From Candidatus Gastranaerophilales bacterium (GTDB lineage Bacteria > Cyanobacteriota > Vampirovibrionia > Gastranaerophilales > Gastranaerophilaceae), in contig CALUYE010000005.1 in NCBI GenBank assembly GCA_944324945.1, forward strand, positions 1 to 64,000: 64,000 nucleotides of DNA. Direction: 5' to 3'. The number at the start of each line of letters is the position of its first letter. Position 1 is the first letter of the stretch. The position numbers were made by a program, and so were the translations under genes. The notes under the pieces were generated by a model. The model saw nothing but the letters and a program-made list of their open reading frames with translations. It was not told where the DNA came from and did no database searches. Below, one piece after another: positions 1 to 64,000 of the stretch.

Positions 1-2
1 AA

Positions 3-638
3 TACATAGGTTTTATAGATAGCGACGACTGGATAGATCTAAACTACTTCGAAAAACTCTACACAAAAGCAAAAGAATATGATTGCGACATTGCTTTAGC
101 TACAAATGTCAGAATAGGTAAGAATAAATATAAAAAAAGACTGAATATCACAAAAGAAGAAATTGCAATTTCTCTAAAAGATAAAATTAACCTATGCAAT
201 CAATGGAACAACGAATGCCCGACAAATAAAATCTACAAAAAAGAACTCTTAATAAATAACAACATAACCTTTAGCGAAGGATGCTTCTGTGAAGATAAAA
301 TATTTACAACAAAAGCAATATATTATTCAAATAAAATAATATCCGTTCCAGATATTTACTACTATTACTTTGAAAACCCAACCTCAACGGTAAATTCAAA
401 AGCCAGAAAACACGCAAAAGAATTAATAAACGACAAAAATAAAGCCAAAAAAGAAGTAATAAATTTCCTAAGACAAAACAACGTCTCTTTTGCAGACGGG
501 AAGTATTGGGCGCTTGAAAAAGAATGGAAAATTTTCCATCTTACAATTTTAGCCCTGAAAAGAAGTTTGTACAGGGAAGGGGTTTATTTATTTAACTTTT
601 TACCTGTTTTTCAAAGGAGGTTAAATGAAGCTGCTTAA
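3..638 (+). CDS. Family 2 glycosyltransferase, C-terminal part (5' truncated by window edge)
   Basis: The frame is open from the window edge to a stop at 636-638, so the N-terminal part of the GT-A fold is missing. The first residues read YIGFIDSDDWID; the DSDD is the nucleotide-sugar/metal-binding DXD motif of GT2 enzymes. A later stretch (NEC-PTNKIYKKELL, GCFCEDK) fits GT2 enzymes that decorate surface polymers. The last 14 nt overlap the next gene, whose AGGAGG ribosome-binding site (615-620) lies inside this frame, so translation is probably coupled. Neighbours suggest it transfers a sugar onto a cell-surface polyol-phosphate polymer. The substrate cannot be told from sequence. Confidence 0.85.
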   Translation, partial: YIGFIDSDDWIDLNYFEKLYTKAKEYDCDIALATNVRIGKNKYKKRLNITKEEIAISLKDKINLCNQWNNECPTNKIYKKELLINNNITFSEGCFCEDKIFTTKAIYYSNKIISVPDIYYYYFENPTSTVNSKARKHAKELINDKNKAKKEVINFLRQNNVSFADGKYWALEKEWKIFHLTILALKRSLYREGVYLFNFLPVFQRRLNEAA

Positions 639-1827
639 AACACTGTTTAACCCGATTAATTTATATAAATGTCAAAAAAATTATAAAAATAAGCTCAAAG
701 AACTTAAAAATAAAAAGCCCATAAGGGTAATTTTTCTTGTCAGAGAAAATCAAAAATGGCAATATCAAACACTGTATCAGCTTCTTGAAGAAGATAAAAA
801 TTTTGAACCTTTGGTTCTTGTAAGTTTATTATATCTTGTTCATAAAGGCAAAGATAAAACAAGAAATAATCTTGAAGAAAATTATAATTTCTTTAAAGAA
901 AGAAATATAAATGTAGATTATGCTTATAAAAACGGAGAATATATAAATTTAAAAGAATTTAATCCCGACATTGTCTTTTACGATCAACCCTGGGATTTAC
1001 CAAAAATTCATAACATCCCCGAAGTATCAAACCATGCGCTTACTTGTTATGCGCCTTACGGATGCGAAATATTGGATTGTAAAACGGATTATACTCAAGA
1101 CTTCCATAAACTGCTTTTTAAATTTTTCGTAGGTAATAACGATTGCCTTGAGAGGTATGAATCCTACAAAAAACACAATTCCAACAATTGTATTGTTACG
1201 GGTTATCCGAAACTGGATGCTTATTTTGAACCCGTAAGACAAAAAAATATCTGGAAAGATGAAAATAAATTTAAAATAATCTATGCCCCGCATCATTCTT
1301 TTGATAAAAAAGGGTTACATCTTGCAACATTTAATCAAAACGGCAGATTTATTCTTGAACTTGCAAAAAATCATCCCAAAACATCTTGGATATTCAAACC
1401 TCACCCAAGATTCAAATACGCCCTTTTAAAAAACAATATAATGAATGAACAAGAAATAGAAAATTATTACGGCGAATGGGCAAATATCGGGAAAGTTTAT
1501 GAACAAGGAGATTATTTTGACATTTTTAAAACTTCTGATTTAATGATAACCGATTGTTGTTCGTTTTTAGGAGAATATTTTCCAACAAAAAAACCATTAA
1601 TTCATCTTGTTGGTTTATATCGTTCTAATAACAAATTGGGTGAGCAAATCGAAAAAGCCTTATATTTAGCAAACACAAATGATGAGCTATTGACTTTGTT
1701 TAAAGACTTAATCTGTAGCGAAAATGATACAAAAAGAACCCAAAGAGAAAAATTTGTTAATGAAACCTTCTGTTATAAAGGTGGTGAGAAAATTTATAAA
1801 AACATTATAGGAGGAATATATGACTAA
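625..1827 (+). CDS. CDP-glycerol glycerophosphotransferase family protein (TagB/TagF-like, divergent)
   Basis: A 400-residue soluble GT-B type protein. The C-terminal half carries the family signatures: KPHPR at residues 258-262 and SDLMITDCCSFLGEY from residue 304, equivalent to the SDxLITDYSS motif of teichoic-acid glycerophosphotransferases. The usual WHG motif of the N-terminal half is not evident, so it is a divergent member and could use another CDP-polyol or nucleotide-sugar donor. AGGAGG sits just upstream of the ATG. It overlaps the preceding GT2 gene by 14 nt and the following cytidylyltransferase by 8 nt, in one operon. Family assignment is firm; substrate is inferred only. Confidence 0.75.
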   Translation: MKLLKTLFNPINLYKCQKNYKNKLKELKNKKPIRVIFLVRENQKWQYQTLYQLLEEDKNFEPLVLVSLLYLVHKGKDKTRNNLEENYNFFKERNINVDYAYKNGEYINLKEFNPDIVFYDQPWDLPKIHNIPEVSNHALTCYAPYGCEILDCKTDYTQDFHKLLFKFFVGNNDCLERYESYKKHNSNNCIVTGYPKLDAYFEPVRQKNIWKDENKFKIIYAPHHSFDKKGLHLATFNQNGRFILELAKNHPKTSWIFKPHPRFKYALLKNNIMNEQEIENYYGEWANIGKVYEQGDYFDIFKTSDLMITDCCSFLGEYFPTKKPLIHLVGLYRSNNKLGEQIEKALYLANTNDELLTLFKDLICSENDTKRTQREKFVNETFCYKGGEKIYKNIIGGIYD

Positions 1828-2491
1828 TATTGCTATTGTGCTGGCAGGAGGTTTTGGGGCAAGATTTGGCGAGCGAAAACAATTCGTTGATTTCATGGGA
1901 AAGCCCGTATATATGCATGTGTATGAAAAAGCCGTTATCGCACTTGGTCGTGAAAATGTAGTTGTGGTAGGAGTTGATATTCCCGGGGGGCTAACTCGCT
2001 CGCATTCTGTTATTAATGGGTTAAAACACTTTAAACAAAAAGGCAAAAAATATAATAAAGTTTTAATTATGGAAGCAGCAAGACCTTTAGTTACTATTGA
2101 GCAAATAAGAAGCCTGATAGATGCTAATGCTCCATCAGTAACTTTTGTACAACCATTGGTAAATACCATTATTAAAAAAGACGTGGAGTTTGTAAATAGA
2201 AATGATTATTTTGAATTATTAACTCCTCAGTGTTTTGATTTTGAATTACTATATAAAGCCTATAGCGAAAAGTCCGACTGGGATATGACGGATGAAACAA
2301 GAGTAATTTATGAAAAATATAAAATAAAACCGAAATTTATTGAAGGCGGACAAAATCTAACAAAATTAACCTATATAAAAGATTTACCATATTTAGAACA
2401 TTTATTTAGATTGCAGCAGGAAGGGGTATTTAATGAAAACAAAAATATTAATAACAGGAGGGAATGGCAATATAGCAATTGCGCTCGCTAA
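1820..2491 (+). CDS. IspD/TarI-family cytidylyltransferase (candidate ribitol-5-phosphate cytidylyltransferase)
   Basis: Makes a CDP-alcohol from CTP and a polyol phosphate in this family. The N-terminus has the nucleotide-binding loop LAGGFGARFG followed by KQF, then GGLTRSHSV (residues ~55-63), matching the GGxxRxxSV motif of IspD/TarI. At 223 residues it is the normal length. It could be IspD of the isoprenoid pathway, but its place between TagF-like genes and an SDR gene favours TarI/Acs1-type CDP-ribitol synthesis. The start ATG follows AGGAGGAATAT. A G6 tract lies at 1985-1990. The 3' end overlaps the SDR gene by 59 nt in another frame, which is unusually long. Confidence 0.78.
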   Translation: MTNIAIVLAGGFGARFGERKQFVDFMGKPVYMHVYEKAVIALGRENVVVVGVDIPGGLTRSHSVINGLKHFKQKGKKYNKVLIMEAARPLVTIEQIRSLIDANAPSVTFVQPLVNTIIKKDVEFVNRNDYFELLTPQCFDFELLYKAYSEKSDWDMTDETRVIYEKYKIKPKFIEGGQNLTKLTYIKDLPYLEHLFRLQQEGVFNENKNINNRREWQYSNCAR

Positions 2492-3053
2492 TGAGTTTAA
2501 AAAAAATAATAAATATGAAATTTATTTGCCGACAAGACAAGAATTAGATGTAACCAATTTGCAACAAATAAAAGAATATATCGACAATTTAAAACCGGAT
2601 ATATTAATAAATAATGCCGGAGCAATCAGTTTACAGAGTATAAAGAAAAACGACATCAATACACACAAAAATATAATAGATGTTAATTTAACTGCAGTTT
2701 TTGCATGTAGCGGGGCAGTTTTGGAAAATAAACCTGATGCAAAAATAATAAATATTGGCTCTTCTGCGGGAACTAAACCAAGAGGTAATTGGAGTTCTTA
2801 CTGCGCAACAAAAGCAGCGGTTATTATGGCAACAAAATGCTGGGCAGATGAGGGCATTGATACAATTTGTTTATCCCCGGGCAGAACTTTAACCAAAATG
2901 AGAAAATCAATGTATCCTAACGAAGATCCAAAAACATTGATGACACCTGAAGATTTTGCAAAAGCGGTAGTAAAAATAATTAAAAATGGTTATGAAAAAG
3001 GAATTAATATTGACATAAATATAAATAATGTAAAGGAGTTAATGAATGCTTAG
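2433..3053 (+). CDS. Short-chain dehydrogenase/reductase (candidate ribulose-5-phosphate reductase partner)
   Basis: Rossmann-fold SDR of 206 residues. It has a glycine-rich cofactor loop (TGGNGNIAIA, residues ~8-17), the NNAG motif (~60), and a catalytic Ser then Tyr-x-x-x-Lys as SSYCATK (~125-131). It begins inside the cytidylyltransferase gene (59-nt overlap) and ends overlapping the YjbQ gene by 8 nt. In Haemophilus Acs1/Bcs1 an IspD-like domain is fused to an SDR domain and the pair makes CDP-ribitol from ribulose-5-phosphate. The same pair side by side here supports an equivalent role. The exact substrate is inference. Confidence 0.75.
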   Translation: MKTKILITGGNGNIAIALANEFKKNNKYEIYLPTRQELDVTNLQQIKEYIDNLKPDILINNAGAISLQSIKKNDINTHKNIIDVNLTAVFACSGAVLENKPDAKIINIGSSAGTKPRGNWSSYCATKAAVIMATKCWADEGIDTICLSPGRTLTKMRKSMYPNEDPKTLMTPEDFAKAVVKIIKNGYEKGINIDININNVKELMNA

Positions 3054-3468
3054 AAAAACTGTAACCATTAAAACAGAAAAGCAATTTACTGATTTGACAC
3101 AAATTGCAAAAGATTTTGTCAAAGAAACAAGAGGTGAAGGAAGTTTACATATATATGTAAAACACACAACATGTGCAATAAAAATACTCGAAAATGAAAT
3201 TTTATTATTAGCTGATATTAATAATTTTTTAAATACGTTAATTCCGCCTGATACTGAATATATGCACAATAAAATCGAAATAAGAGACGTGCCTGTAAAC
3301 GAACGTATTAACGCGCATTCGCATTTGCGTCAATTATTTTTAACAACATCCGAAACAATACCGGTTTCTAATGGTGAATTATTAATGGGAAAATGGCAAA
3401 CCTGCTTTCTTGTAGAGCTTGATCCAATAAGAGATAGAGAAGTTGTATTCTCTTATATGGAATCATAA
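3046..3468 (+). CDS. YjbQ-family protein (UPF0047; secondary thiamine-phosphate synthase fold)
   Basis: A 140-residue protein carrying the family landmarks in order: HTTCAI (residues ~42-47), a conserved NERINAHSHL segment, then SNGELLMGKWQTCFLVELDPIRDREV near the C-terminus, which matches the GxLxLGxWQ...E.DGPR.R pattern of YjbQ proteins. Some members have weak thiamine-phosphate synthase activity in vitro; the physiological role is unsettled. Here it lies in a polyol-phosphate polymer operon, overlapping the SDR gene by 8 nt and followed after a short gap by a TagF-like gene. That may mean a surface-polymer-related task. Family confident, function unknown. Confidence 0.8.
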   Translation: MLRKTVTIKTEKQFTDLTQIAKDFVKETRGEGSLHIYVKHTTCAIKILENEILLLADINNFLNTLIPPDTEYMHNKIEIRDVPVNERINAHSHLRQLFLTTSETIPVSNGELLMGKWQTCFLVELDPIRDREVVFSYMES

Positions 3469-3488
3469 AATTTAAGGAGTTATAATTG

Positions 3489-4745
3489 ATGAATAAAAAT
3501 TTCCTAAAACAATTATTCTCAATCAAAAGAGAAAAAGACCATACGGTAATACAAGTTTTTTTCTTTAAAATAAAAACGACATTAAGGTTATTCACAAGTC
3601 TTTTTTGCTTGTTTGTTAATAAATTTTGTAAAGTAAAAAAGAATAAAATAGTCATTGTAAATGTTAGAGGCTTTGAATACACCTGTAATCCTAAATATAT
3701 AGCAGAAGAATTTGCAAAAAGAAATATTGACAAATTAGACCTGGTTTGGATGATAGGTCCTAAGACCGATAAATCACTAATTCCTAAAAATTTTAGATTG
3801 GTAAGATACCACTCTCTTAAAGCACTTTATGAATTACAAACAGCGAAAATAATTATTGCCAACGCTCATATGATTAATGTGCACAAAAAGGGGTTTAGAA
3901 AGTCTAGTGATACAATTTATATTCAAACCTGGCATGGTTCTATGGGTATAAAAAAAATAGATAAAGACGCTCCGCATGTTTCAGAAAAATTCGGCTGGTG
4001 TAAATGGGAACAAATTTCTTCCGCCTGTTTTGATTATTTTTTTGTTGATTCAGAATCAGAAAAACAAATTTACGAAAGCGCATTCTGGGGGCATGGAGAA
4101 GTTTTGAAGCTGGGAAAGGCTAGAGATAGAATATTTTACGAAGATCATAAGCCTATTATTGAAAAAGTTAAAAATTATTATTCAATCCCTATGAATAACA
4201 AAATATGTTTATATGCGCCAACATGGCGTCCTGATGGAAGATGCCATTGTTTTAATTTAGATATCAATGCTCTAAAAGCAGGATTGAAAGAAAAATTTGG
4301 CGGCGAATGGTCAATTTTAATTCGTTTTCATAGAATTTCTTCCTCCAAGAAAGGCAGAAAAATATTTGAAACACTATACGATAAAAATGAAGTTATAAAT
4401 GTAACGCAATATTTAGATATGCAAGAATTGTTTGTAGCTGCAGATGTTTTAATATCCGATTATTCATCTTGCCTGCCTGAATATTGCATACTTAAGAAAA
4501 AATCTTTTATCTATGCAACAGATATCGACTCTTATGAGCCGGGCTTTTATTTTCCGCTTTCTGATTTACCATCGCCAATAGCTAAAAATAATTATGAGCT
4601 TATTAGTAATATTTTGAACTTTAATGAAAAAGAATACGATAAAAAATGCAATCAGTTTTTAATTGATAAAGGGCACAATGATGATGAAAAATCTTGCGAA
4701 AGAATAGTAGATTTTATGCTGGACAAAATTGAATTAAAACCATAG
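3489..4745 (+). CDS. CDP-glycerol:poly(glycerophosphate) glycerophosphotransferase family (TagF/TarL-like)
   Basis: Transfers polyol-phosphate units from a CDP-polyol to a growing polymer at the inner face of the membrane. The 418-residue protein has the hallmark TWHGSMGIKK (TWHG ~147-150), LYAPTWR (~240) and ADVLISDYSS (~317-326), all typical of this GT-B family. The ATG at 3489 is chosen because AAGGAG lies 9 nt upstream; a TTG one codon earlier is possible. It follows the YjbQ gene by about 20 nt in the same operon. Glycerol versus ribitol phosphate cannot be separated by eye, but the upstream IspD/SDR pair points to ribitol phosphate. Confidence 0.88.
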   Translation: MNKNFLKQLFSIKREKDHTVIQVFFFKIKTTLRLFTSLFCLFVNKFCKVKKNKIVIVNVRGFEYTCNPKYIAEEFAKRNIDKLDLVWMIGPKTDKSLIPKNFRLVRYHSLKALYELQTAKIIIANAHMINVHKKGFRKSSDTIYIQTWHGSMGIKKIDKDAPHVSEKFGWCKWEQISSACFDYFFVDSESEKQIYESAFWGHGEVLKLGKARDRIFYEDHKPIIEKVKNYYSIPMNNKICLYAPTWRPDGRCHCFNLDINALKAGLKEKFGGEWSILIRFHRISSSKKGRKIFETLYDKNEVINVTQYLDMQELFVAADVLISDYSSCLPEYCILKKKSFIYATDIDSYEPGFYFPLSDLPSPIAKNNYELISNILNFNEKEYDKKCNQFLIDKGHNDDEKSCERIVDFMLDKIELKP

Positions 4746-4805
4746 TTGGTATGAAATGTTGGCATTAAAAATTTATGAGAGGAAATCCGCGCCACATAAA
4801 CAACC

Positions 4806-6560
4806 ATGAAAAAACCATCAAACACTCATACATCTTCATACACCTTCATCCTCCCTTTTATCAAACCCTACCTCAAAAGGGCTGTTTTGGCGCTTTTGTT
4901 GGCTGTGCCTATAGGGTGTTTGGATGCTGTTATTGCATTGTCTTTAAAGCCGTATATGGATATAGTAATGGTAGAAAACAATGCTGCTTCTCCATGGTAT
5001 ATTCCTTTATTGATTGTTATCTTTACATCTATTCAAGGATTATTAAACTATTTATCAACATATTTAAACGATTGGGTAACGTATAAGGTAACAAACGATT
5101 TAAAAAGAGCTCTGTATAATAAATTGATGCACAAAAGCTCCTTTTATTTCGATTCCAAAACCTCAGGAGACACTCTAAAAAGATTTAACAACGACGCAGA
5201 TCGAGCCTGCAGCGGTTTATTGGGTAATATTAAACTTATCGTATCAAGAATATTTTCATCTCTTTCTTTAATCTTTGTACTCATATATAATTCCTGGCAA
5301 TTAGCTTTAATTGCAATATTTATCCTAATATGTGCCTTAATACCTTTAAGTAAAGTTAAATCAAGAATAAAATCAGTAACAAATAAATCAGAATCAAATA
5401 ACGCTATGGTAATTACATCATATAATGAAGCATACAATGGAAGTAAAACAATTAAAGCATTTAACCTATACAATATTCAAAACCTAAAATTCTCAAACCA
5501 ACTCAACAACCTCTTTAACCTAAAAATCAAAATAACACAAAAAACAGGAAGTATTTCTCCTTTAATGCACATAATCGTATCAATAGGAATAGGCTTTGCA
5601 ATAGGGTATGGAAGCTACCTTGTTCAAAAAGGAACAATAACAAGCGGAAACTTTGTCTCATTCATAACGGCACTAATTATGCTCTATACCCCAATCAAAG
5701 GTCTGGGAGGAAACGCAAAAAACATGCAAAGCGCATTACTTGCACTTGAGCGCGTTGAAAAAAATATGAACGCAAAAGAATATATTATAGATAAAAAAGA
5801 CTCAATCCCCCTAAAAACCCTAACCTCCTCCATAGAATTCAACCACGTCTTTTTTGAATACAAAAAAGGAAACCCTGTTTTAAAAGATATATCATTTAAA
5901 GTTAACAAAGGAGAAACAGTTGCTCTTGTGGGTAACTCAGGAGGAGGGAAATCTACAATAGTTAATTTAATACCAAGATTCTATGATATTAAAAAAGGAA
6001 GTATTAAAATTGATAATATCGATATCAAAAACTACACTCTTGAATCTCTAAGACAAAATATATCAGTAGTATTTCAAGATAACTTTCTATTCGCAGGTAC
6101 GATTAAAGATAACATACTAATGGGTAAATTAAACGCAACACAAGAAGAACTAAACCATGCAATAGATAACGCTTGTTTAAGAGAATTTATCAACGAACTG
6201 CCCGAAGGAATCAACACTTACATAGGAGAAAAAGGAGTATTGTTATCCGGAGGACAAAAACAAAGGATAGCTATCGCAAGAGCATTCATTAAAAACGCCC
6301 CGATTATTATCCTAGACGAAGCAACATCCGCTCTTGATAACAAATCGGAAGCCATAGTTCAAAAAGCAATAGATAACCTTATGAAAGATAAAACAGTATT
6401 CGTTATAGCCCACAGACTATCAACAATCAAAAACGCAACAAAAATCCTTACCATCAACGAAGGAACCCTATCAGAACAAGGAACCCACCAAGAACTAATG
6501 AACATCCCAAACGGCAAATACAAAACACTATATGAAATGCAATTCGGGAAAACGGGATAA
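4806..6560 (+). CDS. ABC transporter, fused permease-ATPase (MsbA-like lipid/oligosaccharide exporter)
   Basis: A 584-residue half-transporter. An N-terminal six-helix membrane domain (about residues 15-320) is followed by an ATPase domain with Walker A GNSGGGKST (~380), signature LSGGQKQRIAIARA (~485), Walker B IIILDEATSALD (~505) and an H-loop VIAHRLST. The domain order matches MsbA/type IV exporters. No good ribosome-binding site is adjacent to the ATG; a GAGGAAA lies about 19 nt upstream. It closes the surface-polymer operon and may flip a lipid-linked intermediate, or lipid A since lpxK is in the same window. Downstream to 6768 is AT-rich sequence without a clear terminator. Confidence 0.85.
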   Translation: MKKPSNTHTSSYTFILPFIKPYLKRAVLALLLAVPIGCLDAVIALSLKPYMDIVMVENNAASPWYIPLLIVIFTSIQGLLNYLSTYLNDWVTYKVTNDLKRALYNKLMHKSSFYFDSKTSGDTLKRFNNDADRACSGLLGNIKLIVSRIFSSLSLIFVLIYNSWQLALIAIFILICALIPLSKVKSRIKSVTNKSESNNAMVITSYNEAYNGSKTIKAFNLYNIQNLKFSNQLNNLFNLKIKITQKTGSISPLMHIIVSIGIGFAIGYGSYLVQKGTITSGNFVSFITALIMLYTPIKGLGGNAKNMQSALLALERVEKNMNAKEYIIDKKDSIPLKTLTSSIEFNHVFFEYKKGNPVLKDISFKVNKGETVALVGNSGGGKSTIVNLIPRFYDIKKGSIKIDNIDIKNYTLESLRQNISVVFQDNFLFAGTIKDNILMGKLNATQEELNHAIDNACLREFINELPEGINTYIGEKGVLLSGGQKQRIAIARAFIKNAPIIILDEATSALDNKSEAIVQKAIDNLMKDKTVFVIAHRLSTIKNATKILTINEGTLSEQGTHQELMNIPNGKYKTLYEMQFGKTG

Positions 6561-6768
6561 TAAAAATAAACAACAAGAAATAACACACCAACTATTAAGT
6601 TATGTAACAATAACAAAACTCATTTTTAAACAAAAATACCCAATAAGCGAACTTTTGGATTTTGGGATTTAATAACTTAACCAAACTAACTCACAATTAT
6701 CAACTTTAAATACACTTGCATTATCATATAGTATATGATACTAATTATTAAAAGAAGTACAAAAAGAA

Positions 6769-6966
6769 ATGATAAGTATGAGAGAAAAAATAAAGATAGA
6801 ATTTAAAAATAAAATATATGAAATAGATAAAGAAAACATAGACTACATAATATCAAAACTTGAAAACAACCCCACACCCCACCCCAAAAAAGATATCCCC
6901 GATATCCTAAAACACTATAAACTCCTTGATGAATCTTTTCTTGAGAAGATGAGTGAGATTGGGTAG
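6769..6966 (+). CDS. Small hypothetical protein, 65 residues
   Basis: Short charged open frame rich in Lys, Glu and Ile with a predicted helical N-terminal half and a PTPHPKKD linker. No recognised domain, signal peptide or membrane segment. The upstream AAAGAAG is only a weak ribosome-binding site; a second ATG at 6778 would remove three residues. It stands alone between the ABC exporter and a convergent membrane-protein pair. Codon use looks like its neighbours, so it may be real, but evidence is limited. Confidence 0.35.
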   Translation: MISMREKIKIEFKNKIYEIDKENIDYIISKLENNPTPHPKKDIPDILKHYKLLDESFLEKMSEIG

Positions 6967-6993
6967 AAGATTAGGATTTGACCCGATTTTTAT

Positions 6994-7821
6994 TTATTGA
7001 AGCAATTGATTATCAACAAAAAAAGTCAAAATAAAGATAAAAACAATCCCTAAAAATGAAATAATTATTGTTTTATCATGTAGCAAAAGATTAATTGTGT
7101 CTTGTTTTTTTGCACTAAAGGCAGAGTGCGAAAATTTTAGTATAATATAGCTGAATAAAAATAGTGTTAAATATGTGATATATGGCAGGTTGATATTTTG
7201 AATAAATATAAAGTAAAAAACAATTGATAAAATTGAAGTCGTAATAATAGAATATTTTAAAAATTTTTGTGAGTATTTTGTATTGTAGATATTATTTTCA
7301 AGTTTTCTTTTTGATAATGCAAAAAACAGCGAAGTAAAAAATACGAGAAAAATCATAGAATAAAAAGGATAAACTCCAAGCACAAAACAACCCGTAAATA
7401 GCCTTATTAAAAAGAAAATAGCTATTGCAAGGGAGTCGATTATTAATATATTTTTAAAGTAAAAACTGTATAATAAATTTAAGAATATATAAAAAATAAA
7501 TAGATATAAAATATATAAATTTATATAATATGCAATAAATAATCCTACTAAAATCAAGAATAAAGAAATAATAAATGCATCTTTCTTTTTAAATAATCCG
7601 CTTGCTATAGGTCTTTTTACTTTTAGAGGATTATTTTTATCTTTTTTATAATCAATAATATCGTTAATTATATAAACCGCAGAAGAAATAAAGCAAAATC
7701 CAAAAAACGCGGCAAGAAGAGAAATAATCTCCATATTTTCTATATTTTGAACAAGAAGCAAGGGTAAAAATATTAAAAAATTTTTAATATAGTGTTTTAT
7801 TCTAAGCAAATTAAAAATCAT
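6994..7821 (-). CDS. UbiA-family prenyltransferase, decaprenyl-phosphate phosphoribosyltransferase-like
   Basis: Polytopic membrane protein of 275 residues with about eight hydrophobic helices. The N-terminus RIKHYIKNFLIFLPLL and the motif NDIIDYKKDKNNPLKVKRPIASG (from residue ~52) match the polyprenyl-phosphate phosphoribosyl branch of the UbiA superfamily: NDxxDxxxD Mg-binding followed by HPxKxxRPIASG. In the best-known case the product is decaprenyl-phosphoryl-ribose-5-phosphate, a pentose donor for envelope glycans. The start ATG overlaps the stop of the upstream membrane-protein gene as ATGA, so the two are translationally coupled. A lipid-linked pentose donor for that neighbour is a reasonable inference. 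Confidence 0.75.
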   Translation of the reverse strand: MIFNLLRIKHYIKNFLIFLPLLLVQNIENMEIISLLAAFFGFCFISSAVYIINDIIDYKKDKNNPLKVKRPIASGLFKKKDAFIISLFLILVGLFIAYYINLYILYLFIFYIFLNLLYSFYFKNILIIDSLAIAIFFLIRLFTGCFVLGVYPFYSMIFLVFFTSLFFALSKRKLENNIYNTKYSQKFLKYSIITTSILSIVFYFIFIQNINLPYITYLTLFLFSYIILKFSHSAFSAKKQDTINLLLHDKTIIISFLGIVFIFILTFFVDNQLLQ

Positions 7822-9701
7822 CTCTTCTCCAAAAGTAAATTTTGCGGATTATATTTAATTGCGTTATTATGTTGTCTTAAAACCGTTTTAGTATTTAGTG
7901 TTATTTCAAAAAATAAAAGCACCGAAAGACAAATTATAAGACTGTATTTAAAACAGTTTGAATATTTTTTTGTTTTAAGATAAGAATTTATGTTATTTAT
8001 AGACATAGCCATTATTATAAATAAAAGAACAAGAAAGTTTTGAGAAAATAAAAATCCCATCTTAGGGCACCAGAAAAAATTAGCGCAGAAATTATATAAA
8101 ACGGCAGCCAATAAAGAAAAATACAACGCTTTATTGTCATTTTTTGCTTTGTTTGAAAGGTATAGATATGAAGCAAAAACCGTAGTTAAAACAAATAAAG
8201 CCCAAAAAATTAAAGCAGGGTTTGTTATGGGTTTATTATTATATATCAATGGATTTAATATTGTTTCTTTTTTAAAGTAATCATAGTTCAAAGCAATATC
8301 GGTTTTAATATATTTTTGCATTTTCGAAGCATCCATAGTAAGCGATTTAAAAGTTTCTCCTTCGTCTGTTGCTGCTTTTATTAAAGTAAAGAAAGAAATC
8401 AATAAAAACAACGCCAAAAGGAATAAGATTGCCGTTTTTTTATTTTTTTTAACAAGGAATAGAGAAGATATAACAATTAAGCAAGTAATAATATTAACCA
8501 TATTTACGCCAAAAATAAACGCGCAAATAAGAATAATTAATAAAATATTTGAAAAATTGTATTCTTTATTCTTTAATTCCTTAAAAATTAAATAAATACA
8601 TACGGATAAGTAACACCCCGCTATGATATATAAATCAAAAATATAAGACATTAAAAGCTGAGATAGAGTAAATATAAAACATAAAAAAATTATCGTTTTA
8701 ATTACTTTTAGTTTTGGAATAATTAAATTCAGTGTTTTATATAAAAATACACAGGATAATGACCCAAGAAAACACCAGATTATACTTAAAGAAAAGTATA
8801 GATTGCCTTTGCTTATAAACATGAGAAATTCATACAAAGGATATAATGGCAAAAAGAAGTAAGGATGAAACTGTTTTGATTCCGCACAAAAAATATCCCT
8901 TATAACTATCAGCGCATCCCCTGAAATCCAGTACGGGGAATTCCAGGATTGCATGGGTCTGTTAAAATGATTAACAAGAAGAGCGGCTTTAAAATTATAA
9001 AGCGCGTATACGCTAAAAAATAGTATTAAAATGATAATTTCAACTTTATATTTTTTTAAAAATGAAGTTATATTTTTTATACTTGCGATATTTAAAAATA
9101 AACGCAGTCCAAATGCATAATAAAACAAAAACAAAAGAGTAAAAACAATACCGTTGTGTATTTTAAACGGATGCTCGTAATTTGAAATTTTTCTTTTACA
9201 GGTTATTTCAATATTATAAATGCTGTTTTCAGATAAGAGCTTGTATTCAAATTTTTCATCCGTATTCACAACCCGACTTGAAGATAACAATTCTTTGTTG
9301 TTAATTTTAATACTTTTAAATTCTATAGCTTTATCAAGCATGGAATTTTGCCGTATCTCTATTTTATCGATATTCTCGGCACCTAATTTAAATTTATATG
9401 TATGGTATTTATCATACAAAGTTAGAGCAATACTTTTTACATTTTTATCTTTTATACGCTCACCCATATAGCAATAAGCTGCATCAGGTGTATATGAATC
9501 AATTTTTAAATTGGATGGAGCTCCTTTATATAAAAATTTTATATTATAAAAATCAGGCACTATACCTTTTTCTACCCAATAACCCGAATCCAAAAACAAA
9601 TGCTGTGAAAAGAATAAAAGGATTAATGCAAGAATGAAAGATAAAATAGCATCTTTTAATCGTATCTTTTTAAAAAAATTTTCTTTTACTCTCTCAAACA
9701 A
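7818..9701 (-). CDS. Large polytopic membrane protein, GT-C-like candidate (paralogue of 16296-18200)
   Basis: About 627 residues: one N-terminal transmembrane helix (~15-35), a roughly 160-residue extracytoplasmic beta-rich segment, then about ten hydrophobic helices. This resembles the overall plan of membrane glycosyltransferases using polyprenyl-phosphate sugars, but no diagnostic motif is clear. The conserved QFHPYFFLPLYPLYEFLMF, YIFDLYIIAG and AIKYNP segments are shared with the second copy at 16296-18200. The start is probably TTG at 9699-9701; no in-frame ATG fits the N-terminus. It is coupled to the UbiA-type gene by a 4-nt overlap, so it may use that enzyme's lipid-linked product. 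Function not recognised. Confidence 0.7.
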   Translation of the reverse strand: MFERVKENFFKKIRLKDAILSFILALILLFFSQHLFLDSGYWVEKGIVPDFYNIKFLYKGAPSNLKIDSYTPDAAYCYMGERIKDKNVKSIALTLYDKYHTYKFKLGAENIDKIEIRQNSMLDKAIEFKSIKINNKELLSSSRVVNTDEKFEYKLLSENSIYNIEITCKRKISNYEHPFKIHNGIVFTLLFLFYYAFGLRLFLNIASIKNITSFLKKYKVEIIILILFFSVYALYNFKAALLVNHFNRPMQSWNSPYWISGDALIVIRDIFCAESKQFHPYFFLPLYPLYEFLMFISKGNLYFSLSIIWCFLGSLSCVFLYKTLNLIIPKLKVIKTIIFLCFIFTLSQLLMSYIFDLYIIAGCYLSVCIYLIFKELKNKEYNFSNILLIILICAFIFGVNMVNIITCLIVISSLFLVKKNKKTAILFLLALFLLISFFTLIKAATDEGETFKSLTMDASKMQKYIKTDIALNYDYFKKETILNPLIYNNKPITNPALIFWALFVLTTVFASYLYLSNKAKNDNKALYFSLLAAVLYNFCANFFWCPKMGFLFSQNFLVLLFIIMAMSINNINSYLKTKKYSNCFKYSLIICLSVLLFFEITLNTKTVLRQHNNAIKYNPQNLLLEKR

Positions 9702-9783
9702 AATAACAGTTTCCGCCTATTTATGGTGTTTTTTATATTATAATATATTCTTTTTCAAAATAAAAATATTACCTTTGTTACTA

Positions 9784-9830
9784 TTGACAGAAACAATTTA
9801 TTATTATATTATGTTTCTATAGAAAGAAAC
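9784..9830 (+). promoter_or_regulatory. trpRB promoter with overlapping inverted repeats (candidate TrpR operator)
   Basis: TTGACA (9784-9789), a 17-nt spacer and TATTAT (9807-9812) form a near-consensus sigma-70 promoter. GAAACA at 9790-9795 is the reverse complement of TGTTTC at 9812-9817. A perfect 12-bp palindrome TTTCTATAGAAA covers 9814-9825, and a further GAAAC lies at 9826-9830. These repeats span the spacer, -10 and start site immediately before trpR, the expected place for an autoregulatory operator. The site does not resemble the CTAG-centred E. coli operator, so the assignment is by position and symmetry. Confidence 0.65.
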
Positions 9831-9836
9831 AAGGTT

Positions 9837-10097
9837 ATGGATAATATTAAAGAGCTTTCGATTGTTATTGAAAAATTAAAAAATCACAGAGAAATATATA
9901 AATTTTTAAATGAAATATTAACAAAATCCGAACTTATTGTTTTATCTAAGCGATGGCGTATCCTAAAGATGTTAAACGAAGGTATGACCCAGCGTGAAAT
10001 TGCAAAAGAATTGAATGTAAGCTTATGCAAAGTTACAAGAGGGTCAAAGATTTTAAAAGACAAAAATGCGCTTATTAAAAAATATTTGAAAGGATAA
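9837..10097 (+). CDS. trpR: TrpR-family transcriptional repressor
   Basis: 86 residues, all-helical. The helix-turn-helix region reads [27 protein letters not shown], closely matching the TrpR segment [25 protein letters not shown]. The preceding [19 protein letters not shown] matches the LTPDEREALGTRVRIVEEL dimerisation and ligand-binding region. The family represses trp genes when L-tryptophan is bound. The gene starts 24 nt after a strong promoter and is followed after 4 nt by trpB, giving a two-gene operon that resembles the chlamydial trpRBA arrangement but lacks trpA. Homology to the less-studied YerC branch is possible, but TRGSxxLK and the trpB neighbour favour TrpR. Confidence 0.88.
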
Positions 10098-10101
10098 AAC
10101 A

Positions 10102-11307
10102 ATGAATAAAACATTAATAAACACTCTACCCACAAAAGAAGGATTTTTTGGTTCATACGGAGGGCAATATATAACCGCTGATTTAAAAGAAGAATTTGAT
10201 AAAATTACGGATGAATTTTTAAAATTAAAAGAAGATAAAAATTTTAACGACGAATTAAGCTACCTTTTGAAACATTACTGCGGACGCCCGACGCCTGTAT
10301 ATTTTGCTAAAAATTTATCAAAAAAATACGGTTGCGAGATATATTTTAAAAGAGAAGATTTAAACCACACGGGAGCCCATAAGATAAATCATTGTCTTGG
10401 CGAAGCATTGCTTGCCAAAAAAATGGGTAAACAAAAAGTAATAGCAGAAACTGGCGCAGGTCAACACGGAGTTGCTATGGCAACAGCAGCAACACTTTTA
10501 GGGCTTGAATGTGATATTTATATGGGTGAAGTTGATATTCAAAAAGAAAAACCCAATGTCGATAAAATGAAAATTTTAGGCGCAAATGTTATATCCGTTA
10601 AATCAGGCTCCATGACTTTAAAAGAAGCGGTAGATGAGGCATTCGGGGCTTATTTAAAAGAATATAAAACAGCACTTTATGCCATAGGCTCTATAGTAGG
10701 GCCTCATCCTTTTCCAGTGATTGTTGAACATTTTCAGACAATAGTAGGAATTGAAGCAAAAAAACAATTTTTTGAGCTTACAAATTCAACCCCTGATGCG
10801 CTTATTGCCTGTGTTGGCGGAGGTTCAAACGCGATTGGTATATTTAACGGTTTTTTAAATGAAGAAAATGTTAAAATTTTCGGAGTCGAGCCCTTAGGAA
10901 AAGGTTCTAAAATCGGACAAAACGCGGCAAGCCTGACTTATGGCAAGGAAGGTATTATCCATGGGGCAAAATGTCTCTTACTACAAAATGACGATGGAAC
11001 TATAGCTCCAGCATATAGCGTTGCAAGCGGGCTTGATTATCCGGGTTCCGGACCAAAACACTGTTATTTAAAAGAAATAAAAAGAGTAGAATATAAAACA
11101 GTTGATGATATTGAAGCAATTGATGCTTTTTATGAATTATCCAAAACGGAAGGCATAATTCCTGCCCTTGAAAGCGCGCATGCTGTTGCGTTTGCAATAA
11201 AATATTCCAAAGAAAACAAAAACAAAAAGATTCTTGTAAACCTTTCAGGCAGAGGCGATAAAGACGTTGAATTTGTTTTAAAAAATTACAAAAAAGCCGA
11301 TATTTAA
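10102..11307 (+). CDS. trpB: Tryptophan synthase beta chain
   Basis: Cytoplasmic PLP enzyme that condenses indole with L-serine to tryptophan. The 401-residue sequence has the usual N-terminus FGSYGGQYI, the PLP lysine in [20 protein letters not shown] (HK at about residues 91-92), the catalytic glutamate motif AETGAGQHG, and the phosphate-binding GGGSNAIG. It looks like an ordinary TrpB1, which normally partners TrpA. No trpA or other trp gene is present in this window. Transcribed with trpR; the stop codon lies inside a strong intrinsic terminator. Without TrpA it could salvage free indole, but trpA may be elsewhere in the genome. Confidence 0.96.
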
Positions 11308-11319
11308 TATCGGCTTTTT
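11291..11319. terminator. Bidirectional intrinsic terminator between trpB and the dnaJ-like gene
   Basis: Perfect inverted repeat with 14-nt arms (AAAAAGCCGATATT and its complement) around one base, flanked by A and T runs on both strands. It covers the trpB stop codon and lies just after the stop of the convergent DnaJ-like gene, so it can serve both. Confidence 0.9.
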
Positions 11320-11325
11320 AAATTA

Positions 11326-12381
11326 TTATGAATTAATTTCTTTCAGTTTTTCATATAATTTTTGAGCTTCAGAGGTTAATTCCTTAGGAAAGACAATTTT
11401 AATTCTTGCTTCAAAATCGCCTTTTGTATTATCTTTTTTAATTAACCCCATGCCTTTCAGTCTTAATTTTTTACCTGAAGATGTGTTTTTTGGAATTTTA
11501 ACCTTGACATTACCATAAGGAGTTTCAACCTGTTTTTCGCAGCCAAGTGCTCCTTCATAAGGTAGAAGTTCGATATCTTTAATTAAATCAAAACCATCAA
11601 TTTCATATTTTGAATCTTTTATTTTAACAACAAGATACACATCCCCTTTGTTTCCGTATGCGTCAACTTTGCCTTCGCCTTTTAGTCTTATTTTTTGATT
11701 TTCACTTACGGATTTTGGAACTTGAAAGGTAATATTTTTTGTTATTTTTTCAATTCCAGAACCTGCGCAATTAGAGCAAAAGCCCTGTTTTGAGCCATGG
11801 CAGTGCGAACATTGCTGATAAGCGCTTATTGTAACAGATTTTTTGGGACGGTTTATTAAATCATCAACATTTAAAGTTATATTTTGTATTATATCAAGAT
11901 TTTCATCTTTTTTGGGTTTTTGACTTGTATATTGACTACGCGCTTGCGCATTTCTTGTTTGATTGGTAAATTGCGAAAAATCACCAAAATTTGAAAAACC
12001 GCTGCTATAAGTTCTTGAATTTCCTCTTGCTTGTTCGTTCATTATATCGCCGAAAATCGCCGAGAAGAAATCCGAAAAACCGCCCGCGTGTGCATTTGAT
12101 GAGCTGAAATTTGAAAAATTAAACCCTTCAAACCCCGGCGGAGGAGTAAATTCTGCCCCTTGAGACCAGGATGAACCAAGCTGGTCATATCTTTTCCTTT
12201 TGTTTTCGTCTCCTAAAACTTCGTAAGCTTCGTTTATATCTTTAAATTTAGCCTGAGCATCCGGAGCCTTGTTAACATCAGGGTGATATTTACGCGCAAG
12301 TTTTCTGTATGCGGATTTAATTGCTTGCGCTGATGCGTCTTTTGAAACGCCTAATATTTCATAATAATCTTTGTATTTCAT
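11326..12381 (-). CDS. DnaJ/CbpA-type co-chaperone with reduced zinc finger
   Basis: Stimulates DnaK ATPase through the J domain. Residues 1-70 form a standard J domain with HPD (YHPDV) in place. A Gly/Phe-rich region follows (~75-140), then a cysteine cluster with only two CxxC units (CSHCHG and CSNCAG, about 8 residues apart) rather than the four CxxCxGxG repeats of DnaJ. The C-terminal substrate-binding beta domains follow. At 351 residues it is intermediate between DnaJ (type I) and CbpA (type II). It does not adjoin dnaK or grpE here, so it is probably an accessory DnaJ. Confidence 0.88.
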
Positions 12382-12440
12382 ATTATTATATTAATATCAA
12401 AATTAAAAAAAGTAAGAGTTCTTAATTATTTTTTTATAAT

Positions 12441-12932
12441 TTAATCAAAACGATACTCATCCCAGGAGCCTGTTATAAGCTCTCTTTCTTTAATTTTTCT
12501 TGCTTCTTTTATCCATAAATCCTCATTTTTAATTAAAATTTCAAACGCAGTTGAACAATCGTTGCAAAAAGCCCGCACCGTTGTCGGAAAATTTCTTTTT
12601 GAAGTATGGTATGCGCCAAAAGCCGCTTCTTCTTCGTTTCTTAAATAATTAGGATTTCGATTAATTTTAATATTAACGGGAATTAAGGATACTCTTTTAC
12701 ATTTCGGGCATCTTCTTAAAGTAAAATACGATGTTAAAATTATACCCTCTTTTTCATCATATTCTCTTGATTCGTTTGCAATTGAAACAAGGGTTAAAAA
12801 TAATTCGTTATCATATTTTTCGCGGCAATAAGGATTAATCTGCCCGATTCCAAGCACCTGCAGTTCCTCGAGCGGAAGCTGCATGATATCGAAAAAGCGG
12901 ACTTTTGTTTTGGGTATTATAAAATTCAACAT
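12441..12932 (-). CDS. Hypothetical protein with two CxxC pairs (CpXC-like zinc ribbon)
   Basis: 163 residues, soluble. CPKC (~75) and CNDC (~124) are about 50 residues apart and could bind one zinc ion. The N-terminal half has no recognised motif. The C-terminal RKIKERELITGSWDEYRFD is charged. The spacing recalls CpXC-type proteins of unknown function, but this is not secure. It lies upstream of the dnaJ-like gene on the same strand, separated by about 60 nt. An AT-rich region with TATA-like sequences lies upstream of its start. Confidence 0.6.
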   Translation of the reverse strand: MLNFIIPKTKVRFFDIMQLPLEELQVLGIGQINPYCREKYDNELFLTLVSIANESREYDEKEGIILTSYFTLRRCPKCKRVSLIPVNIKINRNPNYLRNEEEAAFGAYHTSKRNFPTTVRAFCNDCSTAFEILIKNEDLWIKEARKIKERELITGSWDEYRFD

Positions 12933-13427
12933 AATACTAATCTTTATAAATATAATATATAATACTACAATTTTAAATTTATAACATAATAAAAAAGCCT
13001 GATATTTAAATATCAGGCTTAATTTTTTGTTTTATTCCCTATTCCTTATTGGAATTTCATTCTTTTGTAAATTTTTGAATCAACCCTTACTTTGGCATTT
13101 AATTCTTTTACATAAGAAGCATAAACTTATAAATAAACTCTATCTTATAAATCTATGGTAGTTTCATCTACACTTTAATAAAGTATTTTTTCAAAAAATA
13201 ATTGCCATTTTTTTTCTTATTCTCTTAATAAAACTTAATAAAATTTAAAAAGATTTTTGCTTTATCTGAAGCTAAAACTCAACTAAAACAATGTTTTGTA
13301 AGGTTTTATTTAAAATTTTATTTTATTAATAAATGTAAAATTTTTAAATTTTTTTGAATTTTGGAGTTCCTAAAACACTTTATTTTTATAGACAAATATA
13401 TAATTTTTATATAACAAAAGGTGAAAA
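12933..13427. other. AT-rich intergenic region with a terminator-like palindrome and a possible decayed small gene
   Basis: No intact gene was found. A perfect palindrome sits at 12995-13020. On the minus strand a short frame ending at the stop at 13046-13048 reads about 25 protein-like residues (SYVKELNAKVRVDSKIYK core), without an ATG in frame. It is preceded by a four-codon ATG-initiated frame ending in a stop, so this may be a degraded small gene followed by its terminator. TATAAT at 13399-13404 and AAAGGTG before 13428 serve the next plus-strand gene. The remainder is featureless A/T-rich sequence. Confidence 0.4.
12995..13020. terminator. Perfect palindrome, terminator-like on both strands
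   Basis: 13-nt arms AAGCCTGATATTT and complement with no unpaired loop bases. On the minus strand it is followed by six T, and on the plus strand by AATTTTTTG. No intact gene precedes it on either strand. It may be left over from the decayed small gene at 13046-13126 on the minus strand. Confidence 0.6.
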
Positions 13428-14339
13428 ATGATTGAATTAAACGTAGATTTTTCGCTGCTTCATAAGTATTTCGGAATTTCAATCAGCTCGATTTCAAAAT
13501 ATGCAAACAAAGATATTGAAGAAATCATGGAGCTTGAAGCCGCAAACGGCAACGAAAAAGCAAAACAATACGAAAAAATTCTGTCTAATCCCGATAAACT
13601 TCTGGAAATTTTCAAGCTTGCAAATGTTGAAAATAAATACATAATTTTGCAAAATATGTCAGAAGGGGATTTAGATAAACTTTTGCCTTATTTAACATCC
13701 GAGCAGCTTGCTATGGGACTTAATTTTTTTACAAATGAAAAATTAATGACTCTTGTAAACGAACTGCCAAAAGAAGAGCTTGTAGCTATGGTTTTTGAAA
13801 AATTTTCGCTTCCGGATGTTCTTAATTTAATGCAGGATGATTCCATGAACAACTTCTTAATGGAGCCTGATGTTGAGCGCAAATATGCACAAAAATATTT
13901 TGAATCCTTAAATTACGAAGCCCTTCAGAAAATCATGATTGAACAATTCGGAATAGAATTTCAGGATAAAAGCAGAGAAGAATACTTAGAAAAACTTAAT
14001 TCAATGGATGATAAAAGTTTTAGTAAGTTTATGACTTCTCTTCAAAGAGAAGAAAAAATGAACTTAATAAACGGAATAGTAGCTCAAAAACCGGATTTGC
14101 TTCTTTTGTTTGAATCAAGCGATTTAACTCACCCTATGGAATTTTTAATGAAAGAAGATAAAATAAAAATGATGGAAAAACTGGATGCTGAATTTTTAGC
14201 TCCAATGATTCAAGAACTGCCCGCTGATTTAACACAGGTTGTTTTAACGCAAATTGATCCTGTGGTATTCAGCGAAATTTTAGCAAGAGATTTTCAGGAT
14301 ATTTTAGCATCCGTTGTATTATTTGCACCTTCTTATTAA
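13428..14339 (+). CDS. Hypothetical alpha-helical repeat protein (MgtE-N/FliG-like solenoid)
   Basis: 303 residues, acidic, no signal peptide or membrane segment. It is built from repeated ~30-residue helical units of the type LLPYLTSEQLAMGLNFF, LVNELPKEELVAMVFEKF, PMIQELPADLTQVVLTQIDP. These recall the helical superhelix of MgtE N-terminal domains and FliG-type proteins, but no channel or motor domain is attached. AAAGGTG lies upstream of the ATG and TATAAT at 13399-13404. It ends 2 nt before the convergent LptF/G-type gene. A protein-interaction role is likely; nothing more specific can be said. Confidence 0.65.
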   Translation: MIELNVDFSLLHKYFGISISSISKYANKDIEEIMELEAANGNEKAKQYEKILSNPDKLLEIFKLANVENKYIILQNMSEGDLDKLLPYLTSEQLAMGLNFFTNEKLMTLVNELPKEELVAMVFEKFSLPDVLNLMQDDSMNNFLMEPDVERKYAQKYFESLNYEALQKIMIEQFGIEFQDKSREEYLEKLNSMDDKSFSKFMTSLQREEKMNLINGIVAQKPDLLLLFESSDLTHPMEFLMKEDKIKMMEKLDAEFLAPMIQELPADLTQVVLTQIDPVVFSEILARDFQDILASVVLFAPSY

Positions 14340-14341
14340 AT

Positions 14342-15499
14342 TTAGATTTTGTAAGCTTTTTTATAGAATAAATAACCGCCCACAACGCTTATTATTATAA
14401 CGGGAAGCCAGGCAGCCAAAAACGGCGGAATTTTACCGCCTTCGCCAAGATTTAGCGAAAAAGCTCTAATTACATAATATACGAAAATTATAAATATGCT
14501 GAATAAAAATCCTCTGTTAAATCTGACCCTTGGAGGGGTAATAGCCAAAGGAATTCCGATTATTGCAAGCGCAAACGTTGTAACCGGAAGCGCTAATTTA
14601 TCGAAAAGATTTATTTCGTATTCAAGTTTAAGTTTTTCTTCAAGATTTTTCTTTTGTTTTTGAATATGGCGCATCAATTTAAAGAAATTGTATTCCGCGG
14701 TTGATTCTTTAACCATCTCGTTAACATCACCTATTCCAAAGGAAACATTTGACTCTTCAAACAAACTCGTGTTAAATATTTTGCCGTTTTTTGAAATTGT
14801 ATAAATTACTCCGTTATCAAATTTCCAGCCGTAGTCTGAAGTTGTTCCTTTTTTTGCCTGAACTATCTGAATATTTTTGGGGTTTGAAATATCTACAACA
14901 GTAACGTTGTTTAAAGTTTTATCCTTGCACCACTGCGCATAGAACAATCTTTTTAAATTTCCCTCTTTATCGATATCTTTAATTGTAAAATTCATTTTAT
15001 TTTCAGGGATGTGTTTCTGCTCAAGCGAATAAATAGCTAAAGATTTTGATTGAACAGACGCAACGGGGACTATAAATTCGTTTATAAAAAAGCTTACAAA
15101 AGTCATAACTAAAGCAAAACAAAATATAGGGCGGCTTATTCTTGAAATGCTTATTCCGCAGGCTTTAAAAATTGTAATTTCCGATTTTAAACTTAAATCG
15201 TTAACCGTCATAACCGTTGCAAAAAGGGTTGAAATAGGAATTGTTAAAGTAAAAACCTGAGGCAGGTTTAAAACAATCATCATAATTGCAATATAAAAAG
15301 GTATTCCATACAAAGAAATTTGCTTAATTAACTGGGTGAAAGTTTCGGATGCAAAAATTATTGATGTAAAAATTATTACACCCAGAGTAAAAACATCTAT
15401 AAGCTGTTTTAGGATATATCTGTCTAAAATGCTTAAAGAATTCCATTTTTCTTTTATTTTTGCTTTCAGTTCTTTATATTTTAAATATATTTTTTCCAT
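14342..15499 (-). CDS. LptF/LptG-family permease (YjgP/YjgQ)
   Basis: Inner-membrane component of the LPS export ABC system (with LptB). At 385 residues it is the usual length. There are three N-terminal membrane helices starting near LDRYILKQLIDVFTLGVIIF, the conserved PISTLFATVMTVNDLSLKSEITIFKACGIS coupling region (~95-125), a periplasmic beta domain in the middle and three C-terminal helices beginning LALPVTTFALAIIGIPLAI. The 5' end overlaps tyrA by 26 nt, so both come from the promoter before tyrA. Whether it is LptF, LptG or a single merged homologue cannot be decided here. Confidence 0.9.
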   Translation of the reverse strand: MEKIYLKYKELKAKIKEKWNSLSILDRYILKQLIDVFTLGVIIFTSIIFASETFTQLIKQISLYGIPFYIAIMMIVLNLPQVFTLTIPISTLFATVMTVNDLSLKSEITIFKACGISISRISRPIFCFALVMTFVSFFINEFIVPVASVQSKSLAIYSLEQKHIPENKMNFTIKDIDKEGNLKRLFYAQWCKDKTLNNVTVVDISNPKNIQIVQAKKGTTSDYGWKFDNGVIYTISKNGKIFNTSLFEESNVSFGIGDVNEMVKESTAEYNFFKLMRHIQKQKKNLEEKLKLEYEINLFDKLALPVTTFALAIIGIPLAITPPRVRFNRGFLFSIFIIFVYYVIRAFSLNLGEGGKIPPFLAAWLPVIIISVVGGYLFYKKAYKI

Positions 15500-16271
15500 T
15501 TATATCGTACATTTCTTTCCTTTTTTTTGAAATTTCTTTGAATATTTTGATTTTTTCACTGTCGGTACAATTTTTTATATAATTTAATTTTTCATTCAGC
15601 TTTTTAAATAAATCGGAAATATTATCAATATTTAAATTTAACATATTTAAAACCATATCCGTTTCGCTCATTGCAAGCCTTGTTGCGTCTCTAAAGCCGC
15701 TTGAAGCTATTGCTTTTGAATTGTTATCCGCACAATCAAACAAAAGAAGTGAAATAATCGTGGGCAAATGAGATATTTGAGCACACATATAGTCATGGTT
15801 TTTCATATTAATTTTATAAGGGATTGCACCTAAATCAGATATTATTTTTTCTAAAATTTCGTTATTTTTTTGAATTAACCATTTAGCACCCAAAAAAAGT
15901 TCGCTACTCCCTGCGCTAAATCCTGATTTTTCGGAACCTGCCATTGGATGAGTTAAAATAAAGTTAAAATTATATTTTTTATTTAATAAATCTTTTTTAA
16001 TTGATGCAACATCGCAAACTATTGTTTTTTTATCAAGAAAAGAATTTAATTCATCTAAAATTTCTACGGTTTTTGAAATTTTAGAACAAACAAAAACAAT
16101 ATCGCAATTTTTAACAATTTCAATATCCGCACTTGAATGTTTTGTGTATATATAAGCCGATTCAAAATTTGTTTTAGAACAGCAATAAATCTCATAATCA
16201 GAGTTATTATATAATTTTTTTAAAACAGAACTCCCAATCAACCCGAGCCCTATTATTCCGATTTTAATCAT
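15474..16271 (-). CDS. tyrA: Prephenate/arogenate dehydrogenase
   Basis: Makes the tyrosine precursor by NAD(P)-dependent oxidative decarboxylation. 265 residues: N-terminal Rossmann loop GIIGLGLIGSSVLKKL, then VCDVASIKKDLL, the catalytic-region THPMAGSEKSGF (~112-123), QISHLPTIIS, and SSGFRDATRLA (~185). No chorismate mutase or ACT domain is attached. On the minus strand TATAAT (16278-16283) ends 6 nt before the ATG and no Shine-Dalgarno is present, so the mRNA is probably leaderless. It overlaps the downstream LptF/G-type gene by 26 nt. Prephenate versus arogenate preference is not predictable by eye. Confidence 0.92.
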   Translation of the reverse strand: MIKIGIIGLGLIGSSVLKKLYNNSDYEIYCCSKTNFESAYIYTKHSSADIEIVKNCDIVFVCSKISKTVEILDELNSFLDKKTIVCDVASIKKDLLNKKYNFNFILTHPMAGSEKSGFSAGSSELFLGAKWLIQKNNEILEKIISDLGAIPYKINMKNHDYMCAQISHLPTIISLLLFDCADNNSKAIASSGFRDATRLAMSETDMVLNMLNLNIDNISDLFKKLNEKLNYIKNCTDSEKIKIFKEISKKRKEMYDINGKNIFKI

Positions 16272-16295
16272 AGATTAATTATATAACATAAATTA

Positions 16296-18200
16296 TTAAT
16301 TTAGTTCATTTATTTTTATATTTTTATTTATGGGATTATATTTTATTGCATTATAGTGTTGTTTATTAACGGTTTTTGTATTTAGAATAATTTCAAACAT
16401 TAAAAAAACAACAAGCAAAAAGGCAATAATCGCATTTGACTTTTCACAAAGATGAATATTTTTTGTTTTCAAATAAACGGTCATATTTTTTAAAGATAAT
16501 GAAAACAAAACAAAAATAAGAATAAAGAAATTTTGCGAAAACAAAAAACCCATATCGGGACACCACAAAAAATTACACACATAATTATATAAAATTGCAC
16601 CCAATACAGAAAAATACAATACCACATCCTCTTTTTTTACCCGATTGTTTTTAAATAAATAAAAATTATAAAACATGGCTAATATAAAAACAGCATAAAA
16701 TAAGTACGCAGGATTCCAAGAAGAAGAATAAACAAAAGGATTCAAGAGGGTTTCTTTGTGGAAATAATTCAGATTTAATTTAGGATTTTTTACAATATGT
16801 CTTCCAATCCTTTCTTTACTTGTTGCAAGACTTTTATATGATGCATTATTGTTCATTAAAGAATTAAAAGCGATGAAAAAAGCAACCAAAATAAACAGCA
16901 TAATAAAAAAACCTGTTATTGTTCTAAAATAGTTTGCCGTTTTTATTTTTTTATTACTTATAACAAACAACGGGAATATTAATATTAAACAGGTAACAAT
17001 ACTAATCATATTCACACCAAATATCAAAGATGAAACAATGGCTGTTAAAATTAAATTATTATAATTTCCTGTTTTTATTTGTTTTAATACTAAATACGCC
17101 AATATCGATAAATAAAAACCGGCAATAATATATAAATCAAAAATATAAGACATTAAAAGCTGTGTTAAACTAAACATAAAGATAAATACAAGTAAGTATT
17201 TTATTATTTTTAGTTTAGGAATTATTAAATTTAAAATTTTATATAAAAACACAACCGATAACGATGCAAGAGTATACCAGATAAGACTAAGGGAAAGGTA
17301 AAGATTACGAGTAACAAACATCAGAAATTCATACAAAGGATATAAAGGCAAGAAAAAATACGGATGAAACTGTTTTGCCTGCCCCGTGTGTATTGCCTGA
17401 ATAACCCAAATAGCATCACCTTGCATATATGTCTTATCGATAAATCCTTGCTGTACAATACGGGTCAGGTGATTAACATGTTGTGAAGCGTAAAAATTAT
17501 AAACAAAGTAAACAAAAAAAGAAATTATAAAAACCAACAATTCAAATCTGTGCTTATTTACAAAATTTTTTAAATTAAAACTCTCCAATTTTGATATTAA
17601 ATACAAAAAAATAAAAACATAAACAGCAAATAATATAGAAAAAATTACATAATTTTTAACACCGGGCTCATCGTAATTAGAAATATATTTACATTTCGTT
17701 TCAACAGCATAAATTATCCTATCCGCTATAGGGGGGGGAGGAGAAATTACTGAATTAATTGACTCATTTTTGAGCATTTCTATGTTATTTATTTTAAAAC
17801 TTTTAAATTCAACATTTTTATTATAAAAAGTACTCTTGCTTTGTTGTATTTTTATTCTGTTGTGATTTTTTGCTATGATATTAAATTTATATGTTTTAAA
17901 CTCATTAAATAAAGACAAGGTAATACGTTTTTTATGTTTATTATTTTTTTGACTATAAAAAGATATTATTGGAATATATGGTTGTATCGGCTCTAATTGT
18001 ACATCGTCTTTATTGCCTTCATACGATAAATATATAAAAAATGTATCAGGTATATTCCCTTTTTTGCTCCAATATTCAGAATCTAAATAAAAATGCTGCG
18101 AAAAAAAGATTAAAATTAAAGCAAGAAAAAAAGATAAAAAAATATTTCCCTTTTTATATTTTTTAAAATAAGAAATAATATGCTTAATCAATTTTTTCAT
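16296..18200 (-). CDS. Large polytopic membrane protein, GT-C-like candidate, with C8 tract (paralogue of 7818-9701)
   Basis: About 634 residues from the ATG at 18198-18200. That start aligns with the N-terminus of the paralogue; an upstream in-frame start at 18281 would add 27 residues. Same plan: N-terminal helix, extracytoplasmic domain with SQHFYLDSEYW, then about ten helices with QFHPYFFLPLYPLYEFLMF, YIFDLYIIAG and AIKYNP. The function is unknown; a membrane glycosyltransferase is plausible. The coding strand contains eight consecutive C (window 17731-17738) encoding part of SPPPP in the extracytoplasmic domain, absent from the paralogue and a possible phase-variation site. It is divergent from the first twin-arginine radical SAM gene. 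Confidence 0.7.
   Translation of the reverse strand: MKKLIKHIISYFKKYKKGNIFLSFFLALILIFFSQHFYLDSEYWSKKGNIPDTFFIYLSYEGNKDDVQLEPIQPYIPIISFYSQKNNKHKKRITLSLFNEFKTYKFNIIAKNHNRIKIQQSKSTFYNKNVEFKSFKINNIEMLKNESINSVISPPPPIADRIIYAVETKCKYISNYDEPGVKNYVIFSILFAVYVFIFLYLISKLESFNLKNFVNKHRFELLVFIISFFVYFVYNFYASQHVNHLTRIVQQGFIDKTYMQGDAIWVIQAIHTGQAKQFHPYFFLPLYPLYEFLMFVTRNLYLSLSLIWYTLASLSVVFLYKILNLIIPKLKIIKYLLVFIFMFSLTQLLMSYIFDLYIIAGFYLSILAYLVLKQIKTGNYNNLILTAIVSSLIFGVNMISIVTCLILIFPLFVISNKKIKTANYFRTITGFFIMLFILVAFFIAFNSLMNNNASYKSLATSKERIGRHIVKNPKLNLNYFHKETLLNPFVYSSSWNPAYLFYAVFILAMFYNFYLFKNNRVKKEDVVLYFSVLGAILYNYVCNFLWCPDMGFLFSQNFFILIFVLFSLSLKNMTVYLKTKNIHLCEKSNAIIAFLLVVFLMFEIILNTKTVNKQHYNAIKYNPINKNIKINELN
17731..17738. 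repeat. G8/C8 homopolymer tract inside a membrane-protein gene
   Basis: Eight G on the plus strand (eight C in the coding strand of the gene at 16296-18200), preceded in the coding strand by CTCCT. Loss or gain of one base would shift the frame in the extracytoplasmic domain. In this AT-rich window such runs are rare. Confidence 0.75.
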
Positions 18201-18294
18201 CAATCCACAATATACAAATACAATAATACCATAAGCAATGCAATAGATAAAATATTTGTTTGCCCCAGAAGAAATTAACAACTATAATTTTAAT

Positions 18295-19212
18295 ATGAAA
18301 AGACGTGATTTTTTAAAAGACGCAGGGCTTATTACAGCAGGATGCACACTTGGGTCAATAGGTACTTATAAATTTATTGAAAACAAAACCGCAATAAAAA
18401 CAAATTCTGCATTCAAAGACAAAAATTGCGACTGGATATCTCATATTGAAATTTCTCTTTGCTATCATTGCAATTTAAATTGTGCGCGATGTATGCACTG
18501 TTCTCCAATTGCTCCTGTATATTATATGCCTTTAGATATTTTTGAAAAAGATATAGCAAGAATGTCTAAAATCACAAACAGCAAAATAAGAAATGTTATG
18601 CTGCTTGGAGGTGAACCCCTTTTAAACAAAAATATTGAAGAATATATTAAAATTACAAGAAAATATTTCAAAAACTCGCAAATAGTAATCAGCACAAATG
18701 GACTGCTCTTAAACGATATGCCGGAGCAATTCTGGCAGACTTGCGCAAAATACAATATAGAAATCTGGCATACCCTATATCCGCTCCACACAAAAAATCC
18801 AAACTTATCAAAATCATACCAAAAAGCTATCCAATACAAAGTTATATTATCTCCATACACAAGATACACATTTGCGCAAATGAACTTAGATGATAAAAAA
18901 CAAAATAAAATATGTGAGACATATAAAAAATGCAGATACAGAATTAAATCCACAATTATTGACAATGGTATACTATATCCTTGCCCGGTTATCTTTTCAA
19001 CAAAATTATTTTTAAATAAATATTTCAAAAGTAAAGCACTCCCAATTAGCAATAATGACTTTATTGACATATATAAATTAAACTCTATAGCCGAGTTTCA
19101 ACAATTCTTAAAAGAACCAAAAGACTTCTGCAAATACTGTAATGCACAATATGTTCCGCAAAAACTCTGGGCTTTATCTAAAAAGGAAATGTGCGAATGG
19201 TTTAATATTTAA
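18295..19212 (+). CDS. Radical SAM protein with twin-arginine-like N-terminus (copy 1 of 5)
   Basis: 305 residues. It starts MKRRDFLKDAGLITAG, a twin-arginine (RRxFLK) plus hydrophobic segment typical of Tat signals. The radical SAM cluster CX3CX2C is C59-C63-C66 (CNLNCARC), followed by LLGGEPLLN and, near the C-terminus, YPCP and FCKYCNAQ cysteines of a SPASM/auxiliary-cluster type. The ATG at 18295 is preferred to one 13 codons upstream because the paralogues start at the same place and TATAAT (18283-18288) ends 6 nt before it, with no Shine-Dalgarno, suggesting a leaderless mRNA. It heads a tandem of three related genes. Substrate unknown; a peptide- or glycan-modifying role is possible. 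Confidence 0.8.
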   Translation: MKRRDFLKDAGLITAGCTLGSIGTYKFIENKTAIKTNSAFKDKNCDWISHIEISLCYHCNLNCARCMHCSPIAPVYYMPLDIFEKDIARMSKITNSKIRNVMLLGGEPLLNKNIEEYIKITRKYFKNSQIVISTNGLLLNDMPEQFWQTCAKYNIEIWHTLYPLHTKNPNLSKSYQKAIQYKVILSPYTRYTFAQMNLDDKKQNKICETYKKCRYRIKSTIIDNGILYPCPVIFSTKLFLNKYFKSKALPISNNDFIDIYKLNSIAEFQQFLKEPKDFCKYCNAQYVPQKLWALSKKEMCEWFNI

Positions 19213-19255
19213 AATTTTCAAACATATTATTAGCTAATATGGTATAATTTTATTT

Positions 19256-20158
19256 ATGGTAAATAGAAGAAATTTTCTAAAAAATGCCGCAATATTCACA
19301 TGCGGATATTGTCTGGGAAATATAAGCACAAATTTTCATAATTTCAATATACTTAACAAAAACCAAGATAATATCTTTTTTCGCGTATCTTTCATGATAA
19401 CACATCACTGCAACCTAAACTGCGCAGGATGTGATCATTTTTCCCCTTTAGCTCCGATTTATTTTATGCCTCTTGACATTTTTGAAAGAGATATTATCCA
19501 ATTATATAAACTAACAAAAGAAAATCCTCCGCAAATAACATTAATGGGAGGAGAGCCGTTACTTAATAAAAACATCAGTGAATACATAAAAATTGCAAGA
19601 AAATATTTTAAAACAAAAATTTTAGTATACACCAACGGATTATTGTTAAATGATATGCCTGACGAATTTTGGAAGTCATGTTCTGATTACGATGCAGAAA
19701 TTTATTACACTCATTACATTCTTCATAAAAATTTTCCAAATCTAAGTTATGCACACAATCAGGCAAAAAAATATAACGTGAAGTTAACATCAAGTCCTCC
19801 ACGATACGACTTTTATAAAATTGAATTAAACAATAAAAAAATAAATAACAATAAAGAAGTTTACAAAACATGCAGCGAAAAAGGCTCTTGCTGCGTTATA
19901 GATAATGGCATCTTATATCCCTGTCAAATACTTGCGGGAGTTAAACTGTTTTTTAATAAATTCTTCATAAACAATGCTTTTTTAATAACCAAAAAAGATT
20001 TTATAGATATTCATGCAATCAAAACTCAAGATGATATATCAAACTTTTTTAAAAAACCGAAAAATTTCTGCAAATACTGTAATTATGGCACCAACAATAT
20101 AGAAAAACTAAAATGGCGCTACTCCAAAAAAGAAATCTATGAATGGCTAAAAGCATAG
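19256..20158 (+). CDS. Radical SAM protein with twin-arginine-like N-terminus (copy 2 of 5)
   Basis: 300 residues, clearly homologous to the preceding gene. The N-terminus MVNRRNFLKNAAIFTCGYC has the RRxFLK motif and a hydrophobic stretch. The iron-sulfur cysteines are C52-C56-C59 (CNLNCAGC), followed by LMGGEPLLNKN and C-terminal cysteines in SEKGSCC, YPCQ and FCKYCNYG. Extended -10 TGGTATAAT (hexamer 19243-19248) ends 7 nt before the ATG, so it has its own promoter and a probably leaderless transcript even though copy 1 ends only 43 nt upstream. Its reaction is unknown. Confidence 0.8.
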   Translation: MVNRRNFLKNAAIFTCGYCLGNISTNFHNFNILNKNQDNIFFRVSFMITHHCNLNCAGCDHFSPLAPIYFMPLDIFERDIIQLYKLTKENPPQITLMGGEPLLNKNISEYIKIARKYFKTKILVYTNGLLLNDMPDEFWKSCSDYDAEIYYTHYILHKNFPNLSYAHNQAKKYNVKLTSSPPRYDFYKIELNNKKINNNKEVYKTCSEKGSCCVIDNGILYPCQILAGVKLFFNKFFINNAFLITKKDFIDIHAIKTQDDISNFFKKPKNFCKYCNYGTNNIEKLKWRYSKKEIYEWLKA

Positions 20159-20198
20159 CATAATTTATAACTCATTTCATATTTAAAAAGGAATAAAA

Positions 20199-21098
20199 AT
20201 GGAAAGAAGAGAGTTTATCAAAAAAAGTTGTATACTTTCAAGCACATGTATTTTAAGTTCGCTTTGTTTAAATATTTCAAAAAATAAAAAGACGCAAAAC
20301 AACATCCAAGAAACGCTGCCGCATGTCGAATTTATGATTTCCAAACACTGTAATTTAAACTGCGCATACTGTAGTTATTTTTCTCCTTTAGCCCCCCCCC
20401 CCTCGTTTTTGCCGCTTGACATATTTGAAAAAGACATTATTCAGCTTCGCAGGATAACAAACTCGAAAGTTAATAAAATTGTGTTACTTGGAGGAGAGCC
20501 GTTACTTAATAAAAACATAAAAAGTTATATAAAAATTGCAAGGGAAAACTTTAACAATTCACACATTTTTATTATAACAAACGGACTTCTTCTAAACGAA
20601 ATGCAAGAAGACTTTTACAAGACATGCGCTGACTATAAAATAACCATTCAATATAGTATATATCCGCTTTACAAAAAATATCCCAATCTGGAAAAAGCGC
20701 AAAAAAAGGCGCAAAAATTTAACATAAACCTGAAAGGTAGATGGAGAAAAAAGAAATATAAATTCTCACTGGTTCAATTAAGTACAAAAAAACTTAATGA
20801 TAAATCAGTTAAATATAAAGAATGCAAAAACAAAATTCATTACGCTCAACTCGATAACGGCAGGTTATATCCTTGTCCTACAATCCCCGGTATAAATATT
20901 TTTAACAACTATTTTAAAGAAAATGCAATACCTCAAAGCGATAACGACTATATCGATATATACAAAATAAAAACATTGCAAGAAATATTTGATTTTTTAA
21001 AGACTCCGAAAGAAGCTTGCAAATATTGCAACTATGGTTCGAAACAGGCAATTTGGAAACCCTCTGAAAGAAAAATATCTGAGTGGTTTGATGTTTAG
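20199..21098 (+). CDS. Radical SAM protein with twin-arginine-like N-terminus and C11 tract (copy 3 of 5)
   Basis: 299 residues. The N-terminus MERREFIKKSCILSSTCILS again has RRxFIK and a hydrophobic run. Cluster cysteines are C51-C55-C58 (CNLNCAYC), then LLGGEPLLNKN, YPCP and ACKYCNYG. Unlike copies 1 and 2 it has a Shine-Dalgarno (AAAGGA, about 8 nt before the ATG). The codons for APPPS just after the cluster contain eleven consecutive C (20392-20402), where copies 1 and 2 have APVYYM and APIYFM. The tract is in frame as assembled, but would abolish the protein if it slipped. The gene ends 1 nt before the convergent speB stop. Confidence 0.8.
   Translation: MERREFIKKSCILSSTCILSSLCLNISKNKKTQNNIQETLPHVEFMISKHCNLNCAYCSYFSPLAPPPSFLPLDIFEKDIIQLRRITNSKVNKIVLLGGEPLLNKNIKSYIKIARENFNNSHIFIITNGLLLNEMQEDFYKTCADYKITIQYSIYPLYKKYPNLEKAQKKAQKFNINLKGRWRKKKYKFSLVQLSTKKLNDKSVKYKECKNKIHYAQLDNGRLYPCPTIPGINIFNNYFKENAIPQSDNDYIDIYKIKTLQEIFDFLKTPKEACKYCNYGSKQAIWKPSERKISEWFDV
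20392..20402. repeat. C11 homopolymer tract inside a radical SAM gene
   Basis: Eleven C in a row, beginning after a G at 20391 and ending before TCG. It lies about 195 nt into the coding region, directly after the cluster-binding cysteine codons. Paralogues have no C run at this place. Length and context are those of contingency tracts known from Campylobacter and Helicobacter. Confidence 0.85.
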
Positions 21099-21099
21099 T

Positions 21100-21942
21100 T
21101 TATAGGAGCATTAGGACTTCTCTTATTAATTTGCAGCAGGTGGCGCTGGAGGTTTTTGTGGGGTCGATGTCGGGGGATAGTTCCATGATATCAGCGCCTA
21201 TTATGTTGAAATTTTTTAAATATAAAAGCCAATCCATAAGTTCAAGATAAGTTAAACCGCCTGCTTCAGGAGTACCGACACCGCTCATTAAAGAAGGATC
21301 TAAAACATCAAGGTCTATTGTTAAAAATATATTTTTATTTTTAAATTTATCAAGTTCTTCTTTTGTTGTTTTAAGAGTTGAATATTTTTTGACTATTTCA
21401 AATTCTTCTTTCTCGCCGCTTCTAAGCCCGATTTGAGCTATGTTTTCGAATCCCGTAAGTTGCGCTATTTGATACATTACGCCGCTGTGGGTTAATTCTT
21501 CTCCTAAATATTGTTTTCTTAAATCGGTATGGGCGTCGAATTGAATAACCACAACATCATCAAACTTTTTTAAAACCGATTTTACGCTTGCAAGAGTTAT
21601 AAGGTGTTCGCCGCCTATTCCTAAAAGTTTTTTATTTGAGTTATATATGCAATCAACATTTTTTTCGGTTATTTCGAGTGCGCGTGCTGCGTTTCCAAAA
21701 GGATATTCCAAATCTCCCGCATCAAAAAATTTGGTTTCTTCCATATCCTTATCAAAATAAACGGAATATGTTTCAATGCCGATGCTTTCAAGTCTTGCCG
21801 CCTGCGGCCCGAAGCGGGTTCCTGCTCGGTTAGAACAGGTGCAATCATAGGGCATACCAAGCATTACAATTTTTGATGAGTTAAAATCGTTGGTTGCGCC
21901 TATAAAATCTTTAGATAAAAAAGGTCCGCATAAATTATTCAT
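21100..21942 (-). CDS. speB: Agmatinase / ureohydrolase family
   Basis: Mn-dependent hydrolysis of agmatine to putrescine and urea. 280 residues with the metal-binding ureohydrolase motifs GIGGEH (~107), FDAHTD (~133) and DLDVLDPS (~215). The N-terminal GMPYDCTCSNRAGTRFGP and SGVGTPEAGGLTYLE match agmatinases rather than arginases. The start ATG overlaps the last base of the pgi stop, so it is the second gene of a pgi-speB unit. Related guanidinobutyrase-type specificity cannot be excluded. Confidence 0.9.
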   Translation of the reverse strand: MNNLCGPFLSKDFIGATNDFNSSKIVMLGMPYDCTCSNRAGTRFGPQAARLESIGIETYSVYFDKDMEETKFFDAGDLEYPFGNAARALEITEKNVDCIYNSNKKLLGIGGEHLITLASVKSVLKKFDDVVVIQFDAHTDLRKQYLGEELTHSGVMYQIAQLTGFENIAQIGLRSGEKEEFEIVKKYSTLKTTKEELDKFKNKNIFLTIDLDVLDPSLMSGVGTPEAGGLTYLELMDWLLYLKNFNIIGADIMELSPDIDPTKTSSATCCKLIREVLMLL

Positions 21943-23345
21943 TAGCTCAATCCCAAAACTTCTTTATTTTTTTGAATTTTATTTTGAAGTTCGTTTGCCG
22001 ATTCTTCATATCCCATTCTGCCCATTAAAGCATAGGTGTAATTTTTTGCCTGCTCTACACCCGGTTGATTAAATGCATCAATATTATATAATTCGCCGAT
22101 TATTGCAGTCTGCATTTCATACATATAGAATAATTGAGCCAGATAATATTCATTAATCTTAGGAAGTCTGATTGTAACATTAGGACGCTTATAATCACAC
22201 AAAGCAACGGCGGTTGCATCGGCTTCGGCGTTTATTAATTGGTTAATTGTCTTGTCTCCAAGATAATTAAGCCCTGTGTATTCAAAAATATTCGGAATTC
22301 TTATTTCTGTATCAAACTCATCAACCCTGATAAATGTTATGATTTTATCATTCTGTCCTTCGTTATATAATTGAATTTGGCTGTGTTGATCAGTTGCACC
22401 GAGTGCTTTTATCGGGGTCGGACGGTTGTTGATTTTATTTCCTTCCCTGTCAAATTCTTTCCCTAAAGATTCAGCCCATAATTGAACATACCAGTCTGAA
22501 AAATATCTTAATCTGCTTGAATATGGCATCATTACCGAAATATACTGGCCTTTTTTATCCATAAGGTAATGAATCAAAGCATTTTGCGCTGCCACATTTT
22601 TATATATATCAGTATTTTTAAGAGACAAGTCCATGATTTTTATGCCTCTTATGATTTCATCAATATCAATCCCGACAAGTGCTAAAGGTACAAGCCCTAC
22701 AGCCGAAAATACGCTGAATCTTCCGCCTACATCATCAGGTACGACAAATGTTTTATATCCTTCTTCGTTTGACAATTGTCTTAAAATGCCTGTTTGTTTA
22801 TCCGTTGTTGCAACGACATTTTTCCTGTAATCATCACCTAAAAGATTATATAATCTGTCTTTTATTATCATAAACTGGCTCATGGTTTCTGCTGTCGAGC
22901 CTGATTTTGTAATAACATTAACAAGTGTTTTTCTTAAATCCAGAATATCAAGAAGTGAATTAATCTGATCGGGATCAATATTATCCAAAAAGAAAATTCT
23001 CGGGAAATTATCTCTTTTTTCTTTGTCCAATATATTCCAATACGGTTTTAAAAGAGCTTCAGACATTGCCTGTGCCCCTAATGCCGAGCCGCCTATTCCT
23101 AAAACAAGAATATTGTCAAACCTCCCGTCAACCATAGCGGCAAACTCTTTAACATACCAGACGGTTTCTTCATTATACCCTAAATTCATCCACTGAAGCC
23201 AGGAGCCCGGTTTATCTTTGCTCATGTTTAATTTTGTAATAATTTCTTGAACCTTAGGAGCGTATTCATTGAAGCATTGGTTTATATCAAGCCCTGCCTC
23301 GCCTATTACAGTGTTGCAAATGTTGGTATAATCAAATTTAATCAT
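21942..23345 (-). CDS. pgi: Glucose-6-phosphate isomerase
   Basis: Interconverts glucose-6-phosphate and fructose-6-phosphate in glycolysis and gluconeogenesis. 467 residues. NILVLGIGGSALGAQAM near residue 80 and VNVITKSGSTAETMSQF (~140) form the sugar-phosphate-binding SIS motifs. GGRFSVFSAVGLVPLAL and TDQHSQIQLY are also typical. AAGGTG precedes the ATG by about 10 nt. It works with the PPi-dependent phosphofructokinase encoded about 7 kb away. It is followed by speB with a 1-nt overlap. Confidence 0.95.
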   Translation of the reverse strand: MIKFDYTNICNTVIGEAGLDINQCFNEYAPKVQEIITKLNMSKDKPGSWLQWMNLGYNEETVWYVKEFAAMVDGRFDNILVLGIGGSALGAQAMSEALLKPYWNILDKEKRDNFPRIFFLDNIDPDQINSLLDILDLRKTLVNVITKSGSTAETMSQFMIIKDRLYNLLGDDYRKNVVATTDKQTGILRQLSNEEGYKTFVVPDDVGGRFSVFSAVGLVPLALVGIDIDEIIRGIKIMDLSLKNTDIYKNVAAQNALIHYLMDKKGQYISVMMPYSSRLRYFSDWYVQLWAESLGKEFDREGNKINNRPTPIKALGATDQHSQIQLYNEGQNDKIITFIRVDEFDTEIRIPNIFEYTGLNYLGDKTINQLINAEADATAVALCDYKRPNVTIRLPKINEYYLAQLFYMYEMQTAIIGELYNIDAFNQPGVEQAKNYTYALMGRMGYEESANELQNKIQKNKEVLGLS

Positions 23346-23440
23346 AAATACACACCTTATTAATAAACTCCGACTTAATATTATTGTATCAAATCATAAT
23401 TTCTCGTAAAGTCCTATTTTGATTAAATTGATAGTATAAT

Positions 23441-23851
23441 TTATTTATCCGAAAATTCAACGTAGCTTTGAGAAGTTGACAGTGAACCATCTGATTTTAT
23501 AAGACATTTATTAAGCTGTTTTATTTTAGAATCGCCTTTTTTAGCTTTTATTGTAAGCGTGTAACAATTTTCGTTTGATGATGTTTTATAATCAAAATCA
23601 TATTTTTTATCTTTTTTAACATCTTCAATATCTTCGGGGTATTTCCCGTTTTCTTCATTGTATTCATCAAGATATTCGATTATATTTTCGGCATGCTTAA
23701 TATCCCCCATTTTATTATGGTCTTTAAAATCAAAGTTTGCAAAACCCGCTAAACCAATCAATGCACCTAAAACCAGCAGCACTTGAATTAAAAATATTAT
23801 ACCGAATACAATAAGAATCCATTTTAATACATTCAAAACTCTTTCTTTCAT
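23441..23851 (-). CDS. Membrane-anchored protein with pseudopilin-like periplasmic domain
   Basis: 136 residues from the ATG at 23849-23851, which has AGAGAGG upstream; a TTG seven codons earlier is less likely. One long N-terminal hydrophobic helix (~8-35) anchors a soluble domain. HAENIIEYLDEYNEENGKYPEDIEDV followed by NCYTLTIKAKKG and SDGSLSTSQSY is similar in layout to the C-terminal part of type II secretion pseudopilins (helix, GxYP, beta strands). No prepilin cleavage site is seen. Function unknown. It sits alone between pgi and a small hypothetical gene. Confidence 0.6.
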   Translation of the reverse strand: MKERVLNVLKWILIVFGIIFLIQVLLVLGALIGLAGFANFDFKDHNKMGDIKHAENIIEYLDEYNEENGKYPEDIEDVKKDKKYDFDYKTSSNENCYTLTIKAKKGDSKIKQLNKCLIKSDGSLSTSQSYVEFSDK

Positions 23852-23918
23852 AAAAAACCTCTCTTTTTTCAAAATAATTATAGCGTTTTTTATGAAACTT
23901 TCAAGTTAGACAATGGAA

Positions 23919-24182
23919 TTATATGCTGATGTCGAATTTTCTTATGTTTCCGTCAGATGCCTTTAAATTCATCCCGACAAACATTGCCTGGCGCGAATAC
24001 ATACCGATTTCTTTTTCGACATCTCCGTTAAATACGTTTTCATATTTATCCACATAATTAAATATGGAATTAAGAGAATTGCTTTTGGCTGTTTCAGGTG
24101 TTGCTTTTTGAGCAGGATTTTTAATATTTCTTGTTGAAATATTAAAACCAAACGAAGAATTTAAATTATAATTTTCAGCCAT
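23919..24182 (-). CDS. Small hypothetical protein, 87 residues
   Basis: Soluble, no known domain. The N-terminus is Asn/Ser-rich (MAENYNLNSSFGFNIST), followed by a helical middle with YVDKYENVFNGDVEKEIGMYSRQ and a short hydrophobic end (RKFDISI). AAAGGTG lies 4-10 nt before the ATG, supporting translation. It is monocistronic, and the upstream side holds the divergent small-RNA-like element at 24351-24413. Confidence 0.55.
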   Translation of the reverse strand: MAENYNLNSSFGFNISTRNIKNPAQKATPETAKSNSLNSIFNYVDKYENVFNGDVEKEIGMYSRQAMFVGMNLKASDGNIRKFDISI

Positions 24183-24489
24183 AATTCACCTTTATTGTTT
24201 CATCTTGATATTTTTATTTACGACAGGATTTTATTGTTACTTTAATGATTTTATAGATTTTTTAAATAATTTTTACATAAATTAACAAAAATTCTACTAT
24301 AAACGTATTACATTTCTTAACAATAGCTTTCTTTTTTTAATAAAACAATGTATTATAGTCATGTTGTTAATGCTTCGGCTAGTATGCGAATTGGGGTTAT
24401 ACCCCTTTTTTTTGCCCCTAAAATCATACTTTTATATTAAACATAATCAACCAAATTATGGTAAACTTCACGTATGAAAGGAGCTTTTT
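24183..24489. other. Intergenic region holding a short terminator-ended transcription unit
   Basis: 307 nt between divergent genes. The left part up to about 24340 is A/T-rich and presumably carries the promoter of the minus-strand small gene. The middle carries the element described at 24351-24413. The right part ends with GAAAGGAGC, the ribosome-binding site of the plus-strand gene at 24490. Confidence 0.5.
24351..24413 (+). ncRNA. Candidate short RNA or leader ending in a strong intrinsic terminator
   Basis: TATTAT (24351-24356) could be a -10. About 30 nt further is a GGGGT/ACCCC hairpin (24393-24397 with 24401-24405, loop TAT) followed by eight T (24406-24413). A small TGCTTCGGC tetraloop motif sits in between. 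The unit would give an RNA of about 45-50 nt. It may be a small RNA, or a premature terminator in the leader of the gene at 24490. No known RNA family recognised. Confidence 0.4.
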
Positions 24490-24960
24490 ATGGATCCGAA
24501 AGATGAAAAATATCTTATTTTAGAGCAATACAGAATTTATTCAGAAGCTAAAGAAAAATTTATAGACAGACACTTTGCTACAAATAAATTTTATTTAGTA
24601 TTAAATATAATTATATTAATTGCAATATATATCCTGGCAACTCTAACTCCGCAGTATACTCCCGTTTTGGTAATGAGCGTCGTAGGTTTTGCAACAACTT
24701 TAATGTGGTGGATGAATATAGATTCTTATCAGATACTGATAAAAGTAAAATATGCAAAAGTTCTTGAATTTCTTGAAACACAACTGCCTCAACAGCCATA
24801 TCATAAAGAATATGCGGATTATGTGCAAATGAAAAAGAATAAAAATTTAATCGTGTTCGGTGATTTTCAAAAAGTTCTCACTTTAATTATTGCCTGTATT
24901 TATACAGTTGTGTGCATTTATAACATTGCAAACATGATTAAATTTCAAATGATGTTATAA
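24490..24960 (+). CDS. Small membrane protein, RipA-like
   Basis: 156 residues with three or four hydrophobic segments: FYLVLNIIILIAIYILATL (~37-55), a second helix containing TTLMWWMNIDSY (~77-88), and a C-terminal one (VLTLIIACIYTVVCIYN). WWMNIDSYQILIKVKYAKVLEFLETQLP, followed by an acidic HKEYADYV, resembles the W-SY-LN-K-VI-E-LP segment of RipA-family octameric membrane proteins. The family role is poorly defined. GAAAGGAGC gives a good ribosome-binding site. Confidence 0.6.
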   Translation: MDPKDEKYLILEQYRIYSEAKEKFIDRHFATNKFYLVLNIIILIAIYILATLTPQYTPVLVMSVVGFATTLMWWMNIDSYQILIKVKYAKVLEFLETQLPQQPYHKEYADYVQMKKNKNLIVFGDFQKVLTLIIACIYTVVCIYNIANMIKFQMML

Positions 24961-25052
24961 TTGTAAACTTTTGTTAAATAAATAAATTTTATAATCAATT
25001 CGACTCTTAAAAAATACTTTATATATATGTATAGAATTTGCGAGAGTTATTT

Positions 25053-25493
25053 ATGGCAATTGACAGTTTACAATTTAATCCATATTCTACAAATGCTTAT
25101 TTTGGCGCACTAACGGGGATTAACACAAAGCAAGCCCAACAAACCCAACAAGAACGTCAAGTTAAAAGCAGTGAAACGCCTCAAAGCTATACACTAAAGT
25201 TAAAAGAATATTCGCCCGAAGATATACAAAAAGCCGATGCTATTGCTCAAGCGTTAGCAAGTGAAGAAGTAAACGAAGGGTTTTTTGAAGGTTTAGCAAA
25301 AGATTCAAGAGACATCTGGAAATCCTTAACAACAATGTTTAGCGAACCGACTCAAGAAGAATTAGCTCAAGCGTACAATGAAATTGATGCATACAGCTCG
25401 CTAAAACCTCAAAATTATTACGAAGTTGTTGATTCAAACAACGAAGTAATTCCTCAATATAAAGAAGAAGATTTATATCAATTGGTTGCATAA
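25053..25493 (+). CDS. Hypothetical protein, 146 residues
   Basis: Soluble, Gln-rich N-terminal part (TKQAQQTQQERQ, ~30-40), then charged helices (SPEDIQKADAIAQALASEE) and a Tyr/Glu-rich C-terminus (NYYEVVDSNNEVIPQYKEED). No recognised domain or signal. The ATG at 25053 follows a weak GCGAGAG; a TTG five codons earlier is possible. A hairpin (CTCTTGATT/AATCAAGAG, about 25500-25522) after the stop may help termination against the convergent gene. Confidence 0.55.
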   Translation: MAIDSLQFNPYSTNAYFGALTGINTKQAQQTQQERQVKSSETPQSYTLKLKEYSPEDIQKADAIAQALASEEVNEGFFEGLAKDSRDIWKSLTTMFSEPTQEELAQAYNEIDAYSSLKPQNYYEVVDSNNEVIPQYKEEDLYQLVA

Positions 25494-25556
25494 TAAAAAC
25501 TCTTGATTGGTATAATCAAGAGGTTTAAGCGCGTGTTTATAAAATGTTCGATTTTG

Positions 25557-26285
25557 TTAGCTAAAGGTTTTGAATGAAGATTCAATATTATCTTTAATTA
25601 CCGTTGAAACGCTATCGATTTCGGTTTGAATTGCATTTCTTTCGGTTTCAAGCCTGTCAAGCTCCATTTCAAGAGCTTTATCCGTTTTTTCAATTTTTGC
25701 CATAGCTGTATCATATTCAGCCTGTGCTTCTTTATCATCCGATTCGTCATAAACATCGGATATCGCACCGCCGCCTATATTTTCCCAGCTGTCGGAGTTA
25801 AATTTAACATTTCCTTCATCGTCTTTTTCCATTGTGGCAAAATAATAAATCCCGTCTTTAAGCGCTTGTTGGAAATGATCGGTATCAGTAAGATCATCTT
25901 CAACTATCATGAAGTTTTCAGGTTTTAAACTGTCATCTTGTTCCATCATGGTATTAATTTCATCCTGGCTTGTTGCAATAATTTTATTTCCTGATGATGA
26001 AACAAGATAAAATTTTTGTTGAGACGATGAAAAACCTTCCATTTGTTTATTCATGTAATTTAAATAATTTTTATATGTAACATCAACCGTAGATGTACCT
26101 TCGCCGTTTCTATAGGTAAAGGTTAATTTACGGTTTGAAGTTTTATCCTGATATTCGCTTGAAACCTGGGACATTTGATTAGCAAGCTGTAAACGCTCAA
26201 AAGAAATCTGTTGAGCTTGATATTCAACATTGCTTTGTCTTGCCGTTAATTGTAAAAATCTGGCCTGACTTGCTGAAAGTCCCAT
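25557..26285 (-). CDS. Hypothetical coiled-coil protein beginning MGLSASQARFL
   Basis: 242 residues from the ATG at 26283-26285, which has AGGAGA upstream; an ATG eleven codons earlier lacks a ribosome-binding site. The N-terminal MGLSASQARFLQLTARQSNVEYQ and QQISFERLQLANQMS are strongly helical. The middle is acidic and beta-rich (DNDSLKPENF-type). The C-terminal ~60 residues (EYDTAMAKIEKTDKALEMELDRLETERNAIQTEI) form a coiled coil. No signal peptide. I recall similar N-termini in other Vampirovibrionia-type genomes, but no function. It is divergent from the His-leader unit at 26439. Confidence 0.6.
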   Translation of the reverse strand: MGLSASQARFLQLTARQSNVEYQAQQISFERLQLANQMSQVSSEYQDKTSNRKLTFTYRNGEGTSTVDVTYKNYLNYMNKQMEGFSSSQQKFYLVSSSGNKIIATSQDEINTMMEQDDSLKPENFMIVEDDLTDTDHFQQALKDGIYYFATMEKDDEGNVKFNSDSWENIGGGAISDVYDESDDKEAQAEYDTAMAKIEKTDKALEMELDRLETERNAIQTEIDSVSTVIKDNIESSFKTFS

Positions 26286-26438
26286 AGTCCATTCTCCTTG
26301 CGCTTTATTGTCTAACATTTATATATTCGGTATTTTTCTTTAAAACTTTAGAATTTTTCGTTATTTTTAAGGTGTTTTGTTACATTTTTTAACATTTATA
26401 TAAAATTGAATATTGAAAAAAATATAGCCCCGTGTTAA

Positions 26439-26444
26439 TATAAT
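26439..26444 (+). promoter_or_regulatory. -10 element (TATAAT) of the His-leader transcript
   Basis: TATAAT places the start site near 26451, just ahead of the AAGGAA ribosome-binding site (26452-26457) of the leader peptide. A TTGAAA at 26413-26418 is a possible but over-spaced (20 nt) -35. Confidence 0.6.
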
Positions 26445-26463
26445 GACACTTAAAGGAAACATT

Positions 26464-26541
26464 ATGCTTATTAGTAATTGCATTAACAAATTTCATCATA
26501 CACATCATCTACATACAATCCCGAAGGGGCTGTTTGTTTAG
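26464..26541 (+). CDS. Histidine-rich leader peptide, 25 residues (attenuator control peptide)
   Basis: ATG at 26464 with AAGGAA 6 nt upstream; stop TAG at 26539-26541. Residues 11-18 read HHTHHLHT: five His codons, all CAT, within 21 nt, in the middle of a 25-codon frame. This is the layout of the HisL control peptide of enteric his operons, though sequence outside the His run is unrelated. The last codons (ATC CCG AAG GGG) double as the 5' arm of the antiterminator at 26520-26529. It is not a known gene product and is inferred to be a ribosome-stalling sensor of charged tRNA-His. Confidence 0.7.
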   Translation: MLISNCINKFHHTHHLHTIPKGLFV

Positions 26542-26608
26542 TGATGTGCTGATTTTTCGCAATTCTAACATTTAACACCTCTTCGGGCATAAACGAAAAG
26601 GTGTTTTT
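26520..26608 (+). promoter_or_regulatory. Transcription attenuator: mutually exclusive antiterminator and terminator
   Basis: Antiterminator: 26520-26529 (CCCGAAGGGG) can pair with 26578-26587 (CCTCTTCGGG), ten pairs with one G-U. Terminator: 26574-26580 plus 26582-26585 pair with 26599-26605 plus 26594-26597 (11 pairs, one C-A mismatch, 8-nt loop), followed by T5 at 26604-26608. The two share 26578-26585, so only one can form. A third helix, 26501-26507 (His codons) with 26542-26548, could sequester the region upstream. A ribosome stalled at the His codons leaves 26520-26529 free (read-through); one at the stop codon covers it (termination). Confidence 0.72.
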
Positions 26609-26629
26609 AGTTATGAATTGGAGAAAAAA

Positions 26630-27886
26630 ATGTCATTAATAAATATAGTATCGGCTCTTGGCAACAATAACAGCATTTACCCTTTATTGGTTCGCGATTG
26701 CGGCATTGAAAATCTTGCAAAATGCGCACTAACATATAAACAAAACGCAAAAGAATCAAAATTTATCGCCCGTGAAGCTACAAGAGAAAGAATTATAGAT
26801 GAATATTCAACATCCATAATCTGGCTTGGCGGGATTCCTTTAATGGAAAAACTCATGGATAAATTTATTAAAAAATTCGGCCTATCGCCAAAAGTCAATT
26901 TAAAATTGTTTAATGAAACAGAATCGCAGGGGATTAATCTAAATATTAAAAAATTTAAAAATATAGCTCCTGAAATTGTTTCGCAGCTTGAAAAAGTTAA
27001 AAACAATAAAACTCTGTATCAAAATCTTCAAGCGGCAAAATTCTTTGCAACAACAGCAATTCCAATTGCAATAATGGGTTTTGTGCTTCCTAAATTAAAC
27101 TTTTTATATACAAAAAAGAAATTAAATAAAATCCGCTCAAACAACGCCATTCCTTTTAAAGCTCAAACCATGGATGAATTTATGAGAAATACAAGGAAAG
27201 ATAAAAATCTAAGTTTTTGCGGGCTTGAAAAAATTGCAAATATGTCTCAGCTTCAAAAAATGATGATACTGGATGGCGGTTTAACGGTCGGAAGAGTTAA
27301 AACAGGGAGAAATAAATCCGAAAAAGCAGAGCTTGCTTTTAAAATGGCAGGGATGTGTTATTTGAATTATCTTGCACCAAAAAAAATAGAAAAACTGTTA
27401 AACAAACTAACAAAAACAATTTTTGGAATTAATACCGATTTAGATGTTAAGGTTTTAAATGATAAAAATTTTATAAAAGAAATTAAAAATCAAACTCTTT
27501 TATTGCCAAAAGCAAACAATGAAAAAGCAATTATAGATTTTATCGATAACAACCCTGATTGTGTTTTTGTAGAGCAAATTAAAAATCTGAAATTAATTTC
27601 AACCCTTAAAGACGGTTTAAGAGACCCGAGGTGTTATGTTGAAACGGATAAAATAGCTCAATTTAAAAACGCCGTTGAAGAATTTGGCAAAAGCGCTCTT
27701 AAATCTGATAATGTAGAACAATTTGCCAAAAAAGCCCTTCGTGCAAAAAGTTTTAATACGATTGCAAACGTTGCAATAAGCAGCTTTTTATTAGCGGTTA
27801 TGCTTCCCAGGGTTCAATTTTTATTCAGAAAGTTAATAACAGGCTCAAACTTAGACCCCGGCATTAAAAACTACGCAAAAGAATAA
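26630..27886 (+). CDS. Hypothetical membrane-associated protein controlled by a His-type attenuator
   Basis: 418 residues from the ATG at 26630, with TTGGAG 7 nt upstream; a TTG four codons earlier is possible. Mostly basic, helical protein with two clear hydrophobic segments: FFATTAIPIAIMGFVLPKLNFLY (~140-160) and one near the C-terminus (TIANVAISSFLLAVMLPRVQFLF). The two share an AxAIxxFxLxxMLPxxxFLxxK pattern, suggesting an internal duplication. No histidine-biosynthesis, transport or tRNA-synthetase motif is visible. It is followed by the tcdA gene, which has its own -10. Function unknown. Confidence 0.6.
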   Translation: MSLINIVSALGNNNSIYPLLVRDCGIENLAKCALTYKQNAKESKFIAREATRERIIDEYSTSIIWLGGIPLMEKLMDKFIKKFGLSPKVNLKLFNETESQGINLNIKKFKNIAPEIVSQLEKVKNNKTLYQNLQAAKFFATTAIPIAIMGFVLPKLNFLYTKKKLNKIRSNNAIPFKAQTMDEFMRNTRKDKNLSFCGLEKIANMSQLQKMMILDGGLTVGRVKTGRNKSEKAELAFKMAGMCYLNYLAPKKIEKLLNKLTKTIFGINTDLDVKVLNDKNFIKEIKNQTLLLPKANNEKAIIDFIDNNPDCVFVEQIKNLKLISTLKDGLRDPRCYVETDKIAQFKNAVEEFGKSALKSDNVEQFAKKALRAKSFNTIANVAISSFLLAVMLPRVQFLFRKLITGSNLDPGIKNYAKE

Positions 27887-27906
27887 TTTTTTGTTATTAT
27901 TGCAAT

Positions 27907-28611
27907 ATGTTGAATCAATTTTCAAGAACAGAGCTTTTATTCGGCAAAGATGCCATTGATAAATTAAAAAAATCAAAAGTAATCATCTTTGGTCTTGGAG
28001 GTGTCGGCGGTTATGTTGCAGAAGCACTAACAAGAAGTGCTATAGGAAAAATCGATATTGTTGATTTTGATAAAATTACCCCGACTAACCTAAACAGGCA
28101 AATAATTGCTCTTCATTCAACTTTGGGAAGATATAAAACCGATGTTATGAAAGAAAGAATGCTTGATATTAACCCTGAAATTGAAATTGAAACATATAAT
28201 TTATTTTATGATGCTAAAACAAGTATTGAATTTGATTTTTCTAAATATGACTATGTAGTGGATGCAATAGATTGCGTATCATCAAAAATTGAAATAATAA
28301 CAAACGCTAAAAAATGCAATACTCCCGTTATTTCTTCAATGGGAACGGGAAATAAAATAAACCCTTTTTTATTTGAAATAGCAGATATATCAAAAACATC
28401 CGTTTGCCCGCTGGCAAGGATTATGCGCTATGAGCTTAAAAAAAGAAACATAAAAGATCTTAAGGTTTTATATTCAAAAGAAATACCAAAGAAACCAAAA
28501 GAAAAAAACGCTAAAACCCCGCCTTCAAGCAATGCATTCATTCCTTCCATTGCGGGGCTTATTATAGCGGGGGAAGTTGTAGATGATATAATTAATTATT
28601 CAAAAGATTGA
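27907..28611 (+). CDS. tcdA: tRNA threonylcarbamoyladenosine dehydratase (ThiF/E1-like)
   Basis: ATP-dependent cyclisation of t6A37 to ct6A in tRNA. 234 residues: adenylate-binding GLGGVGGYVAEALTRSAIG (~27-45), DFDKITPTNLNRQ (~51-63), and a late VCPLARIMRYELKKR with the PPSSNAFIPSIAGL signature of the TcdA/YgdL branch. Extended -10 TGTTATTAT (hexamer 27895-27900) ends 6 nt before the ATG and there is no Shine-Dalgarno, so the mRNA is probably leaderless. Confidence 0.9.
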   Translation: MLNQFSRTELLFGKDAIDKLKKSKVIIFGLGGVGGYVAEALTRSAIGKIDIVDFDKITPTNLNRQIIALHSTLGRYKTDVMKERMLDINPEIEIETYNLFYDAKTSIEFDFSKYDYVVDAIDCVSSKIEIITNAKKCNTPVISSMGTGNKINPFLFEIADISKTSVCPLARIMRYELKKRNIKDLKVLYSKEIPKKPKEKNAKTPPSSNAFIPSIAGLIIAGEVVDDIINYSKD

Positions 28612-28662
28612 TTTTATACATAAAATTATGTATGATTAATTAGTTATTGAAGGAATACCCCG

Positions 28663-29979
28663 ATGCCACATACAAAAGATGAATATTCACAATGGAGAGA
28701 ATCCAGTTTTAAAGCCTTAATTCCTTTTTTGGTTTTTGTAGTTTTTTATTTCGGGTTTTCGGTTGTAACAAGAGATTTTTCAAAAGTTCCTATGACTGTT
28801 GCTTTTATAATTTCATCCGCGGCGTCTTTAATTTTAAATCATAAAGAAAAATTGAATAAAAAAATAGAAATTTTTGCCCACGGTATGGGAAATAAAGACA
28901 TAATGATTATGTGTCTTATTTTTATTCTGGCAGGCGCATTCTCGGCAAGCGCAATAGCAGTCGGCGGGGTAGATTCGGTTGTTATTGTAGCACAGCATTT
29001 TATCCCTTCAAAATTTATGATTTCGGGTATTTTTGTTATTTCTGCTCTTATTTCTCTTGCAATAGGCACATCCTGCGGAACAATTGCCGCTTTAGTTCCG
29101 ATTGCCGTTTCTTTATCAGATGCTATGGGTTTTAACCCTGCGGTTGTTGTCGGTGCGGTTGTCGGAGGGTCAATGTTTGGAGATAATCTATCTTTAATTT
29201 CGGATACTACCATAGCTTCAACAAGGACACAAAATGTCGATATGAGAGATAAAATGCTCTATAGTTTTAGAATTGTATTAATCCCTGCGATTTTGTGCAT
29301 GTTTTTGTATATGCTTCCTTTTTTTACAAGCGTTGGCACCCCTGCTTTATTGGAGCCGTTAAGTGTTGAATCGTTTATTAAAATAGCTCCTTATATTTTA
29401 CTTTTAATACTTGGTATAGCAGGAATTAACGTAATGTTTTTATTATTAAGCGGAATAATTCTAAATACCATAATAGGAATTTATTACGGTATTTTTAATA
29501 TCTTTGGAGCATTTGCCTGCATTGGAGACGGTACGGTTAATATGGCAACAACAATTATTGTTGCAATGCTTGCAGGCGGATTGTTGAGAATGGTAAGATA
29601 TAACGGCGGAATCACTTTTATTATAAGAAGCGCGGGTAAAATTATCAAAAACAAAAAAACCTGCGAATTCGGAATTTGTTTTTTAACGGGTTTAATTAAT
29701 TTATTTACTGCAAATAACACCGTTGCAATTATAACGGCAGGGCCGATTGCAAAAGAATTATCCCAAAAATATAATATCTGTCCCAAAAAAACGGCAAGCA
29801 TGCTTGATACTACTTCATGTTGCGTTCAAGGAATGATTCCATACGGAGCACAAATATTAATAGCAGTGAGCTTATCAAGCTCTCTTGCTTTAAGCGCTTT
29901 TTCAATTATGAAATCGCTTTTCTATCCTGTTATTTTAGCAATCGGTCTTATAACTTATTTAATTATTTCAAAAGATTAA
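28663..29979 (+). CDS. nhaC: Na+/H+ antiporter, NhaC family
   Basis: 438 residues, about eleven transmembrane helices. The signature GGSMFGDNLSLISDTTIAST (~165-184) and LAIGTSCGTIAALVPI are characteristic of NhaC-type and related Na+/H+ exchangers. GAAGGAAT provides a ribosome-binding site. Extrusion or re-entry of sodium fits the Na+-pumping decarboxylase encoded downstream. Some family members exchange malate/lactate, so substrate is not certain. It ends at a strong terminator. Confidence 0.82.
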   Translation: MPHTKDEYSQWRESSFKALIPFLVFVVFYFGFSVVTRDFSKVPMTVAFIISSAASLILNHKEKLNKKIEIFAHGMGNKDIMIMCLIFILAGAFSASAIAVGGVDSVVIVAQHFIPSKFMISGIFVISALISLAIGTSCGTIAALVPIAVSLSDAMGFNPAVVVGAVVGGSMFGDNLSLISDTTIASTRTQNVDMRDKMLYSFRIVLIPAILCMFLYMLPFFTSVGTPALLEPLSVESFIKIAPYILLLILGIAGINVMFLLLSGIILNTIIGIYYGIFNIFGAFACIGDGTVNMATTIIVAMLAGGLLRMVRYNGGITFIIRSAGKIIKNKKTCEFGICFLTGLINLFTANNTVAIITAGPIAKELSQKYNICPKKTASMLDTTSCCVQGMIPYGAQILIAVSLSSSLALSAFSIMKSLFYPVILAIGLITYLIISKD

Positions 29980-29980
29980 A

Positions 29981-30008
29981 AAATTAGCTCCCTTGTGGGA
30001 GCTAATTT
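29981..30008. terminator. Bidirectional terminator between nhaC and pfp
   Basis: Perfect 12-nt arms (AAATTAGCTCCC and complement) around TTGT. It sits between convergent stops at 29979 and 30012, with A-rich and T-rich flanks for both directions. Confidence 0.85.
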
Positions 30009-30011
30009 AAT

Positions 30012-31691
30012 TTATACATTAACGGGTCTTTTTTCTTGCTCTAATTGAAGCGTTATTGTGGTTAAATCACAAACCGAACTTGGCCCGAAATATTGAATTG
30101 CGCCGGGGAAAATATAGCAATCATTTATTGCCCATTTTTGTCTGTGTTTTTCAAACTCTTTAAATACGGGGCCGTCTAATTCAACAAGTGCTTTTTTAAT
30201 AACGGGTTTCATTGAACCATGGCGGCGTTCCATATTCATCATCATTGTAAGAGGAACTCCTCCCGCAATCCATTGCGAAGCAGGTTTTGTCGTATTTTTA
30301 ATTGATGACAGATAACCTGTTAAACCTGATTGAATCAAAGCAAAAGCATTGTATCCAAGAGAATAGCAATAATCAGCATCAAAATTGGAAGGCATTGCAC
30401 ATCTTCCTTCGTAACCGAAGAAATGCGCTTGATCTGCAAATTTGCCTTTATAAATTCCTTGAGCTTTCATTTCATCAAGTTTTTTTCTTACCATTTCAAT
30501 TAATAATTTTTCAGTTTCAATTTTTGAAACCTGAACATTACCATGCGGGTCTCTATCCATTAACAGTTGAGCTTTTATTTGAGTCGGAAGCGAATTGAAT
30601 AATTTTGCGCTTTTTGAATCAAGTTTCGATGAAATTAATTCATATTTGTCTTTTTGCGAAGCATCTTGATAATTTGAATCTTTTTCAAGCTTTGCAAGCA
30701 TATCATTCAAAGATGAAATCATAACTTTCATTTCAGGGATAAATTCAATCAATCCTTCGGGAATTAAGGCAACACCAAAGTTTTTACCGCTGTTTCCGCG
30801 AGATGCAATAATGTTTGCCATATACGTTACTATTTCATCCAGACTTTGGGATTTTGCTTCAACTTCTTCACCTATAAGCGTAATATTGGGTTGTGTTTGC
30901 ATAGCAACTTCAAGACATACATGAGAAGCCGATCTTCCCATTAATTTAATAAAGTGCCAGTATTTTTTAGCTGAATTTGCATCCCTTTGAATGTTTCCGA
31001 TTAATTCCGCATAAGTTTTTGTTGCGGTATCAAAACCAAATGAAATTTCAATTTGATCGTTTTTAAGATCGCCGTCAATTGTTTTAGGACAGCCTATAAC
31101 AGTAATTCCCGTGTTATTTTGCGCCATCCATTGAGCCAATAAACAAGCGTTTGTGTTTGAATCGTCCCCGCCTATTATCACTATTGCGCCTATATTAAGG
31201 CTTTTGCATACTTCAAGGGCTTTTTGGAACTGTTCTTGGGTTTCAAGCTTTGTTCTGCCCGAACCTATTATATCAAAACCGCCTGTATTTCTGTATTTAT
31301 CCATTATTTCATCGGTTAATTCCATGTATTTACCGTCAACTATACCGGATGGGCCTCCTAAAAAGCCGTAAAGTTTATTTTCTTTGTTTGCGGTTTTCAT
31401 AGCGTCATACAAACCCGCTATAACATTATGTCCTCCGGGAGCCTGTCCGCCCGATAAAATAACGCCGACATTTTTTAATTCGTTTGATAAATCTTCACCC
31501 GTTGTTGAAAATTTTGCAATGGGCTTACCGTAGACATTTTTAAATAATTTTTGAATTTCTTCCTGATCTTTAACAGATTGCGTTGCTTCACCAAGCGATA
31601 ACTTGATGTTGTTGATTCCTTGAGCTAATACTCCTGCAAGTTTCGGCTGATATTTCAGTCTTTCTTGTTGTAGAGGTGAAATTTCTCTCAT
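30012..31691 (-). CDS. pfp: Diphosphate--fructose-6-phosphate 1-phosphotransferase (PPi-PFK, long form)
   Basis: Reversible phosphorylation of fructose-6-phosphate using pyrophosphate. About 559 residues from the ATG at 31689-31691, which has AAAGGAGAT upstream; an ATG 14 codons earlier is less likely. VILSGGQAPGGHNVIAG (~75), GGDDSNTNA (the GGDD of PPi-dependent enzymes rather than GGDG) and PKTIDGDLK are present, with MGRSASHVCLE. Its length fits the long plant/spirochaete-type clade. A GATAAT with upstream TGC gives a promoter in the divergent region shared with rimM. Confidence 0.93.
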   Translation of the reverse strand: MREISPLQQERLKYQPKLAGVLAQGINNIKLSLGEATQSVKDQEEIQKLFKNVYGKPIAKFSTTGEDLSNELKNVGVILSGGQAPGGHNVIAGLYDAMKTANKENKLYGFLGGPSGIVDGKYMELTDEIMDKYRNTGGFDIIGSGRTKLETQEQFQKALEVCKSLNIGAIVIIGGDDSNTNACLLAQWMAQNNTGITVIGCPKTIDGDLKNDQIEISFGFDTATKTYAELIGNIQRDANSAKKYWHFIKLMGRSASHVCLEVAMQTQPNITLIGEEVEAKSQSLDEIVTYMANIIASRGNSGKNFGVALIPEGLIEFIPEMKVMISSLNDMLAKLEKDSNYQDASQKDKYELISSKLDSKSAKLFNSLPTQIKAQLLMDRDPHGNVQVSKIETEKLLIEMVRKKLDEMKAQGIYKGKFADQAHFFGYEGRCAMPSNFDADYCYSLGYNAFALIQSGLTGYLSSIKNTTKPASQWIAGGVPLTMMMNMERRHGSMKPVIKKALVELDGPVFKEFEKHRQKWAINDCYIFPGAIQYFGPSSVCDLTTITLQLEQEKRPVNV

Positions 31692-31765
31692 CTTTATATC
31701 TCCTTTGTTTTTTATAGATAAATTATCGCACAAAAATAGCGAATATCCATGATATAATCAAAAAT

Positions 31766-32278
31766 ATGGAAAATAAGGATTTTATTTCAATAGGAAAAAT
31801 TACAAATTTCTTCGGTATAAAAGGCGAAGCAAAAGTAGGTTACAGTAACGAAAGCCAGCTTAAAAACGCAAAAAAAGTTTATCTTTTGGATGATATATCA
31901 AAAAAAGAACTGACGATTCAAAACCTGCGTTTTCATAAAAATTTTGCCATAGTCAAATTTAGCGAAATAGATAACATTAACGATTTAATTCAATTTAAAG
32001 GCCAGAGGATTTTTATATCCAAACAGCAAGCACTAAAACAACTTGATAATAATGAATACTTAATTCAAGATTTAATAGGCTGCAGCGTATTAAACGAAAA
32101 AGGCGATAAGATTGGAAGTGTAGTTGATATTTCAACAAACTCCTCTCAGGATTTATTAAACATTAAAAATTTAATCGGACAGGTTTTTCTTGTGCCTTTT
32201 GTTGAAGAATTTTTCCCTTTGGTTGATATTGAAAATAAAAAAATAATAATTAAACCCATAGAAGGATTGCTGTCTTGA
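31766..32278 (+). CDS. rimM: Ribosome maturation factor RimM
   Basis: Binds S19 during 30S assembly. 170 residues with the N-terminal IGKITNFFGIKGEAKV of RimM and a C-terminal PRC-barrel-like domain containing LLNIKN and VPFVEEFFPLVDIENKKI. Extended -10 TGATATAAT (hexamer 31753-31758) ends 7 nt before the ATG, with no Shine-Dalgarno: leaderless mRNA likely. The stop overlaps the trmD start as TTGA, the usual rimM-trmD coupling. Confidence 0.93.
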   Translation: MENKDFISIGKITNFFGIKGEAKVGYSNESQLKNAKKVYLLDDISKKELTIQNLRFHKNFAIVKFSEIDNINDLIQFKGQRIFISKQQALKQLDNNEYLIQDLIGCSVLNEKGDKIGSVVDISTNSSQDLLNIKNLIGQVFLVPFVEEFFPLVDIENKKIIIKPIEGLLS

Positions 32279-32952
32279 TTTATGATGTTATAACGCTTTT
32301 TCCCAATATTATTAAAAGTTATTGCCTGGAATCAATCACAAAAAGAGGGATTGAAAAAAATATTATAAAAGTTAATACGATAAACCCGAGAGACTTCTCG
32401 AAAGATAAACACAAAAGAGTTGATGATACTCCCTATGGCGGCGGGGACGGCATGGTTTTAACATGTCAACCAATCTTTGACTGCTATCGCTCCATTGAGA
32501 AAAAAGAAAATTTTGAATTTATCATGCTAACCCCGCAAGGAGAAAAATTTAGTCAAAATACCGCAATTGAACTATCAAAAAAAGAACAATTAATTCTTCT
32601 CTGCGGTCACTATGAAGGGTTTGACGAAAGAATAAGAATAGGCTTAAAGCCAAGAGAGATTTCAATAGGAGACTATATTTTAACAGGCGGCGAACTGGCG
32701 GCTTTAGTTTTAATAGACAGTATTTCAAGAAACCTTGAAAACTACCTGGGAAAAGAAAACAGCGCAAAAATCGACTCCTTTTCGCCATACCTAAACGGTG
32801 CCTTAGAATACCCCCAATACACAAAACCAAGAATCTTTGAAGGAATGCCTGTCCCGGACATCCTTCTTAGCGGCAACCACAAAGAAATACAAACCTACAG
32901 AACCCTCCAAAGCCTCCAAAAAACCCAATCCAAAAGACCGGATTTAATGTAA
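32275..32952 (+). CDS. trmD: tRNA (guanine-N1-)-methyltransferase
   Basis: SAM-dependent m1G37 methylation, SPOUT knot enzyme. 225 residues with YDVITLFPN, DDTPYGGGDGMVL, LLCGHYEGFDERI (~110) and the knot SIGDYILTGGELAA (~132). The start is TTG at 32275, overlapping the rimM stop by 4 nt; there is no ATG in place. Followed by a strong terminator. Confidence 0.95.
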   Translation: MIYDVITLFPNIIKSYCLESITKRGIEKNIIKVNTINPRDFSKDKHKRVDDTPYGGGDGMVLTCQPIFDCYRSIEKKENFEFIMLTPQGEKFSQNTAIELSKKEQLILLCGHYEGFDERIRIGLKPREISIGDYILTGGELAALVLIDSISRNLENYLGKENSAKIDSFSPYLNGALEYPQYTKPRIFEGMPVPDILLSGNHKEIQTYRTLQSLQKTQSKRPDLM

Positions 32953-32962
32953 TAAAACACAA

Positions 32963-32995
32963 AAAAGACCGATATGAATTTCATATCGGTCTTTT
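32963..32995. terminator. Bidirectional terminator between trmD and the decarboxylase operon
   Basis: 15-nt perfect arms (AAAAGACCGATATGA and complement) around ATT, with A and T runs on either side. It lies between the trmD stop and the stop of the convergent oadB gene at 33011. Confidence 0.9.
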
Positions 32996-33010
32996 GGATT
33001 GGTGAAACGG

Positions 33011-34195
33011 TTATTGGACGCAGACGGATAGTAGGACGCCTGCGGCTACGGCGGAGCCGATTACGCCGGCTACGTTGGGACCCATGGCGTGCATTAATAG
33101 GTAGTTATTTGGGTTATATTCCAGACCTACTTTGTTTGATACACGTGCTGCCATAGGAACGGCTGAAACACCTGCAGAACCTATTAAGGGGTTAATTTTA
33201 TTATCCTTGCTTGAGAACAGGTTCATAATTTTTGCCATAATAACACCGCCTGCTGTAGCTAAAGCAAATGCGGTTACGCCAAGAATTAAGATAAACAGTG
33301 TTTGAACCGTTAAGAACTGATCGGATGATAATTTTGAACCGACCGAAAGCCCTAAGAAAATTGTAATAATGTTAATTAGGGAGTTTTGCATAGTGTTTGA
33401 TAAACGTTCAACCACGCCGCATTCTTTACATAAGTTACCGAACGCTAAAGCGCCTACCAAAGGACAAGCGTCGGGAAGGAAAATTATACAAAGAGATAAA
33501 ACCAAAAGAGGGAAAACGATTTTTTCGCGTTTTGAAACTTCTCTTAATTGGTTCATTTGTATTTTGCGTTCTTCTTTCGTGGTTAAAAGTTTCATAATCG
33601 GCGGTTGTATAACGGGAACTAAAGCCATATATGAATAAGCAGCAACAGCGATTGCGCCTAATAGTTCAGGAGCAAGTTTAGATGTAACATATATTGATGT
33701 CGGGCCGTCCGCACCGCCTATGATACCGATTGCGCCTGATTGAGGCAAGGTAAAACCAAATACGCAATATGCAAGCAACAGCGCGCCAAAAATACCAAAC
33801 TGAGCAGCGCCGCCTAAAAGTGCGGTTTTAGGGTTTGCAATAAGCGGCCCAAAGTCTGTCATAGCGCCAACGCCCATAAAGATAATTAAAGGGAAAAGTC
33901 CTTTATGGATACCTGCTTCATATACAACGTATAAAAATCCGCCCGGATCAGCCATACCTGCGTTTGGGATATTGGATAAAAATCCGCCGAAAGCTATCGG
34001 AACCAAAAGCAAGGGTTCATATTGTTTTTTAATACCAAGCCACATTAAAAATAAACAAATTACAAGCATAATCGGCGAGCCGAATTGATGCAGGAATTGT
34101 TCAAACGGGGCTGTAATTGTAGGATCGGCAGGCTGTACCATGTTGTACAAGCCTGTTGTATGCCATAATTGTTGAAAAATTTCGCCTAAATTCAT
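33011..34195 (-). CDS. oadB: Sodium pump decarboxylase, beta subunit
   Basis: Integral membrane subunit that couples decarboxylation of carboxybiotin to Na+ export. 394 residues, about nine helices. [38 protein letters not shown] and [18 protein letters not shown] are diagnostic for OadB/GcdB. The ATG follows GGAGGATAAAAA. It is the last gene of birA-oadG-oadA-oadB. The beta subunits of glutaconyl-CoA and methylmalonyl-CoA decarboxylases look similar; the alpha subunit decides for oxaloacetate. Confidence 0.93.
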
Positions 34196-34209
34196 TTTTT
34201 ATCCTCCGG

Positions 34210-36018
34210 TTAACCTATTACAACCAAAGTTTGTCCTGTTTTAATTTGATCGCCTTGAGAAACTTCAATAGAAACAACTTTGCCCGATGCGGGAGATTTA
34301 ATTTCCGTTTCCATTTTCATAGCCTCAATAACAATTAAAACATCGCCTTCAGAAACTTCATCGCCTTCTGATACTTCCACTCTTAAAACGTTTCCGGGAA
34401 GTGCAGCTTTAACTTCTTGTCCTTCGGTTGATGAAGCGTTTGATTTTGTTTCTTCGATACCGTCTGTTACGCCTATATCGTAAGATTTTCCGTTAACTGT
34501 TGCTTTTGAACCTTCAAGTTTTACGCTGTATTTTTTACCATTAACCGTAACCGTATAGCCGTTAGAACTTGATTGAACACCTTCTTTAGGTGCTTTTTGA
34601 GCGGTTTTATTAACCGATACAACGCCTTTACCCAATAAGAATTCAATACCTTTATCAATGTTACCGTCTTTGCATGCAGCAGAAATAAAGATATTTTCAT
34701 CCGTTATGGGAAGTCCTGCTTCTTCAAGTCTCTTTTTAGCTGCTTCGATACCTTTTTCGGGGTCTTTATCGTTTAAATCAACAACTTTTTCGCTTGTCGG
34801 TTCAAGTCCTGTTTTTTCTTGCGCCCATTTAACAAGTTCAGGGTCAGGTTCGCAGGGGGTTTTGCCAAAATAGCCCAAAAGCATTTTAGCATATCCGGGG
34901 TTTGCTTGTTCCCAAGGATGTTCCGTTATTGCATTTAAGAATGATTGTTGAGCATAGAATTGAGAAACAGGAGTAACGGATGTTGCAAATCCGCCTCTTT
35001 CAACAACTTCTTTCATATTTGCAATTAATTTCGGGAATTTATCAAGCATGCCCATATCTTTTAATTGGTTAACGGTTGTAGCCGTAGCTCCGCCCGGAAG
35101 AGGCGCTTGAATTAATATAGGATTAACCGCAAGAGAAATCGGGGAAATAGGATAATCTTTCATACATTCTTTAAAGATTTCTTCCGTTTCCATGATTTTC
35201 TTAATATCTAGACCTAAATCGTATTCGCTGCCTTTTAGAGCATGCCACATAGAAATAATATCAGGTTGTCCCGTTCCGCCTGAAACAGGTTTCATAGCTA
35301 AATCAATACCGTCAGCTCCGCCGTCAAGCGCTGCTAAGTATGCAGCTAAACCTGTACCTGCTGTTTCATGTGAGTGGAAGCGGATATGAAAATCTGCACC
35401 CAGCAATTCACGTGCCATTTTGACTGTTTCATAAACTTTTTTAGGATTCGATGTACCTGATGCATCTTTAAATGCAAGAGAATCAAAAGGAAGTCCAGAA
35501 TCTAAGATATTTCTTAAAACTCTTTCATAAAAAGCAACATCATGTGCGCCTTCGCATCCATAGGGAAGTTCCATCATTGTAATTGTAACTTCATGTTGCA
35601 TTCCGTATTTTTTAATTGAATTAGCGGAATCAATTAGATTATTAACATCATTCAATGCATCAAAGTTTCTAATGACATTAACGCCGTGTTTTGCAAACAT
35701 TTTAGCATGAAGATCGATAATGTCTCTTGGCTGTGAATTTAAGCCTACAACGTTAACACCGCGTGCCAATGATTGCAATTTAACATCAGGGCCTACCGCT
35801 TCTCTTATTTTATCCATGGTTTCAAACGCATTTTCGTTGCAGAAAAATATCGGTGCTTGAAATCTTGCGCCGCCTGCCGTTTCAAAATGCTTGATACCTG
35901 CATTTACTGCTGCTTGAAGAGCAGGGATAAAATCTTCCACAAGGACTTTTGCTCCGTAGATTGATTGAAAACCGTCGCGGAAAGATGTATCCATAACTTT
36001 AATTTGTTTTTTTGTCAT
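34210..36018 (-). CDS. oadA: Oxaloacetate decarboxylase alpha subunit (carboxyltransferase + biotin carrier)
   Basis: 602 residues. N-terminal TIM-barrel carboxyltransferase (DTSFRDGFQS at ~10-19, LAFKDASGT, FHSHETAGTGLA, GGTGQPD), a central conserved domain, then a biotinyl domain whose EAMKMETE carries the biotin lysine at K568. It takes the carboxyl from oxaloacetate to biotin for the membrane subunits. The first residues MTKKQIKVMDTSFRDG fit either pyruvate carboxylase subunit B or OadA; the adjacent beta and gamma genes support OadA. GAGGATAAAAAA precedes the ATG. Confidence 0.92.
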   Translation of the reverse strand: MTKKQIKVMDTSFRDGFQSIYGAKVLVEDFIPALQAAVNAGIKHFETAGGARFQAPIFFCNENAFETMDKIREAVGPDVKLQSLARGVNVVGLNSQPRDIIDLHAKMFAKHGVNVIRNFDALNDVNNLIDSANSIKKYGMQHEVTITMMELPYGCEGAHDVAFYERVLRNILDSGLPFDSLAFKDASGTSNPKKVYETVKMARELLGADFHIRFHSHETAGTGLAAYLAALDGGADGIDLAMKPVSGGTGQPDIISMWHALKGSEYDLGLDIKKIMETEEIFKECMKDYPISPISLAVNPILIQAPLPGGATATTVNQLKDMGMLDKFPKLIANMKEVVERGGFATSVTPVSQFYAQQSFLNAITEHPWEQANPGYAKMLLGYFGKTPCEPDPELVKWAQEKTGLEPTSEKVVDLNDKDPEKGIEAAKKRLEEAGLPITDENIFISAACKDGNIDKGIEFLLGKGVVSVNKTAQKAPKEGVQSSSNGYTVTVNGKKYSVKLEGSKATVNGKSYDIGVTDGIEETKSNASSTEGQEVKAALPGNVLRVEVSEGDEVSEGDVLIVIEAMKMETEIKSPASGKVVSIEVSQGDQIKTGQTLVVIG

Positions 36019-36049
36019 TTTTTTATCCTCTTTTCCTGTTAGTTTTTAA

Positions 36050-36283
36050 TTAAGCTTTATTTGCGGCAACTGCAATAGCAAGAGCTACTTCCGATTCATC
36101 CGTTGATGATTTTTTAGAAGGTTTTATTTCTTCTTTTAGAGGCGGGAATAATCTGTCAATCAGTGTTACGACTTTTGCTGATATCATAATTGCAAAAATC
36201 AAAATCACAAGAAACGTAAAAACGATTCCCATGCCGATTAGTAAGGTTGTTGAGCCTTGTGCCCATAATTGCGTATCTAGCAT
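36050..36283 (-). CDS. oadG: Sodium pump decarboxylase, gamma subunit
   Basis: 77 residues with one N-terminal membrane helix (LLIGMGIVFTFLVILIFAIMI, ~14-34) and a short Pro/Glu/Lys cytoplasmic tail, the standard form of OadG, which assembles the alpha and beta subunits. GGAGGAAATACT precedes the ATG. Its start overlaps the birA 3' end by 7 nt, and it is followed by oadA. Confidence 0.85.
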   Translation of the reverse strand: MLDTQLWAQGSTTLLIGMGIVFTFLVILIFAIMISAKVVTLIDRLFPPLKEEIKPSKKSSTDESEVALAIAVAANKA

Positions 36284-36843
36284 AGTATTTCCTCCTTTAT
36301 ACCGTTATTTATAAAATCATCGTATTTATTTTGAAAATTGTTTAAAAATTTTTCCAAAAATTCTTTTTTATCTACCCTTTTATTTGTTTCTAAATATATT
36401 GAAGTTGCACTTTGGTCTATTTTTTTAACATCTTCACAATCTAAATTAAGATTAATTCCGCACCCTACAACAACGCCTTTAAATTGTGTTCCGAAAAATT
36501 CCGATTCCGCTAAAAAACCTGCTATTTTTTTATTATCAATCAATATATCATTAGGGAATTTAAAATGAGGATTTAAATTATATTCTTTTAAAGTATCCGC
36601 CCCAATAAGCGCTATAAATCTTGTAAGCTCGTTTAGATGTTTAAGATTATCGGGTTTTAAAACGATTGAAATATATATGTTTCCTCCGTTTTTATCCGTT
36701 GAATACCATACTCTTTTAAATTGTCCGTGTCCTTGGGTTTGTTTATCGCAAGAGATGATATCAAAATGTTCTAATTCCTCTAAATGTTCCCTAGCGTAGA
36801 CGTTAGTTGAATTGAGCTCGTTAAAATTTATAACTCTGTACAT
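36277..36843 (-). CDS. birA: Biotin--[acetyl-CoA-carboxylase/decarboxylase] ligase
   Basis: Attaches biotin to carrier lysines. 188 residues, so no N-terminal DNA-binding domain (group I type). The biotin-AMP loop is QTQGHGQFKRVWYS (GHGQFKR at residues 38-44), a departure from the usual GRGRxxR. KFPNDILIDNKKIAGFLAE and GVVVGCGINLN are conserved. Extended -10 TGTTATTAT (minus strand, hexamer 36850-36855) ends 6 nt before the ATG: leaderless mRNA likely. It heads the oadGAB operon, whose alpha subunit is its probable substrate. Confidence 0.92.
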   Translation of the reverse strand: MYRVINFNELNSTNVYAREHLEELEHFDIISCDKQTQGHGQFKRVWYSTDKNGGNIYISIVLKPDNLKHLNELTRFIALIGADTLKEYNLNPHFKFPNDILIDNKKIAGFLAESEFFGTQFKGVVVGCGINLNLDCEDVKKIDQSATSIYLETNKRVDKKEFLEKFLNNFQNKYDDFINNGIKEEILC

Positions 36844-36933
36844 AAGTTAATAATAACAAAAACAAAAAATGTAAACAAACAAAAGTATTTTGATTAATCT
36901 TAAATTTTTTTAATATTTTGGCAATTTTTTATA

Positions 36934-36962
36934 TTGAGAGGTTTTCAATTTAATGTTATAAT
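36934..36962 (+). promoter_or_regulatory. Strong promoter of the 60-residue small protein gene
   Basis: TTGAGA (36934-36939), 17-nt spacer and TATAAT (36957-36962) with a TGT extended -10. The start site should be near 36969, giving a leader of about 30 nt with AAAGGAGGG before the ATG at 37001. Confidence 0.75.
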
Positions 36963-37000
36963 TATAATGTAAGTGTGTAAATGCAAAGGAGGGATCATAT

Positions 37001-37183
37001 ATGATACCACCACTAAAAGCAATTGCAAACCATACGGCAATGTCTAACCCTTATAAAGTTAATTCAAATGCGCAATATAAAAACGCACTTAACTTTGCAA
37101 GCAAAGGAGAAAAATTAAACATTGACTGTAACGAAGTCCGCTCCGTCACCAGAAATGGTCATAAGTTGGACTTATACGCTTAA
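37001..37183 (+). CDS. Small protein with C-terminal LDLYA, 60 residues
   Basis: No known domain, signal or membrane segment. Asn/Lys-rich middle (ALNFASKGEKLNIDCNEV), ending RNGHKLDLYA. The last five residues are identical to the end of the small protein at 48358-48564. It has its own near-consensus promoter, a full AGGAGG ribosome-binding site and its own terminator, so it is very probably a real and well-expressed single gene. Function unknown. Confidence 0.8.
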   Translation: MIPPLKAIANHTAMSNPYKVNSNAQYKNALNFASKGEKLNIDCNEVRSVTRNGHKLDLYA

Positions 37184-37208
37184 AAAGAGCCTTTTGGCTC
37201 TTTTTTTT
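37182..37208 (+). terminator. Intrinsic terminator after the 60-residue protein gene
   Basis: AAAAAGAGCC / GGCTCTTTTT around TTTT, starting within the TAA stop and followed by further T. This isolates the small gene from ribE. Confidence 0.9.
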
Positions 37209-37228
37209 ATTTATGTTATTTTTATTAT

Positions 37229-37846
37229 ATGTTCACAGGTTTAATTGAAGAAGTTTCAAAAATAAAGGATATCAAAATCACCGATAAAGGCGCTAAAATA
37301 TTTTTCAGCGCATCATTTAATGATATAAAAGAAGGCGATTCAATTGCGCTAAACGGTGCTTGTTTAACAGCTACACCAATTGGAAACAATTTATTTTGCG
37401 CGGATGTTATGAATGAAACTCTCAATTTAACAAACCTTTCAAAATTAAAAAAGGGGGATTTAATTAATCTTGAGCGCGCTTTACAAATAAAAGACAGATT
37501 AGCAGGACACATCGTTTTAGGGCATGTTGATTGCATCGCCTGTGTTTGCGATATTAAAAATGACGGGTTTTCAAAAAGAATTAAATTTAGCTGTGATACC
37601 GATTTAATAATTCAAAAAGGTTCAATTGCGATAAACGGCGTGAGTTTAACGGTTGCAAATTTATATAATGAAGGTTTTGAAGTTTCGCTGATTCCCGAAA
37701 CCACAGATAAAACAAATTTGAAAAATTTAAAAATCGGGGATATAGTTAACATTGAATACGATGTTTTAGGAAAATATATTAAAAAATTCACGCAAAGTAA
37801 AAAAGAAAAAATTACTTTGGAATTTTTAAAAGAAAACGGATTTTAA
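37229..37846 (+). CDS. ribE: Riboflavin synthase, alpha chain
   Basis: Dismutates 6,7-dimethyl-8-ribityllumazine to riboflavin. 205 residues made of two similar lumazine-binding halves: MFTGLIEEVSKI...GDSIALNGACLT and GHVDCIACV...GSIAINGVSLTV, as expected. The upstream TGTTATTTT (hexamer 37217-37222) ends 6 nt before the ATG with no Shine-Dalgarno, so it is another leaderless candidate. It is followed after 20 nt by ribBA. Confidence 0.94.
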   Translation: MFTGLIEEVSKIKDIKITDKGAKIFFSASFNDIKEGDSIALNGACLTATPIGNNLFCADVMNETLNLTNLSKLKKGDLINLERALQIKDRLAGHIVLGHVDCIACVCDIKNDGFSKRIKFSCDTDLIIQKGSIAINGVSLTVANLYNEGFEVSLIPETTDKTNLKNLKIGDIVNIEYDVLGKYIKKFTQSKKEKITLEFLKENGF

Positions 37847-37866
37847 AGGCAATAAAGGAATATAAA

Positions 37867-39069
37867 ATGTTTAGTTCAATAGAAGATGCACTTATCGATT
37901 ATTCAAAAGGCAAAATTATAATTGTTGTAGATGATGAAAACAGGGAAAACGAAGGGGATATGATTTGCAATGCAAAATTTGCAACCCCTGAAAATATCAA
38001 CTACATGGCTCAAAACGCGCGCGGTCTTATTTGCGTTGCAATAAGTAAAGATCTTGCACATAAGATGAATCTTAATCAGATGGTTGAACAAAACACTGAA
38101 AGCATGAAAACGGCTTTTACTGTTTCTGTTGATGCCGATGAAAAGTTTGGCGTTACAACAGGCATTTCAGCATACGACAGAGCAAAAACGATTGAAGTTT
38201 TAATCAGTTCAAATAATCCTGATGATTTAAGGCGCCCGGGACATTTATTCCCCTGTGTTTCGCGCCAGGGAGGAGTTTTAGAGCGCATAGGACACACGGA
38301 AGCAGTTGTAGATCTGGCAAAATTAACAAATTTACCCTTGGCGGGTGCAATGTGCGAAATTATGACCCCTGACGGACACATGGCAAGAAGAGATTATATT
38401 TTAGATTTTGCATCAAAAAATGATATTAAAGTTATAACGGTTGCAGACCTTGTCAATTATAGAATTTCAAGGGAAACAATAGTAAAAAGAGAAGCAAGCG
38501 CAAAACTTCCGACGCAGTTTGGCGATTTTATAATTTACGGATATCGAAATATTTTAAATAACAACGAATATGTTGCGCTTATAAAAGATGATAATTCAAA
38601 TAAAATCCCTCTTGTAAGAGTGCATTCGGAATGTCTTACGGGAGATATTTTCCACAGCTTAAGATGTGATTGCAATTACCAGCTTCACTGCGCTCTTGAA
38701 ATGATTAATAATTACGGCAAAGGCGCTCTTGTATATATGAGAGGACATGAAGGCAGAGGAATAGGTTTAATCAATAAAATCAAAGCCTACGCTCTTCAAG
38801 ATGAAGGACAGGACACCGTTCAAGCAAATATCAGTCTTGGTTTTGCTCCGGATTTAAGAGATTATGGAATAGGCGCTCAAATTTTAAGAGATTTAGGTTA
38901 TTCAAAATTCAATCTTTTAACAAACAACCCTAAAAAAATAATCGGCCTAAAAGGTTACGGGCTTGAGGTTAATAAAAGGGTACCTATTGAACCTGTATTA
39001 AACAAATATAACGAAAAATACATCGAAACAAAGATTGAAAAAATGAACCACTTGATTTCAAAACATTAG
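37867..39069 (+). CDS. ribBA: Bifunctional 3,4-dihydroxy-2-butanone-4-phosphate synthase / GTP cyclohydrolase II
   Basis: 400 residues. The N-terminal RibB domain (DDENRENEGD, ~20-29; RPGHLFPC; GHTEAVVDLA) makes the four-carbon unit. The C-terminal RibA domain begins near residue 205, with VRVHSECLTGDIFHSLRCDC zinc cysteines and MRGHEGRGIGL. AAAGGAAT precedes the ATG. With ribE it gives two steps of riboflavin synthesis; ribD and ribH are not in the window and no FMN riboswitch was seen. Confidence 0.95.
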   Translation: MFSSIEDALIDYSKGKIIIVVDDENRENEGDMICNAKFATPENINYMAQNARGLICVAISKDLAHKMNLNQMVEQNTESMKTAFTVSVDADEKFGVTTGISAYDRAKTIEVLISSNNPDDLRRPGHLFPCVSRQGGVLERIGHTEAVVDLAKLTNLPLAGAMCEIMTPDGHMARRDYILDFASKNDIKVITVADLVNYRISRETIVKREASAKLPTQFGDFIIYGYRNILNNNEYVALIKDDNSNKIPLVRVHSECLTGDIFHSLRCDCNYQLHCALEMINNYGKGALVYMRGHEGRGIGLINKIKAYALQDEGQDTVQANISLGFAPDLRDYGIGAQILRDLGYSKFNLLTNNPKKIIGLKGYGLEVNKRVPIEPVLNKYNEKYIETKIEKMNHLISKH

Positions 39070-39070
39070 T

Positions 39071-39928
39071 TTATAAAATCAGTGCAAGAATCATCAAAAG
39101 AATTGAACCTATCTGCATGCCTGTTGAAGCATACTTTTGGAATTTATTTGCTTCATATAATTTTGCGGTTCTTTGAGCGTTTGCAGCTGCCTGAAGCCTT
39201 TGTATTCTTAAAAAATCATCATCTGATGAAAAATCACGCTGGAATATTCTTCGCTCTAACCTGTTCAATCTTAAACCAACGGGGTCTTGAGAATACGTTT
39301 TTGAAAAAAGAACGGTTTCAAGCCCTGCAAGTTGAATATAAATATCGGAATTATCGTATTTATTTTGAGAACCCATGTATTGTTCTATGTCTGGAGTTGT
39401 CGTGTATCTTTTTTCAACATAATAGTTTGGATCTTGCGCTATAACGTCTTTTTTAATGTATGCTTTTAATCTATCCGTTCTTGATGCTAAATCGCCTTCC
39501 TGAACCGAGCCGAAAATTTTATTTTCAAGCCTTTCAAGTCTTTTATAGATGTTTTCTTTTTCGTAAGTACCTTTAAATAATTGATACTCAAGAGTGTCTA
39601 TTTGAGGGTAATTAATCCCTGCAATTTCTGTTTTTTCAATCTCCCAGGCTTCTTTTTTACTGTCTGCAACGCTTTCAAAACCCATTGCTTCATTTAATTT
39701 TTTAATTCTGTTTTCTGTTGATAAATTGGAATAAGCCTGCCCGAATACGTTATTTTCAATTCTTGAAAGTCTTTTTGAAACATCGTCTTTAGAATATTCA
39801 AAACCCCAGATTGATTTTTCCATTTTTTGAAGTTCTGCCTGAGTATCAATCTCGGAAGCAGCACAAAAATTCACGCACAAAAACGCGACAAGAAATAAAA
39901 TTTTTATTTTTTTTATGTGTGATTTCAT
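39071..39928 (-). CDS. Secreted repeat protein with RLxRLE-type units
   Basis: 285 residues. N-terminal signal peptide (MKSHIKKIKILFLVAFLCVNFCAAS) and a C-terminal hydrophobic helix (GSILLMILALIL). Between them are three imperfect ~45-residue repeats of the pattern LE-x2-LF-x3-Y-x4-(3)-RL-x-RLE-x2-IFG, for example WGFEYSKDDVSKRLSRIE, FKGTYEKENIYKRLERLE and FSKTYSQDPVGLRLNRLE. Probably an envelope protein; function unknown. Extended -10 TGATATAAT (hexamer 39936-39941, minus strand) ends 7 nt before the ATG: leaderless. It ends 2 nt from the ribBA stop. Confidence 0.65.
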   Translation of the reverse strand: MKSHIKKIKILFLVAFLCVNFCAASEIDTQAELQKMEKSIWGFEYSKDDVSKRLSRIENNVFGQAYSNLSTENRIKKLNEAMGFESVADSKKEAWEIEKTEIAGINYPQIDTLEYQLFKGTYEKENIYKRLERLENKIFGSVQEGDLASRTDRLKAYIKKDVIAQDPNYYVEKRYTTTPDIEQYMGSQNKYDNSDIYIQLAGLETVLFSKTYSQDPVGLRLNRLERRIFQRDFSSDDDFLRIQRLQAAANAQRTAKLYEANKFQKYASTGMQIGSILLMILALIL

Positions 39929-39986
39929 ATCAGGTATTATATCAATACTTTAATATTTTTTTGTTGGAAGTAAGTATTATTTCAAA

Positions 39987-41498
39987 CTATACTTTTGAAG
40001 TATTAAGTTCATTAACCGTCTTGTTAGTTAAATTAACGAGAATTTTTTGATATTGTTCACATTTTTCTTTTGTTTTTGCCTCAAACCTTAAAGTAAATAC
40101 AGGTTCCGTGTTACTTTGTCTTATAAGCGCAAAACCGTCTTCAAATATAATCCGAAGCCCGTCGATTGTGATTATATCTTTAATTTTAGAAGAAAATAAA
40201 TCATCGTTTATTTTAACTTTTATTTTTTCTAAGACTTCTTTTTTAAGCTCATTTGGACATTTTAGCCTTACTTCATCAGATAAATGAACTTGTTTAAAGG
40301 GTTCCAATAAATCGCTTAATTTAAAGTCTTCATTTTTGGATTTATTTTTAGCTATTATTTCAATTAATCTGCATCCGGCATAAATTGCATCGTCATAGCC
40401 GAAGTATCTGTCTTTAAAAAACGTATGACCTGACATTTCGCCTGCTAAAAGAGCGTTTGTTTCTTTCATTTTTGATTTTATATAACCATGGCCTGTTTTT
40501 GTCATGATTGCTTTTGCACCCAGTTTTTCAATTGTGTCGTATAAAACCTGAGAACATTTAACTTCAGATACAATAATCGGTACTTCACCATGGATTGAAA
40601 GAGTTTTAATTAAATCCTGCGCGTAAATTAAAAGAAGTTTGTCCCCTGTTATTATATTTCCTTCTTCATCAATAGCGCCTATTCTATCGGCATCGCCATC
40701 AAAAGCAATTCCTAAATCGGCTCCTTCTTCTTTTACTTTTTTTCTGATATCATCAAGGGTTTTAATATCGGAAGGGTTCGGGTGATGATTGGGAAAAGTG
40801 CCATCGGGTAATGAATACAATTCAATAACATCGCATCCTAAATCTCTATACAACTGAGGGGCTACAATTCCTGCCGTTGCATTTGCACTATCAACCACAA
40901 CTTTTATTTTTTTGCCGTTATATTTACCGATTGAACCGAACATATCTTCAATTTTATTTTGATAGTTTGAAATTATGTCGTATTTTATGTTTACCCCTTT
41001 TATAACCTGGCTGTAGCCGCTGTTTTCCTTTGCTTCAATTGTATATTTTTTAACTTCTTTTATTTGTTCTTCAGTTAAACTCTGTTTATTAAACGTCATT
41101 TTTAAACCGTTATATTCGCTCGGGTTATGAGAAGCTGTTATTATCAAAGAACCGTTTACTTTTTTACCTTTTAGGATTTCATTATCTATTTTTGCAAATT
41201 CCGCGAAGTATCCAAGCGGAGTCGGGGCTAAACCTAAATCAAGAGTATCGGCTCCCGTTGAATTAATTCCTTGAATTATTGCTCTTTTTAATTCCTCGGA
41301 ATGTGTCCTTGCATCCATACAAACCGCAAACAGTAATTCTCTTGCGGATTTTGAATTATCTCTCTTTTTAAATTCTTCAAGAACAAACTTTACATATCCC
41401 TTAGCGGCATAGAAAAAAACTTCTCCGTTTACTTCCGAAGGAAAAATTCCTCTAATATCGTTTTTACCGAATGCTTTTGTATTTATTTGCCCTTCCAT
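39987..41498 (-). CDS. Phosphomannomutase/phosphoglucomutase
   Basis: Alpha-D-phosphohexomutase of 503 residues. Phosphoserine loop TASHNPSEYNG (~122), metal loop DGDADR (~268), sugar loop GEMSGH (~355) and phosphate-binding RQSNTEP near the C-terminus are all intact. Closest in layout to AlgC/ManB-type enzymes supplying mannose-1-P or glucose-1-P for envelope glycans. AAGGAGACAAA precedes the ATG and TATAAT lies further upstream, so this mRNA has a leader. Substrate preference is undecided. Confidence 0.92.
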   Translation of the reverse strand: MEGQINTKAFGKNDIRGIFPSEVNGEVFFYAAKGYVKFVLEEFKKRDNSKSARELLFAVCMDARTHSEELKRAIIQGINSTGADTLDLGLAPTPLGYFAEFAKIDNEILKGKKVNGSLIITASHNPSEYNGLKMTFNKQSLTEEQIKEVKKYTIEAKENSGYSQVIKGVNIKYDIISNYQNKIEDMFGSIGKYNGKKIKVVVDSANATAGIVAPQLYRDLGCDVIELYSLPDGTFPNHHPNPSDIKTLDDIRKKVKEEGADLGIAFDGDADRIGAIDEEGNIITGDKLLLIYAQDLIKTLSIHGEVPIIVSEVKCSQVLYDTIEKLGAKAIMTKTGHGYIKSKMKETNALLAGEMSGHTFFKDRYFGYDDAIYAGCRLIEIIAKNKSKNEDFKLSDLLEPFKQVHLSDEVRLKCPNELKKEVLEKIKVKINDDLFSSKIKDIITIDGLRIIFEDGFALIRQSNTEPVFTLRFEAKTKEKCEQYQKILVNLTNKTVNELNTSKV

Positions 41499-41671
41499 TT
41501 TGTCTCCTTATTATACACAAGTTGTGTTAATAAAATTATATAATGAAAACAAAATTTATTCCGTACCTAACAAATAAATTGATACAAACAGAAACTTTAT
41601 TTTTTCGTTAATCCGTACTATATCTAAATTTTTCTATAGCTTTTTTTAAAAAATAATGTATAATTATTTTT

Positions 41672-42589
41672 ATGGAAGAAAAATTAAGCATAACAAAAGA
41701 CCAATTAAACAGTCTTTTAAAACTTTCGGGAATTGAAATTACGCAGGATACCGAGGAAGATGTTGAAGCTTTAATTTCGCGGGCACTTGTAACCTTAGAG
41801 CGCAAATTAAATTATTTCAACTACCCTACGAGTTTTTTTACAACAGAAGCAACAAATGTTTTAATTGTTGATGATACGGAATTATCCATATTTCAGCTTT
41901 CATCGATGCTTAGAAAAATCGGCATGAACGTATATGTTGCAAGAAGCAAAGAGGAAGCTTTAGCGGAATTTAAAAAGAAAAATTTTGATTTCCTTGTGCT
42001 TGATTTATTTATGCCTGATTACAAAGACGGTTTTGAATTAATTAAAACCGCAAACGAAATAAGAAATCAGGGAGATCATATTTTTAAAATAATCGTAATA
42101 TCGGGAACCGACAACATAAGCGTAATTCATCAGGCATACCAACTTGAAATTGATGAATTTATCCCGAAATCTCCCCAGTGGCATGAAAGAATTTTAAAAT
42201 TCATAACAACTTCAACAACAAGACTCTCAAGCGAAGTTTATTCTTTTTATAAAGTAAATGATGATATTTGCGCATTTACTATTTATAAAATCAATAATGA
42301 AAAATATATCGACAAAATCATAAAAGAAGTTAACGCTAACGTTTTAACAAGTAAACAAAACATTATTTTCAATCTTGAACATATTAAATTGTTCTCTGAT
42401 ACATATACATCTTTATTTTCGGAAGTCTATAAATCAACAAGCCTAAAAGAAGGTAAATTTGTTCTTGTTAAACCTTGCGAAGAAATTAAAAAAGCGCTTG
42501 AATACGTCTTTTTATCAGACGCAATTCCGACATTTAACACCATGGAAGAAGCAATTGAATACATTGAAACAACAAGTTTTAAAGATTAA
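41672..42589 (+). CDS. Response regulator with REC and C-terminal STAS-like domains
   Basis: 305 residues. The first 60 are a helical extension. REC domain ~62-180 with acidic pair D67-D68, phosphoacceptor D111 (LVLDLFMPD), S144 and K166. The C-terminal ~195-300 (NIIFNLEHIKLFSDTYTSLFSEVYK ... GKFVLVKP ... FNTMEEAIEYI) has the strand-helix pattern of STAS anti-sigma-antagonist domains, with Ser/Asp near the usual phosphorylation loop. No kinase gene is adjacent. TATAAT (41659-41664) ends 7 nt before the ATG: leaderless. The stop shares bases with the convergent lpxK stop. Confidence 0.75.
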   Translation: MEEKLSITKDQLNSLLKLSGIEITQDTEEDVEALISRALVTLERKLNYFNYPTSFFTTEATNVLIVDDTELSIFQLSSMLRKIGMNVYVARSKEEALAEFKKKNFDFLVLDLFMPDYKDGFELIKTANEIRNQGDHIFKIIVISGTDNISVIHQAYQLEIDEFIPKSPQWHERILKFITTSTTRLSSEVYSFYKVNDDICAFTIYKINNEKYIDKIIKEVNANVLTSKQNIIFNLEHIKLFSDTYTSLFSEVYKSTSLKEGKFVLVKPCEEIKKALEYVFLSDAIPTFNTMEEAIEYIETTSFKD

Positions 42590-43638
42590 TTCAATTCTTT
42601 TATTTCAATATCAAGCTCTAAAACGTTAAATGAAAAACCTTTAGTTTCATCCAATAAGCCTTTTAATTTTGCTTCGTCTTTTTGCGTTGTTAAAAATACC
42701 GTGCAATCCAATTGTCTTGCTTCTTTAATTAAAGTTTTTATATCATTTTTTGAATATTTGTGATGATCATCAAACGGGATTTCTTTTTTGATATCGTAAA
42801 ATTTTTTGGCAAAATCAAAAAACTGTCCGCTCTGTCCTATAGCGCAAAAAGCAATTGCTTTTTCTTTTTTTGAAGTTATTATATCTGCTTTTGTTGATAA
42901 ATTATAAATTCTTTTTGGAACCATGTTACAGATGCTTATTTTTTTATTGAATATTTTTTTTATCCAATTAAGAGCATCATCTATATTTTCATCCCCTTTA
43001 TTTACAAGAATAACGCTATCCGCGCGCTTTAGTTCCCCAACAGGCTCTCTTAGCGGCCCAAGGGGCAAAAGGTGATTATTTCCAAAGCGCATTTTTGAAT
43101 CTATTACTATAATTGTTCTGTCTTTTTTCACTTTTCGATTTGAAAAACCGTCATCTAAAATAACCGTTCTGCACCCTTTTGAAATTGCTTCATTTATGGC
43201 TTTTTTTCTATTGACACAGGTTATAACAACAACATTTTTATTGGTTTTTTTTGCCGTTTGATAAGGCTCATCCCCGCATATATTTCCGTCTTTAAATTTG
43301 ATTCCGTCTAAATCTTTAATTATATTGGGGTTTTTGTTGTTAAGTTTTGCTTTGTATCCTCTTGAAATTATTGCAACATTTTCATTTTTTGATATTTTAT
43401 TTGCAAGACTAATTACAACAGGGGTTTTACCTACCCCTCCCGTTGTCAGATTGCCTATGCAAATAACATTAGCGTTTGTTTTTTCTTCGGATAATATATT
43501 TTTTTCGTATAAAAAATTTTTAAAATTAATAATTCCCAAATAAAAAAATTCAACTAAACGCAATACTCCAAACAGGCAAATGTTTGCTTTTTGCCTGTTA
43601 TAGTGTATATTTTGAAATGTTGTTTTTATTTTTGCCAT
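42586..43638 (-). CDS. lpxK: Tetraacyldisaccharide 4'-kinase
   Basis: Phosphorylates the 4' position of the lipid A precursor, at the inner membrane. 350 residues with a P-loop NLTTGGVGKTPVV (~63-75), an N-terminal hydrophobic anchor region, ISRGYKAK and ILDDGFSNRKVKKDRTI (the D-D-x-Q-like active-site region), all typical. It follows mlaD by 5 nt as the last gene of mlaE-mlaF-mlaD-lpxK. Its presence shows that the cell makes lipid A. Confidence 0.93.
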   Translation of the reverse strand: MAKIKTTFQNIHYNRQKANICLFGVLRLVEFFYLGIINFKNFLYEKNILSEEKTNANVICIGNLTTGGVGKTPVVISLANKISKNENVAIISRGYKAKLNNKNPNIIKDLDGIKFKDGNICGDEPYQTAKKTNKNVVVITCVNRKKAINEAISKGCRTVILDDGFSNRKVKKDRTIIVIDSKMRFGNNHLLPLGPLREPVGELKRADSVILVNKGDENIDDALNWIKKIFNKKISICNMVPKRIYNLSTKADIITSKKEKAIAFCAIGQSGQFFDFAKKFYDIKKEIPFDDHHKYSKNDIKTLIKEARQLDCTVFLTTQKDEAKLKGLLDETKGFSFNVLELDIEIKELN

Positions 43639-43643
43639 ATTAA

Positions 43644-45008
43644 TTAAAACATTAGTCTGAACAATAGGAACCTTTTATTTAATTTTTCAGAGAATTTTGA
43701 AAGATTTTTTGTAATTGTATTAATTTCTTTAACGGTTGATTTTAACTTCATTTTTTCGCCGTCTTCCAATCTGTTATAATCAGTCATAATTTCTGAAATA
43801 TTTTGAGTAATATCCGCAAGGTTTGTAATTGTTCTTGTGATATCTTCTTTTAATTGCTCGTCTTTAGTGTATTCATTAATATAGCTTGAAATTTCCGTTA
43901 TATTTCTTGTTGTTGTTTCAAGATTAGAGATGATATCTTTATTTTGAGCATCTTCAATTACTTTATTAACGTTATCGGACATCTTGCCTATCGATTTAAT
44001 TGTTGTTAAAACATCGTTTTTCAAGCTTTCATCCGATATTAAATTGTTTAAATTGTTTGATAATCTTGTTAAACTGTCAATTAAATCTTCGGATTGATTA
44101 ATTAAAGATTCAATATCGTTTTTACTTGAATCTATAAGAAGCGCCGCTTTATCAAGAGTTGTATTTGCGCTTGCGGTAAGCGTTTTAATATTTTGAGCGG
44201 AATCTTTAATGCTTTCAATAAATTCATCGGATAAAATTTCCGTTATCTTATCGTTTGTATCAAGCATTGCTTTTGTTGCCCTGAAACCTAAATCCATAAA
44301 TTCAGACATACGAATAGGTTCAATTATAGTGTATTTAATATCTTTTTTAGGTGTTTGTATTATCTCGCCGTCAAGCATGTAAAATATTATTTTATTGTTT
44401 TGAATTTTCATCCCGATAGACTCTTTATCAACAATAAGCCCGGGTAAATCAATTACATAGTATAGTTTTATAATATTTCTTGTATCAAATTTTTGCTTTA
44501 AATTTCGAGGCAATTGAGATTTTTTAAGCATCTCAAAATCTATTACTTTACCTATGGGGGTTAAACCTTGCGATAGCTGCATATAAATTATATCGTCTTT
44601 TTTTATTGTTGTTGTACTTTTATTTGTATTTGCAAACACAAATTCCACTTTAGGAGGAGTAACTTCAAGGAATTGCTCTCCTATAATTCCCGATTGTTGG
44701 ATTGAAATTGTTGAAGCGTAAGGAATTTTAACCCCTTTTTCGGTTACGACAAAACGAAGTTTAACATAGCTGTCTTTTCCGTTCATAACAGGGGTGATTT
44801 CTTCAACCTGACCTATTCTAAGACCCATCATCTGAACTGCAGACCCTGCTCTCATGCCGTTTATATCGTTAAATGCAACATCAATTCTTTCGCCTGATGA
44901 TAAACTTCTTCCTTTTACCCATAAAACGGTAAAAATTAATATCGATATGGCGCTTAATGTCAGCAAGCCGACTTTTAAAGATGTTGAATATTTACTTTTT
45001 ACTTTCAT
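43644..45008 (-). CDS. mlaD: MlaD-family MCE-domain protein (lipid transport substrate-binding subunit)
   Basis: 454 residues. N-terminal membrane helix (~10-30), MCE domain (~35-120; DINGMRAGSAVQMMGLRIGQVEEI, then IPYASTISIQQSGIIGEQFLEV), and a long C-terminal helical tail (~270-430) with many Asn/Ile/Asp heptads suited to form a periplasmic tube. It is longer than E. coli MlaD, closer to cyanobacterial/chloroplast TGD2-type proteins. Encoded with mlaE and mlaF; AAAAAGGG precedes the ATG. Confidence 0.9.
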   Translation of the reverse strand: MKVKSKYSTSLKVGLLTLSAISILIFTVLWVKGRSLSSGERIDVAFNDINGMRAGSAVQMMGLRIGQVEEITPVMNGKDSYVKLRFVVTEKGVKIPYASTISIQQSGIIGEQFLEVTPPKVEFVFANTNKSTTTIKKDDIIYMQLSQGLTPIGKVIDFEMLKKSQLPRNLKQKFDTRNIIKLYYVIDLPGLIVDKESIGMKIQNNKIIFYMLDGEIIQTPKKDIKYTIIEPIRMSEFMDLGFRATKAMLDTNDKITEILSDEFIESIKDSAQNIKTLTASANTTLDKAALLIDSSKNDIESLINQSEDLIDSLTRLSNNLNNLISDESLKNDVLTTIKSIGKMSDNVNKVIEDAQNKDIISNLETTTRNITEISSYINEYTKDEQLKEDITRTITNLADITQNISEIMTDYNRLEDGEKMKLKSTVKEINTITKNLSKFSEKLNKRFLLFRLMF

Positions 45009-45032
45009 ATTTAGCCCTTTTTCATTTAATTC

Positions 45033-45758
45033 TTATTTTGTTGCTATATTCATAGGCCCCTGTATTGAAGCGCTCACAAATTGCCTTGCGTAAGGATTTT
45101 CACCGCTTAAAAGCTCTTCAACACCTCCACTAAAAACAATTGAGCCTTGATATAGCATAATTACTTTATCAACCGCACGTTTTATTGTTGATAATTGGTG
45201 CGTTACAACAATACATGCGGCATTTAAGTCTTTTTTTAATTGTACGATATAATCTTCAATCATGGTTGATGTAACAGGATCAAGCCCTGCTGTGGGTTCA
45301 TCATATAAAATTATATTCGGGTTTGTAACAATTGCACGTGCAAAACCAACTCTTTTTTGCATGCCGCCCGATAATTCCGAAGGATATTTATCTTCAATTC
45401 CTTCAAGACCTACCATTTTCAATTTTTCTTTAACGATTTTTTCAATTTCACTTTTTGAATATTTTCCTCTCAATTCTTTTCTCTCAACCAGAGGAAAAGA
45501 AATATTATCAAACACATCCAAAAAATCAAACAGGGCACTATATTGAAAAGCCATAGCAATTTCAGAATTTTCAGGGTAGATAATTTCTCCTGAATCTTTT
45601 TCCAAAATTCCCGATATTATTTTTAATAAAGTCGATTTACCCGATCCTGAAAAACCAATAACTCCTAAAGTCTCTCCGTTGTTTACCTTAAATGATATGT
45701 CTTTTAAAACATACCTTTTATCAAATATTTTGGATAAATTTTTAACTTCTATCGACAT
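45033..45758 (-). CDS. mlaF: MlaF-type ABC ATPase for lipid transport
   Basis: 241 residues. Walker A GFSGSGKST (~35), signature LSGGMQKRVGFARA (~132, the GGMxKRV form is typical of MCE-linked ATPases), Walker B ILYDEPTAGLDP (~154), and H-loop VTHQ. Energises phospholipid movement with MlaE and MlaD. It lies 9 nt after mlaE and 24 nt before mlaD. Confidence 0.94.
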   Translation of the reverse strand: MSIEVKNLSKIFDKRYVLKDISFKVNNGETLGVIGFSGSGKSTLLKIISGILEKDSGEIIYPENSEIAMAFQYSALFDFLDVFDNISFPLVERKELRGKYSKSEIEKIVKEKLKMVGLEGIEDKYPSELSGGMQKRVGFARAIVTNPNIILYDEPTAGLDPVTSTMIEDYIVQLKKDLNAACIVVTHQLSTIKRAVDKVIMLYQGSIVFSGGVEELLSGENPYARQFVSASIQGPMNIATK

Positions 45759-45767
45759 AAATTAAAC

Positions 45768-46565
45768 CTACAGATAAAATATTGAAGCAAAAACAAAATC
45801 CCAAACGGCAATAACAAGAAAAGACCAAACTACCGCTTTTGTAGTCGCCAAACCGACCTCTTTGGCGCCGCCTTTTGTAAAACAGCCGCAGCTGCAACTT
45901 ATAAGAGCTATCGTTCCTCCGAAAAACGAAGATTTTAACAATGCAATAAATATATCCCTGATAAACAATCCATGCCACAGAGATGTAAAATAATTCAATA
46001 AGCTTAAATCAGCGCACCAATTTGAAACATATCCTGCGCATATAAGCCCGAAAGTAGCGGATATTATAAATATGACGGGCATAAATAATACCCCTGCCAG
46101 AAATCTCGGGACGATTAAATATTCAATATAATCAACCTTTAAAACACTCATGGCGTTTATCTGCTCGCTTACCGCCATAGAGGCCAATTCTGAAGCAAAT
46201 GACGAACCTACCATGGATATTATCGCAAAACCGCTCATTATCGCAGCAAGCTCTCTTACCATAACTAAAGCGGACAAGGAACCCGTATAATCGGCACCTC
46301 CCTGCTTTGCAAGCTCAGGTGCCAATTGCATTGCAATAATTGCTGATGTCATCCCTACAATTGTTAAACTGATAGGCAGGCTGTCATAAGCAAAACGTTT
46401 TGACTGTTCAAGCGTTTCTTTGAAATTAATCCTTAATAAAAGAATTCGCTTAACAACTTTTACAAAAACCTGCCCCATATCGCCAAGAGTAATTAAAAAA
46501 TCTTTTAACTGTTCCCAAAGCAATAAAAAAGCATTATAAGTTAAAGTTTTATTCAGTTCGAACAT
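45768..46565 (-). CDS. mlaE: MlaE-family permease
   Basis: 265 residues, five or six membrane helices after an N-terminal amphipathic segment. LPISLTIVGMTSAIIAMQLAPEL, MVRELAAIMSGFAIISMVGSSFASELASMAVSEQINAM and FGGTIALISCSCG are conserved in MlaE/TGD1. First gene of the operon. TAAAAT (minus strand, 46572-46577) ends 6 nt before the ATG without a Shine-Dalgarno, a leaderless candidate with a weaker -10. Confidence 0.94.
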   Translation of the reverse strand: MFELNKTLTYNAFLLLWEQLKDFLITLGDMGQVFVKVVKRILLLRINFKETLEQSKRFAYDSLPISLTIVGMTSAIIAMQLAPELAKQGGADYTGSLSALVMVRELAAIMSGFAIISMVGSSFASELASMAVSEQINAMSVLKVDYIEYLIVPRFLAGVLFMPVIFIISATFGLICAGYVSNWCADLSLLNYFTSLWHGLFIRDIFIALLKSSFFGGTIALISCSCGCFTKGGAKEVGLATTKAVVWSFLVIAVWDFVFASIFYL

Positions 46566-46697
46566 ATAGTTATTTTATCTTAAAAATCAGTTTTATTCGA
46601 CATTATATAAATAAATTTAGCCTATTTATATTAGGATTTTTTAAAAAAATTTTCAAAACACTTTAAAAACACTTAAATTTAAGGTATATTAAATATA

Positions 46698-48071
46698 ATG
46701 TTTGAAAAATTTACCCAAAAAGCAATCGATGTTGTCCAGACCGCTCAAAATTATGCAGCGCAGTTTTGTCATAGCGAAGTTTTGCCGCAGCATCTTCTAT
46801 TAGGACTTGTTTTTCAAACAAAAGGGGTTCAGGCAAAAATTTTAAATTTTGATAAAATTAATTTTGGCGAGCTAATCATAGAAGTCCATAACAGCGCGAA
46901 AATTAACCCCGAAAAAACAAAAAAAGATGCCGTTCAATTCTCAAAAAGCTCAAGAGAAATTTTAGAACTTGCAGTAAAATTATCAAACGAACTGAATTCA
47001 AAATTTATCATGCCCCAGCACATTGCTCTTGCTATTTTAGAAAGTAAAAACTCGGGCGCATATAAAATTCTTAAAAAATTCGAAATCGATGAAGAAAAAA
47101 TACTTCCAAACCTTAAAAGAATACTTGACAAAAGTTCGGATATAAAAAACATTCACCCTGAGAATAATACCGAAAACACTCAATTATTAAACATCAACGA
47201 TTTCTTTAAAGAAAAGACAATATCTCAAATTTTATCAAATGCCCAGTCAAAAGTTTCAACATCAGGCTATGAAATTATGGGAAGCGAGCAGATATTGCAA
47301 TCTATTTTAGAAAATAAAGATTATAAAATTACAAATATTTTAGAAAAATATTCAATAACAAGTGATTATGTAGCGGAAAAATTAAAAGAATTTAAATCAA
47401 GAAGCGCAGAGTTTGAAAATTCCGAAAAACAAATTATTTTTACTCCAAACGCCTTTCAAGCGCTTCTTTTGGCGCTTGATTACGCCAAAGAATCGGGAAG
47501 TGTCGGAATTTCTGCAGAACATGTTATTTTAGGCATTTTAAAATCCAAAAAAGGAATTGCCTATAAAATCTTATCTGGCGCAATCGGAGATATTTCATCG
47601 TTTGAAGATAAAGTTATAAAAAATAAAGACGATAAAATTCCTGAAACGCTTGCCATTTTAAGACTTGCAAAAGAACAGGCAAGAGAATTAAATTCAAACA
47701 CAGTTGGAACGGAAATTATTTTATTAGGTATTTTATCTTACGGCTCGGGAATAGCAGCAGACGTTTTAAGACGCTTGGGAATTACCCTGAAAGATGCTAA
47801 AACGGAAGTCCAAAAACTTTTAAAACCCGAAAACAATAAAACTGAGGCACTTAGTCTTTCATACAGCCCGAGAGCAAAAAAAATTCTTGAAGTAGCTTAT
47901 GAAACCGCAAAAGAACATAAAAGAAGTGCCATAAAATCGGAAAATATTTTATACGGCATAACCAAAATGCCAAATTGTCTTGCAATGCAGGTTCTTGTTA
48001 ATTTAGGAACAGACATTCTTGAAATCCAACAGGGAATTAAACAACAACTGTTAGGCGGAATGGAATTATAA
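46698..48071 (+). CDS. Clp N-domain repeat protein without an ATPase
   Basis: 457 residues. It starts MFEKFTQKAIDVVQTAQNYA...HSEVLPQHLLLGLV, nearly the consensus N-domain of ClpC, and repeats the ~75-residue Clp_N unit about six times (ILELAVKLSNELNSKFIMPQHIALAIL; ALLLALDYAKESGSVGISAEHVILGIL; ILRLAKEQARELNSNTVGTEIILLGIL; ILEVAYETAKEHKRSAIKSENILYGI). No Walker motifs or AAA+ modules follow, so it cannot unfold by itself. It could be an adaptor or decoy for ClpC substrates. TATATT (46685-46690) ends 7 nt before the ATG: leaderless. Confidence 0.8.
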   Translation: MFEKFTQKAIDVVQTAQNYAAQFCHSEVLPQHLLLGLVFQTKGVQAKILNFDKINFGELIIEVHNSAKINPEKTKKDAVQFSKSSREILELAVKLSNELNSKFIMPQHIALAILESKNSGAYKILKKFEIDEEKILPNLKRILDKSSDIKNIHPENNTENTQLLNINDFFKEKTISQILSNAQSKVSTSGYEIMGSEQILQSILENKDYKITNILEKYSITSDYVAEKLKEFKSRSAEFENSEKQIIFTPNAFQALLLALDYAKESGSVGISAEHVILGILKSKKGIAYKILSGAIGDISSFEDKVIKNKDDKIPETLAILRLAKEQARELNSNTVGTEIILLGILSYGSGIAADVLRRLGITLKDAKTEVQKLLKPENNKTEALSLSYSPRAKKILEVAYETAKEHKRSAIKSENILYGITKMPNCLAMQVLVNLGTDILEIQQGIKQQLLGGMEL

Positions 48072-48152
48072 TTTTTTATAATATTTTTTCAACCGTATGT
48101 ATTAGTTCGCATGTATGATTGAAAATAAAACTAAAAATTATATAATTCCTCT

Positions 48153-48269
48153 ATGATTAAAACAACTTTTTTAGAAATTTGGAATAACCTTCATCCAATG
48201 ATTCACTTTTGGATCATCATAAGTTCGGTAGGAGTTTTAACACTATACGGCGTTATGTTTTGCCTGTAG
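48153..48269 (+). CDS. 38-residue single-helix membrane protein
   Basis: ATG at 48153, stop TAG at 48267-48269. An amphipathic start (MIKTTFLEIWNNLHPM) is followed by a hydrophobic helix (FWIIISSVGVLTLYGVMFCL) reaching the C-terminus. TTGAAA (48119-48124), 16-nt spacer and TATAAT (48141-48146) form a good promoter that ends 6 nt before the ATG, as in other leaderless genes here, which supports it as real. No family recognised; a small membrane-complex subunit or regulator is possible. Confidence 0.55.
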   Translation: MIKTTFLEIWNNLHPMIHFWIIISSVGVLTLYGVMFCL

Positions 48270-48287
48270 TAAAGTTTGCTTAATATA

Positions 48288-48326
48288 TGGTAAAATATGC
48301 TTTTAATTCAATTTTGTTTGAATTAA
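48288..48326 (+). promoter_or_regulatory. Extended -10 promoter and 5'-terminal hairpin of the second LDLYA protein gene
   Basis: TGG plus TAAAAT (48291-48296) sets the start site near 48303. The transcript would begin directly with a 9-bp stem-loop (TTAATTCAA with TTGAATTAA, 48303-48326), which could protect the 5' end or affect initiation. AAAGGA follows at 48342-48347. Confidence 0.5.
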
Positions 48327-48357
48327 TCTTTTAAACATAAGAAAGGAATGTTTGGAA

Positions 48358-48564
48358 ATGATGCATATTGAGCCACAGCCTATCCAAACAGCGTACATCA
48401 ATCCCAATTATATAACGGCAATATGTACGACTGATAATGGCGACACTACACTGGTTAGAACAACAGACGGCAAAAGCTACAGAACCGATTGCGATATTCA
48501 CGAACTGGCACAAAAAACCCAAAAAGCGATATCGGAAGGAAAAGTTTTGGATTTATACGCTTAA
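48358..48564 (+). CDS. Small protein with C-terminal LDLYA, 68 residues
   Basis: Start ATG at 48358 (AAAGGA 10 nt upstream); a second ATG follows directly and a TTG lies two codons earlier. Beta-rich first half (NYITAICTTDNGDTTLVRTTDGKSYRTDC) followed by a helix (IHELAQKTQKAISEGK) and the ending VLDLYA. The last five residues match the 60-residue protein at 37001-37183, while the rest is dissimilar. The stop shares bases with the stop of the convergent helicase gene. Function unknown. Confidence 0.75.
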   Translation: MMHIEPQPIQTAYINPNYITAICTTDNGDTTLVRTTDGKSYRTDCDIHELAQKTQKAISEGKVLDLYA

Positions 48565-51500
48565 AGTGTATCTTTTACTTTGCAAAAATCTTTATATTGA
48601 CAATATTTGCAGGATTTTTCACTTTTGTTTGCTTCAAAATTATAAGAGCGGATATTATCAATTGCCGATTTAAATTTTTGAACAACAGCTTTGCATTCTT
48701 CATCGGATAAATTTAAATACAGATTGCTCTTTGATTCTTCAACAAAAATAAACCCTGTTTTTGAAACTTTATTATTTGTTGCTTTTTCAAAAAAGTATTT
48801 ATAAAGCGCTATTTGATTGTAATAATTTTGATAGTCCCCGTCAAAAGAAATTTCACTTTCTTTTTTAGCGCTTCCTGTTTTATAATCATAAATCGAATAG
48901 CTTCCATCCTTATTTTTATCAATTCTATCTATTATGCCGTTAAATTTATAGCTATCTTCTTCATAATTTATTTTATATTCAATATCAAATATATCTAAAG
49001 GGTTTGCTGAAATTAAATTTGAATAATACCTATCAAGCGCATCTTTGCCTCTTTTTAAGAGTATTTCTTTTTGTTCCATGGAATCAAGGGGCATTATTTT
49101 TAATTTATTTTCAAAAATTTTAATATATTCTTCTTTTTTAGGATATTCGCCTTTTTCTTTAGCGTTTTTACATATATATTCAAGAGCATTATGGATTGCA
49201 CTTCCAAAAAGCAGATTATTTATATTTTGTGCTTTTGATGATAAGTCAAGAATATATTCATATAAAAACTGTCTCGGGCAGTTAAGATAAGTGTTAATTG
49301 ATGTCGGTGAAAAGTGTTTATCTTTTATTTTTGAATCAATAAAAGCGCAAAAGTCTCTGTTATAATCATATTCTTTTTTAAAAAGCATCTCTTTTTGCTC
49401 TTCAAGATATGATTCGTTTGTATATTTTAAAGTTTCTCTTAACTCAAGAATATCCTGGATATTTGAAACAAATTCGCTTAAAATTGCGGCACGTCTGCCT
49501 GAATTTTCAACGTATGAAAGCCTTAGCGTATGTTTTGCTCTTGTTAGACCTACATACATTAATTTTATTTTATCCGAGCGCTTTATTTCATCAAGCTCTT
49601 CTTTTGTTTTATATTCAGCGCATGATACGGGAATTATTGGTTTATAAGAACTTATATCTTTTTCCCAGTTGCTTCTTAACAGTGTGGGCATAAAAACGTA
49701 TTCAAATTCTCTTCCTTTTGAAGAATGATAGGTTGATAATTGAACCGCATTTTGAACAACAGGCGCTTTTGAAGTTAATATCGGGATTTCATCATTTAGT
49801 GCAATATCTAAATATTCAACAAAATCCGCAAGCGAGATTTTTTTATATATTTCGCAAAATTCCATTGCTTCATCAATTATTTTTTTCAGTCCCGCAATAT
49901 TTTCCATCTTGTTTATTTTTGAATTTATAAAATAGTCAAAAATCCCTGTTTTGGCGCCTGTTTCAATGATTATATTTTTAAGAGATTCGTTTGTTTGGTA
50001 TTTGTTTAAATAATCAAATGTATTAATAAAACTATTTATTCTATCCTTATCAATAAAATCATCAATCTCTTTCATTGATTCAATAAAAGATTTATTAATT
50101 GAGCGCTTTTCTAAAATTTTTATATAATCAAGTTCTTGTATTTTAAAAGGTTCCAATAAAAGAAGTTTTAATATTTTATCCGAATTTAATTCAGGATTTA
50201 CAAGCATTTTAAGATAATAATAAAATACAATCGATGATTTTATTTCAAAAATATTTTTCCCGTCTTTTAATTCGTAAGGAATATTTCGATTTTTTAAAAA
50301 TATTGAAATTTTTTCAAGCTCTTTATTGCTTTTTGTTAAAATTGCAATCTGAGATAAATCTTTTTTTCCTTCATCATCTAAAGGGCAAAGGTTTGAATTA
50401 ATTATATTTTCAATTTCATTTGCTATTGATAAATATTCCTGATTAACATCAAAATATTTTGTACAGGTTACTTTTGAATTTTTTGAATAGAGTTTTTCGT
50501 TTTTGGCTATTAAATTTTTATCTATATTTTTATCCTTAAATTTAGGATTTACTTCAAGTCTTTTATTATCTTGCTTAGCTATATTTCTTGCGCAGTCAAG
50601 AATATTTTGCGTTGATCTTAAATTTTCTCTAAGACAGATTACTTTTGTATCGGGGTATTTATCTAAAAATTTTTCAATTATATCGAGTCTTGCACCCTGA
50701 AAAGTATAAATTATCTGATCATCATCCCCGACAACAAAAATATTTTGCTTGTTTGAAGCATCAATAATATTAAATAAAATCTCATTTTGGGAAATGTTTG
50801 TATCTTGATATTCATCAACAAGAATATAATCGTATTTGTTTGCAATTTTATCCAAAAACACGGGGCTTTGCTTAAATTTATCAAGAACAAAAGAAATCAT
50901 ATCGTCAAAATCAATAAAGTGATTTTGCTCCGTTTTATTTTTGTATAGCTCATAAAATTCCCAAATTTCTTGCGCTTTTAGAATATTTTTTTTAATTTCT
51001 TCAATTTCTTGTTGAATTTTTTCGGGCTTTCTTTTTGAAGTTTGATTTTTTAATTCATTTTCAAGAAGCTTTATTTTAGGCTCCCAGTCAGGGTTTGTTT
51101 TTATGTTTTCAAAATAAGTTTTTTTATCGTATCTGTGTTTTTTAATTTGTTCTATTCTGTCTTGAATAGGTTTTAAATAAACATAAGGGTCGTTTCTTTT
51201 GCTTCTGTATTCTTTCGGATTTAATTCATCAATACATTCTTTTATAAACTGTTTTGATATTGAAGGAGTAATTATTCTATAGTTTTCGCTTAATTCAAAT
51301 TCTTCAAAATTATCGTTTATTATTGAATTGCAAAAACTGTGGTATGTAAAAATATCAACCCCGCAATCAAGTTTATTTAATTTTTTTGCAAGTCTTGATT
51401 TCATCTCGCTTGCTGCAGCGTCTGAATATGTAAGACATAGAATTTTAGCAGGATTAATACCCCCAAGAAGCATATTTTTAATCCGCTCAATTACGGTAAA

Positions 51501-51608
51501 TGTCTTACCTGTACCTGGGCCTGCCAGAACAAGATATTTTCCTTCAAGCGAATCTATGCATTTTTGCTGCAATTCATTTGGTTTTATTTCTGATTTCAGG
51601 GTATTCAT
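48561..51608 (-). CDS. UvrD-type helicase fused to a PD-(D/E)XK nuclease with Fe-S cysteines
   Basis: 1015 residues. Superfamily 1 helicase: Walker A AGPGTGKT (29-36), LTYSDAAASEMKSR, VDEYQDT, VGDDDQIIYTFQGA, and a late VQLSTYHSSKGREFEYVF and GLTRAKHTL. The C-terminal ~200 residues form a RecB/AddB-like nuclease: GSAIHNALEYI, GIIDRIDKNKDGSYSIYDYKTG, with cysteines in NCPRQF and CKYCQYKDFC likely holding a 4Fe-4S cluster. It combines helicase and nuclease as in AddA/AddB-type repair. TGTTATTAT ends 6 nt before the ATG: leaderless. Confidence 0.88.
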   Translation of the reverse strand: MNTLKSEIKPNELQQKCIDSLEGKYLVLAGPGTGKTFTVIERIKNMLLGGINPAKILCLTYSDAAASEMKSRLAKKLNKLDCGVDIFTYHSFCNSIINDNFEEFELSENYRIITPSISKQFIKECIDELNPKEYRSKRNDPYVYLKPIQDRIEQIKKHRYDKKTYFENIKTNPDWEPKIKLLENELKNQTSKRKPEKIQQEIEEIKKNILKAQEIWEFYELYKNKTEQNHFIDFDDMISFVLDKFKQSPVFLDKIANKYDYILVDEYQDTNISQNEILFNIIDASNKQNIFVVGDDDQIIYTFQGARLDIIEKFLDKYPDTKVICLRENLRSTQNILDCARNIAKQDNKRLEVNPKFKDKNIDKNLIAKNEKLYSKNSKVTCTKYFDVNQEYLSIANEIENIINSNLCPLDDEGKKDLSQIAILTKSNKELEKISIFLKNRNIPYELKDGKNIFEIKSSIVFYYYLKMLVNPELNSDKILKLLLLEPFKIQELDYIKILEKRSINKSFIESMKEIDDFIDKDRINSFINTFDYLNKYQTNESLKNIIIETGAKTGIFDYFINSKINKMENIAGLKKIIDEAMEFCEIYKKISLADFVEYLDIALNDEIPILTSKAPVVQNAVQLSTYHSSKGREFEYVFMPTLLRSNWEKDISSYKPIIPVSCAEYKTKEELDEIKRSDKIKLMYVGLTRAKHTLRLSYVENSGRRAAILSEFVSNIQDILELRETLKYTNESYLEEQKEMLFKKEYDYNRDFCAFIDSKIKDKHFSPTSINTYLNCPRQFLYEYILDLSSKAQNINNLLFGSAIHNALEYICKNAKEKGEYPKKEEYIKIFENKLKIMPLDSMEQKEILLKRGKDALDRYYSNLISANPLDIFDIEYKINYEEDSYKFNGIIDRIDKNKDGSYSIYDYKTGSAKKESEISFDGDYQNYYNQIALYKYFFEKATNNKVSKTGFIFVEESKSNLYLNLSDEECKAVVQKFKSAIDNIRSYNFEANKSEKSCKYCQYKDFCKVKDTL

Positions 51609-51711
51609 AATTTAATAATAACAAATTTTTCAAAAATTTAATATTCTTCAATAAAATTTAAAAAAATTCACACTAATTGAAAAAAAATAAAGTTTGTGTT
51701 ATTTTCACAAA

Positions 51712-53748
51712 ATGACAGGGAGTAAATTTAAAATATATCTAACGATTTTTGCTTTTTTATGCTTGCCTGTTTTTGCGCTTGCTCAAGATAATAATGCAAT
51801 TGACAATCAAAAAGAAGCAAAAATTGAAATTGCAAAAGAAGATATTGAAGGCAAGCTTGAAAAAGAAATAAAAAATGCCGTTGTTGAAATTTATGGAAAT
51901 GAAAACGCGCAGCATATCTATGATAATGTGATGGCTTTAGCCAAAAAAGCAATTGATTCAAGAAGCGATACGCTTATAAAACAAGACATAAAAAGAACTT
52001 CGGACTGGTATAAAAATGAAATCATTTATATGTTCTATGTTGATCAGTTTGGAGTTGTGCGCGATGATAAAAAAAATACCTTTAAAGATACTGCGCTAAT
52101 GCTTGATTATCTTGAAGATTTAGGAGTTACAACCCTGTATATGCTTCCTTTTGCCGATAGCCCCATGGAAGATGCGGGGTTTGATGTTAAAAATCCTAAA
52201 AACATAAGAAAAGATTTAGGCGGCACGCAAGAATTTAAGGAATTTGTTAAAGAAGCAAAAAAACGCGGGTTTAAAATTAAAGCCGATCTTGTCTTAAACC
52301 ATTTTTCAGACGAACATGAATGGTTCAAAAGGTTAGAAGGTGGCGATGAGAGTGCACTTGAATATTTTGTCTATCGAGACACCATGCCTGAATATAAAAA
52401 ATATCAGGATGAAAAATTAGGCACCGTTATAGAATACAAGGAACCCGACGGAAAAATTTCAAAAAGGAGATTGATTTTTCCTGAAAATACCGAAAATAAT
52501 TACAGAAAAGTGACGGTTAACAACAAAGACTATTATTTATATCACACTTTCTACCCCTTCCAACTGGACATAAACTGGGAAAACCCGAAAGTACTGTATT
52601 ATGTTCTTGAAACAATTACATACTGGGCAAATATGGGTATTGATATTTTTAGAATGGATGCAATTCCATATTTATCAAAAACACCGGGTACAAACGCAGA
52701 AAATCAGCCAAAAACCCATGCGATTATTAAACTTTTAAGCGCGTATATTCAATTAAGCGCCCCATCAAGCGTAATTCAGGTTGAAGCATGCCAGGTTCCG
52801 AAAGATATTATCCAATATTTCGGAAAAGAAAGAGAAATCAAATTAAAAATAAAAGACAGTGAAAAAACAATAAAAAGAACCGACGAAACACAAATTGCAT
52901 ACCATTTTCCCTATATGCCCGCGCTTTGGGCAAGCTTAATTTCACAGGATAAAAAATATTTTATAGACGCATACAAAAAAACTCCGGAAATTCCAAAAAC
53001 AGCCGCCTGGGGGATATTTTTAAGGGTGCATGATGAATTAACTCTTGAAATGGTAAGCCCCGAGGTCAGGACTTTGATTTTTGAAAATCTTGTATCAAAA
53101 GGGGCAAGCTTCAGAAACGGTTTTGGCGTAAGCGGCAGAATGGCAAACTTTTTAGATAAAGACCCCGATAGAATAGAAGAAGCTTTTTCTATTCTTTTAT
53201 CGCTTCCGGGCATTCCGATTATTTATTACGGCGATGAAATAGGGGTTGCAAATAATTTTGAAAATGCCAAAAAATCAGCAAAACTAAGACAAAAAAATAA
53301 AGCCCTTAGAGGACTTTTATCAACATTTGACTCAAGAGACATTCACAGGGGTGATGTACCAAAAAAACTATTCTACGGCTCAACACAAGGATACTATAAA
53401 TTCAATTCAAGGGTTTATAAAAAAGTTAAAAACTTAATCTCTTTAAGAAAATCGCTTCCGGTTATGGCAGATGGTGAATTTATAATTCTAAAAACAAAAG
53501 AAAAAAGCAATTTTTCATACATAAGAAAAAATTCAACAAAACAAATTCTGGTTATTAATAACCTTTCGGATAAAAGAACTGTGGCTGAGATTTCTCTACC
53601 CGTTAATATAATTTTAAAAAACAATGGTCGTATAACAAGCCTTAAAAATTTAATAAATAATGACAACATAAAAGTAAATATTTCTTTGCAAAATAAAACC
53701 ATGCATTTGAGATTATCGCCATATCAGTCATTATGGCTTGAATTGTAG
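51712..53748 (+). CDS. Secreted GH13 alpha-amylase family protein, trehalose synthase-like
   Basis: 678 residues from the ATG at 51712. A signal peptide (~1-25, KIYLTIFAFLCLPVFALAQ) predicts export. (beta/alpha)8 barrel with DLVLNHFSDEHEWF (region I), GIDIFRMDAIPYL (region II, nucleophile Asp), QVEAC (region III, acid Glu) and LRVHDELTLEMV (region IV). The last is typical of trehalose synthase/maltosyl-type GH13 enzymes, then a beta-sandwich. TreS is usually cytoplasmic, so an exported form is odd. Extended -10 TGTTATTTT ends 6 nt before the ATG: leaderless. Confidence 0.82.
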   Translation: MTGSKFKIYLTIFAFLCLPVFALAQDNNAIDNQKEAKIEIAKEDIEGKLEKEIKNAVVEIYGNENAQHIYDNVMALAKKAIDSRSDTLIKQDIKRTSDWYKNEIIYMFYVDQFGVVRDDKKNTFKDTALMLDYLEDLGVTTLYMLPFADSPMEDAGFDVKNPKNIRKDLGGTQEFKEFVKEAKKRGFKIKADLVLNHFSDEHEWFKRLEGGDESALEYFVYRDTMPEYKKYQDEKLGTVIEYKEPDGKISKRRLIFPENTENNYRKVTVNNKDYYLYHTFYPFQLDINWENPKVLYYVLETITYWANMGIDIFRMDAIPYLSKTPGTNAENQPKTHAIIKLLSAYIQLSAPSSVIQVEACQVPKDIIQYFGKEREIKLKIKDSEKTIKRTDETQIAYHFPYMPALWASLISQDKKYFIDAYKKTPEIPKTAAWGIFLRVHDELTLEMVSPEVRTLIFENLVSKGASFRNGFGVSGRMANFLDKDPDRIEEAFSILLSLPGIPIIYYGDEIGVANNFENAKKSAKLRQKNKALRGLLSTFDSRDIHRGDVPKKLFYGSTQGYYKFNSRVYKKVKNLISLRKSLPVMADGEFIILKTKEKSNFSYIRKNSTKQILVINNLSDKRTVAEISLPVNIILKNNGRITSLKNLINNDNIKVNISLQNKTMHLRLSPYQSLWLEL

Positions 53749-53756
53749 GTTAAAAT

Positions 53757-54863
53757 ATGGAAAATACACCAAAAAAAACTAAAATTTTAAATTACATAAA
53801 TGTCTTTCGCGGGCTTGCAATTTTATTAATCATAATGGGGCATACCATGCAATTTGGCAGGCCGTCTGATATTATGAACTATATAAATTGCGAAATAATA
53901 TGCGGCGGTACCGCACTTTTTATATTTATTTCAGGATTTTTATTTCAGCATTTATCTTATAAATTTGAATATAAAAATTACATGAAAAAAAAGTGGACAA
54001 ATGTAATTATGCCCTATTTAATAACTTCAATTCCGGGGTTGTTTTTCTGTCTTTATTGCCCTATTGCTTATAAAAATTCATTTAATGGTTTAAGTGCTTA
54101 TATTCAAATTCCCCTTCATTTAACAATAGGAAGGGTTCATAACATCCCTACGTGGTTTATTCCTATGATTGTTATTTTCTTTATTTTTTCATTTTTATTT
54201 TTAAAACTTGAAAAAAAGAAAGTTTTATATAAATTATTACCTTTATTGTTTTTAATTACTGTTTTTTTTCCAAGGGGTATTGTAGAGTACGAATCAACTC
54301 TTGGGCTTGATTATTTAGCTAAATACCTGGTTTATGTTAAATACATCTTATGTAATTTTTTACATTTTTTATCTTTATATGTTTTTGGAATGTATTGTTC
54401 ATCCAAAAAAGAAATTATTGATAAATTTTATGATAAAAGATTACTTTTATGGATAATTATGCTTCTTTTAAGTATGGCGGATATTTACGCGCAATATAAA
54501 TACCATTACTCAAATTATACAATTTCAAAAACAATCCTGACTGTGCTTGTTTTAGGTTATTTAAAACATTATGATGAATTCATTTTATCCCACAAAAAAA
54601 CCAATAAAACTCTTGATTTCATCGCAAAATACAGTTTCGGCCTGTTTTTTATCCACTGGTACTGGTTTTTTATATACAATCAAATTTTCCATCTTGAAAC
54701 ATTTATGCCTTTAGTAAATAACAGCTATATTGTAACATTCGGCTTTGTTGTATTAAGGTTTATTTTTGTTGCCATAGCCTCAATTTTAACATTATTTGCA
54801 GCTAAATATATTCTTTTAAAAATTAACAAAGATATAAATACAAGAAAATTTTTAGGAATCTAA
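53757..54863 (+). CDS. Acyltransferase family 3 (OafA-like) membrane protein
   Basis: 368 residues with about ten membrane helices. The N-terminal NVFRGLAILLIIMGHTMQFG, including the catalytic His, and GGTALFIFISGFLF match acyltransferase_3 proteins that O-acetylate or succinylate surface glycans. It begins 8 nt after the GH13 gene, so probably the same transcript. Its 3' end overlaps the convergent radical SAM gene by 12 nt. Confidence 0.88.
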   Translation: MENTPKKTKILNYINVFRGLAILLIIMGHTMQFGRPSDIMNYINCEIICGGTALFIFISGFLFQHLSYKFEYKNYMKKKWTNVIMPYLITSIPGLFFCLYCPIAYKNSFNGLSAYIQIPLHLTIGRVHNIPTWFIPMIVIFFIFSFLFLKLEKKKVLYKLLPLLFLITVFFPRGIVEYESTLGLDYLAKYLVYVKYILCNFLHFLSLYVFGMYCSSKKEIIDKFYDKRLLLWIIMLLLSMADIYAQYKYHYSNYTISKTILTVLVLGYLKHYDEFILSHKKTNKTLDFIAKYSFGLFFIHWYWFFIYNQIFHLETFMPLVNNSYIVTFGFVVLRFIFVAIASILTLFAAKYILLKINKDINTRKFLGI

Positions 54864-55907
54864 AAAGTTTAAAGGATAATTAATTTCTTTTATATATTCA
54901 TAATCAGTACAATTGCTGCAGGGTATGCCTTTTTTAGCGGGAATTGAAAAGTCGCTTAACATGTGTTTTGCATAAATAAAATCAGGCGAATTTAAAGCGC
55001 CCAAAAGCCCTTTCTTAAACACATCAGCCTTAAAACTTGTTAATTGTATAAAGCAGCAGCCTAATAGTTTTCCGTCATAGTCAATCTGCGGCGCATCAAA
55101 CATTCTTTTGCATGCAAGATATATTTTATCGGCATTAGAAAAATCAAGCCCCGTTTTTTGTTCTACTAATTTTTCATTCTTAACGGGCGAATATGAAGGA
55201 TCGTAGCTGTTTTTTCTATATACTATTTTCATATTCAATTCATGCGCTTTTTTCTTTGCTAACTCGATTTCATGTTCGTTATGACCGAATACTATAAATT
55301 GCCAGGTAAGTTTAGGAAGTTCTGAATTATATTTTTCTTTGTAGTAATTAATTTTTTTAATGTTATCTATAACTTTGTTAAAATCGCCGCCGCGTCTGTA
55401 GATTTTGTATGTTTCGCTTGTTGCGCCGTCAAGCGCTACAACAAGACTCCTGAATTTATATTTGACAAGATTCTCAAGGGTTTTTTCAGATACAGTATTT
55501 AGATTAACACCGTTATTTGCGCACAATTTTATTCCTTTTTTATGCGCATATTTAATTATTTCATCCAGCTCAGGGTTTAAAAAGATTTCACCGTTATTTG
55601 ATAATTCTATTTCTTTAATAAAATCATTGTCATCTACAAATTTTTTAAAATCATCAAATTTTAAATACCCTAGCCAATCTTTAGGAGCCTTCTTTTCTAA
55701 AAGCCTAACCGTGCACACGGGACAATCAAGCTGACATAATGAACATGCTTCAAGACGGACTTTTTTTGGAAGATCTTCTTTAGACTTATAATAAAATCTG
55801 TCATTTTTTAAATCATTGTCTCTTAAGGACATATTTTTGCAACTCGAAGCTAAGACTCCAACACATCCCAAGCATATACTATTTTTAATAAAATCCCGCC
55901 TTTTCAT
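54852..55907 (-). CDS. Radical SAM/SPASM protein with twin-arginine and lipobox-like N-terminus (copy 4 of 5)
   Basis: 351 residues. The N-terminus MKRRDFIKNSICLGCVGVLA then SSC combines RRxFIK, a hydrophobic core and a possible lipobox-like cysteine. Cluster C58-C62-C65 (CQLDCPVC), then SNNGEIFLNPEL and VVALDGATSETYKIYRRGG, typical of SPASM-domain radical SAM enzymes, with C-terminal GCC and CSNC cysteines. Closely similar to copy 5, including at DNA level, so a tandem duplication. It starts 23 nt after copy 5 ends. The 3' end overlaps the acyltransferase gene by 12 nt. Substrate unknown. Confidence 0.8.
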   Translation of the reverse strand: MKRRDFIKNSICLGCVGVLASSCKNMSLRDNDLKNDRFYYKSKEDLPKKVRLEACSLCQLDCPVCTVRLLEKKAPKDWLGYLKFDDFKKFVDDNDFIKEIELSNNGEIFLNPELDEIIKYAHKKGIKLCANNGVNLNTVSEKTLENLVKYKFRSLVVALDGATSETYKIYRRGGDFNKVIDNIKKINYYKEKYNSELPKLTWQFIVFGHNEHEIELAKKKAHELNMKIVYRKNSYDPSYSPVKNEKLVEQKTGLDFSNADKIYLACKRMFDAPQIDYDGKLLGCCFIQLTSFKADVFKKGLLGALNSPDFIYAKHMLSDFSIPAKKGIPCSNCTDYEYIKEINYPLNFLDS

Positions 55908-55930
55908 TAATATTTTTCACCATTTTATTA

Positions 55931-57004
55931 TTAATCTAACATTATTGCTTGCTTATTTTTTTTAATTACTAAATATTTTAAGCAATTTGCACAAGGAAGA
56001 GTATTTTTCATTGGCGTTTTCAAATCCGTTAACAAATGCTTTACATATATAAAATCAGGAGAATTAAGCGCATTCAATAGGCCTTCTTTAAATGCATTTG
56101 CTTTAAAATTATTTAAGGATATGCGACAACATCCTAATAACGTTCCATCGTAATCAATTTGAGGTGAATAAAATAATGTATGGCAAGCAAAACGCACTCG
56201 TTTATCAATCGCATCTTCTATCAATTCATTTTCATTACCAACGACTTTTAATCCTGTTAGTCTTTCAACAAGTTTTTTATTTTGTATGGGTGAATATTCA
56301 GGAGCCCAATTTCTTTTGAATCCCATTTCCATATTTAATTCTTTTGCCTTTTCTTTTGCAAGTTCTATTTCATGTTCATTATGGCCGAATAAAATAAATT
56401 GCCATTTTAATTTGGGATATTCGGAATTATATTTTTCTTTGAAGTAATTTATTCTTTTAATATTGCTTATAACTTTATTAAAATCCCCGCCGCGCCTGTA
56501 GATTTTGTATGTTTCAGGGGTTGCGCCGTCAAGCGCTACAACAAGACTCTTGAATTTATATTTAACTAAATCTTCAAGCATTTTATCGGATACATCATTT
56601 AAATTAACGCCGTTAGTTGCGGTTAATTTTACTCCTTTTTGATTTGCATATTTAATAATTTCATCCAACTCAGGGTTTAAAAATATCTCGCCGTTATTTG
56701 ATAATTCTATTTCTTTGATAAAATCATTTTCATCAACAAACTTTCTAAAATCATCAAATTTTAAATACCCTAGCCAATCTTTAGGCCATTGTTTTTCAAA
56801 TCTTCTTATAGCACATGCAGGGCAATTTAACTGACATAATGAACAAGCCTCAATTCTGATTCTTTTTGGAAGATCTTCTTTGGACTTATAATAAAATCTG
56901 TCATTTTTTAAATCATTATTACCAATAAACACACCGCACCCAGAAGTCAAAGCTCCAAGGCAGCTTAAGCATATTGAATTTTTTATAAAATCTCTTCTTT
57001 CCAT
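55931..57004 (-). CDS. Radical SAM/SPASM protein with twin-arginine and lipobox-like N-terminus (copy 5 of 5)
   Basis: 357 residues. MERRDFIKNSICLSCLGALT then SGC again shows RRxFIK and a cysteine after a hydrophobic core. Cluster C57-C61-C64 (CQLNCPAC), SNNGEIFLNPEL, VVALDGATPETYKIYRRGG, and C-terminal cysteines GCC and CANC. TGCTATAAT (hexamer 57011-57016, minus strand) ends 6 nt before the ATG without Shine-Dalgarno: leaderless mRNA, probably shared with copy 4. The SPASM-type architecture suggests peptide or glycan-linked substrate modification; none is identified. Confidence 0.8.
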   Translation of the reverse strand: MERRDFIKNSICLSCLGALTSGCGVFIGNNDLKNDRFYYKSKEDLPKRIRIEACSLCQLNCPACAIRRFEKQWPKDWLGYLKFDDFRKFVDENDFIKEIELSNNGEIFLNPELDEIIKYANQKGVKLTATNGVNLNDVSDKMLEDLVKYKFKSLVVALDGATPETYKIYRRGGDFNKVISNIKRINYFKEKYNSEYPKLKWQFILFGHNEHEIELAKEKAKELNMEMGFKRNWAPEYSPIQNKKLVERLTGLKVVGNENELIEDAIDKRVRFACHTLFYSPQIDYDGTLLGCCRISLNNFKANAFKEGLLNALNSPDFIYVKHLLTDLKTPMKNTLPCANCLKYLVIKKNKQAIMLD

Positions 57005-57132
57005 GGTGAAATTATAGCATGGATTTTTGGGTTTTTTGAATTGTTAAACTTTTTTCTTATATTTATGGGAACTTTAGTATAATGTTTTAAATTGTTTAGT
57101 GTAATAAAATATACAAAAAAGGAGTGTGAAAA

Positions 57133-57480
57133 ATGAATTTAGTTATTAGATTTGTATTGTTTGCGCTTTGCGTTATTTTTGTCTCATGGATTATTCCTGG
57201 AATCAGCGTCTCGGGATTCTTAGCCGCGATATTAGTTAGTATTGTTCTCGGGTTGATTAATGCTCTTGTAAAACCTGTTGTTTACTTCATTTCTCTGCCG
57301 ATTAATATTCTGACTTTAGGATTATTTAGCTTTGTAATTAATGCATTCTTATTGATGCTTGCAGGCTATATTACCCCCGGGTTTAGTGTAGACGGTTTTT
57401 TAAGCGCGCTTTTGGGTTCAATTTTATTATCAATTCTTGGTATTGGCGTAAACAAGCTTACCGAGGAAGGAAAATTTTAA
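57133..57480 (+). CDS. Phage holin family 4 / YvlD-like membrane protein
   Basis: 115 residues, four hydrophobic segments. IPGISVSGFLAAILVSIVLGLINALVKPVVYFISLPINILTLGLF, followed by a second ITPGFSVDGFLSALLGSILLSIL, is the duplicated pattern of the YvlD (PF04020-type) family. The name holin comes from distant similarity; no phage genes surround it. AAAAAAGGAG precedes the ATG. Its stop directly abuts that of the convergent VWA gene. Confidence 0.85.
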   Translation: MNLVIRFVLFALCVIFVSWIIPGISVSGFLAAILVSIVLGLINALVKPVVYFISLPINILTLGLFSFVINAFLLMLAGYITPGFSVDGFLSALLGSILLSILGIGVNKLTEEGKF

Positions 57481-58254
57481 TTATTCCAAGATGTTGGAGG
57501 GCATTTTAATATTTCCTCTGACATCTTTTTTAATTCCGACCGTTTCAAAAAGAGATCTTGATAAATCTTCTTCATTATTTGCGTTTAAAAATTTACCGCT
57601 TGTCATTAAAGCCGTACATCTCAGCTGATTGTTCGCTTCAATATCGTGTATATCAAAAGCAATAACATCAATCGTAACATCATTTCTTGTTTTCATTAAA
57701 TTGATAACATAAGTACAGGGGCTTTCATCACAATTTTCACCGCCATCCGTTAGAAGAATTATATGTTTCTTACCTTTTGAAATCCCAAAATCGTTATTTA
57801 TTGCTTGTTTTAGAGAATATGTTATGGGAGTCCAGCCGACGGCATTTGTTGAATAAAGGCTTTGCATAATATTTTGATAGTTACCTGAAGCTAAAGGCAC
57901 AACAAGATTTGAAGCCTGACAGCCTTGTAAATATGTAAAACCTGACTTGTGTCCGTATACTCTTAAACCTAATTTAACGTTTGGAGGAATTTTTGGCAAA
58001 ATCTCCGCCAGAGTTGTTCTTGCCATATCGACTTTTGATTTTGTGCCGAGAGTATCATTCATCGAATTTGAAAAATCGACAATAAAAATTATCTGGCTGT
58101 CTTTTGCTGCAGCTTCTACTTTTTGGGTAACTTCCGTTACGTTTTGAGGAGCATAAACGCTATAGTTAAAATTAGGCGCGCTTGTTGCATTTTGTCTAAA
58201 AACAAAAAATGTCAAAATTATAAACGGTAAAAATGCTAAAAACTTTATTCTCAT
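57481..58254 (-). CDS. Secreted von Willebrand factor type A domain protein
   Basis: 257 residues. N-terminal hydrophobic signal/anchor (IKFLAFLPFIILTFFVF), then a VWA domain (~50-235) with a MIDAS motif IVDFSNSMND (DxSxS), a distal threonine in GWTPITYSL and LLTDGGENCDE. Similar to Ca-activated chloride-channel/TerY-type VWA proteins acting in protein assembly. Extracytoplasmic location predicted. TATAAT (hexamer 58262-58267, minus strand) ends 7 nt before the ATG: leaderless. Confidence 0.82.
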   Translation of the reverse strand: MRIKFLAFLPFIILTFFVFRQNATSAPNFNYSVYAPQNVTEVTQKVEAAAKDSQIIFIVDFSNSMNDTLGTKSKVDMARTTLAEILPKIPPNVKLGLRVYGHKSGFTYLQGCQASNLVVPLASGNYQNIMQSLYSTNAVGWTPITYSLKQAINNDFGISKGKKHIILLTDGGENCDESPCTYVINLMKTRNDVTIDVIAFDIHDIEANNQLRCTALMTSGKFLNANNEEDLSRSLFETVGIKKDVRGNIKMPSNILE

Positions 58255-58309
58255 GGCAAATATTATACAACAAAACCGTTAGTTTGATGTTAGTCTTAAA
58301 AGGAATATA

Positions 58310-58525
58310 CTATTTATCCTTTTTAACTATTTTTATCTCATACCCGAGATAATCCAAAATCTCTTGCACTGTTTCAAATAATACCCTTTTTTGATTAAAT
58401 CTGTACGATAGACCGCTTGCTTTCGGAACATTAATTCCTTTTTGCCTTAAAATTTCCGCCATCTTTCTCATAGAAAGACAGTTTTTAAGAAGGAGTATTT
58501 GTATCTCTTGTTTAATATCAATCAT
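58310..58525 (-). CDS. Small helix-turn-helix protein (XRE-like)
   Basis: 71 residues. SMRKMAEILRQKGINVPKASGLSYRFNQKRVLFETVQEILDYLGYEI resembles single-domain HTH regulators of the Cro/CI fold: helix 2-turn-helix 3 followed by a helix beginning with TVQEI. It is divergent from the prepilin-like gene; the shared intergenic region holds a strong promoter and an inverted repeat at its start site, so it may repress that gene. Assignment rests on pattern only. Confidence 0.55.
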   Translation of the reverse strand: MIDIKQEIQILLLKNCLSMRKMAEILRQKGINVPKASGLSYRFNQKRVLFETVQEILDYLGYEIKIVKKDK

Positions 58526-58553
58526 ATTTTGAGCTTATTTTATTTGTATTTCG

Positions 58554-58604
58554 TTGACAAATATATGAATTAATGATATACATGTTCGTAACTTGTACGA
58601 AAAT
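58554..58604 (+). promoter_or_regulatory. Promoter with start-site operator for the prepilin-like gene
   Basis: TTGACA (58554-58559), 17-nt spacer and TATACA (58577-58582) with TGA extended -10. Immediately after, TTCGTA (58585-58590) and TACGAA (58596-58601) form a perfect inverted repeat around ACTTG, extendable to 9-nt arms with one mismatch. It covers the predicted start site (~58589), an ideal repressor-binding place, and lies between this gene and the divergent HTH gene. Confidence 0.72.
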
Positions 58605-58631
58605 ATAAATCAAATATTAAGGAATAACATT

Positions 58632-59411
58632 ATGCTCCCCAATAAAAAAGAAATCAAAAAAGCTTTTACTTTGGCTGAAATTCTAATTGTATTGGTAATA
58701 ATCGGTGTTTTAACCATGATACTTCTACCTGTGGCTTTTCAATCGTCGCCCGATAAGGAAGTAATGAAATTTAAAAAAGGAAATAACACTTTATTAACGG
58801 TAATTAAAGAGCTTGTTTCATCTGATGAATATTACCAAGATGGCGATTTAGGAATAAGAGCAGAAGGAGAAATGATTGACGGAGAACATGATAATGATAT
58901 AACTTATTTTTGCGAAACGTTTGCGGATGTTATCAGTACAAAAAGCGTTAATTGCTCTAAAAATACAATATGCAAAAATCAATATTGCTGGAATCATCTT
59001 GGAACAATAGAAGGCAAAAAATACTGTGATATTGAAAAATTAAAAAAGACAGCCGATGAAGCGTGTTTAAACAGCGAAGAAGCAGTAGGCGCAGAGATTG
59101 TATCTGGTGATGAAATTATATACTATCAAACATCACCAATCTTTACATTTGGAATAACACACGATTTAGCTACAGCGGCAAACTCTGCTACGGAAGAAGA
59201 TGACACTTTGGCAGGCGGAGCGAAAAACAGAAGTGCGCTTATAAAAAACGATGACGGTTTTGTATCAACTTACAAATTTATCTGCATGGATATAGACGGT
59301 ATTAAAAAAGGAAATAATCCTTTTGGATACGCACTTAGGTATGACGGTAAAGTTATTTTGGGAGCATTGGCCGATGAATGGATGAAAAAGACCATTCAAA
59401 AGCAAGACTAA
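58632..59411 (+). CDS. Type IV prepilin-like (pseudopilin) protein
   Basis: 259 residues from the ATG at 58632 (AAGGAA 8 nt upstream; a TTG 13 codons earlier is less likely). A short basic leader (MLPNKKEIKKA) precedes FTLAEILIVLVIIGVLTMILL, the class III prepilin signal: cleavage before Phe, Glu at +5, then a hydrophobic helix. The C-terminal domain has several Cys (CSKNTICKNQYC) and a FGYALRYDGKVILGA ending. KAFTLAE-type N-termini are frequent in Gastranaerophilales. It may belong to pili or secretion; controlled by the operator at 58585-58601. Confidence 0.82.
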   Translation: MLPNKKEIKKAFTLAEILIVLVIIGVLTMILLPVAFQSSPDKEVMKFKKGNNTLLTVIKELVSSDEYYQDGDLGIRAEGEMIDGEHDNDITYFCETFADVISTKSVNCSKNTICKNQYCWNHLGTIEGKKYCDIEKLKKTADEACLNSEEAVGAEIVSGDEIIYYQTSPIFTFGITHDLATAANSATEEDDTLAGGAKNRSALIKNDDGFVSTYKFICMDIDGIKKGNNPFGYALRYDGKVILGALADEWMKKTIQKQD

Positions 59412-59881
59412 TTAACACTAACCATGTATGCGTTTGATAATTCATCTCTTAATTGTTGGGCTGTTACAAGAATAATCGGTGAATCATCGTCTTTTTTAAG
59501 ATATATCTTTTCAATTCCCGATTGAACTATAAATCTTTTGCATAAAATACAGATTATATTATGACCCCAGATATACATGGAAGAACCCATGCACCTGTCT
59601 TGTCCCGCTTGAATTATTGCATTTTGTTCCGCATGGATTGAGCGGCATGTTTCATAGCGTGTTCCTGATTCGATTTTATTTTTTATTCTGTAGCATTCAC
59701 CTAATTCCATGCAGGATAGGACTTTTGAAGGGGTACCGTTGTAGCCTGTTGCTTTAATCTTGTTATCTGTTCCCACAATTACAGCGCCCACGTGCGCTCT
59801 TAAGCAGTTTGAACGCTTTGAAACCGTGCGTGCAATTTCTAAAAAATAATCATTCCATTCAATCGGCGATTTATGACCCAT
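59408..59881 (-). CDS. dCMP deaminase family protein (ComEB-like)
   Basis: Zinc deaminase of 157 residues. HAEQNAI (~80-86) gives the zinc His and catalytic Glu, with CILCKR (~114) the two zinc Cys. The residue before the first Cys is Ile where PC is usual. The N-terminal RSNCLRAHVGAVIVGTDNKIKATGYNGTP is typical of dCMP/ComE-type enzymes. AAAGGAAT precedes the ATG and TATAAT lies upstream, so this transcript has a leader. The stop shares bases with the convergent prepilin gene stop. Confidence 0.85.
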   Translation of the reverse strand: MGHKSPIEWNDYFLEIARTVSKRSNCLRAHVGAVIVGTDNKIKATGYNGTPSKVLSCMELGECYRIKNKIESGTRYETCRSIHAEQNAIIQAGQDRCMGSSMYIWGHNIICILCKRFIVQSGIEKIYLKKDDDSPIILVTAQQLRDELSNAYMVSVN

Positions 59882-59978
59882 AATTTAATTCCTTTCAATA
59901 AATATTATAACAAAAGGCATGCTCCATAAGCATGAATTTTATCAAGCATTAAGAAATGTTACTAAATATTAACCACTA

Positions 59979-60084
59979 TTGACATGTTTAAAACATGCAT
60001 CCTGTCATGATTTTGGCATGATGAAAATTTTTGTAACTTACAATAAAACCAATAAGTTGCAAGACAAAAACAATATCTTATAAT
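59979..60084. promoter_or_regulatory. Divergent intergenic region: yggS-sepF promoter and two CATG-containing inverted repeats
   Basis: TTGCAA (60057-60062), 16-nt spacer and TATAAT (60079-60084) form the likely yggS-sepF promoter. Upstream, a 15-bp palindrome CATGTTT-A-AAACATG (59983-59997) overlaps a TTGACA (59979-59984), and TCATG/CATGA (60005-60009, 60017-60021) forms a second inverted repeat 7 nt further. They may bind a regulator; none is identified. Confidence 0.45.
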
Positions 60085-60139
60085 TGATATTGAGGGTTGT
60101 AAAACCAAAGAATAAACAGGGAGTTTTTTTAATACTTTT

Positions 60140-60784
60140 ATGAGTGTAAAAAAGAATCTGGAAAAAATCCTGAAGGATACAGAAAACTACAACCCTACGA
60201 TTATCGCAGTAACCAAATACTACGGTATAAATAAAATGATAGAGGCGTTTGACGCCGGGTTGAGGAATTTCGGAGAAAGCAAGGCGCTTGAAGCCGTTGA
60301 AAAAATCAACAAAATAGATGATACAACAAAGTCTCAATCGATATATCATTTTATTGGACATTTACAAACGAATAAAGTGAAATATGTTGTCGGAAATTTT
60401 GACTATATACACTCGGTTGATAGTTTAAAATTAGCGCAATGTATAAACAATGAAGCAAATAAAAAAGGCATTAAACAAAAAATTTTAATTCAAGTTAATA
60501 ATGCGCACGAGCTTCAAAAATTCGGAGTAGATCCTTGCGAACTTGAAAATTTAATAAACGAAGTAAAAGCTATGGATTCAATTGAGCTTACAGGTTTGAT
60601 GAATATAGCACCTTTAAGTGATGATGAGCAATTACTTCAAAAGCTTTTTTCGCAAATGAGAGAACTTAAAGAAAAATTCAAGCTTAAAGAACTCTCAATG
60701 GGAATGAGCAAAGATTATAAAATAGCACTTAAAAACGGTGCAACAATGATAAGACTAGGTAAAATTTTATTTGAAGATAACTAA
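60140..60784 (+). CDS. YggS-family pyridoxal phosphate homeostasis protein
   Basis: 214 residues, alanine-racemase-like TIM barrel without catalytic domain. PLP lysine K26 in IIAVTKYY; NFGESKALEA, YHFIGHLQTNK and LSMGMSKDYKIALKNGATMIRLG are conserved family segments. Buffers PLP and affects amino-acid metabolism in other bacteria. It is followed after 11 nt by sepF, the usual yggS-sepF neighbourhood of cyanobacteria and Gram-positives. Confidence 0.92.
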   Translation: MSVKKNLEKILKDTENYNPTIIAVTKYYGINKMIEAFDAGLRNFGESKALEAVEKINKIDDTTKSQSIYHFIGHLQTNKVKYVVGNFDYIHSVDSLKLAQCINNEANKKGIKQKILIQVNNAHELQKFGVDPCELENLINEVKAMDSIELTGLMNIAPLSDDEQLLQKLFSQMRELKEKFKLKELSMGMSKDYKIALKNGATMIRLGKILFEDN

Positions 60785-60795
60785 AAGGAGAAAAG

Positions 60796-61293
60796 ATGGC
60801 ACTTTCAGAAAAAATCAAGGAAATTATCGGGGCTTTGACAGATTCGTTCACTCCGATCGGCGAAGAACAATACGATGATGATCTTGATGGAGGATACGAT
60901 TCAGAATATCCTACGGATAGAAATGCGGCGCTACAGCCGAGTTTCACCGAAACAAATCCCATTAGAAGAAATAAAGCTAATTTAAGAGTACTTCCGCAAC
61001 CAAGAAGCGGGGCTCATGAGGTAATTGTAATTGAACCCAAAGCATACAATGAATCAATTTCAATTGTAGAAGCTCTAAAAGAAAGAAAAACCGTTATTTT
61101 AAATCTTCAACTTTTAGACAGAGAACAATCACAAAGAATAGTTGATTTCTTATGCGGATGCACACACGCTCTTGAGGGTTCGCAAAGAAAAATCGGTGAA
61201 AGTGTATTCATCTTTACTCCATCCAATATAAACATCACACAAGAATTTGTTAATTCAAAATTATCAACAGACGCAATGTGGACAAAAGCATAA
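60796..61293 (+). CDS. sepF: Cell division protein SepF
   Basis: Membrane anchor for FtsZ rings. 165 residues: N-terminal amphipathic helix (MALSEKIKEIIGALTD), acidic linker, then the SepF core (~75-150) with VIVIEPKAYNESISIVEALKERKTVILNLQLLDREQSQRIVDFLCG and IGESVFIFTPSNI. AGGAG precedes the ATG. SepF together with LPS genes points to the cyanobacterial lineage. Confidence 0.93.
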   Translation: MALSEKIKEIIGALTDSFTPIGEEQYDDDLDGGYDSEYPTDRNAALQPSFTETNPIRRNKANLRVLPQPRSGAHEVIVIEPKAYNESISIVEALKERKTVILNLQLLDREQSQRIVDFLCGCTHALEGSQRKIGESVFIFTPSNINITQEFVNSKLSTDAMWTKA

Positions 61294-61356
61294 ACCTGTG
61301 GCGGATTTTGAATTAATTACGGAAATAGAGAGTTAATAAGTATAATAAAATATTTA

Positions 61357-61381
61357 AATGCCTCCAAACTTCGGAGGCATT
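61357..61381. terminator. Intrinsic terminator after sepF
   Basis: AATGCCTCC / GGAGGCATT arms around AAACTTC, with six T from 61383. It lies between sepF and the convergent gene ending at 61421. Confidence 0.85.
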
Positions 61382-61420
61382 ATTTTTTAAATTTTTATAA
61401 GTGAAAAAAATTAAAATCAG

Positions 61421-62230
61421 CTAAACTTCCTGCGCTTCAATTTCGTCAAACTTTTCTTTTGCCAATTGTTGGACGATTTTACCTTTTTCATAGTTTTCTT
61501 TTGCTTTTATGCACAAGTCTTTTGATAAACTTTGACCAAGCTTATCTTGAGCTTTTATACCTGCAAATGCAGCTACAAAAGGAATAATATCCGAAGCAAC
61601 ATCAAATTTATGCTGATGTTTTGAAATAAAAGGATTTATATTTTTTTCAAAATACTTTCCGACTTTTGAATTGTTTATTTCTTTTGCAAGAGTTTTTGCT
61701 TCACCTTTAAAAAACTTCGAAATATTAGGATTAACTTTATTTAATAAACTTTTGCCGCCTTTAAGCAATAACAAACTTCCTATAACCGCTCCCGTGCATG
61801 CAAGTGCAGCCGTAGCAAATTTAATTGCGCTATCTTTTATTAAAGCTTTTTTATCTTTTGTTTCATTATTTGATTTTTTATTAAAAGAATCATAAACCGA
61901 TTGCGAAATTTTATCGGCACCTTTTAAAAGCACTAAAAAACCCAACCCTCTTGCAGCCTTTGCTGATAATTTTCCGGGTTGGGATAATGCTAAACTTGTT
62001 CCTATAATTGTCGCGGTTATACCTGGGATTGCTTTAAATAATCGCATTTTACCGCTCTCTTGCGTACTTTGGTATGCACGCGCCACACTATGAGCCTTTA
62101 AAACACTGTCTTCCATCTGCTCAAAGTGCTTGTATCGCACTTTTTTTCTCTGCAGCCCCGATTCCTCGTTCCCTTTAAAAACCATTCTGTTGCTCGGTTT
62201 TCGGCAATTATAATTATTTGTAATTTGCAT
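61421..62230 (-). CDS. Hypothetical membrane protein, 269 residues
   Basis: Basic N-terminus (NRMVFKGNEESGLQRKKVRYKHF), then several hydrophobic segments (IPGITATIIGTSLALSQ, GLGFLVLLKGADK, ATAALACTGAVIGSLLLLKGGK, DIIPFVAAFAGI) alternating with Lys/Asn-rich loops. No family recognised. The style, with hydrophobic pairs joined by basic loops, resembles the protein at 26630-27886 but no alignment was possible by eye. GAGGAAAA precedes the ATG. Single gene, divergent from 62425. Confidence 0.6.
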   Translation of the reverse strand: MQITNNYNCRKPSNRMVFKGNEESGLQRKKVRYKHFEQMEDSVLKAHSVARAYQSTQESGKMRLFKAIPGITATIIGTSLALSQPGKLSAKAARGLGFLVLLKGADKISQSVYDSFNKKSNNETKDKKALIKDSAIKFATAALACTGAVIGSLLLLKGGKSLLNKVNPNISKFFKGEAKTLAKEINNSKVGKYFEKNINPFISKHQHKFDVASDIIPFVAAFAGIKAQDKLGQSLSKDLCIKAKENYEKGKIVQQLAKEKFDEIEAQEV

Positions 62231-62424
62231 TTTTCCTCACAAAGGTTAGTTGCTCATATTAAAATTGAGAATATTATTATTTTAAAACAATTTATAAAAA
62301 ATGCAACCCCTTTTAATTGTATTATGAACAATTATTAATTTTTTTCCAAAATGGTATCAAAATAAAAAATTTTACCTTTTTCTTATGATATAATTTAAAT
62401 AATCATTTAATTTTGTGGGGAAAT

Positions 62425-63729
62425 ATGAACTATATCAAATTTGTTGATGTTACAAACAGAGACGGTGTACAAACTTCAAGACTCGGGCTTGCTAAACTTG
62501 AAAAAACAATTATCAACTTGATGCTTAATGAAATGGGAATCAATCAATCAGAATTCGGTTTCCCTACAACAAAACACGAAATAAATTACCTGAATGCTAA
62601 TTTAGAGCTTGTTGAGCGCGGTGTTATAAACAAAACAAAATTATCAGGCTGGATGAGAGCAATTAAAGGCGATGTGGAAGAATCATTCAACAATGTGCCC
62701 AAGCTTCAATACGTTAATTTATCTCAATCTACTTCGGATCAAATGATAAACGGGAAATATTTAGGCAAAAAAACAAGGCAGGATGTCTTGGAAAGTACTC
62801 TTGAAGCGGTTAATGAAGCATACAAACACAATGCTCAAATAATAGGGGTAAACGCAGAAGACGCTTCAAGATCAGATCTTGACTTTTTAATTCAATACGC
62901 AAAAGAAGCCAAAAAATACGGCGCGCAGCGCTTCAGATACTGTGATACTTTAGGTTATGACGATCCAAAGACGGCTTATGAAAGAATTTATGAAATTGCA
63001 AAAGAAGCACAAATGGATATAGAATTGCATTTCCATAACGACCTTGGCATGGCAACTGCATGTTCCGTTATGGGTGCGCGTGCTGCAATTGACGCCGGGG
63101 TTGATGCTTGGATTAACACAGCAATTAACGGTATGGGGGAACGCGCAGGTAACGCCGATTTAGTTTCATGTATACTTGCAATTAAAAAATCAAGCGGTTT
63201 TCAGGATAAATATTTCATAGATCCTCAAATTGATATTTCAAAAGCATGGAAACTTGCAAAATATACTTCATACGCTTTTGGAGTGCCTATTCCGATTAAC
63301 CAGGTAGCGGTCGGAGCAAACGCATTTGCCCATGAATCGGGAATACATGCGGATGGCGCTTTAAAAGACAGACGCAATTATGAGCTGTATGATTTTGAAG
63401 AACTGGGCAGGGGTGAGCCTGAAATAATCGAAACAGGTCGCACAATTACAGTCGGAGAATATGGCGGTATCAGAGGTTTCAGAAACGTATTCAACAATCT
63501 TGAACTTGAATTCCATGATGAAGATGAAGCAAGAAACATTCTTGAACTTGCGCGCTATGCAAACGTACACACTCAAAAACCCTTAACCGACAGCGAATTA
63601 AAATTTATTTATTTTTATCCCAATATCGCGGCAAAAATAATGACGGTTGATCCTTATTATGCTCCAAAAGGCGCCTTAAAAGAAAGAATGGAAAGACTGG
63701 AAAAAGTAGCAAGCTCCAAAATAATATAA
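62425..63729 (+). CDS. DRE-TIM metallolyase: homocitrate/2-isopropylmalate synthase family
   Basis: 434 residues from the ATG at 62425 (TGGGG 6 nt upstream; a TTG four codons earlier is less likely). The HMGL-like barrel shows NRDGVQTS (~10-17, the DRE-type R/D pair), LHFHNDLGMA (metal HxH), and INGMGERAGNADLV. HESGIHADGAL follows as in LeuA/NifV-type enzymes. The C-terminal regulatory LeuA domain appears absent, favouring homocitrate synthase-like or citramalate-like activity. Extended -10 TGATATAAT (62389-62394) gives a leader of about 24 nt. It is followed after 9 nt by miaB. Confidence 0.85.
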   Translation: MNYIKFVDVTNRDGVQTSRLGLAKLEKTIINLMLNEMGINQSEFGFPTTKHEINYLNANLELVERGVINKTKLSGWMRAIKGDVEESFNNVPKLQYVNLSQSTSDQMINGKYLGKKTRQDVLESTLEAVNEAYKHNAQIIGVNAEDASRSDLDFLIQYAKEAKKYGAQRFRYCDTLGYDDPKTAYERIYEIAKEAQMDIELHFHNDLGMATACSVMGARAAIDAGVDAWINTAINGMGERAGNADLVSCILAIKKSSGFQDKYFIDPQIDISKAWKLAKYTSYAFGVPIPINQVAVGANAFAHESGIHADGALKDRRNYELYDFEELGRGEPEIIETGRTITVGEYGGIRGFRNVFNNLELEFHDEDEARNILELARYANVHTQKPLTDSELKFIYFYPNIAAKIMTVDPYYAPKGALKERMERLEKVASSKII

Positions 63730-63738
63730 AAGGCAGTT

Positions 63739-64000
63739 ATGAAAAAAGTATATATTGATACTCTGGGCTGCCAGATGAATAAGTCTGACAGCGAACGGAT
63801 TTTAGGCATCATGTCGCATTTTGGTTATGAAGAGTGCGATAATGAAAATCTTGCGGATTTATTGATTGTAAATACCTGCGCAATAAGACAGTTATCAGTA
63901 GATAAAGCATATTCAAGGCTTGGAAATTGGGGAAGAATCAAAAAAGAAAAAAAACAACAAGGAATCCCTATTAAAATAGGGATTTGCGGCTGCGTCGCAC
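63739..64000 (+). CDS. miaB: tRNA-2-methylthio-N6-dimethylallyladenosine synthase, N-terminal part (cut by window end)
   Basis: About 87 residues are visible. MKKVYIDTLGCQMNKSDSERI, LIVNTCAIRQLS and GICGCVA carry the three cysteines of the auxiliary 4Fe-4S cluster in the methylthiotransferase N-terminal domain. CQMNKSDSE and TCAIRQ are the MiaB pattern (RimO has a different one). The radical SAM and TRAM domains lie beyond the window. It starts 9 nt after the preceding synthase gene. Confidence 0.92.
   Translation, partial: MKKVYIDTLGCQMNKSDSERILGIMSHFGYEECDNENLADLLIVNTCAIRQLSVDKAYSRLGNWGRIKKEKKQQGIPIKIGICGCVA

Follow-up and report, generated by a model that had tools for sequence, protein, structure and literature searches.

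The window analysed here is a stretch of 64,000 nucleotides from a Gastranaerophilales genome (G000; 1.92 Mb in 15 contigs). The Gastranaerophilales are non-photosynthetic gut relatives of the Cyanobacteria, and the glucose-6-phosphate isomerase of the assembly, at up to 88 % identity to proteins of named bins, agrees with this placement. Neighbouring radical SAM genes lie on the forward strand of the window beside a membrane-protein gene on the reverse strand, and the last of them contains a run of eleven cytosines (C11). The features of this locus are listed below, with the basis of each assignment in brackets.

16296..18281, reverse strand: divergent gene for a multi-pass membrane protein of 661 aa without a Pfam family (ORF and Pfam)
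17731..17738, reverse strand: C8 run in this membrane-protein gene (encoding SPPPP), ranking third in length among the C runs of the genome (run scan)
18295..19212, forward strand: radical SAM paralogue without a C run (APVYYMP), with an alternative TTG start at 18256 (ORF and alignment)
19256..20158, forward strand: radical SAM paralogue without a C run (APIYFMP at the tract site) (ORF and alignment)
20199..21098, forward strand: Twitch-type radical SAM gene of 299 aa that carries the tract, with a Tat-like N-terminus, ERREFIKK (ORF, Pfam, alignment and predicted structure)
20349..20372, forward strand: codons for C51 to C58, the CX3CX2C cluster motif of radical SAM enzymes (read from the sequence; the same in all 12 paralogues)
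20392..20402, forward strand: C11 tract, coding for the end of A65 and for P66-P68 (sequence, run counts and in-silico length changes)
20417..20419, forward strand: TGA that closes the frame at one extra C, giving a 73-aa product (sequence and length changes)
20455..20457, forward strand: TAA that closes the frame at one fewer C, giving an 85-aa product (sequence and length changes)

The product of the tract gene matched the Pfam family Radical_SAM (PF04055) with 51.9 bits against a cut-off of 29.5 and, together with the invariant CX3CX2C motif and the predicted fold, this places it in the radical SAM superfamily. Four cysteines in the C-terminal part (C209, C226, C274 and C277) are also invariant in the 12 paralogues; in sequence they are Twitch/SPASM-like and represent candidate ligands of an auxiliary cluster. 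About a dozen related radical SAM genes (12-14) are present in the genome, clustered on contigs C1, C2 and C5. When orthologues were sought in the genus, the best match outside this genome was 39 % identical, too distant for a comparison of tract length between orthologous genes, and a protein scan of genome contigs found no relative. Ten of the radical SAM paralogues (18295-21098 and loci L151 and L152) begin with RRxF(L/I/F)K, in many cases followed by a cysteine-rich stretch, and their N-termini resemble Tat or lipoprotein signals in sequence. TatC is present in the genome, and the matches to the Pfam family TAT_signal were weak (4 of 12 proteins; best E-value 0.024). To our knowledge, export would be an uncommon trait for a radical SAM enzyme.

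The first-pass annotation had placed a C11 run right after the cluster-binding codons, in a frame that is open as assembled (APPPS), and had expected a one-base slip to truncate the protein to about one quarter of its length. All of this was borne out. Positions 20392-20402 hold 11 consecutive C and no more, in frame within the ORF, and the encoded A65-P66-P67-P68-S69 begins seven residues past C58 of the motif C51xxxC55xxC58. When the length of the run alone was altered, products of 298 aa (C8), 72 aa (C9), 85 aa (C10), 299 aa (C11), 73 aa (C12), 86 aa (C13) and 300 aa (C14) were obtained. A one-base slip thus leaves 72-73 or 85-86 aa in place of 299 aa (24-28 % of the protein), and any change in length other than a multiple of three stops translation shortly past the cluster motif, with most of the barrel missing. 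The length of C11 is taken as assembled, and the source is probably a metagenome bin.

When C runs were counted on both strands of the genome, 69 C6, two C7, one C8, no C9 or C10 and two C11 runs were observed (74 runs of at least six, five of at least seven and three of at least eight). With a five-fold drop per added base from the two C7 runs, chosen as a generous extrapolation, approximately 0.003 runs of C11 or longer are expected, versus the two observed. The C11 run is a clear genome-wide length outlier. As at known contingency loci, it is a long homopolymer, over-represented relative to its genome and located within a gene, and a change by one unit abolishes the full product (72-73 or 85-86 versus 299 aa). 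Two of the three longest C runs of the genome, C8 and C11, lie within 2.7 kb of each other; this C8 and the second C11, on contig C1, had escaped the first-pass annotation. Codon usage can be ruled out as the source of the tract because CCC makes up 21 % of the proline codons and GCC 11.5 % of the alanine codons in sampled genes, where ordinary PPP or GGG stretches use mixed codons.

In the alignment of the 12 paralogues the sole extra residue at the tract column belongs to the tract protein and falls exactly at the tract (APPPSFLPLD versus APIYFMPLD, APVYYMPLD or APKYEMPVE). The paralogues have A-P-(V/I/K)-Y at this site, written with different codons and without a C run, which confirms what had been noted for them before. 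The first-pass annotation had also named an outcome that would speak against a switch, namely conservation of PPP through varied codons in relatives. When this was examined, PPP was found in none of the 11 other paralogues, nor in the family homologues inspected, so the tract does not appear to be kept for the sake of the protein. A C8 run would match the length of the paralogues, and from the sequence we infer that C11 may be a former C8 lengthened by three bases.

A total of 28 genomes of the genus were surveyed for C runs of at least nine bases. Four of them contained many (21 in G023, 23 in G024, 15 in G025 and 28 in G026) and most others had 0-2. Long runs are scarce in the genome under study, as in most of the genus (G001-G022). 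Its own phasome is therefore not large, which counts against the switch reading. G-run lengths were strongly bimodal in the stretches that were fetched (18 G6, 2 G7, 11 G8 and more than 90 G9-12), which were mostly centred on tracts and hence selected for long runs. The 74 tract-gene rows from G023-G026 were mostly surface-glycan genes, including FkbM methyltransferases, glycosyltransferases, polysialyltransferase-like proteins, AlgX-like acetyltransferases, pyruvyltransferases and NeuB. Radical_SAM and FkbM were tied as the commonest Pfam families among these rows with six each, although two of the six Radical_SAM rows are halves of one gene and the genes therefore number five. The membrane gene with the C8 run was considered as a homologue of the AlgX-like tract genes of the sister species and rejected, as phmmer found nothing.

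Related radical SAM genes carry tracts in both open and closed frames. In G026, the ends of contigs C23 and C67 overlap by 116 bases with a single difference, C10 versus C9. This tract lies inside a radical SAM gene, whose frame is open with G10 (...DFKNIIDVLFDSEGGGLNRIDIIQLIGGEPLL...) and stops after EGGGLTELI with G9. The simplest reading is that the assembly split where the sampled population holds both lengths; an error of the assembly could also account for the difference, though with lower probability. Two radical SAM paralogues of G204 have a C run at the same N-terminal-proximal site, one open with C8 (302 aa) and the other closed with C9. Further radical SAM genes carry a G11 in frame just ahead of GGEPLL (G079) and a G9 with an open frame (G023).

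Contingency loci based on homopolymers are a classical form of genetic switch. The outlier length, the effects on the frame, the lack of PPP conservation and the open and closed tracts in related radical SAM genes support the contingency-locus layout that had been noted at this site, and we consider the C11 run to be probably a homopolymeric contingency tract. Phase variation at the tract is very plausible on this analysis. Slipped-strand mispairing would change the run by one base at a high rate, and the population would then be a mixture of C8, C11 and C14 cells with the enzyme and C9, C10, C12 and C13 cells without it. Steps of three bases would merely gain or lose a proline in a loop. As the enzyme likely modifies a sugar of the envelope or some comparable surface product (see below), switching would change the cell surface.

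Alternatively, the tract may be neutral and slippage-prone: it would have lengthened by chance in one member of a redundant set of about a dozen paralogues, where it is tolerated rather than kept as a switch. With 12-14 related radical SAM genes in the genome the loss of one may cost little, and C runs of at least nine bases number only two here and 0-2 in most of the genus. However, C7-C10 runs are nearly absent while C11 occurs twice, without a smooth tail, the frame is intact, and radical SAM and glycan genes repeatedly bear such tracts in sister species; a neutral origin is thus unlikely. Much less likely still is an error of sequencing or assembly, by which the true run would be shorter or longer with no biological variation. 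Homopolymers are prone to such errors, and the family genome G224 has suspiciously uniform G10 runs on one contig strand, but the assembled C11 length keeps the frame open, even runs of C8 or longer are exceptional in this genome, and mixed lengths of 9-14 occur in the other genomes examined. Finally, a conserved polyproline element required by the enzyme and CCC-coded by chance would agree with the in-frame PPP but is hardly credible, as PPP is missing from 11 of 11 paralogues and from the family homologues inspected and a pure GCC-CCC-CCC-CCC is improbable with this codon usage.

An AlphaFold2 model of the tract-gene product was built from a 12-sequence alignment (mean pLDDT of 82; residues 1-36 below 50). 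The closest solved structure was SpeY (PDB 7wzv; TM 0.69, 21 % identity), with weaker matches to MoaA, BtrN (4m7t) and others. The tract is located in a loop ahead of helix 73-87, and this loop could, judging by the model, tolerate one proline more or fewer. SpeY is a Twitch radical SAM dehydrogenase, and the substrates that SpeY and BtrN oxidise are sugar or cyclitol hydroxyls. The tract-gene product resembles them in its radical SAM barrel and Twitch-like C-terminus, with four C-terminal cysteines that are invariant in the paralogues, but differs in its low identity to SpeY (21 %) and in the Tat/lipoprotein-like N-terminus of the paralogues here. Oxidation of a sugar hydroxyl is therefore a reasonable guess from the model and not a result.

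Among the neighbours of the tract gene is that for the 661-aa membrane protein, which likely belongs to the same envelope cluster as the radical SAM genes; the other immediate neighbours are housekeeping genes. Judged by eye, the paralogue clusters adjoin glycosyltransferase-like membrane proteins, and the one on contig C1 has neighbours resembling heptosyltransferase and pyruvyltransferase. Based on the SpeY/BtrN fold, the membrane-protein neighbour and the classes of genes that bear tracts in sister species, a surface role of the tract gene is likely, on indirect evidence.

Most studies of phase variation by homopolymer slippage concern pathogens, among them Campylobacter, Helicobacter and Neisseria. 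The first-pass annotation knew of no phase-variable radical SAM enzyme, which proved incorrect, as the radical SAM genes CFT03427_1545, G(9-10), and CFT03427_1558, G(9), of Campylobacter fetus are listed by PhasomeIt (PMC6321876). These genes (MoaA/NifB/PqqE/SkfB family) also carry a poly-G tract, which in CFT03427_1545 has more than one length among isolates, whereas the tract described here lies directly past the cluster motif; the likeness was drawn from the family listing. More generally, the poly-G/C loci of Campylobacter and Helicobacter (PMC6321876; H. canadensis, PMC2823697) are similar in having G/C runs of at least seven bases in ORFs, many of them in surface-structure genes, in the open and closed frames among relatives and in 3'-end tracts that swap C-termini, as at the second C11 of this genome (see below). 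They differ from the present case in phylum, in that the C strand of the gene bears the tract here, and in that the candidate locus is known from one assembled length. No published report of phase variation in Gastranaerophilales was found in a literature search conducted largely outside subscription journals. The C11 locus and its relatives suggest slippage switching in uncultured gut relatives of the Cyanobacteria, with radical SAM enzymes and surface sugars as its targets, joined in other genera by pilins. Switching at the C11 locus is a prediction that can be tested in any deeply sequenced gut metagenome.

The tracts of G023-G026, when read in the G-run orientation, have common flanks near TCCGA-Gn-CTAGAAG, with the genes in either sense. 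A flank weight matrix (the choice of matrix being our own) was trained on three genomes and tested on the fourth, and separated tracts from G4-5 runs with AUC values of 0.91, 0.80, 0.73 and 0.68 (p values of 4e-9 to 0.005 across the four held-out genomes). CTAGA followed tracts seven times where 0.1 would be expected; homologous pairs account for some of the seven. The flanks of the C11 tract, ACGA-G11-CTAAAGGAG, scored within the top 2.4 % of G4-5 runs. The signal may come partly from shared codons and is treated as a lead only. At C11 the flanks read as normal codons of the conserved SPLAP motif, so no inserted element need be invoked. Spread of tracts by a mobile repeat was considered and rejected, as the flanks (+/-150 bp) lacked long similarity except in evident copies or homologues, and the flank pattern had no match in viral contigs.

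Across the family, C runs of ten or more bases occur in 175 of 229 genomes, with a maximum of 176 in a 2.2-Mb genome. Some Gastranaerophilales genomes of about 2 Mb contain more than 100 G/C tracts. Many of these are at prepilin leaders, and glycan, radical SAM and DNA-methylase genes carry others. PhasomeIt (PMC6321876) gives 18-39 phase-variable genes for strains of C. jejuni. We tentatively raise the idea, which we doubt more than we believe, that Gastranaerophilales phasomes are among the largest of any bacteria and that, with the oriented flank context, their tracts are seeded or maintained in a site-directed manner and not by plain slippage at arbitrary runs.

In G036 and G224, from other genera of the family (loci L261-L310 and L262-L330), most sampled G/C tracts are located just before prepilin N-terminal motifs (FTMAEILLSL / FTLAEVLVTL). 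This holds for 24 of 30 tracts in G036 and for 26 of 37 tracts in G224, with a few double counts caused by overlapping loci. Tract lengths in G036 are 11-14, with nine frames open and 14 closed or unclear. The pattern suggests a very large set of pilins subject to phase variation. On contig C1 of G224 (397 kb), all listed C10 runs are on one strand and every sampled run is exactly 10, which points to an oriented element or else to an upper limit set by the assembly on homopolymers, so the tract lengths of G224 are not to be trusted. Contig C1 of G026 (L120) contains two N6_N4 DNA methylase genes with G10 tracts, possibly a phase-variable methylation regulon.

The second C11 run of the genome under study (contig C1, 652486-652496), read as G11, lies close to the 3' end of a gene for a calcineurin-like phosphoesterase (L155:6600-7508, contig C1). 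The length of the run sets the tail of the protein, which becomes LEGGGARR, LEGGGG or LEGGGLEDRENSIIIYKNRY, and this swap of C-terminal tails resembles the way in which C-termini are switched in H. canadensis (PMC2823697).
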